From an uncultured Bacilli bacterium (GTDB lineage: Bacteria > Bacillota_I > Bacilli_A > RF39 > UBA660), in assembly GCA_947625535.1 (NCBI GenBank), contig CANQOR010000012.1, forward strand, positions 1 through 43,533: DNA of 43,533 nucleotides, read 5' to 3'. Positions 1 to 43,533 of the stretch are shown here, piece after piece (within the stretch, counting starts at the first letter, position 1; each line of letters begins with the position of its first letter). Position numbers and translations under genes: made by a program. The notes under the pieces are model-generated. The model did no database searches and was not told the origin of the DNA. It worked only from the letters and a program-made list of their open reading frames with translations.

Positions 1-9
1 AACTAAAAT

Positions 10-40
10 TTGACAAAAAAATAACCATTTTATAATGGTT
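10..40 (+). promoter_or_regulatory. Promoter with overlapping dyad
   Basis: TTGACA (10-15) and TATAAT (31-36) are separated by 15 bp, slightly short for sigma-A. A perfect inverted repeat, AACCAT (23-28) and ATGGTT (35-40), overlaps the -10 box. It could be an operator for an unknown regulator. It lies upstream of the zinc-ribbon membrane protein gene at 119. Confidence 0.5.
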
Positions 41-118
41 TGCACAATTTTTATATTTCAAAACTGATAAATTCCCGTATTATTAATATAGAAAAATAAA
101 GAAGTAAGGAGCGATTTT

Positions 119-610
119 ATGTATTGTAAAAATTGTGGTTATCAAATACCAGAAGGAGCAAATAACTGCCCAAATTGTGGAACACCAGTAAATGGTGGAG
201 CAGCACCAGTTCAAAATAACTATAGCCAACCTAATACGGGTCAAACTGTAGGTCCAAGACCAACTATTCAAAAAAGAGATCTTGTTATAACAATTATTTT
301 ATCAATTGTTACTTGTGGCCTATATTCAATATATTGGTTTGTAGTTATGACTGATGAAACAAATCTTTTATCTGAAAGAGAAAAAACTGCTGGTGGTGCT
401 ATGTCATTTGTATACTCTCTAGTAACTTGTGGTATTTATTCATTCTATTGGTACTATAAAATGGGTAAAAAACTAGAAGAAGCTGGCCAAAGATATGGTG
501 TTCAAATTAGTGATAATTCCATTTTATACCTAGTTCTTGGTGTTTTTGGACTTGGTATTGTAAGTTATGCATTAATTCAAAGTGATTTAAATAGATTTGC
601 AACTCAATAA
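119..610 (+). CDS. Zinc-ribbon DUF4234-type membrane protein
   Basis: The 163-aa protein begins with a zinc ribbon made by two CxxC pairs (Cys3/Cys6 and Cys17/Cys20). A short Pro/Asn/Gln linker follows, then a membrane domain of the DUF4234 type with about three hydrophobic segments near 54-76, 92-115 and 133-155; the 'TCGLYSIYWF' and 'TCGIYSFYWYYK' repeats are typical. The start at 119 is set by AAGGAG at 106-111. Its function is unknown. The ribbon probably faces the cytoplasm and may bind a partner. The last 14 bp overlap the next gene, so the two are probably co-translated. Confidence 0.85.
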   Translation: MYCKNCGYQIPEGANNCPNCGTPVNGGAAPVQNNYSQPNTGQTVGPRPTIQKRDLVITIILSIVTCGLYSIYWFVVMTDETNLLSEREKTAGGAMSFVYSLVTCGIYSFYWYYKMGKKLEEAGQRYGVQISDNSILYLVLGVFGLGIVSYALIQSDLNRFATQ

Positions 611-974
611 AAAAAGATTATTTAAAGTAATATATATCCATGTATTACTTTTTATATTATTTATCGGATATTATTTTTTAAATAAATATACTGGTTTCAG
701 TATAGTATGTCCAATTAATTATTTTACAGGTTACTTATGTCCTGGATGTGGAATAACAAGATGTCTTTTTTCCATTCTAGAACTACATTTTGAAAAAGCA
801 TTTAATTACAATCAATTAGTCTGTATATTAATACCATTCTTTCTTGTGTATTATCTATATAATACAATTGATTATGTTTTAGAAAAAAACAAACCAATAA
901 GAATACCTAACTATGTATCTATACCTTTATTAATTATTGTTATAGCTTTTGGCATAGTACGTAATATAATGTAA
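597..974 (+). CDS. DUF2752 family membrane protein
   Basis: This is a small membrane protein of about 125 aa with the DUF2752 signature CPGCGITR (Cys48, Cys51) following the first membrane segment. Hydrophobic segments lie near 10-30, 66-86 and 103-122. No ATG is available upstream of the first helix; the reading frame opens with a TTG at 597 inside the end of the previous gene, so the exact start is uncertain and translational coupling is likely. DUF2752 proteins often accompany zinc-ribbon/DUF4234 proteins, as here. The biochemical role of the family is not known. An intrinsic terminator follows directly. Confidence 0.8.
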   Translation: MQLNKKRLFKVIYIHVLLFILFIGYYFLNKYTGFSIVCPINYFTGYLCPGCGITRCLFSILELHFEKAFNYNQLVCILIPFFLVYYLYNTIDYVLEKNKPIRIPNYVSIPLLIIVIAFGIVRNIM

Positions 975-991
975 ATAATAGACACTTAAGT

Positions 992-1015
992 AGACACTTA
1001 CGTGTCTGTTTTTTT
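992..1015 (+). terminator. Intrinsic terminator
   Basis: The hairpin AGACAC-TTAC-GTGTCT (992-1007) is followed by a T-run. It ends the DUF4234/DUF2752 transcription unit. Confidence 0.85.
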
Positions 1016-1046
1016 ATGTAAATGATATAATCAAAATGGTGATAAT

Positions 1047-1928
1047 ATGAAAAATAAAGAAAATCAAGCTAAAAAGAAAAAGGTAACTTCCAACAAAAAG
1101 GTAGAAAAAGAAGAAGAAAAAAATAACAAAATAAAAGTTGGTATATTTCATTTTAGTAAAGCTGACATAGTTTCATTAGTTATTTTAGCATTACTTATTT
1201 TAATATATATTATATCTCCAAGACGTTATGCTGTTACTACCGGATTATATAATCAAAGTACTGAAGAAAATCAAATGAATGTTGTAAATGCTTTAGGTGA
1301 AACTAATACTGAAGAAAGATTTGAATTATATTTCCAGTGGTATAATGTCATACACGAATTAGGTCATGGACTTCTTATGTATAACAAAGGTGTAGATATA
1401 CCTATAGCTGATGAAGAACAATTAGTTAATGATTTTGCCGTTGCTTATTGGAAATATTATGGCGAAGAAGATAAAGTAAATGAATTACAAGACATTGCTA
1501 ATTATGCTGTAGAACATATTGGTACTAATTATGCCGATGGTGTAGATTATTTACAATTAGCTAAAGAAAATTCAACTCGTAGAAGTTTTTATTCATCTTT
1601 CTTTAATTTTAATGATTATGGTTGGTTTCAATTTAGTTGTGTAAAGCATTCCTTTGAAACTAATAAAGATTTAGAAACAGTATTAAAAGAAATGGGAATC
1701 AAAGACTTTAAATTAAATGAACCTAAAAAACTAGTATATAAAGAGATAAATGAAGATGTAAGTACAGAAATAATTAATGAAGCCGTTAAAAACTTTAATG
1801 AATGGGGTTTAAAATTTCCTAAAGTAAGTCATTATTATAATAAAGATCCAAATAATAATTATTCAAGACCTGTAGTTAAATATTTATGGGTAGTTGAAAT
1901 ACCAGATTTTGTTCGCATGTTTTCTTAA
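1047..1928 (+). CDS. Membrane-anchored HExxH (M78-like) putative metalloprotease
   Basis: This 293-aa protein is not assigned to a named family with certainty. Residues 1-32 are a Lys/Glu-rich cytoplasmic tail and 38-58 a single membrane helix; the rest should lie outside the cell. HELGH at 103-107 is a zinc-metalloprotease active-site motif. About 16 residues later comes 'EEQLVNDFA' (123-131), the spacing and pattern of the third ligand helix in ImmA/IrrE-type (M78) gluzincins ('E..AN.FA'). I infer an extracytoplasmic protease related to that fold. The start at 1047 has a weak GGTGAT site. It stands alone between two terminators. Confidence 0.65.
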   Translation: MKNKENQAKKKKVTSNKKVEKEEEKNNKIKVGIFHFSKADIVSLVILALLILIYIISPRRYAVTTGLYNQSTEENQMNVVNALGETNTEERFELYFQWYNVIHELGHGLLMYNKGVDIPIADEEQLVNDFAVAYWKYYGEEDKVNELQDIANYAVEHIGTNYADGVDYLQLAKENSTRRSFYSSFFNFNDYGWFQFSCVKHSFETNKDLETVLKEMGIKDFKLNEPKKLVYKEINEDVSTEIINEAVKNFNEWGLKFPKVSHYYNKDPNNNYSRPVVKYLWVVEIPDFVRMFS

Positions 1929-1937
1929 AAAATAACA

Positions 1938-1966
1938 TTGTATTATAGATAAAAATATAGTATATT
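1938..1966 (+). promoter_or_regulatory. Sigma-A promoter of the pseudoknot RNA
   Basis: TTGTAT (1938-1943) and TATATT (1961-1966) are spaced by exactly 17 bp. The predicted start of transcription, near 1972, is the first base of the closing helix of the RNA gene downstream. Confidence 0.7.
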
Positions 1967-1970
1967 TAAG

Positions 1971-2120
1971 ATGCATTTAAGAACGAAACTCGCTTGCGGG
2001 TGGTGCGAGTAATAAGTAATCCCGTTTGAGCATGTTTTTCGCCACTAGGTAGTGCGACTAATAAATAATCCTGGTCTAAAATGCAAGAATCTCCATTTCT
2101 ATGATGGAGTTTTCTTTTTT
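1971..2120 (+). ncRNA. Unrecognised small RNA with two tandem H-type pseudoknots
   Basis: A gene-free 240-bp interval has its own promoter, a structured core and a terminator. An 11-bp helix with one mismatch (1972-1982 with 2075-2085) closes the core. Unit 1: ACTCGC (1988-1993) pairs with GCGAGT (2005-2010), and the loop GCGGG (1996-2000) pairs with CCCGT (2021-2025). Unit 2: TCGC (2039-2042) pairs with GCGA (2054-2057), and the loop CTAGG (2045-2049) pairs with CCTGG (2070-2074). Both units keep GGTxGTGCGA and the linker TAATAArTAATCC, while the loop-helix bases change in a compensating way. No known riboswitch or sRNA consensus that I can recall fits. The RNA ends at its own terminator, so an independent regulatory RNA is more likely than a leader of the NERD gene. 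Confidence 0.75.
2091..2120 (+). terminator. Intrinsic terminator of the small RNA
   Basis: CTCCAT (2091-2096) pairs with ATGGAG (2104-2109) and is followed by TTTTCTTTTTT. It lies directly 3' of the pseudoknot core and is the likely 3' end of that transcript. Confidence 0.85.
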
Positions 2121-2172
2121 CTTATGATATATTAATACTAAGATAAATAATTTATAATTGTTGGTGATATAA

Positions 2173-3186
2173 ATGAATTTAATAAATAATATAATCGATT
2201 CTTTAAGATTCAAAGATACTATATTTTTAAAAGAAACCAGTGATTTACAAGCTAAATATGAAGCTTTAAAAAAGTTGAATGAAGAATTTCCTAATAATGA
2301 GGAATTATTAAGTGAATTATATATTGTTAAAAAGGGTTTAGATGGTGAAAATGAAATAGCTTATCAGTTAAAAAAATCTCATATTGGAATGTATGTTTTA
2401 AGAGATGTTAAATATCAATATGGTGATTTGAGTGCTCAAATTGATTACATAATTATAACCTCACTATATTTTTACTATATTGAATGTAAAAATCTTGTAG
2501 GAAATATCACAGTAACTGAAAAAGGCGATTTTATTAGAGAATTCACTGTTAATGGTAAAAAAATAAAAAAGGGGATGTATTCTCCATTAAGACAAGCTGA
2601 AGCCCAAAGGGAAGTTATTAGAAAAATATGGGAAAGTAATATTTCAACTTTAACAAGAGCTTTAGCATCAAGTAAATTTGAACATTATAGAAGAGTTTTA
2701 GTAGTTGCAGCAAACCATGATACAATACTTAATACTAACAAAGCTCCAAAGGAAATGAAGTATAAGATACTAAGATCAGATGCTCTAGTAAGACAGATTG
2801 AATATGATTTAAATCATAGAGATAATAGTGAATATATGGAAAATCAAAAAGAAATGTTAGCAACTGCCCAATCATATCTTAATTTATCAGTTAAATATAA
2901 TATAAATTATTATGATTATTATAAAAATAAATATTATAATAATATAAATAATATAAAAGACGATACATTGAAAATAAAATTAATAAATTTTAGAAAGAAA
3001 AGATCAAATGAGATGGGCTTACCAGCATATTATGTCTTTACAAATGATGAATTAGATAAAATAATTGCTTTAAAACCAAAAACATTTGAAGAATTAAAAA
3101 ATTCTAAAATATTACCAGCTATTAAAGTTAAAACACATGGTGAAGCTATAATAGAAGAGATAAATAAATATAGAGGAAACCTTTAA
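2173..3186 (+). CDS. NERD-domain (nuclease-related) protein
   Basis: The 337-aa protein has a NERD domain at about residues 52-185: 'KKGLDGENEIAYQL', then 'QIDYIII' and 'YYIECKNL'. Asp91 together with Glu104-x-Lys106 makes the D...ExK core seen in restriction-endonuclease-like folds, so nuclease activity is plausible although most NERD proteins are uncharacterised. The N-terminal 45 residues and the C-terminal 150 residues are helical with no recognised domain. The start has a weak TTGGTGAT site. The stop at 3184 is followed in the +1 frame by about 28 coding-like codons, so the C-terminus may be shortened by a frameshift. Confidence 0.75.
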   Translation: MNLINNIIDSLRFKDTIFLKETSDLQAKYEALKKLNEEFPNNEELLSELYIVKKGLDGENEIAYQLKKSHIGMYVLRDVKYQYGDLSAQIDYIIITSLYFYYIECKNLVGNITVTEKGDFIREFTVNGKKIKKGMYSPLRQAEAQREVIRKIWESNISTLTRALASSKFEHYRRVLVVAANHDTILNTNKAPKEMKYKILRSDALVRQIEYDLNHRDNSEYMENQKEMLATAQSYLNLSVKYNINYYDYYKNKYYNNINNIKDDTLKIKLINFRKKRSNEMGLPAYYVFTNDELDKIIALKPKTFEELKNSKILPAIKVKTHGEAIIEEINKYRGNL

Positions 3187-3255
3187 TAAACTAGATACTT
3201 TATATAACATTGATGACCTAGAACATGGAGTTCTAGAAAATCTAAAATAAATAGT

Positions 3256-3280
3256 AGAGAAGTGGCAACACTTCTTTTTT
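3256..3280 (+). terminator. Intrinsic terminator
   Basis: The GAAGTG-GCAA-CACTTC hairpin (3259-3274) is followed by six T. It ends the NERD gene unit. Confidence 0.85.
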
Positions 3281-3330
3281 ATATTAAATAATATTTTATG
3301 TTATAATGAATTTATAATATAGGTGGGCTT

Positions 3331-5223
3331 ATGGAAAATATTTTAGAAAAAACAAAGTTTAATATAATTAAAACAGAAACCTATGAAACAGGTGCTAAAT
3401 ATGATGTACTAATTAAAATTCCTATGTCATTAGGTTGGATATCATCTGTTTCTTTTATTGTTGAAAACAATAATACAAGAGAAATATTTAGACTAGATCA
3501 TGTAAAAAATGATGAACAATTTTCAATTTTTAAAACTACAATCACACTACCTACAAAAGCTATATATCATTACTATTTTTCTTTTAATGTTAATAATCAA
3601 TCAATTTATTTAAAAAAAGAAAATCAAAAAGAAGTATCGACAATTTCTCCAAGTGAAATGTGGCAGATGAGTGTTAATTTTGAAGTACCAAAGTGGGCTA
3701 AAGGAAAAATAATGTATCATATATTTGTTGACCGTTTTAATAAAGGAAGAGAAGAACCTTTACCACCTATGGAAAATAGAACAGTTCATTCTAATTGGGA
3801 TGAAGATATTAAAATAGGTCCTGACGAAAATGGTATATGGAACGCTGACTTTTATGGTGGCGATTTAAAAGGAATTATTGATAAACTAGATTACATAAAA
3901 TCCTTAGGAGTAAGTATCATTTATTTAAGTCCAATTGTTTGGTCTCAATCTAATCATCGCTATGATACATCTGATTATGAAAAAGTAGATCCTTATGCTG
4001 GTACAAATGAAGACTTGAAAAAATTATGTACCATCGCTCACCAAAAAGGAATAAAAATTATCCTAGATGCTGTTTTTAATCATACTGGTAATGATAGTAA
4101 ATATTTTAATGAATATAACCATTTTAATGAACTAGGAGCATCCCAAAGCCCAGAATCTAAGTATTATCCTTTTTATCGTAAATATATTGCTGATAACAAG
4201 ACTTATTTTGATTACTGGTGGGGAATGAAAAATCTTCCTGTTTGTGATGGAAGTAATAAAGAGTGGCAAAACTATATTTATGGTGAAGGTGGAATAATAG
4301 ATTTATGGTTTTCTTTAGGTATTGATGGTTTAAGACTAGATGTTGCTGATGAATTAAGTGATGAATTTATAGAAGGCATTAGAACTGCTGTTAAAAGAAA
4401 TAAAAAAGATGGTTTTATCATCGGTGAAGTATGGAAAAATCCAATGCGTATGAATAGAAACTACATATCAGGTGGTAAAGGTATGGATACCGTCATGAAT
4501 TATACCTTAATTGATGCCTTAATTAGATATTTTAAATATGAAGACGTTCATAAATTACGTGATGTCATAAATCAATTAAAGACTGAATACCCTATAGATA
4601 CTTTAAACTCTTTAATGAACTTTACATCTACTCATGATATTACAAGAGCAATAAACATTTTTGGTACTCACGAATTTAGATATAGTGGTGAATGGGCATG
4701 GAACTTAAATAATGAAAGTGATTTAGAATGGCAAAAAAATTATCAATTATCTTTCGAAGAATATCAAAGAGGTAAAGAAATATATAAAGCTTACTTATAT
4801 GTTTTAACCTTTTTTCCTGGTATTTTATCAATCTTTTATGGTGATGAAGTAGGATTACAAGGTATGGGTAATTTAGCTAATCGTCGTCCTTTCCCATGGC
4901 ATAATATAGATAAAGATTTACTTAAATTCTTTCAATCACTAGGTGAAATTAGACAAAAAGAACAATTCTTAGAAGAAGCAGATCTAGAAATAATCGAAAT
5001 AAATAATGAATATATTATGTTTAAAAGACATACTTTAACAGAATCTATTTTAATAGCAGTAAATAGATCTAATGGTAAAATAAAAATCTTCCTTCCTGAA
5101 GAATATACCGATTATGAAAAAACGTACTTCTTAGGAAAATCTTCTAAAGAAGAACTAGATTCTTATGGTGCTTTAGTTTTAAAAAAGAAAAACAACCATA
5201 TAACTCCAATTAATTATCATTAA
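3331..5223 (+). CDS. GH13 glycoside hydrolase, neopullulanase/cyclomaltodextrinase-like
   Basis: The 630-aa alpha-glucan hydrolase has an N-terminal beta-sandwich (about 1-120) and a (beta/alpha)8 catalytic domain. All four GH13 regions are visible: DAVFNH (246-251), GLRLDVADE (333-341, nucleophile Asp337), GEVW (365-368, acid Glu366) and THDITR (434-439, Asp436). 'DFYGGDLKGI' and the N-terminal domain point to the neopullulanase/maltogenic amylase group, which cleaves cyclodextrins, pullulan or maltodextrins. There is no signal peptide, so it should act on imported oligosaccharides in the cytoplasm. The ATG at 3331 follows AGGTGGG. No sugar transporter is adjacent. Confidence 0.92.
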   Translation: MENILEKTKFNIIKTETYETGAKYDVLIKIPMSLGWISSVSFIVENNNTREIFRLDHVKNDEQFSIFKTTITLPTKAIYHYYFSFNVNNQSIYLKKENQKEVSTISPSEMWQMSVNFEVPKWAKGKIMYHIFVDRFNKGREEPLPPMENRTVHSNWDEDIKIGPDENGIWNADFYGGDLKGIIDKLDYIKSLGVSIIYLSPIVWSQSNHRYDTSDYEKVDPYAGTNEDLKKLCTIAHQKGIKIILDAVFNHTGNDSKYFNEYNHFNELGASQSPESKYYPFYRKYIADNKTYFDYWWGMKNLPVCDGSNKEWQNYIYGEGGIIDLWFSLGIDGLRLDVADELSDEFIEGIRTAVKRNKKDGFIIGEVWKNPMRMNRNYISGGKGMDTVMNYTLIDALIRYFKYEDVHKLRDVINQLKTEYPIDTLNSLMNFTSTHDITRAINIFGTHEFRYSGEWAWNLNNESDLEWQKNYQLSFEEYQRGKEIYKAYLYVLTFFPGILSIFYGDEVGLQGMGNLANRRPFPWHNIDKDLLKFFQSLGEIRQKEQFLEEADLEIIEINNEYIMFKRHTLTESILIAVNRSNGKIKIFLPEEYTDYEKTYFLGKSSKEELDSYGALVLKKKNNHITPINYH

Positions 5224-5278
5224 TCTTATTGTCAAAATTAAATATCTTTAATATACTTATAATAGTGGAAGTGATCTA

Positions 5279-5719
5279 ATGGAAGAAAATATTAATTACT
5301 TTGAATTACGCAATAATGGTTTAGGTACAATTAGTATTGTAAGTGGTAAATCTCCTAAAAGAACTATAACTAAATTACTTGGTAAAAATAAAATACCTAA
5401 TAAAATAGATCTTCCTTTAGATAGTTTTCTAGAAACTATGAAAGGTACTATAAGTACTAAAAACTGTGTTAAAGATATGCATTTTATTCATAACGAATTA
5501 ACTATAGAAGGTATTACTATTAAAGATAATCAAGTTATATTAAATAAGGATTTCTTTACTATTGATCCTAACTTAATGAAAAGTCTAGGTTTTAGACTTC
5601 GTTTAAGAGATGTTATTAAAGAATATCACGAAGTCCAAGAAGAAACTCTAAGAAATATAAAAACTATTATAAATGAACACGTTAATAGTTTAACTGAAGA
5701 TGAAGGATTAAAATTTTAA
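5279..5719 (+). CDS. Conserved-looking hypothetical protein
   Basis: I do not recognise this 146-aa soluble protein. It has no signal peptide or membrane segment. The N-terminal half is rich in Lys/Gly/Thr and beta-prone; the C-terminal third (about 105-140) is a charged amphipathic helix. GGAAGTGATCTA precedes the ATG. It lies 55 bp after the GH13 gene and is followed by a strong terminator, so it may share the GH13 transcript. Codon use matches its neighbours, so it is a real gene. Confidence 0.6.
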   Translation: MEENINYFELRNNGLGTISIVSGKSPKRTITKLLGKNKIPNKIDLPLDSFLETMKGTISTKNCVKDMHFIHNELTIEGITIKDNQVILNKDFFTIDPNLMKSLGFRLRLRDVIKEYHEVQEETLRNIKTIINEHVNSLTEDEGLKF

Positions 5720-5724
5720 GTATT

Positions 5725-5757
5725 AAGAGCTAAGTGTCAACTTAGTTCTTTTACTTT
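5725..5757 (+). terminator. Intrinsic terminator
   Basis: An 11-bp stem (5725-5735 with 5740-5750, one G-U pair) with a GTCA loop is followed by a T-rich tail. Confidence 0.85.
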
Positions 5758-5768
5758 TCAAATATCTA

Positions 5769-5777
5769 TGCTATAAT
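5769..5777 (+). promoter_or_regulatory. Extended -10 promoter
   Basis: TG-C-TATAAT (5769-5777) forms an extended -10 element; TTTTAC about 17 bp upstream is a poor -35. It would drive the gene starting at 5802. Confidence 0.5.
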
Positions 5778-5801
5778 AACCCAGGTTTAGGGGTGTTTGG
5801 C

Positions 5802-6935
5802 ATGAGTGATGCAAAAATTCTTGATATATTTTACAATAAACTTGCTATCGAAGCTCAAACAGGTAAGATAGATTGTTTCTTTATTATCAATATGGCTTTT
5901 AATTTAATCTTAAATGATGAACAAGTAACAAAATGTAATGACCTTCCTTATAAAGGTTTAATAATACCTACATTAGAAGTAAATGATAAAGAGATATTTG
6001 ATATATTATTAGTTGAATATGTAAGAAAAGCTCTTTCTTTTTATAGTGGTAAAGATTTTGAATTCTTAGAAGATTTAAATATTATGGAATATAAAAATCC
6101 TTTAGAAAGAAAAAATGAATACATAGTAAAATATATTATTTGTTTATTATTAGCAAATGCTTCTTTTGATGATTTTAAAAATCCTTTAGCTTTCTTACAA
6201 ACAAGAATAGCTATGTTTGATAATAAATTACTTCCTTTTGAAGAAGAAATATGCTTAGGAACAATTAATTCAATTGGAGCACAATTATATTTAAAAGAAG
6301 AAAAAAGTCCCATAAGGGCTGAAACACCATATCGTCTTCGTAGTTATTTAAAATTTAATAATGAAGAAATTTTAACTTTACCAGAAATCTATGCTGGTAG
6401 TGATGGTGATAAAAATATTTTATATGGTATTCAAAAATCAGGTCAATGTTCTATGGTAGAAGAAAAAGACTATTTAAAGAAAATTAGAAAAGGCTATATA
6501 GCTAAATTAAATGGTGCTCCAGAACATTACTTCCTTGCTGTAATGCTTTTTTTATCTTTATGTGAAGATAAAGATATTGAAATAAGACCATTTTTAATTC
6601 AAAGATGGAATGCTAAAAGAATCGCTTTATACTTAAAAGCTTATAAGAACAATGATTATTCTCTAGCTAAAATAGAAGCCGAACATTATCGTATTCAAAA
6701 AAATATAACTGATATTTTAATTCGTTATTTTACTAAAATAGAAGATGTTAGTACTGGTCTAGATATAACTTACATGCCATTTAGTAAAGATAGCAATCTT
6801 CATCTATCACTTTCTAAATCTTTTATAAGTCGTTGTAAAGCTTTTAACGAAGTATATAAACTAATTAGTGATTATCTTAAAAATAATAATCAGAAATTAA
6901 ATTTTCAAAATAACTCTAAACAAAATAATAATTGA
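5802..6935 (+). CDS. Hypothetical soluble protein
   Basis: This is a 377-aa protein of unknown function. I chose ATG 5802 over the in-frame GTG at 5793 because AGGGGTG at 5789-5795 is the ribosome site for the ATG. It has no signal peptide or transmembrane helix; it is mostly helical, with a low-complexity Asn/Lys/Gln tail over the last 15 residues. Nothing in it matches a family I know. It is flanked by a terminator upstream and by the kinase-like gene 50 bp downstream. Confidence 0.6.
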   Translation: MSDAKILDIFYNKLAIEAQTGKIDCFFIINMAFNLILNDEQVTKCNDLPYKGLIIPTLEVNDKEIFDILLVEYVRKALSFYSGKDFEFLEDLNIMEYKNPLERKNEYIVKYIICLLLANASFDDFKNPLAFLQTRIAMFDNKLLPFEEEICLGTINSIGAQLYLKEEKSPIRAETPYRLRSYLKFNNEEILTLPEIYAGSDGDKNILYGIQKSGQCSMVEEKDYLKKIRKGYIAKLNGAPEHYFLAVMLFLSLCEDKDIEIRPFLIQRWNAKRIALYLKAYKNNDYSLAKIEAEHYRIQKNITDILIRYFTKIEDVSTGLDITYMPFSKDSNLHLSLSKSFISRCKAFNEVYKLISDYLKNNNQKLNFQNNSKQNNN

Positions 6936-6985
6936 TAAGATAAAAAATATATATTATAATTATATAAGAATAAAAGGTGATTGGA

Positions 6986-7894
6986 ATGCTTAAATCAATT
7001 TGTTTAGGTCGTATAAGTTATGATATCAATCTTGTTGTTGATACAGCTCCTAAAGAGGGTAGTGTAAACGAATTCTTTGAAAAAAAAGGTAGTGTTGGTG
7101 GTGAAGCGGCTGTTATGGGTTGTGCTTTAGCTAAATGGGGTATTAGTACAAGCGTTGCTGGTGTTTTAGGTAACGATGTAAATGGTACTCGTATCCGTAA
7201 AGAATTTGAAAAACTACGTATCGATACTAGATACATAGAACCATCTTATGATAATGATACATCTCTATCTATAATATTAATTAATAAATCTACCAGAACT
7301 CATACAATCTATAATTTATCTGACAAATATATAAGTCTTAAAAAATGTGATTTCGATTTCACTCCAGATGTAATATGTGTTGATGGATATGACTCAGTTC
7401 AAGCTAAGAACTTATTAGATCGTTTCCCTAAATGTCCATCTATCTTATATGCCAATATGATTACAAGTCCCGTAATAGAACTTTTAAGAAAAGCTAAATA
7501 TGCAATATGTACGCAAGAATTTGCTGAAACAGTTTCTGGTGTTAAAATTGACTTTCAAGTTCCATCTACATTAGTTAATATGTATCAAAAACTAAAGAAA
7601 AAATATTTAAATACTGAGTTTGTTGTAACTTTAGGTCAAAGAGGAGCCCTATATTGTATAAATAATCAAATTAAAATAAGTCCTTCTCTAAAAGTAAATA
7701 TTGAAGATACCCATGGATGTGGTATTATCTTTAGAGCTGCTTTTGCTCATACTATAGTTAGTGGTGAAGACATAGAGAAAGCTGTAAAAATCGGTTGTAT
7801 TGCTGCTGGTTTATCTGCTACCAAAGTAGGTGCTGCCGATTCTATTCCAACCCTTGAAGAAATCAAGAACATCTACGAACAGAATTATCGTTGA
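6986..7894 (+). CDS. PfkB/ribokinase-like protein lacking the catalytic Asp
   Basis: This 302-aa protein has the ribokinase fold of the PfkB family, which phosphorylates sugars or nucleosides with ATP. The N-terminal Gly-Gly motif 'GSVGGEAAVMG', the 'KWGISTSVAGVLGNDVNG' region and the C-terminal anion-hole segment are all recognisable. The second PfkB signature normally reads DTxGAGD; here it is DTHGCGI (241-247), so the catalytic base Asp is Ile247. The protein is therefore probably catalytically dead or has a new role, although its frame is intact. ATG 6986 is preferred to GTG 6977 because AAAGGTG at 6973-6979 serves as its ribosome site. It overlaps the Smr gene. Confidence 0.8.
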   Translation: MLKSICLGRISYDINLVVDTAPKEGSVNEFFEKKGSVGGEAAVMGCALAKWGISTSVAGVLGNDVNGTRIRKEFEKLRIDTRYIEPSYDNDTSLSIILINKSTRTHTIYNLSDKYISLKKCDFDFTPDVICVDGYDSVQAKNLLDRFPKCPSILYANMITSPVIELLRKAKYAICTQEFAETVSGVKIDFQVPSTLVNMYQKLKKKYLNTEFVVTLGQRGALYCINNQIKISPSLKVNIEDTHGCGIIFRAAFAHTIVSGEDIEKAVKIGCIAAGLSATKVGAADSIPTLEEIKNIYEQNYR

Positions 7895-8144
7895 TCCTTT
7901 TACAAATCGCTTACCACACTTAGACATCCATGGTGAAACGAGTACTACTTGTATCGCCCCTATAAAATCATTTATTAATGATAATATTAAACTTAAAAAC
8001 CCTAAAATAATCATTGTTCATGGTAAAGGAATGGGTATCTTAAAGAAAACAACTCATGAATACTTAAAACATCAAAAAATAGTTAAAAGATACTATATAG
8101 ATGGAACAAACGATGGCCAAACTATCATAGAATTAAATATCTAA
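7830..8144 (+). CDS. Small Smr-domain protein (start unresolved)
   Basis: The frame encodes a stand-alone Smr domain: 'LDIHGE' corresponds to the DxHG motif and 'IIIVHGKGMGILKKT' to the HGxGxG motif. These are the hallmarks of the C-terminal domain of MutS2, which is linked to branched DNA or RNA cleavage. Small Smr proteins of this type usually begin only about 10 residues before LDxHG. No ATG is there. The longest frame starts at GTG 7830, with TTG 7854 or the non-standard ATT 7884 nearer the expected start. The gene overlaps the end of the kinase-like gene in the +1 frame, suggesting coupling or a frameshift. Confidence 0.8.
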   Translation: MLPILFQPLKKSRTSTNRIIVDPFTNRLPHLDIHGETSTTCIAPIKSFINDNIKLKNPKIIIVHGKGMGILKKTTHEYLKHQKIVKRYYIDGTNDGQTIIELNI

Positions 8145-8167
8145 AAGACCTTTTTAAGGTCTTTTTT
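8143..8167 (+). terminator. Intrinsic terminator
   Basis: AAAAGACCTT (8143-8152) pairs with AAGGTCTTTT (8156-8165) and the T-run continues. It ends the kinase-Smr unit. Confidence 0.88.
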
Positions 8168-8186
8168 ACGCCTCTTTAACTTTTCC

Positions 8187-8215
8187 TTGATATTTTTAAT
8201 GTTTTCTGTTATAAT
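8187..8215 (+). promoter_or_regulatory. Sigma-A promoter (upstream of tandem pair)
   Basis: TTGATA (8187-8192), a 17-bp spacer and TATAAT (8210-8215) with an extended TG form a near-consensus promoter. It lies about 110 bp upstream of the 139-aa gene and is the first of two tandem promoters. Confidence 0.75.
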
Positions 8216-8263
8216 AATGCACCGAAACATCTAAAAAGAATTTGTTAAAAAAATAAGCAAAAT

Positions 8264-8293
8264 TTGACGATTTTTATTTATCTATGCTAAAAT
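8264..8293 (+). promoter_or_regulatory. Sigma-A promoter (downstream of tandem pair)
   Basis: TTGACG (8264-8269), an 18-bp spacer and TGC-TAAAAT (-10 at 8288-8293) form a second strong promoter, 34 bp before the start codon at 8327. Confidence 0.75.
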
Positions 8294-8326
8294 TAAGGCA
8301 CAAAAGAAATTTAGGGGGTAATAAAT

Positions 8327-8746
8327 ATGAAAGGATATGTTTTAGATTATATTAATGAAAACGAATTTAAAAAACTAGAAAGAGCATTAAAAAAATATAA
8401 TATGTTAGCTTATAAAAAATTAAACTTTGAATATTATCCAGCTCTAAGAAATGGTAAATTCGTTGGTGTTATGACAGGTCAAAATAAAAAAGCAGGTACA
8501 GTTAACTATGAGTTAAAGTTACCTAGTGATAGTATGTTTACTCAAGTTCATGGTGATGTTAAATTAATATATACAGTTTATATTAAAGAACAAACTATTA
8601 TGTTAAATACAATTACTCCATCAGATATTTTATTAGAAGGACATAAATCAGAACTTACAACATATAAAGGAATAATGATATCTAAGAAAAATGCATCTAA
8701 AGATATGTTTAAAATTGATTTATTAAAAATGCTACAAGACAAATAG
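8327..8746 (+). CDS. Hypothetical protein with two strong promoters
   Basis: This 139-aa protein is soluble, basic and not recognised. It has a helical N-terminus (about 10-30) followed by beta-prone sequence ending in a Lys-rich helix. An unusually strong ribosome site, AGGGGGT, and two tandem sigma-A promoters suggest high expression. It is monocistronic, with a terminator right after the stop. No membrane segment, signal peptide or metal motif is seen. A housekeeping role is possible but cannot be assigned. Confidence 0.65.
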   Translation: MKGYVLDYINENEFKKLERALKKYNMLAYKKLNFEYYPALRNGKFVGVMTGQNKKAGTVNYELKLPSDSMFTQVHGDVKLIYTVYIKEQTIMLNTITPSDILLEGHKSELTTYKGIMISKKNASKDMFKIDLLKMLQDK

Positions 8747-8771
8747 AATATTATTATATATTCTATTTTTT
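8744..8771 (+). terminator. Intrinsic terminator
   Basis: TAGAATAT (8744-8751) pairs with ATATTCTA (8758-8765), followed by six T. It overlaps the stop codon of the preceding gene. Confidence 0.8.
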
Positions 8772-8835
8772 ATACTAAAATTTGCTTTTTTCTATATCTT
8801 ATATTAAGATAACCATCATTAAAGAAGGGGATAAT

Positions 8836-9444
8836 ATGTTAAAAAAATATATTTTAGCAGCTATTTTAATTAATACTTATTTACTATCTATTGTTGCTTT
8901 ATTATATGGTGTTATTACTTTAACTAATCTAAGTATTCCATCAATAATCTTATTATCTATAGTTTTACTTATATCTCTAATTATAATTGTATATTTATAT
9001 TTAAGTAAAAAAAAGTTAGCTTATAATTGTGGTATTTTTCTAACCCTTTTATTATTAATAATTACTTCATATAAAATATATGATTTAGATCTAAAATATT
9101 CTTATATTGAAAATATCTTTAAAGAAGAATATGTCTATAATACTTATAATGTTTATGTAAATAAAAGTACTACAACATATGCTAATATTTCTAAATTATC
9201 AGGTAAAAAAATAGGTTTATTAGAAAGTAATTCTAGTAATGTTAAATCTCATTTAGATAAATTAGTTAATATTGAATATGTAACATATAAAACACCAGAT
9301 GAATTATTAATTGCTTTAGATAATGGGGAAGTCCAATCTATTATTATAAATGATATTGATTATGAAAAGATTAATACTTCTTATACTAAGAATAAAAATA
9401 AAATAAGAGTTATATATTCTCATAAAATAAAAGATGCTATATAG
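8836..9444 (+). CDS. Membrane protein with LCP-type N-terminal ectodomain, no LCP domain
   Basis: This 202-aa protein has about three membrane helices (residues 5-30, 36-56, 62-82) and a C-terminal outside domain of about 110 residues with 'LSGKKIGLLESNSSNVKSHL' and '...SIIINDIDYEKI'. The layout resembles the N-terminus of some Bacilli LytR-CpsA-Psr (LCP) proteins, where a small binding-protein-like domain precedes the LCP phosphotransferase. Here the protein stops exactly where LCP would begin. ATG 8836 is chosen because GAAGGGG precedes it. It is a paralogue of the product at 10551. A role in cell-envelope regulation or sensing is inference. Confidence 0.65.
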   Translation: MLKKYILAAILINTYLLSIVALLYGVITLTNLSIPSIILLSIVLLISLIIIVYLYLSKKKLAYNCGIFLTLLLLIITSYKIYDLDLKYSYIENIFKEEYVYNTYNVYVNKSTTTYANISKLSGKKIGLLESNSSNVKSHLDKLVNIEYVTYKTPDELLIALDNGEVQSIIINDIDYEKINTSYTKNKNKIRVIYSHKIKDAI

Positions 9445-9456
9445 CATCTATTTTTA
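9432..9456. terminator. Bidirectional terminator between convergent genes
   Basis: The perfect palindrome AGATGCTATATAGCATCT (9432-9449) has T-rich sequence on both sides. It serves the + gene ending at 9444 and the - gene ending at 9454. Confidence 0.75.
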
Positions 9457-10437
9457 TGGTTTAAGTAATAAATTCATATCCAAAATATCTATTTTATCTT
9501 TTGACCCATCTTTATTATAGGGTAGAGCAGCTGATTCATATAATACATATAATTCATCATTTTTAACAACAATTTCTTCCATCATTGCAGGCATTTCATA
9601 ACTAACAGAATTAATTAAATTTAAAGAATAATCTTTTATATCTTCATCATACTTAAATATTTGTAATATAGAAGGACTATCTTTACCAAAAGATCTACTA
9701 AATAAAATATATTTATTATCATCTTTATTATAAAAAGTAAAACCTTGTACTTTAGTAGGTATTCTAAAAGAAGAAATATATTCTAATTTAATATCTCCAT
9801 CTTTATTAATTATTTTAAATTTATTTACTCTTCCTGAACTAAGTATTTCAAAACTACCAGCATATAAATAATCTTCATCTACGGTAATAAAAGAAATAGC
9901 TTCTAACCACGGGTATTGAAAGTTATGACATCCTTTACCAACATAATACGAAGTAATATCTTCATTAACTTCATAATTATCTAAAAGATCTTCAATATTA
10001 TAAGAACTTATATATCCTCCCTTATTAGCTACCCATAATAAATTATTACTTTTATCATAAGCAATACCACCTACATGAGCTTTAATTTTTAAATCAACTG
10101 TGCCTAAACATTCACCATTATCTAAAGCTATATTTAAATAAGAATTACTTTCTTTATTATAATCATATGAACTAGTAAGGATTAAATTATCACAAATAGT
10201 TAAACCTTGGGGAACCATCCCATCATTAATAGGAGCATCTATATCACTAGCATAACTAGTCATACTATAGGGATTATTTAGAAAATTAAAAGCATCATCA
10301 GTTACAACAACACCATTTAAGTTATATAAGTGACGTAAAGTATTCTCATTATTTAAATCATGACAACATTTACTTTGACTAATAAGTAAAGCTCCCGTTA
10401 ATAAAAATGCTGCTTTTTTTCTTCTACTTAAACCCAT
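9454..10437 (-). CDS. Secreted beta-propeller-like protein
   Basis: The 327-aa protein starts with a signal-peptide-like segment: a basic 'MGLSRRKKAAF' followed by a hydrophobic stretch to about residue 20. A Cys pair comes next, but the residue before it is Lys, which is poor for a lipobox. The mature part has repeated beta-rich segments such as 'MVPQGLTICDNLILTSSYDY', 'HVGGIAYDKSNNLLWVANKGG' and 'VDEDYLYAGSF', spaced as in NHL/YncE/SMP-30-like propellers. I infer an exported propeller with a binding or scaffolding role; enzymatic activity cannot be claimed. It is the only - strand gene of size left of dif. Confidence 0.6.
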   Translation of the reverse strand: MGLSRRKKAAFLLTGALLISQSKCCHDLNNENTLRHLYNLNGVVVTDDAFNFLNNPYSMTSYASDIDAPINDGMVPQGLTICDNLILTSSYDYNKESNSYLNIALDNGECLGTVDLKIKAHVGGIAYDKSNNLLWVANKGGYISSYNIEDLLDNYEVNEDITSYYVGKGCHNFQYPWLEAISFITVDEDYLYAGSFEILSSGRVNKFKIINKDGDIKLEYISSFRIPTKVQGFTFYNKDDNKYILFSRSFGKDSPSILQIFKYDEDIKDYSLNLINSVSYEMPAMMEEIVVKNDELYVLYESAALPYNKDGSKDKIDILDMNLLLKP

Positions 10438-10550
10438 TTAATCACCTACTTCAGTGTAGTATATCAAAAAAACGTCAAAAAAACATTATTTAGACCTTTT
10501 ATTTTACAAAAATTATGATATATTAAATATTGTTTGGAGGTAATTAAGAT

Positions 10551-11483
10551 ATGAGCAAAAAGAAATCTAAAACTCAGAAATACAAGAAGAATGTTAAAAG
10601 AAAAGCTACAAAAAAACTTCAAAAAGAAGAACCTATCTCTAATTTACCTGCCAAAAATCCAAAAGAATCCCTTAATAAAAGCAAAGGACGCCAATTAGTA
10701 GATAAAGATAAAGTAAATTATAATGTTATTTTAAAAAAACATAAAACTGATAATAAACCTAAAGTAACTAGAAAAAATATTAATTTAAAACCTAGTCAAA
10801 ATAAACTCAAGAAAAAAGAACCAACTAAGTTATCCCTAACTATTGAAAAAATAACATCTAATCCAGTTTATCAATTCTTAAAAAAAGTATATAATTTCTT
10901 AGAAAATAATATTCATATCTTATTTAATGCTATCTTAATAATTACTTTTATTGTTTTAAACTTTGGTTTTATTAGATGTGCCTTTTTAAGTACTAAAACA
11001 ATTATATATATTGGTGTTTTATTATTATTTTTAATCGCAATTGCTTTATCATACAATAAATATACTAGTGGTAAAATCTTAACTATTTGTTTATGCTTAG
11101 TAATGGGTATAGTAATCTATTATATGCAATATACTTATGATTTTATAACAAGTTTAAATACCAGTTATTATGAATATAAAAATTACTATGTTGTTACTTT
11201 TGATTTAAGTACTAATTCTAGTATATATAGTATTAATAATAAAAAAGTAGGTTTATTAAGTGATAACGCTACTAATGTTAAAAAAATACTTAATATTAAA
11301 TTAGATGCTAATTATCAAGTATATGATGATATAAATGCTTTAATAGATGATTTCTATGATCAAAAATTTAGAGCTATTATAGTAAATGAAAACCAGTATG
11401 CTTATTTAAAAAATCATATTAATCTTAATAGTCGTGATGTTAAAACAGTTTATGAATTTAAAGCTAATGCTAAAAGAGAATAA
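10551..11483 (+). CDS. Lys-rich membrane protein, paralogue of the 8836 product
   Basis: This 310-aa protein has a very basic, presumably cytoplasmic tail (1-115), then three or four membrane helices (about 122-200) and a C-terminal outside domain with 'NKKVGLLSDNATNVKKIL' and 'RAIIVNENQYAYL', clearly matching the ectodomain of the gene at 8836. The basic tail could bind nucleic acid, ribosomes or acidic lipid. Like its paralogue, it ends where an LCP domain would start in full-length relatives. GGAGGT lies 9 bp before the ATG. The sequence upstream (10438-10550) separates it from the divergent propeller gene. Confidence 0.65.
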   Translation: MSKKKSKTQKYKKNVKRKATKKLQKEEPISNLPAKNPKESLNKSKGRQLVDKDKVNYNVILKKHKTDNKPKVTRKNINLKPSQNKLKKKEPTKLSLTIEKITSNPVYQFLKKVYNFLENNIHILFNAILIITFIVLNFGFIRCAFLSTKTIIYIGVLLLFLIAIALSYNKYTSGKILTICLCLVMGIVIYYMQYTYDFITSLNTSYYEYKNYYVVTFDLSTNSSIYSINNKKVGLLSDNATNVKKILNIKLDANYQVYDDINALIDDFYDQKFRAIIVNENQYAYLKNHINLNSRDVKTVYEFKANAKRE

Positions 11484-11509
11484 ATACTATAAACGTATTT
11501 ATTTTTTTT
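11479..11509 (+). terminator. Intrinsic terminator
   Basis: AATAAATAC (11479-11487) pairs with GTATTTATT (11495-11503), followed by a T-run. It overlaps the stop codon of the 310-aa gene. Confidence 0.75.
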
Positions 11510-11594
11510 ACATCTAACTTTACGTGGTCTATAAAGGATTTATTAATTTTGTAAAACAAATGTACGATTTGCTATTTATTTAAATCTTTCTAAT

Positions 11595-11603
11595 TGATAT
11601 AAT
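11595..11603 (+). promoter_or_regulatory. Extended -10 promoter for the YqzL-like gene
   Basis: TG-A-TATAAT (11595-11603) lies 55 bp upstream of the small gene at 11659. No good -35 is seen, as is common for extended -10 promoters. Confidence 0.55.
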
Positions 11604-11658
11604 TAAATAGAATAAAGGTAGAGTTTTATTCAAATATCAAAAAGAAAGAAGGGTAAAT

Positions 11659-11763
11659 ATGACTAGTAAAGAAGCATGGGAGATATTCCGTCTAAGTGGT
11701 AATATAATTGATTATTTAGTATATCTAAAAATTAAACTAGCTGAATATAATAAATTATGTTAA
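11659..11763 (+). CDS. YqzL-like small protein
   Basis: This 34-aa gene begins at ATG 11659 after a GAAGGG ribosome site. The N-terminal 'SKEAWEIFRLSGNIIDYL' fits the pattern of the YqzL-type family of tiny Firmicutes proteins ('W..F..TGNI..YL..K'). In Bacillus, yqzL lies beside recO; here it is 42 bp upstream of an RDD membrane protein gene. It is probably a single amphipathic helix of unknown function. The recognition rests on a short motif, so the family name is moderately sure, but the ribosome site, promoter and conserved pattern support a real gene. Confidence 0.7.
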   Translation: MTSKEAWEIFRLSGNIIDYLVYLKIKLAEYNKLC

Positions 11764-11804
11764 TATCAAAATAATTTGCTATAATAGTAAGTGAAGGTGT
11801 ATAT

Positions 11805-12410
11805 ATGAAAGTTAAAAGAATCGTTGCTTTTTGTCTAGATTTATTTTTTGTTTATATAATTTCTTCTTTTATCTTTATTTTAATATTTAGTAATAGTAAA
11901 GCAACTGAGTATGAAAAATTACTAAATGAATATAGCGATATCGTTTTAAAAAGTACTAGTGGTTCTAGTGATATTGACGAAGAAGAATTATTAGATATAA
12001 CATATGAAATGCAAGTAGCAACAAAACCATTACTTATTATTAGAATAGGTGTCTTAATATTATACTTTGGTGTTCTAGCTTATCTCCTTAAAGGGCAAAC
12101 ACTAGGTAAAAAAATATTAAAATTACAAGTAGTACCTAACAAAGGGTCTACTTTAAATCCTGGTTTATTTATTTTAAGAAGTGTTATCATAACAAACTTA
12201 GTATTTGAAACAATAAGTCTTATTTTATTAATTTATTGTTCTAAAAATACTTACTTTGAATATAATTCTTTAATAGCTAATTTAGGTGATTTACTATACA
12301 TAATTATCATTGGTTGTATAATCCTTAGAGATGACGAACGTGGTTTACATGACTTAATATGTAATACTAAAGTAATAAGTACTAAAAAACAAAGCGAAAA
12401 TAGTTTATAA
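11805..12410 (+). CDS. RDD family membrane protein
   Basis: This 201-aa integral membrane protein has an RDD domain: an N-terminal helix (5-27, 'KRIVAFCLDLFFVYII'), a second near 80-100, 'LKGQTLGKKILKLQVV' (about 101-116), and the C-terminal 'RDDERGLHDLICNTKVI' that closes RDD domains. Some RDD proteins transport osmolytes or ions, but most are uncharacterised. An acidic/Ser loop (about 35-70) separates the first two helices. The ATG at 11805 follows GAAGGTG. It is probably co-transcribed with the YqzL-like gene. Confidence 0.88.
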   Translation: MKVKRIVAFCLDLFFVYIISSFIFILIFSNSKATEYEKLLNEYSDIVLKSTSGSSDIDEEELLDITYEMQVATKPLLIIRIGVLILYFGVLAYLLKGQTLGKKILKLQVVPNKGSTLNPGLFILRSVIITNLVFETISLILLIYCSKNTYFEYNSLIANLGDLLYIIIIGCIILRDDERGLHDLICNTKVISTKKQSENSL

Positions 12411-12432
12411 CTTAAACTATTTTTCTTTTTTT
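12397..12432 (+). terminator. Intrinsic terminator
   Basis: An 11-bp stem AAAATAGTTTA/TAAACTATTTT (12397-12407 with 12413-12423) is followed by CTTTTTTTT. It overlaps the RDD stop codon. Confidence 0.85.
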
Positions 12433-12478
12433 TATAAGCAATTTATATTATAATAAAAAAGAATAGAGGATTGTTTAT

Positions 12479-13807
12479 ATGAATAAAAAGAATATAAGTC
12501 ATAAAAAATTTGTGGAAACATATGAAAAAAATATCAAAGAATATCGTCAAGAGTATTATAAGAATATAGTAAGATCTACTAGTTCTAATAATGCTTCAAT
12601 GATCTATCTTATCTTTTACTTAATTCCTATTATATTAAGTATTTTAATTATCTTTTTAGGTAATTTTAGTATTATAAGTCATGTAATAGGACTTTTATCT
12701 ATTATTATAACTAATATTATTCTTAAAATAATGAGTTCTATTCTTAATTTAGATTCTAAAAGTAATTACTTAAACGAAATAAGAAAACTAGGTTTCTTAA
12801 GTGTCGAAGATTATGAAAAGAAATTAAAAAAATATGTAACTGGTCCAGGCGGCTATTACGAATATCTTTTAAAAGACATAATGGATAAATATAATATTAA
12901 TGAAAAAACTAGAAAAATAAGTGGCATTCATGGTGAATTATATTATATATGGACAAATGCTAATCAAGATAAAATCCTTTTATTAAACTCTCGTACTTCT
13001 GATAAACCAGAAATAATCTCTATTAGATTTGTTAATATTAGATATTTTCGTATTGATTACACTAAAAAAATGATTGTTTTAAAAACAGATATGGAAGATT
13101 TCTATTTTACTTTAGATGCTTTAGATACTTTAAATGAATTTATTAAAGAAAAAAGATTTGAAAATATTAAAGAATTTACTCCTGAAAACCATATAAATGA
13201 TTTTGAATTATATATGCATAATATAAAAAATGAAATCGATAAAGAAGGTAAAAGTAATGATAGTGATTTAACTATAGAATTATCTAAAATAGTTATTTGC
13301 ATCATAGCTGTTGCTGTTATTATCTTTCTAAAAAATGCTTCTAATAAATTTACTTGGTTCTTTATTTTAGCTGATATAATAACTTTTATCACCTTTGCCA
13401 ATGCTACAAAAGAAATAACTTCTTATAAAAAAAGAAGTTATAAAAAAGATGATGACTATATAAAAATAATTAATACTAATCCTGAATGCATCGAAAGATT
13501 TGATGAACTTAAATTTGCTTTAGGTATCAAACCTGAATATGATCGTGTTTACACCAAAGAAGGAGCTTGCTATCTTACATGGGTTGCTAATGGTTACTTC
13601 CATGTCTTCTTAAATTTAATTTACTTTAATGTCGTTTATATGGCTGTTAAAGTAAGTGATGTCTTATATTTTAAAAGAGAAGGTGGCGAATGTATCGTTA
13701 AATTAAAAGATAAAACTTTATCATTTACTAAAGACGCTGAAAAAATATTTGCTAAAATATTGCCAAATAAAGATTATGAATGGATAAAGGGTATCCAAAG
13801 TCGATAG
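12479..13807 (+). CDS. Internally duplicated membrane protein
   Basis: I do not recognise this 442-aa protein, but it has two similar halves. Each has a pair of membrane helices (about 42-87 and 264-305), then a soluble domain ending in a strand-helix pattern: 'IDYTKKMIVLKTDMEDFYF ... NEFI' in the first half and 'LYFKREGGECIVKLKDKTL ... KIF' in the second. That pattern resembles bacterial PH-like (YcxB/YxeI-type) domains after membrane helices. It suggests a tandem PH-like membrane protein; function unknown. AGAGGATTG precedes the ATG. It is followed closely by the 499-aa gene. Confidence 0.6.
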   Translation: MNKKNISHKKFVETYEKNIKEYRQEYYKNIVRSTSSNNASMIYLIFYLIPIILSILIIFLGNFSIISHVIGLLSIIITNIILKIMSSILNLDSKSNYLNEIRKLGFLSVEDYEKKLKKYVTGPGGYYEYLLKDIMDKYNINEKTRKISGIHGELYYIWTNANQDKILLLNSRTSDKPEIISIRFVNIRYFRIDYTKKMIVLKTDMEDFYFTLDALDTLNEFIKEKRFENIKEFTPENHINDFELYMHNIKNEIDKEGKSNDSDLTIELSKIVICIIAVAVIIFLKNASNKFTWFFILADIITFITFANATKEITSYKKRSYKKDDDYIKIINTNPECIERFDELKFALGIKPEYDRVYTKEGACYLTWVANGYFHVFLNLIYFNVVYMAVKVSDVLYFKREGGECIVKLKDKTLSFTKDAEKIFAKILPNKDYEWIKGIQSR

Positions 13808-13843
13808 AAATATGTTATAATATGAAAGTAAGGAAGTGGGATT

Positions 13844-15343
13844 ATGAAAAACTATACTGGTGAAACCCTAAATAACGAACTATTAGAAGAAATTAATAAA
13901 CGATGTGCCCAAATATTTGCTGATGGTAAAAGTGCCGTTGACAATAATACAGAAGCGAATTATAAAAATTACGGAACTGATAAATATGTTTTAGAAACAG
14001 ATGAAGAAGAATATCTTTGCTTAATGGAATTAGCTAATCTATTCTTATCATTTAAAGAAACTCCTGCTAACGAAATATATGATTTACCTAATTTAAAAGC
14101 TAAAATAGGTGGTGAAGAAAGAACATTTACTTTAAATGTTAAAGTATCTCAAATGGAATCTTTGGCTAATCTAGCTAAAAAATACGAAAGAGTATTTGAT
14201 AAATCTATTAAATTATCATTTCCTTCTGAAGTATTCCAATGTCTAGATTCAAGTGTTAAAGTTCCAAATGCTGAATATTATCCACCAAAACCAAAATTAG
14301 TTTCTGAAACTAAAGATGAATATGAAAAAAGAATTGAAGAATATTATAAAATGAATGGCGTTGAAAAAGAAATGCGTACAGATAAGGAAATACGTAAACC
14401 ATACCCACATGAACAAGTAGATTATCGTAATGATCCTAGTAAGATAGAACCATCTTATGAATCAAGCTATTATTCGTTTCAAAGTGCTAATGCTAAGAAG
14501 ATTAAACCAGCAAAACCAAAAAATACTCGTGCCGAAGCTGGTGAACCAATCGTTGTAACAAGTTCTGAAGCTTTAGATGACATACCATTAAGTAATGGTG
14601 TAGGTCATGGTATTAAAGGTATTTTTGGTAGTTTAAAAAACCCTGACGCTCGTAAAAAAGTTAAATATGCCTTAATTGTAACAGCAGCAGCTGCTTTAGG
14701 TATTACTTTAGTAGCAAATGTTCCAATTGTTGCTGCAAGCTTACCTGCTGTTGGTATTTATGGCTTATATAGATATTTAAAGAAACGTAAAGGACGTAAA
14801 AAAGCTCCTGCTGAACCAGAAGATGAACCAGAGATACCAACTGATGATGAGCCAGCTCATGCTCCAGAACCAACAGGTACACCAACTGGAACACCTACAA
14901 GGGAACCTGCTCCAGCGCCTAGAACACCAACTGGAACTCCAACAAGAGAACCAGCCCCAGTGCCACATGGTACTGATGGAAAAGATGGAGGAGCTGAAAC
15001 CGGAACACCAGCTCCAGCAACTCCACCAACAAGAAGACCAAGAACTCCTAGAGTTCCAGCTCCAACACCTACAATAGATGTTGATTTAGAAGCAGCGTTA
15101 CGTGAATTAAATATTGATGTTGAAAGTTCAAAAAGTTTAGATAATGAAATACTAATTACAACAAATGAACTACAAAGTTTAGAACCAACTCCAGAAAACG
15201 CTGAAAGAATTAGAAACCTACAAGAAAAACTAAATAGTTTAAATAATGAAAGAAGACAATATTTATTAAATCTTCAAAAGAGAATCGCTCAAATCTATAA
15301 TGGCTATGGATTAAATCAAGGAGATGGAGGCCCTACACTATGA
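13844..15343 (+). CDS. Membrane protein with Pro/Thr-rich repeat linker and coiled coil
   Basis: The 499-aa protein has four parts. Residues 1-120 are an acidic helical region and 130-250 are charged. A hydrophobic Ala/Val segment (about 275-312) is flanked by Lys/Arg. A Pro/Thr/Glu/Ala linker (about 325-410) carries the repeat 'PTGTPTREPAPxP' twice. A coiled-coil-like tail (about 415-490) ends the protein. The linker is much richer in G+C than its surroundings. The organisation looks like a membrane-anchored protein with an extended spacer, as in surface or envelope proteins. It ends in ATGA, overlapping the next gene by 4 bp. AAGGAAGTGGG precedes the ATG. Confidence 0.65.
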   Translation: MKNYTGETLNNELLEEINKRCAQIFADGKSAVDNNTEANYKNYGTDKYVLETDEEEYLCLMELANLFLSFKETPANEIYDLPNLKAKIGGEERTFTLNVKVSQMESLANLAKKYERVFDKSIKLSFPSEVFQCLDSSVKVPNAEYYPPKPKLVSETKDEYEKRIEEYYKMNGVEKEMRTDKEIRKPYPHEQVDYRNDPSKIEPSYESSYYSFQSANAKKIKPAKPKNTRAEAGEPIVVTSSEALDDIPLSNGVGHGIKGIFGSLKNPDARKKVKYALIVTAAAALGITLVANVPIVAASLPAVGIYGLYRYLKKRKGRKKAPAEPEDEPEIPTDDEPAHAPEPTGTPTGTPTREPAPAPRTPTGTPTREPAPVPHGTDGKDGGAETGTPAPATPPTRRPRTPRVPAPTPTIDVDLEAALRELNIDVESSKSLDNEILITTNELQSLEPTPENAERIRNLQEKLNSLNNERRQYLLNLQKRIAQIYNGYGLNQGDGGPTL

Positions 15344-15666
15344 TGAAAGAAGATAATGTAATTACTTTAGCAAATGGTGGAAGATACCTATTACTACATA
15401 ATTTAGGTGATGTAGATGGTAAAAATTATTTCTATGCTGTAGGTATGAGTCCAGATAACGAAATAGAAGCAGATGATAATCTATTCTTCGAAGTAACTGA
15501 AAATGATGGAAATACAATAGTTGTTAAAGTTGATGAATCATCTGATACATATAAAAAGCTTCTAACAATTGAATTAGTAGATTCAACATTAGAAAACTTC
15601 CCTAACTTTGCTGATAAAGTAGAAGAATTTATTAAAACTATGGATGCAAAAGAAAGTAGCGAATAA
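15340..15666 (+). CDS. Small acidic DUF1292-like protein
   Basis: This 108-aa acidic protein overlaps the previous gene by 4 bp, so it is translationally coupled to it. Its beta-rich core 'VITLANGGRYLLLHNLG...YFYAVGM' followed by acidic strands and a terminal helix looks like DUF1292, a small Firmicutes family often near alaS/yrrK and of unknown function. The assignment is by pattern only. Two consecutive ATG codons (15340, 15343) could both start; GGAGG lies 9 bp upstream of the first. Confidence 0.6.
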   Translation: MMKEDNVITLANGGRYLLLHNLGDVDGKNYFYAVGMSPDNEIEADDNLFFEVTENDGNTIVVKVDESSDTYKKLLTIELVDSTLENFPNFADKVEEFIKTMDAKESSE

Positions 15667-15678
15667 GCTACTTTTTTG
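15654..15678 (+). terminator. Intrinsic terminator
   Basis: AAGTAGC (15654-15660) pairs with GCTACTT (15667-15673), followed by T4. It overlaps the stop codon of the DUF1292-like gene. Confidence 0.75.
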
Positions 15679-15699
15679 TATAATAATGAAGGTGATTTT

Positions 15700-17889
15700 A
15701 TGAAAAAAACCGAACTATTAATACCAGTTGGCAATATGGAATGTTTAATAGCAGCCATCCATAATGGTGCTGATGCCGTCTACTTAGGTGGCAAAAAATT
15801 TGGTGCTCGTGCTTATTCAAATAACTTTGATGAAGAAGAACTAATTAAAGCTATTGAACTATGTCATTTATATGGTGTAAAAATCTATGTAACCGTAAAT
15901 ACAATGATCTATAACGAAGAAGTAGAAGAAGTCTTAAATTACCTAAACTTTTTATATATCCATAATGTTGATGCTGTAATAATGCAAGATATAGGTTTAA
16001 TTAATTTAACTAGAAAACAAATTCCCAACTTAGAAATTCACGTTTCAACTCAAGCCCATAATCATAACAAAGAAGGTATAGAATATTATAAAAAACTAGG
16101 GTGTCAAAGAGTTGTCTTTGATCGTGAAAGTCCTTTAGAAAGTATTTTAAACATAGATGTAGATATTGAAAAAGAAGTCTTTGTGTATGGCGCTTTATGT
16201 ATCTGTTATTCAGGTAATTGCTTATTTAGTGCTTTAAATGGCGGCCGTAGTGCCAACCGTGGTATGTGTGTTGGTTCATGTCGTCTTCCCTATAAACTAT
16301 TAAAAAATAACAAAGAAACAGCTAGCGGTTACTTACTAAGTACCAAAGACTTAAATACTATTCCATATCTTAAAGAACTACTAGATAATAATATTGATTC
16401 CCTAAAAGTAGAAGGACGTATGAAAAGTAAAGAATACGTTTCTATTGTTACTAAAACATATCGTAAATTAATAGATAACTACTATAATAATAAACCAATG
16501 ATCCTAACTAATGAAGAAACCAAAAACTTACTTAAAGTATATAATCGCGGTTTTACTAAAGGATATCTATTTAATGAAGATAATATTATTAATTCTAAAT
16601 CTTCTAATCATCAAGGAGTATATATAGGCAAAGTAGTTAAAGTTAATAATCAAAAAATAACTATTAAACTAGAAGATGACTTATATCAAGATGATGCTAT
16701 TCGTTTTGAAAATACTAATACGGGAATGTATATTAATACTTTATATAATGATAAAGGTTTATTAGTTAATCATGTATCTAAAAATAATTTATGTTTTATT
16801 GATAATAAAGATCGTTTAATGGTAAAAGACTTACTTAATAGTCGTATCTTAAAAACTATTGATTCTAAATTAACTAAAGAATTAAATACTATAATACCTA
16901 AAAAGATTCCAATTAATATATCATTTAAAGCTCATTTAAATACCAAAATAACATTAAATATAAATGATAATATAAATAATATAGAAATAACTGGTAACTA
17001 CCCAGAACAAGCTTTAAATGCCCCAATTACTAAAGATAGTATTAAAAAACAACTATCTAAATTAGGTGATACTCCTTTTATACTTAATAATATTAATATA
17101 GATATCGATAATAATCTATTTATTAATATTAAAGATATAAATGAACTACGTAGAATAGCTACTGAAAAATTAATTAACTTAAGAAAAAATAAACCCTTAA
17201 ATAAAAATATTCTTAATCTAAAACAACCTATAAAATATCCTAGTAATAATAAAAAAATAAGTATCTTAGTCCGTAATGAATCACAACTTATAATAGCATT
17301 AAAAAATAATATAGATTATATCTATGTAACTAATAAAGAACTATATACTAAATATAAAAATAATAAAAATATCTATTTAAGATTAAATAGAGTAAATCTA
17401 AACTTAACTGAATATCATAATGAAAGATTACTATGTACTGAATTAGGTTCTATCTCTAAGTATAATAAAGATAATATAATAAGAAGTGATTATTACTTAA
17501 ATATAGCTAATGATTATAGTATTAAAACTTTAGAAAACTTAAACTGCCAAGGAATAACACTTAGTGTTGAATCATCTATCTCTAATTTAAATAACATAGC
17601 TAATAAAAAGAATACTGAAATAATCATATATGGTACTTTAGAATGTATGATTATTAAAAACAATATCTTTAATATTCAAAATGAAAAAACATATTTAGTT
17701 GATACTAAAAATAATAAATATCCTGTTATATATGAAGATAATTTTACTCATATCTTAAATCATAACAAAATTAATTTAATTGATAATCTTTCTAAATTAA
17801 ATGGATTTAGTACATATCGTTTAGAATTATTTGATGAAGACGAAGTTAAATTACAAAGTATTATTAATAAAGTAAAATATGTGTTATAA
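15700..17889 (+). CDS. U32 family protein (RlhA/TrhP-like RNA hydroxylation)
   Basis: This 729-aa protein is a 'peptidase U32' family member. Recent work places such proteins in prephenate-dependent hydroxylation of RNA: TrhP for tRNA U34 and RlhA for 23S rRNA. The N-terminal TIM-barrel half has 'GNMECLIAAIHNGADAVYLG', and the U32 signature C167-x4-G-x-C174 is followed by C190 and C194, giving the family Cys cluster that binds Fe-S. The long C-terminal half (about 400-729) is very Asn/Lys-rich and resembles the DUF3656 extension of RlhA-like proteins. ATG 15700 is chosen because GAAGGTGAT precedes it. Which RNA is modified cannot be decided here. Confidence 0.88.
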   Translation: MKKTELLIPVGNMECLIAAIHNGADAVYLGGKKFGARAYSNNFDEEELIKAIELCHLYGVKIYVTVNTMIYNEEVEEVLNYLNFLYIHNVDAVIMQDIGLINLTRKQIPNLEIHVSTQAHNHNKEGIEYYKKLGCQRVVFDRESPLESILNIDVDIEKEVFVYGALCICYSGNCLFSALNGGRSANRGMCVGSCRLPYKLLKNNKETASGYLLSTKDLNTIPYLKELLDNNIDSLKVEGRMKSKEYVSIVTKTYRKLIDNYYNNKPMILTNEETKNLLKVYNRGFTKGYLFNEDNIINSKSSNHQGVYIGKVVKVNNQKITIKLEDDLYQDDAIRFENTNTGMYINTLYNDKGLLVNHVSKNNLCFIDNKDRLMVKDLLNSRILKTIDSKLTKELNTIIPKKIPINISFKAHLNTKITLNINDNINNIEITGNYPEQALNAPITKDSIKKQLSKLGDTPFILNNINIDIDNNLFINIKDINELRRIATEKLINLRKNKPLNKNILNLKQPIKYPSNNKKISILVRNESQLIIALKNNIDYIYVTNKELYTKYKNNKNIYLRLNRVNLNLTEYHNERLLCTELGSISKYNKDNIIRSDYYLNIANDYSIKTLENLNCQGITLSVESSISNLNNIANKKNTEIIIYGTLECMIIKNNIFNIQNEKTYLVDTKNNKYPVIYEDNFTHILNHNKINLIDNLSKLNGFSTYRLELFDEDEVKLQSIINKVKYVL

Positions 17890-17911
17890 TAAATGTATAG
17901 TAGGTGATTAT

Positions 17912-18532
17912 ATGAGAGATTTAAGTTTATGTCGTACTAAAGACTTAGATGACATCTTTTATGCTACCAAAGAATCCCAAGGTTTTAATAATGCTATTTT
18001 AGCTATTAAATATGTCTTATTTGATGATGAAAGTGTCTTTGAAGGAAGAGAACCCGAAGGCAACAAGTATAGCTATATTTCTAATCGTAATAATGCTCGT
18101 AAAAAAGCTATGATATTGCAACAAGATGATCTAGCTCATATCTTAATTAAGTATTGTATGGCTTCCTTTGGTTTAAGAGGGAAAGACTTTACTATTACTG
18201 AAGAAGAATTCTTAATTAATCAAAAAAGAATTGATCGTCTGGAAATAAGTGCTTATGAAATGATTGAACAAGTAGCATATGCTGCTATGGGAGAACTATA
18301 TACAGCTTATGACTTTTTATTTCAAAATCATCGTTTATTAATCGATGTCGTTGAATACATGTTACAAGAAAGATATATTACAGAATTAAAAGAAAGCCTT
18401 GACAATTTTTCTGGTATTATCGATAATAAAGACATTCCAACAGAGACTCGTTATAATTTTTATGACGCTTATAATAATTTAGATGACAACTTTGCTGAAA
18501 TAAAAAGAAATAACCCAGAATACATAAAATAA
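17912..18532 (+). CDS. Hypothetical soluble protein
   Basis: This 206-aa acidic helical protein is not recognised. It begins at ATG 17912 after TAGGTGAT; the longer frame from 17879 lacks a ribosome site. TGT-TATAAT (17882-17890), right at the end of the U32 gene, is a plausible promoter. There is no membrane segment or known motif. It is 16 bp upstream of mscL and probably co-transcribed with it. Confidence 0.6.
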   Translation: MRDLSLCRTKDLDDIFYATKESQGFNNAILAIKYVLFDDESVFEGREPEGNKYSYISNRNNARKKAMILQQDDLAHILIKYCMASFGLRGKDFTITEEEFLINQKRIDRLEISAYEMIEQVAYAAMGELYTAYDFLFQNHRLLIDVVEYMLQERYITELKESLDNFSGIIDNKDIPTETRYNFYDAYNNLDDNFAEIKRNNPEYIK

Positions 18533-18548
18533 TGGAGTAGGAGTAAAT

Positions 18549-19022
18549 ATGAAACAAAGTGATAAACATCAAATAGATGTTAAAAAAGAATTAAAAGATA
18601 TTAAGAAAAAAAGTAATGGTTTTATAAACGAATTTAAAACATTTATTGCTCGTGGTAATGTCATGGATTTAGCAGTAGGTGTTATCATAGGTAATGCTTT
18701 TTCTAAAATAGTTACTAGTTTAACTAATAATATCTTAATGCCATTAGTAGGAGTTGTCGTAGGTGGTTTTGATTTTACTAAACTATCTTATACTTTTACA
18801 ATCTGGTCACGTGAAGTAGAACTTAAATATGGTGAATTTATTCAAAATACTGTTGATTTTTTAATTACAGCTTTCTGTATCTTCGTAGTTATTAAAATAA
18901 TGAATAATATCTTTAAAAAGAAAGAAGAACAAAAAGAAGAAGAAAAACATCCAGTACCACCAAAAACTGATGAAGTTTTACTCCTAGAAGAAATAAGAGA
19001 TTTATTAAAAAAAGAAAGATAA
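18549..19022 (+). CDS. mscL: Large-conductance mechanosensitive channel MscL
   Basis: The 157-aa protein matches MscL, a homopentameric membrane valve that opens under tension to release solutes during hypo-osmotic shock. The N-terminal signature 'FKTFIARGNVMDLAVGVIIGNAFSKIV' (split here only by description) covers the S1 helix and the pore-lining M1. M2 lies near 100-122, followed by the Lys/Glu-rich C-terminal bundle. About 28 extra charged residues precede the normal start, longer than E. coli MscL. AGGAGTAAAT precedes ATG 18549. Confidence 0.95.
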   Translation: MKQSDKHQIDVKKELKDIKKKSNGFINEFKTFIARGNVMDLAVGVIIGNAFSKIVTSLTNNILMPLVGVVVGGFDFTKLSYTFTIWSREVELKYGEFIQNTVDFLITAFCIFVVIKIMNNIFKKKEEQKEEEKHPVPPKTDEVLLLEEIRDLLKKER

Positions 19023-19042
19023 TGAGCAATCATTATCTTTTT
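19015..19042. terminator. Bidirectional terminator
   Basis: A perfect 11-bp stem AAAGATAATGA/TCATTATCTTT (19015-19025 with 19030-19040) with a GCAA loop has T-rich flanks on both strands. It serves mscL (+) and the small membrane gene (-). Confidence 0.9.
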
Positions 19043-19051
19043 AAATAAAAA

Positions 19052-19225
19052 TTAATTAAATAACATCGGTCCAAATATAGAAATTAAAACCCCAAATACC
19101 ATAATTCCAACAATAAACCAAGTCATTATTTGCATCATTATCTTATTCTTTTGAGCCGCAGTCATTTTCTTTTTCTTGGGTTTAACAACTACTTCTTCAT
19201 TTTCATTCTTTTTATTCTTACTCAT
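19052..19225 (-). CDS. Small single-helix membrane protein
   Basis: This 57-aa protein has a charged Lys/Glu-rich N-terminal half and one membrane helix (about 32-54), consistent with an N-in, C-out tail. The ATG at 19225 is preferred because GGTGAT sits just upstream. It recalls the tiny DUF4044-type proteins of Bacilli ('KKKK...' then one helix), but this is a weak match. It is convergent with mscL and divergent from the gene at 19301. Confidence 0.55.
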   Translation of the reverse strand: MSKNKKNENEEVVVKPKKKKMTAAQKNKIMMQIMTWFIVGIMVFGVLISIFGPMLFN

Positions 19226-19300
19226 TAATATCACCTCAAAACTATATATAATTTATCATATTTTATCATTTTAGTAAATATTATTTATTAGGTGAATTTT

Positions 19301-19870
19301 ATGATTAAACTATTAAAAAAACATAAACATTTATACTTATTTATACTTACCTTAGCATTAATCGGTTTATTATCCGGTTATTTTTATTATAAAGTTCAAC
19401 CATCTACCATAAAAGATAATATTAATAATCAAATAAATATTAATGAAGATCTATCTAATAGAACTAATAATATACCTAAAAGAACTAAAGAACTAATAAT
19501 TTATTTAATATCAAGTATAACTATAATCGGTGAATTACTTAATATCTTTAATATATATTATGAACCCTTTGAACTAGGTTTTATCTTTAGTTTCTTAAAA
19601 CAATATAAATTAAAATTTACTATCTATTATTCCCTTACTTACTATTTAATTCCTTTAATATTTAAAATTATCTTACTAAGACTTACTATATCTTTAACAT
19701 ATAATATAATAAAATATCTTCTTACTAAAGACTTTAAAATAAAAAGAACTATTAAATTATATTTAAAAAAATATCTAATAATATCTCTTATTTTAATATT
19801 TTATGAATTCCTAATATATATCTTTAGTCCAAGTATTAATACTTATCTAATGACATTTCTAAATAATTAG
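19301..19870 (+). CDS. SpoIIM-like multi-pass membrane protein
   Basis: The 189-aa protein has about five hydrophobic segments (12-32, 66-88, 94-108, 112-145, 160-182). Segments such as 'YEPFELGFIFSFLKQYKLK' and 'SLTYYLIPLIFKII' resemble the SpoIIM/YqfD-neighbour family ('GF..GFL...G....L...LPH.I'), which in Bacillus works in engulfment. The likeness is to the fold pattern only and nothing else sporulation-specific is in the window. ATG 19301 is preferred, with AGGTGA as its ribosome site. It lies 31 bp before the AAA-module operon. Confidence 0.5.
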   Translation: MIKLLKKHKHLYLFILTLALIGLLSGYFYYKVQPSTIKDNINNQININEDLSNRTNNIPKRTKELIIYLISSITIIGELLNIFNIYYEPFELGFIFSFLKQYKLKFTIYYSLTYYLIPLIFKIILLRLTISLTYNIIKYLLTKDFKIKRTIKLYLKKYLIISLILIFYEFLIYIFSPSINTYLMTFLNN

Positions 19871-19901
19871 TGTTATAATAAATAATAGAGGTGGCTAGGA
19901 T

Positions 19902-21569
19902 ATGGAAGCATTAACTATAAGTGCAGCCAATTTAGATACTATCGAAAAGAATCTTGGTGCTGTAGCTAATGAATTAAATGGTGTTATTAATAATGTTAGT
20001 ACCGTCAATAATCAAGTAAATAAGGTTGAAGCAAAAGTAGCAGATTTAAATGACGAAGTAAAAGGTTTAGTAAAAGAAATAAGAGAAACTACTATCATAT
20101 CTAATGCCCGTCAATCTATTATGTATAATAATACCATCATTGATAAAAAATACGGTTATTATGATACAGTTAGAAGAAATACAGAATCTTTATTAGATGC
20201 CATAAATAATTCCCAAATTAGTTTAAATGCTGTTGTAAATTTAAAAGAAGAAGTCTTACTTAATAATCCTAACTACTGGTTATCTAATGCTTTAGCAGCT
20301 ATCGCTTCGTGGCTTTTAAATGATAAAGAAAGTACTGACCGTGAAGTAAAAAATGCTTTAAGCAAAGATAATACTAAAACAAGTTTATTCTTTTCTTTAA
20401 TAAATCTTAAATTAGGTCGTATTAATTCTTCTATAAACTGGTTAAAAAGATATTTAACTTATGAATCCCCTCTAGAACTAGATCAAAACTTTATAGTTGT
20501 CTTAGATTTAGTAGCAACTGGTACATACGGCGATGAAGCTAAAAACTTAGTATTTACTAAGATAGAAGAATGGTTTAATCATCTAAATAGTGAAAAACAT
20601 ATTAAAGATGAACAAATTACTATCTGGCAAGACTTTATAAAAAAATATGAAGATACTGATATTAAAATGTCCTACTTAGAAGTAGCTACTCCTGAAATAA
20701 ATATCTTAAAGAAAAACCTAGCTATTACATCTTCTTATAAGAACTTATTAGATTACTTAAATACTATGATATATAATACTAAATCTAATAAAAATATTGA
20801 TGAAATACTAAATAACTTAATATATGAATATGAATCTAACGAACAAACCTATCAAAAAGATAACTTACGAAATAACTTAATAATTGAATGTAATGGAGAT
20901 CGTAATAAAGCTGAAGAACTATTTAAAAAACAAGAATATATTTATAATCAAAAACAAGATTTAATCACTTTATTAAGCAATATAGTTATCTATAAAGATT
21001 CTTATAAAGTAAGTAATGAAACTCAAAAAATAGCTCTATCTTTAATAAAAGAATATATTATTACAGCTATTAATGAAAATAATAAAGAAATTAATAAAGA
21101 TCCATTTAATATTATCATCGATAAATTTCAAACTAAAACAACTGACGCTCATAATCTAGATGAAGTAAAAAACGACTTAGAATTACATTTACATAATCAA
21201 TTTGATAGCGATGATAAAGACTTAATAATTATTTTATTAATTGTCAATATTTTAGGTATTATAGGTATCTTTATTACTTTAAATCATCAAGTCTTATCGA
21301 CAATCTTAATAATAATCTTAGTCTTAGGTAATATAGTTTTATTCTTAAAACTAAATAGACGTAACATCTTACGTACTAAAGAAAAAGATAAAATGCGTAA
21401 AAATTATCTTCCTTTAATCGAAAAAATCTTTGCTCAAACAACAGATTACTTAAATATGATGAAAGAAGATGAAACCCATTATAATGAATTACTTATTTTT
21501 CTAAATGATTTAAAACCTGAACATTACTTAAATAGTAATAAAGAACGTAATATAGAAATTGAGGATTAA
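19902..21569 (+). CDS. Coiled-coil, membrane-anchored helical-repeat protein (AAA module)
   Basis: This 555-aa protein starts with a heptad-patterned coiled coil (about 5-65; 'NNVSTVNNQVNKVEAKV'). A helical region follows (about 75-250, with 'NNPNYWLSNALAAIASWLL' and 'TSLFFSLINLKLGR', like TPR/HEAT-type helical repeats), then more helices. Two membrane helices near 438-458 and 463-483 precede a cytoplasmic tail of about 70 residues. It opens a tight four-gene cluster with a Ycf46-like AAA ATPase and probably forms its membrane scaffold or substrate. GAGGTGG precedes the ATG and TGT-TATAAT (19870-19878) is a likely promoter. No enzymatic motif is seen. Confidence 0.7.
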   Translation: MEALTISAANLDTIEKNLGAVANELNGVINNVSTVNNQVNKVEAKVADLNDEVKGLVKEIRETTIISNARQSIMYNNTIIDKKYGYYDTVRRNTESLLDAINNSQISLNAVVNLKEEVLLNNPNYWLSNALAAIASWLLNDKESTDREVKNALSKDNTKTSLFFSLINLKLGRINSSINWLKRYLTYESPLELDQNFIVVLDLVATGTYGDEAKNLVFTKIEEWFNHLNSEKHIKDEQITIWQDFIKKYEDTDIKMSYLEVATPEINILKKNLAITSSYKNLLDYLNTMIYNTKSNKNIDEILNNLIYEYESNEQTYQKDNLRNNLIIECNGDRNKAEELFKKQEYIYNQKQDLITLLSNIVIYKDSYKVSNETQKIALSLIKEYIITAINENNKEINKDPFNIIIDKFQTKTTDAHNLDEVKNDLELHLHNQFDSDDKDLIIILLIVNILGIIGIFITLNHQVLSTILIIILVLGNIVLFLKLNRRNILRTKEKDKMRKNYLPLIEKIFAQTTDYLNMMKEDETHYNELLIFLNDLKPEHYLNSNKERNIEIED

Positions 21570-21571
21570 GT

Positions 21572-21733
21572 ATGAAAGAAGAATCTATTAAAATAATTGA
21601 ACCAAAAGAAGAAATACCTAGTATTAAAAATTTAACACCTATAGAACCAATTAAACAAACTAAAAAAGATATAATTACTAAGTTACCTGAATGGTCAATT
21701 GAACCACCTATTGAAATAAAAAGAGGTAACTAA
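21572..21733 (+). CDS. 53-aa linear-motif protein of the AAA module
   Basis: A 53-aa gene, ATG 21572 to TAA 21733, lies between the coiled-coil and helical genes with only 2 bp upstream and a one-base stop/start overlap (TAATG) downstream, so it belongs to the operon. The product is charged and Pro-rich ('EPKEEIPSIKNLTPIEPIK') and ends with 'LPEWSIEPPIEIKRGN'. It is probably unstructured alone; the Trp-Ser-Ile-Glu-Pro-Pro end looks like a docking peptide. Codon use and spacing support expression. Function unknown. Confidence 0.7.
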   Translation: MKEESIKIIEPKEEIPSIKNLTPIEPIKQTKKDIITKLPEWSIEPPIEIKRGN

Positions 21734-22179
21734 TGAGCTACGAAGAATATTTAAACTTATTTAATGAATTAAAATTATCTAAAACCAATTATGCGGTTTT
21801 AAAAAAGTTACAAGAAACTCCCGTAAATACTAATATATTAGAATTACTAGGTCCTAAATATGTTGATGTCATAATAGAAATATTTGAAAGAAGTATTAAA
21901 ACTATTATTAATGAATTATCTAATATCTTTAATGATGTTAACTACCTTGATTTAGCTTTAGTAACTTTTAAAAAAGAAATATTATTTATTAAAGATTTAA
22001 TTAATATTGATATCTTAGATTCTGAATCTAAAGAAAAAATATCTAAAAAAATAAAAGAAGAAACCGAAAATACTTTTCAAATTTTAATAAGAAAAGCTGA
22101 TGAATTAGATCCAACTGGGGTATATGGTTTAACAATTAAGAATAATAAAATAAAATGGAGTGATACAAATGAATTATAA
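21733..22179 (+). CDS. Helical protein of the AAA module
   Basis: This 148-aa, all-helical, charged protein has no recognised domain. Its start codon shares a base with the stop of the 53-aa gene and its end overlaps the AAA gene by 11 bp, so the three are translationally coupled. The last residues 'TGVYGLTIKNNKIKW' form a possible beta-hairpin. It is likely an adaptor or partner of the ATPase. Confidence 0.65.
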   Translation: MSYEEYLNLFNELKLSKTNYAVLKKLQETPVNTNILELLGPKYVDVIIEIFERSIKTIINELSNIFNDVNYLDLALVTFKKEILFIKDLINIDILDSESKEKISKKIKEETENTFQILIRKADELDPTGVYGLTIKNNKIKWSDTNEL

Positions 22180-23671
22180 TGAAGTAAAAGAATATTTAAG
22201 AAGATATTTAAAAGCTCGTATTCCAATTATAATTATTAATACTATTGAAAAAAATCGTATTATCAGATTAATAAGTGAATTATCTAAAGAAACAAATAAT
22301 ACATTTAATATTTATCAAATGTCTCAAGGTATAACAGATTTACTATCAAATACAGTAGTTAGTGAAGAAAAAACAATTATGAGTGCTCTAGATTATTTAG
22401 CTAATGAAATAAAATTTAAAGAAAATTATAATTTTATTTTAAGTGATGTCTCAGATATAAGTGAATCTACTATGGTCTCAAGATATTTACTAGATATTGC
22501 TGAAAAAGCTGAAAACATGTCTGGTGTTATTATAATTTTAACTAATGATCCAGTATGGCCTAATATACAAAGATTAGGTGTTACTTTAAATTTAAATTTC
22601 CCTATTGAAGAAGAAATAGTTCAAACTATTAAGGAAATAATAAAACCATATCAAAATCAAATAAGTATTGAATGGGATGAAAATGATTTTAAAAATGCTG
22701 CTACATATCTTCAAGGTTTAAGTGAAATGGAAATTAAAAATATCATTGCTTCTATCATTGTTAAAGGAAGTATTACTAAAGATGATTTAATTGAATTAAA
22801 ATTTGCTAAACAAACATTATTTAATGATATAGCAGGTCTTGAATCTATTCCTATAGATGAAGATTTTGAAATAGCAGGTCTAGATGTCTTAAAAGAATGG
22901 TTAAATGAAAAGAAAATATTAATGGATCCCACTAAGAAAGAAGAACTTAAAAAACATGGTATTGCTGCTCCTCGTGGTATCTTACTAACTGGTGTTCCAG
23001 GTTGTGGTAAAAGTTTGTGTTCTAAAGCTGCTGCTAATATCTTTAATATTCCTTTGTATCGCCTTGATTTAGCTACAGTACAAGGTGAATACGTTGGTCA
23101 ATCAGAAAGACAACTAAAGCAAGCTCTAGATACTGCTGAATACGTTTCACCATGTGTTTTATGGATCGATGAAATTGAAAAAGGTTTAAACGATACCCAT
23201 TCTGGTGTAACTTCAAAAATGATTGGTCAATTCCTATTCTGGTTACAAGAATGTAAAAAACCAGTCTTTGTTATTGCTTCAGCTAACAGCATCGAGTCTT
23301 TGCCTCCAGAATTAGTAAGAAAAGGACGTTTTGATGAAATCTTCTTCGTTGATCTTCCAAATAAAAATGAACGTAAAGAATTAATTAAATTATATTGTAA
23401 AAAATATCTAAATATTGAACTAGGGGAGTCATTTATTAATGAACTAGTTACTATATCTGATGGTTTTGCAAGTGCAGATATCGAAGCAACAATAAGAAGT
23501 ATTGCTTATAAACTGTTAGCTAATAAAAATGCTACATTAAGTGAAAACTTAATCGTTAGTGAATTATCTAAAGTTGTTTCATTATCTAAAACAAATCCTG
23601 AAAAAATAGAAAAAATCCGTAAGTGGGGTAGTGAAAGAGCTGTTAAAGCTTCTAAAGAAGAAATTAACTAG
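22169..23671 (+). CDS. Ycf46-like AAA ATPase
   Basis: This 500-aa protein has a degenerate N-terminal domain (about 1-225) and a classical AAA domain. The AAA domain has Walker A GVPGCGKS (about 275-282), Walker [11 protein letters not shown] (about 330), sensor 1 '[15 protein letters not shown]' and the arginine-finger segment RKGRFDE (about 384-390). The order and wording ('[10 protein letters not shown]', '[20 protein letters not shown]') closely match Ycf46, a conserved ATPase known from cyanobacteria and plastids. Its role there is linked to CO2 use in cyanobacteria; in Firmicutes it is unknown. ATG 22169 is preferred to GTG 22160 because GGAGTGAT is its ribosome site. A terminator follows. 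Confidence 0.85.
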
Positions 23672-23690
23672 TATTATTACTAGTTTTTTT
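23666..23690 (+). terminator. Intrinsic terminator
   Basis: AACTAGTA (23666-23673) pairs with TACTAGTT (23678-23685), followed by T5. It ends the AAA-module operon. Confidence 0.88.
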
Positions 23691-23701
23691 AACCTAATTC
23701 C

Positions 23702-23730
23702 TTGACATCTTAAATGTCTAGCAATATAAT
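23702..23730 (+). promoter_or_regulatory. Consensus sigma-A promoter with internal operator-like dyad
   Basis: TTGACA (23702-23707), 17 bp, TATAAT (23725-23730): a perfect consensus. The inverted repeat GACAT-CTTAA-ATGTC (23704-23718) overlaps the -35 and spacer. It is a good candidate operator for the HTH protein encoded just downstream. Confidence 0.85.
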
Positions 23731-23765
23731 TAATATGTAAAATATAAACGAAGGGAATTGGTAAA

Positions 23766-24533
23766 ATGCGTAAATTAAATGAATTATTTCAAGAATTAGG
23801 TATATCAAAAGTTAGATTAGCTAAATATTTAGGAGTTTCTAGACAAATGGTCTATAACTATTTAGAATTAAATGATATTAATAAATGGCCTAAAGAAAAG
23901 AAATTATTACTATTTAAATTACTAGATATTAATGATAGTAAAGATATTGAAACAATTGATGTAACAACTGATTATTTAATGAGTGTTGAAAGTCGTTTAA
24001 ATCAAGAAGTTAAAAGTTCCTCTGAATTAGAAGGTCAATTTGATTTCAAAGGTCTAAATAAAGAATCTCAAATTCTATTAAGTGATATTACCTATCTTTT
24101 AAAAGAAAAATTAAGTAATGATGATAAAGAAGAAAACTACTATGCGATATTATATCTATATCATTTATTACAATCACTAGATAATGTTCCAGAAATAAAA
24201 TATATATTTGGTTATATGAGTAAAACAACTGGCTTTACTAATCCAGAAGAATATAAATTCCAAGAAGAAAAACAATTTATTTTTGAAGGTATCTTATATT
24301 CAGCTTTAACATTATATAATAATGGGGGAGCTTCACGTAGTAAATTAGCGGAATCTCATAAGAGATTTGTCCAAGAAATTGAGCAAAAAAATGAAGAAAA
24401 ATTATCTCGTACTCAACAATTAAATACCATAAAAATTCAAGCATTAAAGGAATTAGGTTTTACAGAAATCAATGAAACTAATGCTGCTGAAGTATTTGAA
24501 AAAATTGCTGAAATTCAATCAAGAAAGGTTTAA
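23766..24533 (+). CDS. HTH (XRE-like) DNA-binding protein
   Basis: The 255-aa protein has an N-terminal helix-turn-helix (about 3-35, 'FQELGISKVRLAKYLGVSRQ', split as a Cro/XRE-type motif 'K..LAKYLGVSR..V..Y'). A long acidic helical region without a known ligand domain follows, and the Gln/Glu-rich C-terminal helices probably dimerise. It has its own perfect promoter overlapping a dyad, suggesting autoregulation. It lies next to the AAA module and could regulate it; that is inference. GAAGGGAATTGG precedes ATG 23766. Confidence 0.75.
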   Translation: MRKLNELFQELGISKVRLAKYLGVSRQMVYNYLELNDINKWPKEKKLLLFKLLDINDSKDIETIDVTTDYLMSVESRLNQEVKSSSELEGQFDFKGLNKESQILLSDITYLLKEKLSNDDKEENYYAILYLYHLLQSLDNVPEIKYIFGYMSKTTGFTNPEEYKFQEEKQFIFEGILYSALTLYNNGGASRSKLAESHKRFVQEIEQKNEEKLSRTQQLNTIKIQALKELGFTEINETNAAEVFEKIAEIQSRKV

Positions 24534-24547
24534 TCCTTTCTTTTTTT
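24521..24547 (+). terminator. Intrinsic terminator
   Basis: AAGAAAGG (24521-24528) pairs with CCTTTCTT (24535-24542), followed by T5. It overlaps the stop of the HTH gene. Confidence 0.85.
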
Positions 24548-24550
24548 ATT

Positions 24551-24768
24551 CCCCTATTATTTATAATACATAAAGTAGGGGACTACTAAGTATAATAAAA
24601 TTACTTAATACTACATAAACCTAAATATTTACTAAATAATATGATCTACTATATATAATAAAAATAATTAAATAATAAATACTAAAATATTAACTAAATA
24701 TATAAATATTCATTTTTTAAAATATAAAGTCCCCTCTTATAAAAATAAAAAATAATAGGGAAGTCCCC
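24551..24768. repeat. Nested long inverted repeat
   Basis: Outer arms CCCTATTATTT (24552-24562) and AAATAATAGGG (24750-24760) are perfect complements. Inner arms GGGGACT (24578-24584) and AGTCCCC (24728-24734) are also perfect and sit at nearly equal distances from the outer arms. A second AGTCCCC is at 24762-24768. The core between the inner arms is about 140 bp of A/T. No coding sequence lies inside. Confidence 0.7.
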
Positions 24769-24811
24769 TTTTCTTAAATATTCATAAAATATCTAAAACT
24801 AAATTAATCCA

Positions 24812-24856
24812 CGAGATGATAAGATGTCCATCTAATTAAATCTCGATTCCTATTTT
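24812..24856. repeat. Terminus repeat, copy 1
   Basis: Consensus core AGATGATAAGATG...CATCT...CTCGATTCCTA. Copy 1 folds with CGAGAT (24812-24817) against ATCTCG (24840-24845) and an inner AGAT/ATCT hairpin. It shares its order and spacing with copies 2 and 3. Confidence 0.75.
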
Positions 24857-24947
24857 AAACCCCTTAAATTTAAATAAATAACTAAAAACAACTAAATATT
24901 CATAAAATTAATAAACATCTCTAAATAAGCCTAAAAATAATAGAATT

Positions 24948-24992
24948 CAAGATGATAAGATGTTCATCTATTTAAAACTCGATTCCTAATAT
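24948..24992. repeat. Terminus repeat, copy 2
   Basis: It is near-identical to copy 1 over AGATGATAAGATG, CATCTA and ACTCGATTCCTA. The outer stem is rebuilt with different bases (GAATTCAAG against CTCGATTC, one bulge), and the inner AGAT/ATCT hairpin is kept. Confidence 0.75.
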
Positions 24993-25007
24993 AAAATAGT
25001 AATATTC

Positions 25008-25055
25008 CATAAGATGAAGAAGATATCACTTAATCAAAACTCAATTCCTAATATA
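25008..25055. repeat. Terminus repeat, copy 3 (diverged)
   Basis: AAGATGAAGAAGAT...CACTTAATCAAAACTCAATTCCTAATATA, split here, aligns with copies 1 and 2 but has several changes. The outer stem is weak. It lies 168 bp from dif. Confidence 0.65.
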
Positions 25056-25222
25056 GCTACAAACAAAAACGAACAAATGTATAAAATATAAAAATTCATA
25101 TAATAAAATTAAATTTATTAAATAACATAAATAAAGATAATAAATCCTAAATAATATAAAAATAACTATATATAATAACCATAATATAATATATAATATT
25201 AATATAAATATTAAAATAATTA

Positions 25223-25250
25223 ACTTCGTATAATATATATTATGTTAACC
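25223..25250 (+). other. dif: dif site (XerC/XerD recombination site, chromosome terminus)
   Basis: The 28-bp site has left arm ACTTCGTATAA, centre TATATA and right arm TTATGTTAACC. It matches 24 of 28 positions of the Bacillus subtilis dif as I know it (left arm ACTTCCTAGAA, same centre, right arm TTATGTAAACT). This is where Xer recombinases resolve chromosome dimers. The change of main coding strand at this point and the xer gene 1.7 kb away fit the role. Confidence 0.88.
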
Positions 25251-25300
25251 GATAATAATTTTCAATAATTAAGATATCCTTCTCTTTTAGTACTAATTAA

Positions 25301-26029
25301 TTATAAAGTAATAATAACTATTATAAATCCTAATAATAAACCTATATAAAAATATTTATTTTCTTTTAAACTAAAACCTTCTTTAAATATTTTACTAATA
25401 CTTAAAGTTATCATAATACCAGCAGTAACTAATAAAACAATAAATAACATCATACTATTTATATAGTTTTTTAAAAAGATCATCGTAAGTAGGGCTCCCC
25501 CTACTTCACCGAATGAACTAACAAACGTAAATAACATAGCTTTTACTTTACTATGTGAAGCATAATAAATGGGTAAACAAATAGCTATTCCTTCTGTTAT
25601 ATTATGAATCATTATAATAAAACTTAGTTTAATTCCTAAGGATAAATTACTATAAGAACTAATAGCACATAAAATCCCCTCTGGTATATTATGTAATAAC
25701 AAAGTAATAGCACTTAAAATACCTATTTTGTATATCTTATCTTCCCTATTTATCTTTTTATCAATTATATTAACTAATAAATAACCAATATATAATAAAA
25801 TAAAACTTAAAAATATTAAATTTAATATATTTATTTTTTTATATAATAATAAAATACTTTCAGGTATTAACTCTAAAATAGATATTAAAAACATCACAGA
25901 ACTAGATATTCCAAAAGAAAAAGCTAAAAGCTTTCTTTCATACCTTTTATTAATAAATAAAAATAAAGTCCCTAGCATTGCTGAAAACCCTGCTATACTA
26001 GATAATATTAATGGATAATAATTTCTCAT
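25301..26029 (-). CDS. ZIP family metal transporter
   Basis: The 242-aa protein has about eight membrane helices of the ZIP family, which brings Zn or other divalent metals into the cytoplasm. The family metal-site motifs are clear: HNIPEG (113-118) in helix IV and HNITEG (142-147) in helix V. It resembles the ZupT/GufA branch. There is no good ribosome site before the ATG. TATAAT ends only 5 bp before the start codon, so the mRNA may be leaderless. A short charged loop (about 90-100) carries no His-rich stretch. It is the first gene right of dif. Confidence 0.9.
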   Translation of the reverse strand: MRNYYPLILSSIAGFSAMLGTLFLFINKRYERKLLAFSFGISSSVMFLISILELIPESILLLYKKINILNLIFLSFILLYIGYLLVNIIDKKINREDKIYKIGILSAITLLLHNIPEGILCAISSYSNLSLGIKLSFIIMIHNITEGIAICLPIYYASHSKVKAMLFTFVSSFGEVGGALLTMIFLKNYINSMMLFIVLLVTAGIMITLSISKIFKEGFSLKENKYFYIGLLLGFIIVIITL

Positions 26030-26122
26030 ACTAAATTATATTTATTACATATCTAAAAATACCATCTATTTCCATAAATAGTTTTATTAAATAAGTTAAT
26101 AATACTATTAGGAGGTTAAAAT

Positions 26123-26263
26123 ATGAGCAAAAATAGTCAAAAAGCTTCTTGTCAAAATAATGCAAGAAGTAATCAAAAATGTAATAATAGCTCTAAGAGT
26201 AATGCTAGATCAAACGAAAGAACTAATAATAAAAGTAGCAACTCTAAAAGAGAAACAAATTAA
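26123..26263 (+). CDS. 46-aa Asn/Ser/Lys-rich small protein
   Basis: A small gene with a perfect AGGAGGT site lies 7 bp before ATG 26123. The product is almost wholly Asn, Ser, Lys, Arg, Gln with two Cys, and has no hydrophobic core. It is very basic and probably disordered. It recalls gamma-type SASP and other tiny hydrophilic Firmicutes proteins but has no family signature. A terminator follows at once. The consensus ribosome site and terminator argue for expression. Confidence 0.65.
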   Translation: MSKNSQKASCQNNARSNQKCNNSSKSNARSNERTNNKSSNSKRETN

Positions 26264-26292
26264 AAGATGGACCATTAAGGTCCATTTTTATT
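26263..26292. terminator. Bidirectional terminator
   Basis: ATGGACC (26267-26273) and GGTCCAT (26279-26285) with an ATTAA loop have A-rich 5' and T-rich 3' flanks. It serves the 46-aa gene and the convergent gene ending at 26288. Confidence 0.85.
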
Positions 26293-26914
26293 TGTCTTCT
26301 ATATCTTTATTACAAGTAAGTTCTTCTCTTACTCCTCCTGAAGTATAATAACATTTACAAATTCCATCTTTACAATTTTCACAATCAGTACTCTTATTAC
26401 ATTTATCTTCTCTAATTTCTTCAGAAGTTTTAGGATTAGAATAACTATTTGATTTAACTACAGCTTCTAAATCTTTAATTTTCTTATCAGCTTGATTCTT
26501 TAAACTAGTAAATGAACTACTAGTAATAACTGTATATCCTTTAGAAGATTTATAACTATAAAGTTTAACTAATTTAGCATTTAAATCTTGAAATTCAGCC
26601 AGCTGAGCTTTACAAGAATTTAAATTAGTTTTATTACATACATATTTTTCATCTAAATAAGTAAACCAGCTGCCTACTATAGAATAACAATAACTTTGAA
26701 TTTCTTTTCTCTTAGTATCATTATTATCATAAGTATCTAATAATTTATTAATATTAGTAACTCCCTTATAATCATTCTTAACATAAAAATTAGTTAAATT
26801 AACATTTACTTCATCTTTAAACTGATATGTTCTTTTATCAATATAATCTTTAACATAAAAGATAATTCCTACAAAGACAAGTATTAAAAATAACTTAGGT
26901 ATTAATTTCTTCAT
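26288..26914 (-). CDS. Membrane-anchored protein with Cys-rich tail
   Basis: This 208-aa protein starts with a signal-anchor helix (about 5-21) and should face outside. The middle (30-165) is helical. The C-terminal 40 residues contain seven Cys ('CNKSTDCENCKDGICKCYY') that may form disulfides or bind metal. There is no known family. Its start overlaps the end of xerD by 4 bp (ATGA-type), so the two are co-translated. Confidence 0.6.
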   Translation of the reverse strand: MKKLIPKLFLILVFVGIIFYVKDYIDKRTYQFKDEVNVNLTNFYVKNDYKGVTNINKLLDTYDNNDTKRKEIQSYCYSIVGSWFTYLDEKYVCNKTNLNSCKAQLAEFQDLNAKLVKLYSYKSSKGYTVITSSSFTSLKNQADKKIKDLEAVVKSNSYSNPKTSEEIREDKCNKSTDCENCKDGICKCYYTSGGVREELTCNKDIEDK

Positions 26915-27813
26915 AAATCCTCCTTATATATCTTATTTCTAGGATGATATTCATAATCTTCTTTTAATTTTTCATTTACTAAATGAGCATAAATCTGAGT
27001 AGTTGAAATATCTTCATGTCCCAATAATTCTTGAATTATTCTTAAATCAGCTCCATGTTTTAATAAATGAGTAGCAAATGAATGTCTAAGTACATGAGGA
27101 GATACATTTTTAGTAATCCCTACCCTTTTACATTCTTTTTTAAGTATTTTAAAAAAACCCTGACGACTTATATTAGTTAAACTATTAGAAATAAATAAAT
27201 AATCAGATACTTTATCTTTTAAAATAATATTACGATACTGAGTTACATATATTTTTAAATACTTTAAAGCAATATCTGATACTGGTACTATTCTTTCTTT
27301 CTTCCCTTTACCAAATACTCTTATTAAAGCATTATTAGCATCAATATCTGTTATTTTTAAATTAACTAATTCTGTAATACGTAACCCAGTAGCATAAAGT
27401 AATTCAAGCATAGCTTTATTACGATAATCATATGGTGTAATAAGATTAATATTAAGTAACTTATCTACTTCTTCTTCTGTTAAATAAGTCGGTAATTTTT
27501 TAGGTATTTTAGGACTTTTTATATTACTACAAGGATTATTAGTAATTATTCCTTCATTAATTAAAAACTGATAAAAAGAATTAATTACTGTAATATAATG
27601 TGAAACAGTCTTAGCTACCCTATTACTTAGAGTGGTTAAATATTTTTGAATATCTTCATATCTTAAATCTTTTAATTCACCATTAAAATAAAGATCAAAA
27701 TCTTTTAAATCATTACGATAACTAAGTAATGTATTCTTAGATAATTTTCTTTCAAATTCAAGATATTCCATATACTTTTCAATTAAAGTACTAGGAATAT
27801 ATTCCTCTTTCAT
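26911..27813 (-). CDS. xerD: Tyrosine recombinase XerD-type
   Basis: The 300-aa protein has an N-terminal SAM-like core-binding domain (5-90) and a C-terminal catalytic domain. Catalytic residues are visible: Arg145 in TGLRITEL, Lys171 in the beta-hairpin GKGKKERIVP, His240-x-x-Arg243 in HVLRHSFATHLL, His266 in LLGHEDISTTQIYAH and nucleophile Tyr275. Length and sequence fit XerD (or a lone XerC/D-type enzyme) rather than a phage integrase. It resolves chromosome dimers at dif, and the dif site is 1.7 kb away. ATG 27813 is chosen because GGGTGG precedes it. Confidence 0.9.
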   Translation of the reverse strand: MKEEYIPSTLIEKYMEYLEFERKLSKNTLLSYRNDLKDFDLYFNGELKDLRYEDIQKYLTTLSNRVAKTVSHYITVINSFYQFLINEGIITNNPCSNIKSPKIPKKLPTYLTEEEVDKLLNINLITPYDYRNKAMLELLYATGLRITELVNLKITDIDANNALIRVFGKGKKERIVPVSDIALKYLKIYVTQYRNIILKDKVSDYLFISNSLTNISRQGFFKILKKECKRVGITKNVSPHVLRHSFATHLLKHGADLRIIQELLGHEDISTTQIYAHLVNEKLKEDYEYHPRNKIYKEDL

Positions 27814-27848
27814 TATGACCACCCTACTATAAAATTATATAAAATTTC

Positions 27849-27878
27849 TTGTTAATTGTAAATCACTTTTGATATAAT
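27849..27878 (+). promoter_or_regulatory. Promoter of rarA-gpsA
   Basis: TTGTTA (27849-27854), an 18-bp spacer and TG-A-TATAAT (-10 at 27873-27878) lie 18 bp before the rarA start codon. Confidence 0.65.
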
Positions 27879-27895
27879 TAATAAGGTGATACCTT

Positions 27896-29098
27896 ATGGA
27901 AATACTTGCTGATAAATTAAGACCTAAAAAATTAGATGATATCATCGGCCAACAACATTTAGTTGGACCAAATAAAATAATTCGTAACTTAGTAAATAAT
28001 GATCACTTAGTTAGTATGATTCTATATGGTAAACCTGGTATCGGTAAAACATCTATAGCTTGTGCTATAGCTAGTGAAATAAATAAACCATTTCGTATGT
28101 TAAATGCTACTATCAATAATAAACAAGACTTTGATATAGTTATTGAAGAAGCTAAGATGAATGGCGAAATGATCATTATAATGGATGAAATCCATCGTTT
28201 AAATAAAGATAAACAAGATTTATTATTACCATATATTGAAAATGGTTTAATAATCCTTATTGGTATGACAACGTCTAATCCTTATCATAAAATAAATCCT
28301 GCTATTAGAAGTCGTTGTCAAATATTTGAATTAAAAGAATTAACTAATGAAGATATCAAAGAAGGCCTTATAAAAGCTTCTAAATATTTAAAAGATATTA
28401 TCATCGATGATGATGCTATAAATGCCATAATTAAATTATCTAGTGGTGATTTACGTAGTGCTATCAATTTACTTGAAGTATCTTATTATGGTACTAATGA
28501 TAAACATGTAACTTTAGAATCGGTTAAAAATGTAAATGCTAAAGCTATCTTCTTTTCTGATGCTAATGAAGATGGTCATTATGATGTTTTATCTGGTTTA
28601 CAAAAATCTATTCGAGGTTCAGATGTTGATGCTTCCCTTCACTATCTCGCCCGATTAATAACTGAAGGTGACTTAGATAGCATTTATAGAAGATTAAGTG
28701 TCATAGCATACGAAGACATTGGTTTAGCTAATCCTAGTATAGGTCCTAAACTAATGGCTGCTATTAATGCTTCTGAATTAGTTGGATTACCTGAAGCTAG
28801 AATCCCTCTAGCAGCTATTGTAACGGAAATGGCTTTAAGTCCTAAAAGCAATAGTGCTTGTATGGCTATTGAAGAAGCTCTTAAAGATATTGAAAATGGT
28901 TCAACAGGTAACTTACCTATTCATATTAAAACCAATAGCCCGCTTTATAAATACCCACATGATTATCCAAATTCATGGGTAAATCAACAATATCTACCAG
29001 ATAAAATTAAAAATAAAAAATATTATCATCCTAAAAATAATAAATACGAAGAAAACTTAAATAAATTACATCGTGAAATGAAAGGTGGAATCAAATGA
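27896..29098 (+). CDS. rarA: Replication-associated recombination protein RarA (MgsA)
   Basis: The 400-aa AAA ATPase is related to clamp loaders and acts at stalled replication forks. N-terminal 'ADKLRPKKLDDIIGQQHL' is typical; Walker A is GKPGIGKT (45-52), Walker B MDEIHR (96-101, DE at 97-98), with sensor 'GMTTSNPY' and 'RSRCQIFEL'. The C-terminal MgsA_C domain includes 'YEDIGLANP' and 'LPEARIPLAAIVTEMALSPKS', split from its neighbours. In many Firmicutes rarA is near tcdA and aspS/hisS, as here. It overlaps gpsA by 4 bp. Confidence 0.95.
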   Translation: MEILADKLRPKKLDDIIGQQHLVGPNKIIRNLVNNDHLVSMILYGKPGIGKTSIACAIASEINKPFRMLNATINNKQDFDIVIEEAKMNGEMIIIMDEIHRLNKDKQDLLLPYIENGLIILIGMTTSNPYHKINPAIRSRCQIFELKELTNEDIKEGLIKASKYLKDIIIDDDAINAIIKLSSGDLRSAINLLEVSYYGTNDKHVTLESVKNVNAKAIFFSDANEDGHYDVLSGLQKSIRGSDVDASLHYLARLITEGDLDSIYRRLSVIAYEDIGLANPSIGPKLMAAINASELVGLPEARIPLAAIVTEMALSPKSNSACMAIEEALKDIENGSTGNLPIHIKTNSPLYKYPHDYPNSWVNQQYLPDKIKNKKYYHPKNNKYEENLNKLHREMKGGIK

Positions 29099-30072
29099 AA
29101 ATTGCTTTAATTGGTACAGGTGTTTATGGTCTTGCCATAGCTAGTGCCTTAGCTAAAAAAAATAAAAATATTATAATGTGGACCGAATCCGAAGAAAGAT
29201 ATCGTAATTATCAAAAAAAAGGTTATATAAATAATGTTATTCCGAACTTCACTGCTCCTAAATATATTAAACTTACTATGTCTTATGAAGAAGCTGTAAC
29301 TAATGCTGATATCGTTTTTATAACATCTACAGCTGCTTATGTTGGTGCTATATGTGATTCAATTAATAAATATATAACAAGAAAAACAATTATCTGTATT
29401 GCTTCTAAAGGTATTGAAAATACATCATGTGAATTTTTAAGTGATATTGCTTTTGAAAAACTTAAAACTAAACATATTGCTATTATTTCAGGTCCTTCTT
29501 TTGCTATCGATATGGCTAATAATAATCCCATTGGTCTATCCTTAGCATCTCATAGTAAAAAAGCCATTCGTTTAGTTAAAGAAGTCTTAGAAAATGATAC
29601 TGTTAAATTAAGAGATACTAATGACTTAATTGGTGTTCAAATATGTGGTAGTGTTAAAAATATAATAGCAGTAGCTGCTGGTATGTTAGATGGTATGAAC
29701 TATCCTGAATCTACTCAAAGTTTTCTAATTACCGAAGCCCTAAATGATATTAAAAACTTAATCGCCGCCTTAGGAGGTAATCCAAAGACCATTACTTCAT
29801 TTGCAGGTGTTGGTGATTTACTTCTAACTTGTACATCTACTAAAAGTCGTAATTTTACCTTTGGTAAAGTAATCGGAGCTGGTGCTACAAAAGAAGAAAA
29901 AGAACAACACCTAAAAGAAAATACCGTTGAAGGTTACTATACTTTAAAAAGTATTTATAAATTAATTAAACATAAAAAAATAAAAATGCCTATTATCGAT
30001 TTAATCTATAAAATAGTAATGAATGATGAAGATCCTAAATTACTAGTATCATTCTTAGTAAATAAAAAATGA
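29095..30072 (+). CDS. gpsA: Glycerol-3-phosphate dehydrogenase [NAD(P)+]
   Basis: The 325-aa cytoplasmic enzyme reduces dihydroxyacetone phosphate to sn-glycerol-3-phosphate for phospholipid synthesis. The Rossmann NAD site is GTGVYG (7-12). The substrate/catalytic segment 'GSVKNIIAVAAGM' holds the active-site Lys, and 'TSTKSRNFTFG' is the typical C-terminal phosphate-binding region. The ATG overlaps the rarA stop (ATGA), so it is translationally coupled. A terminator follows. Confidence 0.95.
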   Translation: MKIALIGTGVYGLAIASALAKKNKNIIMWTESEERYRNYQKKGYINNVIPNFTAPKYIKLTMSYEEAVTNADIVFITSTAAYVGAICDSINKYITRKTIICIASKGIENTSCEFLSDIAFEKLKTKHIAIISGPSFAIDMANNNPIGLSLASHSKKAIRLVKEVLENDTVKLRDTNDLIGVQICGSVKNIIAVAAGMLDGMNYPESTQSFLITEALNDIKNLIAALGGNPKTITSFAGVGDLLLTCTSTKSRNFTFGKVIGAGATKEEKEQHLKENTVEGYYTLKSIYKLIKHKKIKMPIIDLIYKIVMNDEDPKLLVSFLVNKK

Positions 30073-30095
30073 AAACTTATTTGTTTTCATTTTTT
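30065..30095. terminator. Bidirectional terminator
   Basis: A 12-bp stem AAAAATGAAAAC/GTTTTCATTTTT (30065-30076 with 30083-30094) serves gpsA (+) and the 68-aa gene (-). Confidence 0.85.
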
Positions 30096-30283
30096 TCATC
30101 ATATATATCTAAATAATCATTAATTGTTTTCTTAATTTCTTCTTTTTCTTCATCAGTTTGCGCATTAGATAATAAAAAATCAAAATAGGTAGTTTTTTCA
30201 CAAAAAGTAATTTCTGGATTATTTAAAGCACTTTCTTTCATAACTTCAGAAACATTTTTTAGTTCTTCATTATTTTCATTCAT
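30077..30283 (-). CDS. Small acidic hypothetical protein
   Basis: The 68-aa acidic, helical protein has no known motif. ATG 30283 is chosen because GGAAGTGAT lies 6 bp before it, inside the end of tcdA; the two genes overlap by 8 bp and are probably coupled. It ends in the shared terminator. Confidence 0.55.
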   Translation of the reverse strand: MNENNEELKNVSEVMKESALNNPEITFCEKTTYFDFLLSNAQTDEEKEEIKKTINDYLDIYDEKNENK

Positions 30284-30971
30284 TATTATCACTTCCTTTA
30301 TGTATTATATCACTAAATACATAATTTGCTATCAAAAAACCAGCAACATTAGGAACTAAACTTATTGAACCAGGTGTTCTATTATGTATCTTAATTGGTA
30401 TTTCTTTAGAACATAATACAGGTATTTTCTTATTAATCTTATTATCTCTTAATAATTTACGTAATATTTTAGCTACTGGATCATAATTAGTCTTCCATAT
30501 ATTAGTTATTTCTAATTTACTAGCATCTAATCTATTACCAGTACCCATTGAACTAATAATATTAATATTATATTTTAAAGAATACTTAATTAATAATAAC
30601 TTAGTAGTTATGGTATCACAACAATCTATAATATAATCAAATGAAGATATAGGTATTTCCCCTATATTAGCTTCATTTAAGAACATTTCATAAGTTTTAA
30701 TAGAAATACTAGGATTTATACTTTCTCCTCTTAATTTAGCTTCTAATACCTTAGAATGACCTATATTATTTATATTAGATAATAACTGTCTATTTAAATT
30801 ACTAATATCAAAAACATCATTATCTATAATTGAAATATTTTGAATACCCAATCTAACTAAAGCTTCAAAACAAGCTCCACCTACTCCACCAATACCAACT
30901 ATTAAAATATTACTATTTTTAAGATTATTAATTTGCTCATTACTTAATATTAATTCCATTCTTTGAAACAA
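30276..30971 (-). CDS. tcdA: tRNA threonylcarbamoyladenosine dehydratase TcdA
   Basis: The 231-aa E1-like enzyme (ThiF/MoeB superfamily) makes cyclic t6A in tRNA with ATP. The ATP-binding GIGGVGG (about 26-32) sits in 'ILIVGIGGVGGACFEALVRLG', split by description; 'DNDVFDISNLNRQ' is the diagnostic next motif, and 'DCCDTITTK' and 'SSMGTGNRLD' follow. There are no paired CxxC zinc motifs, as usual for TcdA. The start is TTG 30971 with AGGTGA 5 bp upstream; a GTG at 30980 overlaps that site. It lies directly downstream of the 6S RNA gene. Confidence 0.9.
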   Translation of the reverse strand: MFQRMELILSNEQINNLKNSNILIVGIGGVGGACFEALVRLGIQNISIIDNDVFDISNLNRQLLSNINNIGHSKVLEAKLRGESINPSISIKTYEMFLNEANIGEIPISSFDYIIDCCDTITTKLLLIKYSLKYNINIISSMGTGNRLDASKLEITNIWKTNYDPVAKILRKLLRDNKINKKIPVLCSKEIPIKIHNRTPGSISLVPNVAGFLIANYVFSDIIHKGSDNNE

Positions 30972-30989
30972 TTTAATCACCTAACCACA

Positions 30990-31168
30990 TAAAAACTCAA
31001 GGGATACTTACCTGTGATAAAAAACCTGCACTACACAGGTGGGTGTCACATAGATGATTTTAGGATCCCTACACCTTAAAGGCAAGGTCTTCAACACCAC
31101 CACCTAATTAGACTCCCTTATAATCACTTACTCGGTTTTTATTAAAAAGTAAGTATTTATCCTTGAGT
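30990..31168 (-). ncRNA. ssrS: 6S RNA
   Basis: A 179-nt rod-like RNA. The ends form a long helix: ACTCAAGG (31168-31161) with CCTTGAGT (near 31002-30995), then ATACTTAC with GTAAGTAT. The inner part has a hairpin ACCTT-GCCTTT-AAGGT and a GGTGG/CCACC helix around a large open centre, as in 6S RNA, which mimics an open promoter and binds sigma-A RNA polymerase. The position between tcdA and the aspS/hisS region agrees with that of bsrA in Bacillus. I identified it by shape and context, not by alignment. Confidence 0.7.
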
Positions 31169-31174
31169 AATTAT

Positions 31175-31197
31175 ATTATACCATATAATAAATTAAA
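31175..31197 (-). promoter_or_regulatory. Promoter of the 6S RNA
   Basis: On the - strand, TG-G-TATAAT (-10 at 31180-31175) forms an extended -10, with transcription predicted to start near 31168, the first base of the terminal helix. TTGTTT about 15 bp upstream is a weak -35. Confidence 0.7.
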
Positions 31198-31230
31198 ACA
31201 ATATAGAATTACATTAAATTGACATATAAA

Positions 31231-31256
31231 ACAAAAAAAGCATCATTAAGATGCTT
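31231..31256 (-). terminator. Intrinsic terminator of the herA-like gene
   Basis: On the - strand AAGCATC (31256-31250) pairs with GATGCTT (31244-31238), followed by T7. Confidence 0.85.
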
Positions 31257-31260
31257 ATAT

Positions 31261-33240
31261 TTAACCAACTGGTGGAACAAAACTAGGAGCAATAACTCCA
31301 TTAGCACTCATTCCATTATTACTAACTGGTGCTTGTACTAAAGGTGTTTGTTGTTGTACTTGCATTGGTGATGGAGTCATTAAATCAGGTTTACCATTAT
31401 TTGGTACTTGCGCTTGCGCTTGAACTGGAGCTTGTGCTTGTACTGGACTACCAGCACCTCCCCCATTACCAGGATTATTAAATGCTCCTTGAATCTTCCA
31501 ACAATTATTTACATCACAAGAGTTAGAATTTGGTGCCGGATTAGGCATTTCCATCTTAATTACCATTGGTAATTTAAATGCTCCGCCAAATCCTACACAG
31601 TTACCTGGTTGTAAAATCTTTTGCTTTTCAATAACATCAGCAGAAATATTAGGAAGCATAGTTCTAATATATTCAATATCTTTAGGGTGTGTCATTTTAA
31701 ATATTAAGAAATTACTACATTGAGCAATAACAGTTTCAGATATTTCAACTGGTCTTTGAGAAATGATATTTAATAAAACACCATACTTACGACCTTCCTT
31801 AGCAATACGATCAAAAATATTATAACCAATTAAGAAAACATCGGCATCCTTTTGAACATATCTATGTGCTTCTTCCAAAAATAAATGGAAAGGAATTGTA
31901 GCTCTTTGCTTTCTAGTCTTACAAAAATCAAAGAATATTCTTGCAACAATTTTAACAATAATCTTGGCTTGAGTATCATCAATATCCTCTAAGTTCATAT
32001 TAATAACTTGGGCTTTCTTATTACCAACCGCAACTAAAGAAGCTATATAAGTTTCAGTCGAAATATAATTATCACATTTATATATATTAGCAATCTTACT
32101 ATTTATAATAGAATTTAATCTAACTTTTAATAACATAGAATCATCATATAATTGTTCATTATTTTGAAAACCTTCACTAATTAATGTAAATTCCAATGCT
32201 GCTGCAAAATCTCTCATTGAATAGAAAGAATTTACTGGTTCTTCAGTCATTTCCATTTCTTCATTAATATGATCTAAAATATAATCAGTAATTAAAACAG
32301 ATTCACCAAAATTACCATTACTATCTATTTCAAAACATTCAGATAATGTTCTAGTATAACCTAAACCTTGAATAACACTATCAAAATCAAAATCTTTAGT
32401 ATGACATACTTCAAGTACTTTAAATATATCATTCTTCTTATTAGCTGTAATTTGATTACTATATAAAATAGCAATAAGTGCTTTAGCTATTAAGTGATTT
32501 TTATATTTTTCAGCAACTTCATCATCTTTACTAAATATTCTTGTAAGTTTTAAAGCTCTTTCCAAAATAGGTATTTGACTATGTTTATCAGCTTGTAACA
32601 TAATAGTTAAATCATCTAAGTTAAGTAAATGAAATGGTATCTTTAATTCATAATCAGTAGGTTCTTGAATATTAGTTGTAATAAATTTATAACTATAATT
32701 TGGATTTAATTTATTTAAATCTTTAAAAGCTGTTTTATATTCACCATAAGCATCAAATATAAAGATATTAGCATTATAAGAAACTAATTTTGGATTAGAA
32801 AATATATTTTGAACTATTCTTGCTACCCCACAAGATTTACCAGAACCAGTATTTCCAAATACTGCCATATGGTTAGCAAATAAATTATTAATATCAGCAC
32901 ATACTTCATAATTAGTATAAATAGAACTTTGACCTAATTTAAAAGTTGTTTCATCATAAACACCAACAATAGCTTTTAATTCTTCATCATTAATTGTTCT
33001 AATATGACTAGATAAAACTGGTTTACGAATAACACCTGAAACATATTTATTATCGTGAAATTCACCTAAGAATCTAATTTTAATTACTTCATCAGTTACT
33101 TCTTCTACTTCCCCTAAAATAGCTTGATCTGGAGCTTCAAAGACAACGTGAACATTCATTAAATCTCCCATTTCTTCAGCTTTAGCAATTGTTTCTACAT
33201 GAGCTACGTTACCAGAAATAAACTTTATTTTTCCAAACAT
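31261..33240 (-). CDS. HerA/DUF87-type ATPase
   Basis: The 659-aa protein has an N-terminal HAS-barrel (about 1-95), then a HerA-FtsK superfamily ATPase: Walker A GNTGSGKS (about 129-136), Walker B 'FHLFLEEAHRYV' with the catalytic Glu, and 'ISQRPVEISETVIAQCSNFLI' with the arginine/sensor region. The C-terminal 90 residues are Gln/Pro/Ala-rich, low complexity. HerA proteins are hexameric DNA translocases; archaeal ones pair with the NurA nuclease, and bacterial ones occur in housekeeping and defence settings. No NurA is visible here. ATG 33240 has GAGGTG upstream. A terminator separates it from the gene before it. Confidence 0.85.
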   Translation of the reverse strand: MFGKIKFISGNVAHVETIAKAEEMGDLMNVHVVFEAPDQAILGEVEEVTDEVIKIRFLGEFHDNKYVSGVIRKPVLSSHIRTINDEELKAIVGVYDETTFKLGQSSIYTNYEVCADINNLFANHMAVFGNTGSGKSCGVARIVQNIFSNPKLVSYNANIFIFDAYGEYKTAFKDLNKLNPNYSYKFITTNIQEPTDYELKIPFHLLNLDDLTIMLQADKHSQIPILERALKLTRIFSKDDEVAEKYKNHLIAKALIAILYSNQITANKKNDIFKVLEVCHTKDFDFDSVIQGLGYTRTLSECFEIDSNGNFGESVLITDYILDHINEEMEMTEEPVNSFYSMRDFAAALEFTLISEGFQNNEQLYDDSMLLKVRLNSIINSKIANIYKCDNYISTETYIASLVAVGNKKAQVINMNLEDIDDTQAKIIVKIVARIFFDFCKTRKQRATIPFHLFLEEAHRYVQKDADVFLIGYNIFDRIAKEGRKYGVLLNIISQRPVEISETVIAQCSNFLIFKMTHPKDIEYIRTMLPNISADVIEKQKILQPGNCVGFGGAFKLPMVIKMEMPNPAPNSNSCDVNNCWKIQGAFNNPGNGGGAGSPVQAQAPVQAQAQVPNNGKPDLMTPSPMQVQQQTPLVQAPVSNNGMSANGVIAPSFVPPVG

Positions 33241-33301
33241 ACCCAACACCTCTTTATTATATACATTAATATCTTAACATAAAAATATAAATAAATAAAT
33301 A

Positions 33302-33334
33302 TAAAAAAAACAAAAAGTACTATTAAAGTACTTT
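33302..33334 (-). terminator. Intrinsic terminator
   Basis: On the - strand AAAGTACT (33334-33327) pairs with AGTACTTT (33321-33314), followed by a T-rich tail. It ends the 609-aa/97-aa unit just upstream of the herA-like gene; read-through is possible. Confidence 0.8.
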
Positions 33335-33626
33335 ATATATTATCAGCTATATCAGATAAATGATTATTAAAATCACACAATGAATTTTGGATAGAATTAA
33401 TATATACAATTAACGCTTCGGCAAAATCATCTTCTGTATAATCTTTATTATTTAAATCAGCAATTTCTTTATTTAATAATATTTCATTATTAACATTTAA
33501 TTCTTTACACATAGAATTAGTAAGTCCCATTAACATCTTAAGTTGTTCTATTATAATATCTTGTTTTTCTTTTAAAGGTTGACTCTTAAAAAATTCCATA
33601 TATTCATTAAAATCTTCTTTTTCCAT
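33333..33626 (-). CDS. Small helical protein upstream of HerA
   Basis: A 97-aa acidic, all-helical protein with no known family. It starts 1 bp after the stop of the 609-aa gene, with its AGGAGA ribosome site inside that gene's end, so it is translationally coupled. It could be a partner of the larger protein. Confidence 0.6.
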   Translation of the reverse strand: MEKEDFNEYMEFFKSQPLKEKQDIIIEQLKMLMGLTNSMCKELNVNNEILLNKEIADLNNKDYTEDDFAEALIVYINSIQNSLCDFNNHLSDIADNI

Positions 33627-33627
33627 A

Positions 33628-35457
33628 TTATCTCCTAAACATTGAATCTAACTCATCAGCAATTTGTTCTTGTTCTTCTCCAGTTGCTCTTAATGCTCGA
33701 TTCCATAATTCGTTAAATCTATTCCATTTACCAGACATTCTAGCCATAGTTTGTTGTAATTTACTCATTCCAAAGAAACGATGTTGGGCATTATATCTCG
33801 CTGCTACAGCTCTATTAACTGTCTTACTTTCATGATCTCCTGCACGATAATGATATAAACCATCTTCAGCTACTTCTGTTTTACCTTCCGTCTTTTCTTC
33901 TGTAACTTCATTAACTTCCTCATGGGTTTCTTTAGTTTCTCCTAAAGCAAATTTAACTTCTTCATGTAAATCTTCTTTAACAATAATTTCTAATTGTCTA
34001 TTTCTTTCTACAGTAGTTAATTCACCTAAATTTTTCTTATTTAATATTGCTAAAGCAAAATTAAGTTGTAAATCAGTTAAATTCTTATTATGTCTTTCTC
34101 TTTGTCTTTCTTCATCAGGTCCTGGATAAACAGTACTATAAGTATTATATTTACTTTTAATAGCGTAATAAGTAGAAACCATTTCTTGTACTGTCATATA
34201 CGTACAAGCTCTAGTAATAGCTCTAACATTATCTGGATTATCATTTAAATAATTTAAATAATTTTGCATCATTTTATCTCTAACTTCTTCATTAACAAAT
34301 ATCTTTAATTTAGAAGTACTAAGTATTTCAAAATCATCTATTTTAAATTTATCTTTATAATAATCAAATATTTTATTATTTCTAAATTTATCTTTTATTT
34401 TCTCTTTTTCTTCATTTTTTAATTTATTAAAGTATGTAAGATAAATATTATACATAACATCATACATCTCTAAAGATGCACTCATCTTAGATAAATTTCT
34501 TAATTGTAATTCATATTTACCTTCAGGATTTAAAGCATAACTAGGACGCATTAATTCATCAGGCAAATGGTTAGTTATTTCAGAAGCTACCTTATATAAA
34601 TCTTCTAAACTAGGTGTATAAGAAGGATTTTTAAAAGGTATCTTAGATTCTTTATTATATTTCTTAAAATTATTATAAATAGCTTGAATAGATAAACCAG
34701 ATTCTAACATATCTGTAACCGTTAAGTATTTGCCTTCACCTAATACTTTTTCAAGCATTCTTTCTTCATCATAAGACAAATACATATATCCGTGAGTTTT
34801 ACTCTCTTCAATCTTTTTAACTAAATAATCTATTGCTTTCTTTTGTTTTTCTTCAAAAGAATCATATTCATGATATATTACTTCACTACCTACTTTAACA
34901 TTAACTTTATCTTCTCTTTTTGGTTCTTCATAAGAAGGAGTATAAGTACTACGACCAGTTCTATAAGAAGGAGTTTCTTCTAAATCTTCTCTTTCTTTTC
35001 TTTCATCCTCTACTTTTCTTTTAGCAGCTTCTTCTTTTTGTGCCTTTAAAGATTCAATTTGTCTTACCGCACTAATATATTCTCTAGCATACTGTTCAAT
35101 TACTTCTAAAGCTTTATAACTAATTTCAGAAGCATAATCATAAGTCATACTATAATCCATAATCTTAGTTAAGTATTTAAATCTATCAGCTATTTTATTT
35201 TCTACTTCTGTAGTTGAAACTCTTCTACTGCGAAACGCCTTATCTTCATGTAAAACTTTTAAAAATGTATTAAAACGAGAAGTTCTTTCTTTAGGTGATT
35301 TAGCAGCTCTTACTTTTTCCCAAGCACTCTCTAAAGATTTTTGTTTATGACTATTTTTCGCTTCAAGATAATCAAAAGCAATATCAACTAATTTACCATA
35401 TTTAGTTAATTTACTATTTTCTTCTTCGATTTTTTTATCATAATAATTATCTGCCAT
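33628..35457 (-). CDS. Large charged helical protein upstream of HerA
   Basis: This 609-aa protein is not recognised. It is highly charged and almost entirely helical. A coiled-coil/linker (about 130-190) holds 'KAQKEEAAKRKVEDERKE' and two repeats of 'PSYRTGRSTYTPSYEEP' type. The C-terminal region has an acidic stretch (about 505-535), then a basic helical end 'FFGMSKLQQTMARMSGKW'. No enzyme motif or membrane helix is seen. GGGAGGA lies before ATG 35457, and TG-A-TATAAT (35510-35502, - strand) is its promoter. It heads the unit ending in the herA-like gene. Confidence 0.65.
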   Translation of the reverse strand: MADNYYDKKIEEENSKLTKYGKLVDIAFDYLEAKNSHKQKSLESAWEKVRAAKSPKERTSRFNTFLKVLHEDKAFRSRRVSTTEVENKIADRFKYLTKIMDYSMTYDYASEISYKALEVIEQYAREYISAVRQIESLKAQKEEAAKRKVEDERKEREDLEETPSYRTGRSTYTPSYEEPKREDKVNVKVGSEVIYHEYDSFEEKQKKAIDYLVKKIEESKTHGYMYLSYDEERMLEKVLGEGKYLTVTDMLESGLSIQAIYNNFKKYNKESKIPFKNPSYTPSLEDLYKVASEITNHLPDELMRPSYALNPEGKYELQLRNLSKMSASLEMYDVMYNIYLTYFNKLKNEEKEKIKDKFRNNKIFDYYKDKFKIDDFEILSTSKLKIFVNEEVRDKMMQNYLNYLNDNPDNVRAITRACTYMTVQEMVSTYYAIKSKYNTYSTVYPGPDEERQRERHNKNLTDLQLNFALAILNKKNLGELTTVERNRQLEIIVKEDLHEEVKFALGETKETHEEVNEVTEEKTEGKTEVAEDGLYHYRAGDHESKTVNRAVAARYNAQHRFFGMSKLQQTMARMSGKWNRFNELWNRALRATGEEQEQIADELDSMFRR

Positions 35458-35513
35458 CTATATTCCTCCCACAAGTATCATATATACCTTATTCTTTATT
35501 CATTATATCATAA

Positions 35514-35556
35514 AAAAGAAAAAAGAACTAAATAATTATCTTTTATCTAGTTCTTT
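35514..35556 (-). terminator. Intrinsic terminator of the hisS-gat operon
   Basis: On the - strand AAAGAACTA (35556-35548) pairs with TAGTTCTTT (35530-35522), then TTTCTTTTTT. It overlaps the gatB stop. Confidence 0.8.
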
Positions 35557-36993
35557 ATGTAATATTTCTTTAGTCATAACTGGGTTAGCTTTACCACGAG
35601 TATTTTTCATAACTTGACCAACAAAGTAATCAAATATATTATCTCTACCACCCTTATATTGGGCGATTTGTTCACTACTATTATCTAATATTTCAACAAT
35701 AATATTAGTAAGTAAAGCTTCATCACTTATTTGAGCATTTTCTTTACTAATATAATTTTTAGGTTCTTTCTTATCTTCTAAAGCTTTCGTAAATACTTCT
35801 TTAGCTTGCTTTGAAGATAAAACCCCGCTTGCTAAAGCATCAGTTATTTGTTTTAACATAGCTGGTGTTAAATAAAATTCATTAATACTTATTTCTTCTT
35901 TATTTAATTCTCCAACTATATTAACTGTAACCCAGTTAGCAGCTACTTTAGCATCTATTCCTACTTTAACACATTCTTCATAATAATCAGAAATAGCTTT
36001 TTCTTTAACTAAAACTCCTGCGTCATAAGAAGATAATCCATATCCTTCAATATATTTATTCTTACGATCCATAGCTAATTCTGGTATAGAAGCTCTAATT
36101 TCTTCTAACCATTTTGGACTTATTTTAAACTTAGGAATATTAGGTTCAACAAAATATTTATAATCTATTGCATCAACTTTACTTCTCATAAATATAGTTG
36201 TTCCAGATTCTTCATCCCAACGACGAGTTTGTTGTTCTATTTTATCATATTCATTAGTTTCTTTAAGTTCAATTTGTCTTTCTATTTCATAGTTAATAGC
36301 ATCTCTTACTCCTCCAAAAGAGTTAACATTTTTAATTTCAATTTTAGTTCCCCAGTTTTTAGGATCAAACTCATCTAATCCTTCTTCCATAATTGAAACA
36401 TTAACATCACATCTTATTTGGCCTTTTTTACTATCAGCTTCAGAAATACCTGCATATTGATAAACACTTCTCATATGTTCTAGAAATGCTACAGCTTCTT
36501 TAGCTGTATGAATATCTGGTTCTGTAACAAGTTCTAGTAAAGGAACACCAGCTCTATTATAATCAATATTACTAGTATCATAAAAATGGTCTAAAGAAGC
36601 AGCATCTTCCTCTAAATGTAAATTATTTACTCTAACAGTTTTTAATTGTCCATCACATTCATATTCTACTTTACCATAAATACCTACTGGAATAGGTTTA
36701 GTTTCTTGCGTTAATTGAAAACCTTTAGGTAAATCTGGGTAATAATAATTTTTTCTTTCAAAATACATATATTCTGGTTGACTACAATTTAATATCATAC
36801 TAGCCATTAAAGCTAAACGAACAGCTTCTTTATTAACTACTGGTAAAGTACCAGGAAAAGCCATATCAAGAGGTCTAACATTTGTATTAGGTTTTTCACT
36901 ATAAGAGTTTTCTGCTGCACTAAATACTTTTGTATTAGTTTCACTTACTTCACAGTGCATTTCAAGTCCTATTTTAGCAATATATTTTGTCAT
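35536..36993 (-). CDS. gatB: Asp/Glu-tRNA amidotransferase subunit B
   Basis: This 485-aa subunit is the kinase/tRNA-binding part of GatCAB, which turns Glu-tRNA(Gln) (or Asp-tRNA(Asn)) into the amide form. N-terminal 'IGLEMHCEV' and 'ALMASMILNC', then 'RKNYYYPDLPKGFQLTQ' and 'RAGVPLLELVTEPD', are GatB signatures. The C-terminal YqeY-like tail domain ends in 'GKANPVMTKEILHKELDKR'. The start shares a base with the gatA stop (TAATG), with AAGGAGG inside gatA. It is the last gene of the operon. Confidence 0.96.
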   Translation of the reverse strand: MTKYIAKIGLEMHCEVSETNTKVFSAAENSYSEKPNTNVRPLDMAFPGTLPVVNKEAVRLALMASMILNCSQPEYMYFERKNYYYPDLPKGFQLTQETKPIPVGIYGKVEYECDGQLKTVRVNNLHLEEDAASLDHFYDTSNIDYNRAGVPLLELVTEPDIHTAKEAVAFLEHMRSVYQYAGISEADSKKGQIRCDVNVSIMEEGLDEFDPKNWGTKIEIKNVNSFGGVRDAINYEIERQIELKETNEYDKIEQQTRRWDEESGTTIFMRSKVDAIDYKYFVEPNIPKFKISPKWLEEIRASIPELAMDRKNKYIEGYGLSSYDAGVLVKEKAISDYYEECVKVGIDAKVAANWVTVNIVGELNKEEISINEFYLTPAMLKQITDALASGVLSSKQAKEVFTKALEDKKEPKNYISKENAQISDEALLTNIIVEILDNSSEQIAQYKGGRDNIFDYFVGQVMKNTRGKANPVMTKEILHKELDKR

Positions 36994-38450
36994 TACTTAA
37001 CCTCCTTAGCTATTTGATTTTTATAATCCATAGCACTTTCTAAAGCATAAGCAATATTTAAAACATTTTCATCATCATAATAGTTGCCTGTAATATTAAC
37101 TCCTACTGGTAAATTATCAATAAATCCATTAGGTATTGTAATAGATGGGAAACCACCAAAATTACCAATTTGTAAATGTTCTTCTAAGCAAGCTGTATTT
37201 TTATCTAGAATATCTACAGAGCCCTCTAATTTCTTAGCAGGGCCAGTACCAACTGGTAAGATAACTCCATCATAATCTTTAAATAGTTCTTTCCATCTAT
37301 CAACTACTAATCTTCTTACTCTTTGAGCATTTTTAAAATATCTTTCTTGATTTTCTTTTTGTAAGACATAAGAACCAATAACAAATCTTCTTTTAATTAA
37401 TGGTGAAAAACCTTTTGTACGATGATCTTTCATCATTTCTATGTAATTATCTCCTTCTCCACGGGGACCAAAGATAATACCTGTTAAATTAGACATATTA
37501 CTAGTTGCTTCTGCACAAGATATAACTACATAAACAGAAGGTACTGCTTTAAGTAAATTATCATCTACTGATACTTCATCAACTGTAATACCTAAACTAC
37601 GAGCTAAATCAACTGTCTTATAAAAATTATCTAAATGTTCTATTAATTCTCTAGACGCATTTTTATAACGATCTGGATCAACTAATTCTTTAATATAACA
37701 TAATTTTTTACCTTTAACTTCTCCTGTACAAGCATCAAGTAAATTAATCTTACTAGAATCCCAAGAAGTCATATCATTAGGATCTATTCCTTTCATAACA
37801 TCAACTACGGCAGCTGCATCTTTAACACTTCTTGTTAAAACTCCACAATGATCTAAAGAAGAAGCAAAAGCAAATAAACCATATCTTGATATCATTCCAT
37901 ATGTTGGTTTATAACCGACAACACCACAATAAGCTGCCGGTTTACGAATAGAATCCCCCGTATCACTACCTAAAGCATAAGGATAAACTCCAGCAGCTAC
38001 AGCTGCCGCTGAACCAGAAGAAGAACCTGCACACATTCTCGTTAAATCCCAAGGATTTCTTACAACTCCCGTATGACAAGTAGTACCAGTACCACCCATT
38101 CCAAATTCATCTAAAGCAGTCTTATTTACTTTAATTGCTCCAGCTTTATTTAAATGTTCAACACTAGTAGCATCAAAAAATGGTATATAATTTTTTAAAG
38201 TATTAGAAGAACCCGTTGATAAAATATCTTTTGTTGAATAATTATCTTTAACACCATAAGGAATACCAGAAAGTAAATTATCTGTAACAACCCCGCCCTT
38301 AGCATCATCTAAAATAGTAACAAAAGCATTACATTTATCTTGAACTTCATGTGATAATTCTAAAGACTCTTTAACTAATTCATCACTAGTTACTTCACCT
38401 TTTACTAACATATCATGTAATTCTAAAACTGTTTTATTCATATATTTCAT
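36993..38450 (-). CDS. gatA: Asp/Glu-tRNA amidotransferase subunit A
   Basis: This 485-aa amidase-signature subunit releases ammonia from Gln for the transamidation. The catalytic triad is Lys68 (GVKDN), the cis-Ser in 'CAGSSSGSAAAVAAG' (about 140-154) and the nucleophile Ser in 'GSDTGDSIRKPAAYCG' (about 161-176; Asp replaces the more usual second Gly of DTGGS). It lies between gatC and gatB, overlapping gatB by one base. AGGTGATTTT precedes ATG 38450. Confidence 0.96.
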   Translation of the reverse strand: MKYMNKTVLELHDMLVKGEVTSDELVKESLELSHEVQDKCNAFVTILDDAKGGVVTDNLLSGIPYGVKDNYSTKDILSTGSSNTLKNYIPFFDATSVEHLNKAGAIKVNKTALDEFGMGGTGTTCHTGVVRNPWDLTRMCAGSSSGSAAAVAAGVYPYALGSDTGDSIRKPAAYCGVVGYKPTYGMISRYGLFAFASSLDHCGVLTRSVKDAAAVVDVMKGIDPNDMTSWDSSKINLLDACTGEVKGKKLCYIKELVDPDRYKNASRELIEHLDNFYKTVDLARSLGITVDEVSVDDNLLKAVPSVYVVISCAEATSNMSNLTGIIFGPRGEGDNYIEMMKDHRTKGFSPLIKRRFVIGSYVLQKENQERYFKNAQRVRRLVVDRWKELFKDYDGVILPVGTGPAKKLEGSVDILDKNTACLEEHLQIGNFGGFPSITIPNGFIDNLPVGVNITGNYYDDENVLNIAYALESAMDYKNQIAKEVK

Positions 38451-38458
38451 AAAATCAC

Positions 38459-38755
38459 CTACCCAACAACCTTTGGAACTTGTATTTCATCTCCATCAGT
38501 CTCTCCAGCATTACGAAGTAATTCAGGAATAGGAACTGATGGTACTATAACATCATCTCTAAGTTCATAGACAAAATCATCTAAACAATGAGTCATTGGA
38601 GTAACACTACTTATATTAGGTATTTCATTAACTAAATCTAAATTAGCATCAATAATGTCAAATTCATCCAAAACCATTTTATTTTCTTCATCAGTTAAAC
38701 CAATCAATAATTTATCAGCATAATCATCAACCATTTCTTTAGTAAACTTACTCAT
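38459..38755 (-). CDS. gatC: Asp/Glu-tRNA amidotransferase subunit C
   Basis: The 98-aa small subunit wraps around GatA/GatB and stabilises the complex. The N-terminal helix pattern with 'LLIGLTDEENKMVLDEFDII', here divided, and the C-terminal 'LRDDVIVPSVPIPELLRNAGETDGDEIQVPKVV' motif 'LR.D....s.....ll.nap...g..i.vPkv' fit GatC. It overlaps the aspS end by 8 bp. Confidence 0.92.
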   Translation of the reverse strand: MSKFTKEMVDDYADKLLIGLTDEENKMVLDEFDIIDANLDLVNEIPNISSVTPMTHCLDDFVYELRDDVIVPSVPIPELLRNAGETDGDEIQVPKVVG

Positions 38756-40511
38756 TATCTTTCACCTCTATTTTAATTCCTAATTCTTTTAATTGTGTTC
38801 TAGTTAACTCAGAAGGACTACCCATCATATTATCAGCTCCTGAAGCACTTGGTGGAAATGCTTGCACTTCTCTTAAATTAGGTTCATCTTTAATAAGCAT
38901 TAAAATACGATCAATTCCAGGAGCCATTCCTCCATGGGGCGGACAACCATATTTAAAAGCTGTAAATATAGATTTAAATCTAACTTCAACTTCATCCCTA
39001 GTATATCCAACTACTTCAAATCCTTTAGCTAAACTATCTAAATCATGGTTTCTAATCGCCCCACTAGCCATTTCATTACCATTACATACAAAGTCATATT
39101 GGTAAGCTAAAATATCTAAAACATCCTTCTTATCTTCATAATCTTTAATACCTCCATGAGGTAAACTAAAAGGATTATGACAAAATTCATACTTCTTAGT
39201 TACATCATCATATTCAAACATTGGAAAATCTTTAATAATACATAATTCTAATTTATTTTTATCAATTAAATCTAACTTACGTCCTAATTCATCTCTTATT
39301 AAACCAGCAAATTTTTGAGCTGTTTTTAATTTCTTATTAGCAATAAAGAACATAACACTATTTTCTTTCATATCATAATCTTTAATTAAAGATTTTCTTT
39401 CTTCATCACTTAAAAATTTATCAATAGGTCCTTTAAAAGTATTATCATTCATTAAAGTTAAATAACCAATACCAGGCATTCCAATACTAGTTGCATAATC
39501 AACTACTTCATTAAACCAACTATTAGGTTTATCTCCGATATCAGGTACAACAATTACTTTAATAACGCTTTTCTTAAAAGGTCCAAATGTTGTATCTTTT
39601 AAAGTTAAAGAAGCATCTTTAATAATAAGAGGATTTCGTAAATCAGGTTTATCAGTACCATACATTTCCATAGCATCCCTGTAAGCTATTCTTCTAAATG
39701 GACGTTTAGATACCTCTTTATTACTAAATTTAGTAAAGACATCATAAAATATTTCTTCGCCAACATCTAATACTTCATCTTCTGTAACATAACTCATTTC
39801 TAAATCTAATTGGTAGAATTCTAAAGTACGATCAGCTCTTGCATCTTCATCTCTAAAACAAGGAGCAATTTGAAAATATTTTTCAATTCCTCCAACCATT
39901 AATAATTCTTTATATATTTGTGGTGCTTGAGGAAGTGCATAAAACTTACCCTTAAAGTTTCTAGATGGAACGACAAAGTCTCTTGCTCCTTCTGGACTAG
40001 AAGCTGTTAAGATAGGAGTTTGAACTTCCATAAAACCTAAATCAACCATTTTATTTCTTAAAAAATGTAAAACATCACTACGAAGTTGCATATTTTCTTT
40101 AACTTTATTATTACGTAAATCCAAGTAACGATATTTTAAACGTAAATCTTCAGCAACTTCCTTACTAGTCATAATATTGAAAGGAAGTTCATGTAAAGAA
40201 GGACTTAAAACCTCTAAAGAATCTACTAAAAGTTCTACTTCTCCTGTTTTTAAACGTGGATTATATGTATCTTCACTACGTTTTCTAATAGTACCTGTAA
40301 GTTTTATAACTGATTCTTTAGCAAGACCCATAAATAAAGAATCATCATTACTTACAGTTTGTAGTGTTTCAGTATTATCTCTTAAATCTAAAAATAATAC
40401 ACCACCATGGTCTCTTATATTTTCAATCCACCCACTTACTGTAACTTTTTGACCAACTAAATCTTTATCTATATCAATACAATGATGTGTTCTATATATG
40501 TTTTCTTTCAT
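38748..40511 (-). CDS. aspS: Aspartyl-tRNA synthetase
   Basis: This 587-aa bacterial-type class II synthetase has an OB-fold anticodon domain (1-105, 'GWIENIRDHGGVLFLDLRD'), catalytic motif 2 'FRDEDARADRTLEFYQLD', a bacterial GAD insertion domain (about 280-420), and motif 3 'GMAPGIDRILMLI'. 'ASGAIRNHD' precedes motif 3. GGGTGG lies before ATG 40511. As AsnRS is encoded next door, this AspRS may be discriminating. Confidence 0.96.
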   Translation of the reverse strand: MKENIYRTHHCIDIDKDLVGQKVTVSGWIENIRDHGGVLFLDLRDNTETLQTVSNDDSLFMGLAKESVIKLTGTIRKRSEDTYNPRLKTGEVELLVDSLEVLSPSLHELPFNIMTSKEVAEDLRLKYRYLDLRNNKVKENMQLRSDVLHFLRNKMVDLGFMEVQTPILTASSPEGARDFVVPSRNFKGKFYALPQAPQIYKELLMVGGIEKYFQIAPCFRDEDARADRTLEFYQLDLEMSYVTEDEVLDVGEEIFYDVFTKFSNKEVSKRPFRRIAYRDAMEMYGTDKPDLRNPLIIKDASLTLKDTTFGPFKKSVIKVIVVPDIGDKPNSWFNEVVDYATSIGMPGIGYLTLMNDNTFKGPIDKFLSDEERKSLIKDYDMKENSVMFFIANKKLKTAQKFAGLIRDELGRKLDLIDKNKLELCIIKDFPMFEYDDVTKKYEFCHNPFSLPHGGIKDYEDKKDVLDILAYQYDFVCNGNEMASGAIRNHDLDSLAKGFEVVGYTRDEVEVRFKSIFTAFKYGCPPHGGMAPGIDRILMLIKDEPNLREVQAFPPSASGADNMMGSPSELTRTQLKELGIKIEVKDNE

Positions 40512-40541
40512 ATAACCACCCTTTCTAAAATTTTTTTTATA

Positions 40542-41909
40542 TTAATAATCACAATTACCTGGTGTTCTAGGGAAAGGTATAACATCCCTAATATTTTCAA
40601 CCCCAGTTAGATAAATAATTAATCTTTCAAAGCCCATTCCAAAACCTGAATGGTAGCAACCACCAAAACGTCTTAAATTAATAAACCATTCAACAGTATC
40701 AGTATCAATATTCATTTCCTTACAACGTTTTAATAATTTATTATAATCTTCTTCTCTTTGTGAACCACCCATTAATTCACCAGCACCTGGTACTTCTAAA
40801 TCAACAGCAGCAACTGTTTTATTATCATCATTAACTTTCATATACCAAGCTTTTATATCTTTTGGCCAATTAGTAATAAATACAGGGCCATTAAAATATT
40901 CCGTAATATATTTTTCATGTTCTTTAGCAATATCATCTTCATAAGATGGTGTAAATTCCCATTTAATATCAGCTTTTTTTAATATATCGACAACATCATG
41001 ATGTGAAATTCTAACAAATTCAGAATTAACTAATTTATTTAATTTATCTTTCAAACCATTCTCAACGAATTTATCACAAAAATCTATTTCATCTTTAGCA
41101 TGTTCTAATACATAATTAACTACATATTTAAGCATTTCTTCTTCTACATCCATTAAACCATTTAAATCACAAAAAGCTATCTCTGGTTCAATCATCCAAA
41201 ATTCATTAGCATGTGTCTTTGTATTAGAATTCTCTGTCCTAAAAGTAGGTCCAAAAGTATATATCTTTTTAAAGGCCATCGCAAATGCTTCACCATGTAA
41301 TTGACCAGTTCCTGTAACAAATGCTTGTTTACCAAATAAATCTTTACTCATATCAACTTTACCATCTTTTAAAGGTAATTTATTCATATTTAAAGTTGTA
41401 ATTTTAAACATTTGATCACTACCTTCACAATCAGTAGTAGTAATTAATGGTGTATGTACATAAACATAATTATGACTTTGAAAATATTCATGAATAGCAT
41501 GTGCAGCAATACTACGTATTTTAAATACAGCTTGGAAAAGATTAGTACGAGGACGTAAATAAGCTACATCTCTTAAAAACTCTCTTGTGTGTCTCTTAGG
41601 TTGAATAGGATAATCAGCTGGACAATCTCCCATTAATAAAACTTCATTAGCTTTTAATTCAAAGTCTTGGTTTCCTAAAGATTCAACTATCTTTCCTGTT
41701 ACTTTAATTGCGCAACCTACTAACATTTTTTGTATTTCATCAAAATTATTAATTTTATTATCATAAACAATTTGTAAATGTTTAAAAGTAGTTCCATCAG
41801 AAAAATCTATAAAACCAAATTCTTTTTGTTTACGATGATTTCTAATCCATCCACAAACAGTTACAATATCTCCAATTTTTACATTTTCAAATAAATCTTT
41901 TAAATCCAT
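40542..41909 (-). CDS. asnS: Asparaginyl-tRNA synthetase
   Basis: This 455-aa class IIb synthetase has an N-terminal OB fold ('VCGWIRNHRKQKEFGFIDFSDGT', split), catalytic motif 2 'GPTFRTENSNTKTHANEFWMIEPE' and the C-terminal 'RFGGCYHSGFGMGFERLIIYLTG' with motif 3. The absence of a GAD domain and 'AEFWMIEPE' separate AsnRS from AspRS. ATG 41909 is preferred; AGGTGAT inside the hisS end is its ribosome site, leaving 5 bp between the genes. Confidence 0.94.
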   Translation of the reverse strand: MDLKDLFENVKIGDIVTVCGWIRNHRKQKEFGFIDFSDGTTFKHLQIVYDNKINNFDEIQKMLVGCAIKVTGKIVESLGNQDFELKANEVLLMGDCPADYPIQPKRHTREFLRDVAYLRPRTNLFQAVFKIRSIAAHAIHEYFQSHNYVYVHTPLITTTDCEGSDQMFKITTLNMNKLPLKDGKVDMSKDLFGKQAFVTGTGQLHGEAFAMAFKKIYTFGPTFRTENSNTKTHANEFWMIEPEIAFCDLNGLMDVEEEMLKYVVNYVLEHAKDEIDFCDKFVENGLKDKLNKLVNSEFVRISHHDVVDILKKADIKWEFTPSYEDDIAKEHEKYITEYFNGPVFITNWPKDIKAWYMKVNDDNKTVAAVDLEVPGAGELMGGSQREEDYNKLLKRCKEMNIDTDTVEWFINLRRFGGCYHSGFGMGFERLIIYLTGVENIRDVIPFPRTPGNCDY

Positions 41910-41914
41910 TTTAA

Positions 41915-43183
41915 TCACCTACAATTTAAATCTAAATAATCATCTATTTCTGCTTCTTTAACCATTGTTGTTTCTTTTGTTCTATTATCTTTTACTTGAA
42001 TCTCGCCACCTACTAAGTCTTCATCATTTAATATAACTAAGAATTTAGCATTCAAACGATCTGCTTGCTTAAATTGACCCTTTAAATTACGATTCATATA
42101 TTCTGTTTCAACTCTTAAACCATTTAATCTTAAATCTTGTGTTAAAGCTAAAGCATATTCTTTTTCTGTATCATTAACATATAAAATAAAAGCATCTAAT
42201 TCATTATTTATTGGTAAAACTATCTCTTCTTTATCTAAAGCCATAATAAGTCTTCCCATACCGCAAGCAAAGCCAATTCCTGGTGTTTCAGGTCCACCTA
42301 AATTAGCAACTAAATTATCATATCTTCCTCCCGCAGCTAATACATTATTAGCACCAAAATCTTTTACGGTCGCTTCAATTTCAAACACCGTATGAGAATA
42401 ATAATCTAAACCTCTAACGATTTTAGGATCTACCTCATAATCAATATCTAAAACTTCTAAATAATTTTGGACATCTGCAAATCTATTAGCGGAATCTTCA
42501 TTTAAATAATCTAAAATAGATGGAGCATTTTTAAGTATTTCATTATCTTTATCTACTTTACAATCTAAGATACGTAAAGGATTTTTATGAAGTCTTTCTT
42601 GGCAATCTTCACATAATTCATTAATATGTGGTTCCAAGTATTTAACTAAAGCTTCACGATAATTATTTCTTGATTCATTATCACCTAAACTATTTAATTT
42701 AACTTTAATGCCTTTAAGACCTAATAATTTAAAAATATTAACTGCTACAGTTATAACTTCAGCATCCATTGCAGCATCACTACAACCTAAAACTTCTACG
42801 CCAAATTGTGTAAGTTCTCTATCTCTTCCAGATTGTGGTCTTTCATAACGATACATTGTTCCATTATAGTAAAGTTTAACAGGTTGTGAAGCTAATCCAT
42901 ACATTTTATTTTCAATAAAACTTCTTACAACTCCAGCTGTCCCTTCAGGACGTAAAGTCATATTACGTTCCCCACGGTCGACAAAATCATATGTTTCTTT
43001 CGTAACAATATCTGTTGTATCTCCTACCCCGCGATGAAATACTTCCGTATTTTCAAAAATAGGTGTCCTAATAAAGCCATAATTATAACGTTCCATTACT
43101 TCATCAACAACACGACTTACATATTGCCACTTCTTAGCTTCTTCTCCATAAATATCATATGTTCCTTTTGGTTTACTTATCAT
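41915..43183 (-). CDS. hisS: Histidyl-tRNA synthetase
   Basis: This 422-aa class II synthetase has 'KPKGTYDIYGEEAKKW' at the N-terminus, motif 1, motif 2 'MYRYERPQSGRDRELTQFGVE' and the HisRS-specific 'GRYDNLVANLGGPETPGIGFACGMGRL' with motif 3; each is characteristic. A C-terminal anticodon-binding domain covers about 325-422. I set the start at ATG 43183, with AGGAGG 7 bp before it, instead of the longer frame that runs into the T-box leader. It heads the aminoacylation operon and ends in TGA. Confidence 0.95.
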   Translation of the reverse strand: MISKPKGTYDIYGEEAKKWQYVSRVVDEVMERYNYGFIRTPIFENTEVFHRGVGDTTDIVTKETYDFVDRGERNMTLRPEGTAGVVRSFIENKMYGLASQPVKLYYNGTMYRYERPQSGRDRELTQFGVEVLGCSDAAMDAEVITVAVNIFKLLGLKGIKVKLNSLGDNESRNNYREALVKYLEPHINELCEDCQERLHKNPLRILDCKVDKDNEILKNAPSILDYLNEDSANRFADVQNYLEVLDIDYEVDPKIVRGLDYYSHTVFEIEATVKDFGANNVLAAGGRYDNLVANLGGPETPGIGFACGMGRLIMALDKEEIVLPINNELDAFILYVNDTEKEYALALTQDLRLNGLRVETEYMNRNLKGQFKQADRLNAKFLVILNDEDLVGGEIQVKDNRTKETTMVKEAEIDDYLDLNCR

Positions 43184-43189
43184 TTTATT

Positions 43190-43405
43190 TCCTCCTAATA
43201 AAAAAAGTACCAGACTTCGTAAGGACGGATATTTCCGCGGTGCCACCTTACTTTACCTAGGTACTCTCATAATTTACTTTATCGCATTAATGCGTTCTTA
43301 CTATTTGAAAGCTGTTCTTCATATATTATCCAATTAGGCCTTTCCACCAACTAGCCCTCTCTTAAATCTTCATCATATATTACTCGTCTTTCATAAGAAA
43401 AATCT
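43190..43405 (-). promoter_or_regulatory. T-box leader of the hisS-asnS-aspS-gatCAB operon
   Basis: On the - strand the antiterminator element AAGGTGGCACCGCGG (43249-43235) is a standard T-box. Stem I features are present: AGAGAGG (near 43362), GGTGG (43348-43344) and the base helix TGAAAG/CTTTCA (43393-43388 with 43311-43306). The 3' side of the specifier loop reads GAAGAACAG; AAC (43316-43314) followed by A is the best specifier, meaning Asn. No His codon is in the loop. GAGTACC pairs with GGTACTT before T7 (about 43208-43201) as a possible terminator. Confidence 0.88.
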
Positions 43406-43411
43406 AAAAGT

Positions 43412-43440
43412 ATTTTACTATTTTTTCTTTATTTCGTCAA
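43412..43440 (-). promoter_or_regulatory. Promoter of the T-box/hisS operon
   Basis: On the - strand TTGACG (43440-43435), 17 bp, TAAAAT (43417-43412) lies just upstream of the T-box Stem I. The last 90 bp of the window (43441-43533) show no gene I can support. Confidence 0.8.
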
Positions 43441-43533
43441 TATTTATAAAACAAAGTATTGATTATAGTTAGAAATTCCCAATATATGCAGTGATGGGAA
43501 ATAAGTCGTTGAAATTAAATCAGGTAATCATTC

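Follow-up and report, generated by a model that had tools for sequence, protein, structure and literature searches.

A CptI-type RNA without its toxin, probably in decay, in an uncultured Bacilli bacterium

The window analyzed here, a 43,533-nt stretch of DNA from an uncultured Bacilli bacterium, holds an RNA in the gap between an HExxH protein gene and a NERD gene. A preliminary description took this RNA for a free-standing pair of pseudoknots with no gene attached and of no known class. What kind of RNA is it, and why does it stand alone?

Structure and covariation of the RNA

Both tandem H-type pseudoknots of that description were recovered, together with their stems and terminator (Table 1). 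Positions 1983–2080 consist of two tandem units of ~49 nt (repeats of about 45–50 nt), and the inner pairs of both stems are unbroken in all 16 of 16 cells. Plain folding of the single strand, which is blind to pseudoknots, gave z −2.2. An intrinsic terminator lies at 2091–2109, where 0.1 would be expected by chance, and the RNA is an independent transcription unit, as had been proposed. In relatives, the same hairpin stands between antitoxin and toxin. The sigma-A promoter scored 9/12 in a consensus scan; its −10 element is good, but its −35 element is degraded, TTGTAT in place of the TTGACA or TTGACT that, with a 17-nt spacer and TATATT, precedes the RNA in most toxin-linked relatives. The 11-bp closing helix is present, as 10 pairs and one A·A mismatch, yet it is confined to the window copy: the leader–trailer helix has z −2.3 there versus a mean z of 0.01 in 44 toxin-linked loci, which rules it out as a feature of the family.

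Table 1. Positions of the RNA, its elements and adjoining features in the window
Feature	Position	Strand	Details
Promoter	1938–1966	+	−35 TTGTAT (1938–1943, degraded), 17-nt spacer, −10 TATATT (1961–1966)
Closing helix, 5′ arm	1972–1982	+	TGCATTTAAGA; 10 pairs and one mismatch
Closing helix, 3′ arm	2075–2085	+	Copy-specific
CptI-type unit 1	1983–2031	+	R1 match, 65.4 bits, E 1.2e-14
Unit 1 stems	S1 1989–1993/2005–2009; S2 1996–2000/2021–2025	+	CTCGC/GCGAG; GCGGG/CCCGT
Unit 1 A-rich loop L2	2010–2020	+	TAATAAGTAAT
CptI-type unit 2	2032–2080	+	R1 match, 68.8 bits, E 1.3e-15
Unit 2 stems	S1 2039–2042/2054–2057; S2 2045–2049/2070–2074	+	TCGC/GCGA; CTAGG/CCTGG
Unit 2 loop L2	2059–2069	+	TAATAAATAAT
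Intrinsic terminator	2091–2119	+	CTCCATttctATGATGGAG and T tract
CptN start place in relatives	2120–2172	+	No toxin remnant found in window
NERD+HRDC protein gene	2173–3186	+	NERD 5.8e-15, HRDC 1.3e-9; occupies the toxin's place

An Rfam scan placed no family above its gathering threshold for the window RNA and returned only chance-level matches at E ≤ 10. Elsewhere in the window, 6S RNA (RF00013) was found at 30991–31171 (−), between genes at 30276–30980 (−) and 31261–33249 (−), with 47.3 bits against a gathering score of 46.4.

Homologues were sought by DNA search in 15 genomes of the genus. Three relatives emerged, two with one unit each (L010 and L011) and one with a degenerate unit (L012). 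The S2 loop helix is CCAGG/CCTGG in L010 and CCGGG/CCCGG in L011, the earliest sign of true covariation. R1, a covariance model of a single unit built from units of this genus, was then applied to 291 genomes from the same family, of which 114 matched at E ≤ 1. Among the matches listed (down to E about 4e-7) there are 150 units in 91 clusters from 70 of the 291 genomes, mostly unit pairs 49–51 nt apart. Covariation was scored on an explicit pseudoknot structure in two alignments, a mainly toxin-less one with 87 distinct units and a toxin-linked one with 85. Cells changed on both sides numbered 118 and 143, versus about 38 and 40 in shuffles, and for S1 and S2 none of 500 shuffles reached the observed count. 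Paired cells made up 91–94% of the family alignments versus 16–48% with partners slid. The compensating changes first noticed between the two units are thus real, and both stems covary far above chance across the family.

Relationship to CptI antitoxins

Most RNAs of the family are followed by a protein of about 160 aa. This protein is a CptIN-family toxin by NCBIfam NF047359 (1.2e-47, cut-off passed), and its sole PDB match is 4RMO (4rmo_A), CptN of E. rectale (5.8e-20). Among the matches listed, a full CptN lies just downstream on the same strand in 45 of 91 RNA clusters, a broken one in 10 and none in 36. In relatives, the toxin HMM match mostly begins 70–150 nt past the last unit.

The units themselves resemble the E. 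rectale antitoxin, CptI_Er. Its repeat, taken from a primer, is AAGTTTACCACTGACCGATATGTGGTATATAAATGGTCGGGTTGA; it has an S1 of ACCAC/GTGGT, a loop helix S2 and an A-rich L2 (ATATAAATG), and it is cut after the final adenine before AAGTTT (PMC4627078). In the window family, the unit pattern is ATGTTT-S1-S2-TGGY-S1′-TAATAAATRAT-S2′, with the next ATGTTT following an adenine. The L2 core AATAAAT aligns with AUAAAUG of CptI_Er, including A29 and the kink U30, and the L2 loops of both window units keep the kink U and the preceding A. Mutation of A29 or U30 abolished antitoxicity in CptI_Er (PMC4627078). Given this match, the linker TAATAArTAAT that had been noted in both units is the A-minor-twist loop L2 of CptI, in line with the suggestion of a conserved, possibly protein-binding site in each unit. 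The other shared segment, GGTxGTGCGA, is by its place in the pattern the S2/S1′ junction.

Judged by homology, fold and loop sequence, the window RNA belongs to the CptI lineage. The statement that no known class fits does not hold, since the RNA fits the CptI antitoxins of type III toxin–antitoxin systems, which Rfam failed to detect. Its lack of any Rfam match and its tandem pseudoknots with conserved loops speak for a new tandem ligand-binding RNA or a trans-acting small RNA, as first proposed. We give that proposal next to no chance: the RNA's homologues precede CptN; CptI_Er has the same kind of pseudoknot, A-rich loop and boundary between repeats; and the closing helix on which the idea of a ligand-binding device was based is not conserved.

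By analogy with E. rectale CptIN (PMC4627078), an intact system would work as follows. The promoter would direct a short transcript with two pseudoknots in tandem; the terminator would stop most transcripts, with read-through yielding the CptN RNase; CptN would cleave the RNA between units; and the freed pseudoknots would keep CptN inactive.

Probable loss of the toxin

That the RNA has no gene attached is true of the window copy, but not of its kind, as the 45 listed relatives with a full CptN downstream show. Neither the window nor its genome yielded a detectable CptN; that genome is 88% complete, so a copy may lie elsewhere. Intact CptN is absent from all 15 genomes of the genus. In one of them, the sister genome G010, the RNA is accompanied by a frameshifted CptN; in another, G012, a broken RNA immediately precedes the amylase gene that the window also has.

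The window RNA also bears damage, its degraded −35 element included. The 5′ flank of unit 1 is ACGAAA versus the conserved ATGTTT, which unit 2 retains, and the inter-unit cleavage position (2031) is C where the family has adenine, although toxin-linked loci also show slight variation there. The 3′ tail of unit 2 is TCTAAA instead of TYGANA. Across the family, broken inner pair cells number 1/790 in toxin-linked units versus 17/439 in toxin-less units, the latter pooled from orphans, the window and genus relatives (Fisher p 2.5e-7, with cells and genomes not independent). These data point to a decaying, toxin-less CptI antitoxin, probably a remnant left after CptN loss, and such loss would be why no gene is attached. 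The simplest history is that CptN was lost first and the RNA then decayed, an order that rests on few genomes, and we infer that the window copy is functional no longer. Yet every inner pair, the −10 element and the terminator are kept, so the RNA may be under some selection or the loss may be recent. In the absence of a toxin, the element is not counted as a working CptIN system.

The toxin's place is instead taken by the NERD gene, which begins about 90 nt past the last unit, the CptN position in relatives. NERD proteins have relatives among nucleases, and NERD also lies downstream of the RNA in G098 and G010; all this would suit a novel pairing of type III-like design, with the NERD+HRDC protein under the control of the RNA. 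Such a pair is nonetheless very improbable. Of 26 NERD loci scanned, 24 lack the RNA within the fetched flank, the exceptions being the window and G098, and on this ground NERD was set aside as a new partner. In G098, RNA and NERD are separated by another gene and by a toxin scar; in G010, where the RNA lies 2.2 kb upstream of NERD, the genes in between are a broken CptN and one of 494 aa. The order in G010 is RNA, broken CptN, 494-aa gene, NERD, small ORF, kinase, Smr; in the window it is HExxH protein, RNA, NERD, amylase, two genes, kinase, Smr. As judged from gene order, G010, the window and G012 show a common site, and this shared chromosomal site, with its kinase–Smr neighborhood, explains the adjacency better than partnership does. 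NERD is a neighbor, not a demonstrated partner. A toxin scar adjoins NERD in G178 as well (L252).

Further features recur around these loci. Throughout the family, a PfkB-like kinase with an Smr-like protein after it (domain names by likeness) is found near many CptI loci, for example L071, L115, L182, L183, L218, L223 and L227, which suggests a conserved chromosomal site for CptIN. The HExxH membrane protein of the window (1047–1928, +) has no Pfam or NCBIfam match; its homologues follow a toxin-less CptI in L097/L022 and, in L060, are close to the amylase gene.

Of the 36 toxin-less clusters among the matches listed, five are less than 500 nt away from a contig end and the other 31 are clear cases; toxin scars (E<1e-4) remain in six of the 31 (L076, L085, L093, L094, L102 and L109). 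The converse case is rare. Seven full CptN genes lacked an RNA in the strict search, but a relaxed search found one for six of them (weakly for L165, E 0.037), and the seventh lies at a contig end. RNAs without toxin are thus common while toxins nearly always have their RNA, which argues that antitoxins outlive toxins and not the reverse.

Could solitary CptI antitoxins be retained for use, neutralizing CptN on incoming mobile elements (anti-addiction) or buffering a related CptIN? Toxin-less loci are common even when limited to those whose downstream sequence reaches 500 nt or more, and in many of them both units are still well paired; the window copy has all its inner pairs, and almost every toxin seemingly without RNA gained one on relaxed search. 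Retention remains unlikely to us, however. The orphan structure decays, the scars in several orphans imply recent loss, and the processing site and 5′ sequences of the window copy are damaged. Moreover, CptI antitoxins gave no cross-protection among three systems whose toxins are 35–44% identical (PMC4627078). The broader notion that many gut Bacilli keep solitary CptI RNAs as stand-alone immunity against mobile-element CptN, an RNA anti-addiction module, is similarly doubtful. Three exact patterns searched in IMG/VR viral contigs matched nothing, so there is no sign of phage-borne copies with these motifs.

The other genes downstream of orphans give no hint of a new partner in common: they are mixed and include a histidine kinase, a choloylglycine-hydrolase-like protein, Abi_2, a kinase, an HExxH protein and others. 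Abi_2-family proteins recur near CptI loci, at L116 (5764–6855, −; PF07751, 1.2e-23) and, judged by sequence likeness, near L024, L033, L039 and L102. Several CptI arrays surround one or two CptN genes in L103 (G226 C20), where RNA and toxin are followed by four further units, and in L081 (G067 C2), which has duplicated systems with one toxin broken.

Toxin loss with decay of the RNA therefore remains our preferred account of the window copy. CptIN systems are widespread in this family of uncultivated gut Bacilli; among named records, the RNA occurs in metagenome assemblies designated as uncultured Bacilli, Tenericutes or the like, several of which bear an animal gut label. A toxin-less CptI is a known kind of RNA, new to this lineage, and the main interest lies in how common such copies are among gut Bacilli. 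A literature search of incomplete coverage did not turn up any mention of type III antitoxins that stand alone. Decay here is one-sided, in that the RNA often persists without toxin while nearly every full toxin checked keeps its RNA, as addiction predicts, and through this pattern the question of solitary RNA antitoxins is now testable. The work also yields, for a CptI family missed by Rfam, a large alignment with covariation.

Comparison with known systems

Pseudoknots of the SAM-II type are single ligand-binding leaders of metabolic genes. The SAM-II riboswitch and similar RNAs share with the window RNA an H-type pseudoknot whose A-rich loop occupies the minor groove (A-minor twist, PMC4627078). 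Unlike them, the window RNA is tandem and free-standing, and is linked to an RNase toxin in relatives. Features of a tandem riboswitch were not found in those relatives, which lack the closing helix and have cptN or unrelated genes downstream, with no metabolic association.

The ToxIN/AbiQ type III systems (PF13958) are closer. Like CptIN, they combine a tandem pseudoknot RNA antitoxin, a terminator and an RNase toxin, but their repeats are ~34–36 nt and their toxin belongs to another family. True ToxIN loci with short tandem repeats of their own lie near CptI RNAs in L083 (ToxN at 335–841, −) and L035 (2381–2887, +), so ToxIN and CptI are distinct kinds. In L083, the ToxIN locus directly follows a toxin-less CptI pair, as though one type III system had replaced another.

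The nearest relative is CptIN of Eubacterium rectale (CptI_Er/CptN_Er, PDB 4RMO, PMC4627078). Its repeats are 45 nt versus 49–51 nt in the window family, S1 and S2 differ in sequence, and in the family S2 is followed by a conserved UGGU/UGGC segment. The window copy further differs in having no toxin gene and in having lost both the 5′ flank of unit 1 and the cleavage adenine between the units. Both RNAs nevertheless have two tandem H-type pseudoknot repeats, a terminator, a short L1 and a long A-rich L2 with AUAAAU, A29 and the kink U30. In both, the repeat boundary follows an adenine, before AAGUUU in CptI_Er and AUGUUU in the window family, and a homologous toxin accompanies the window RNA's relatives.
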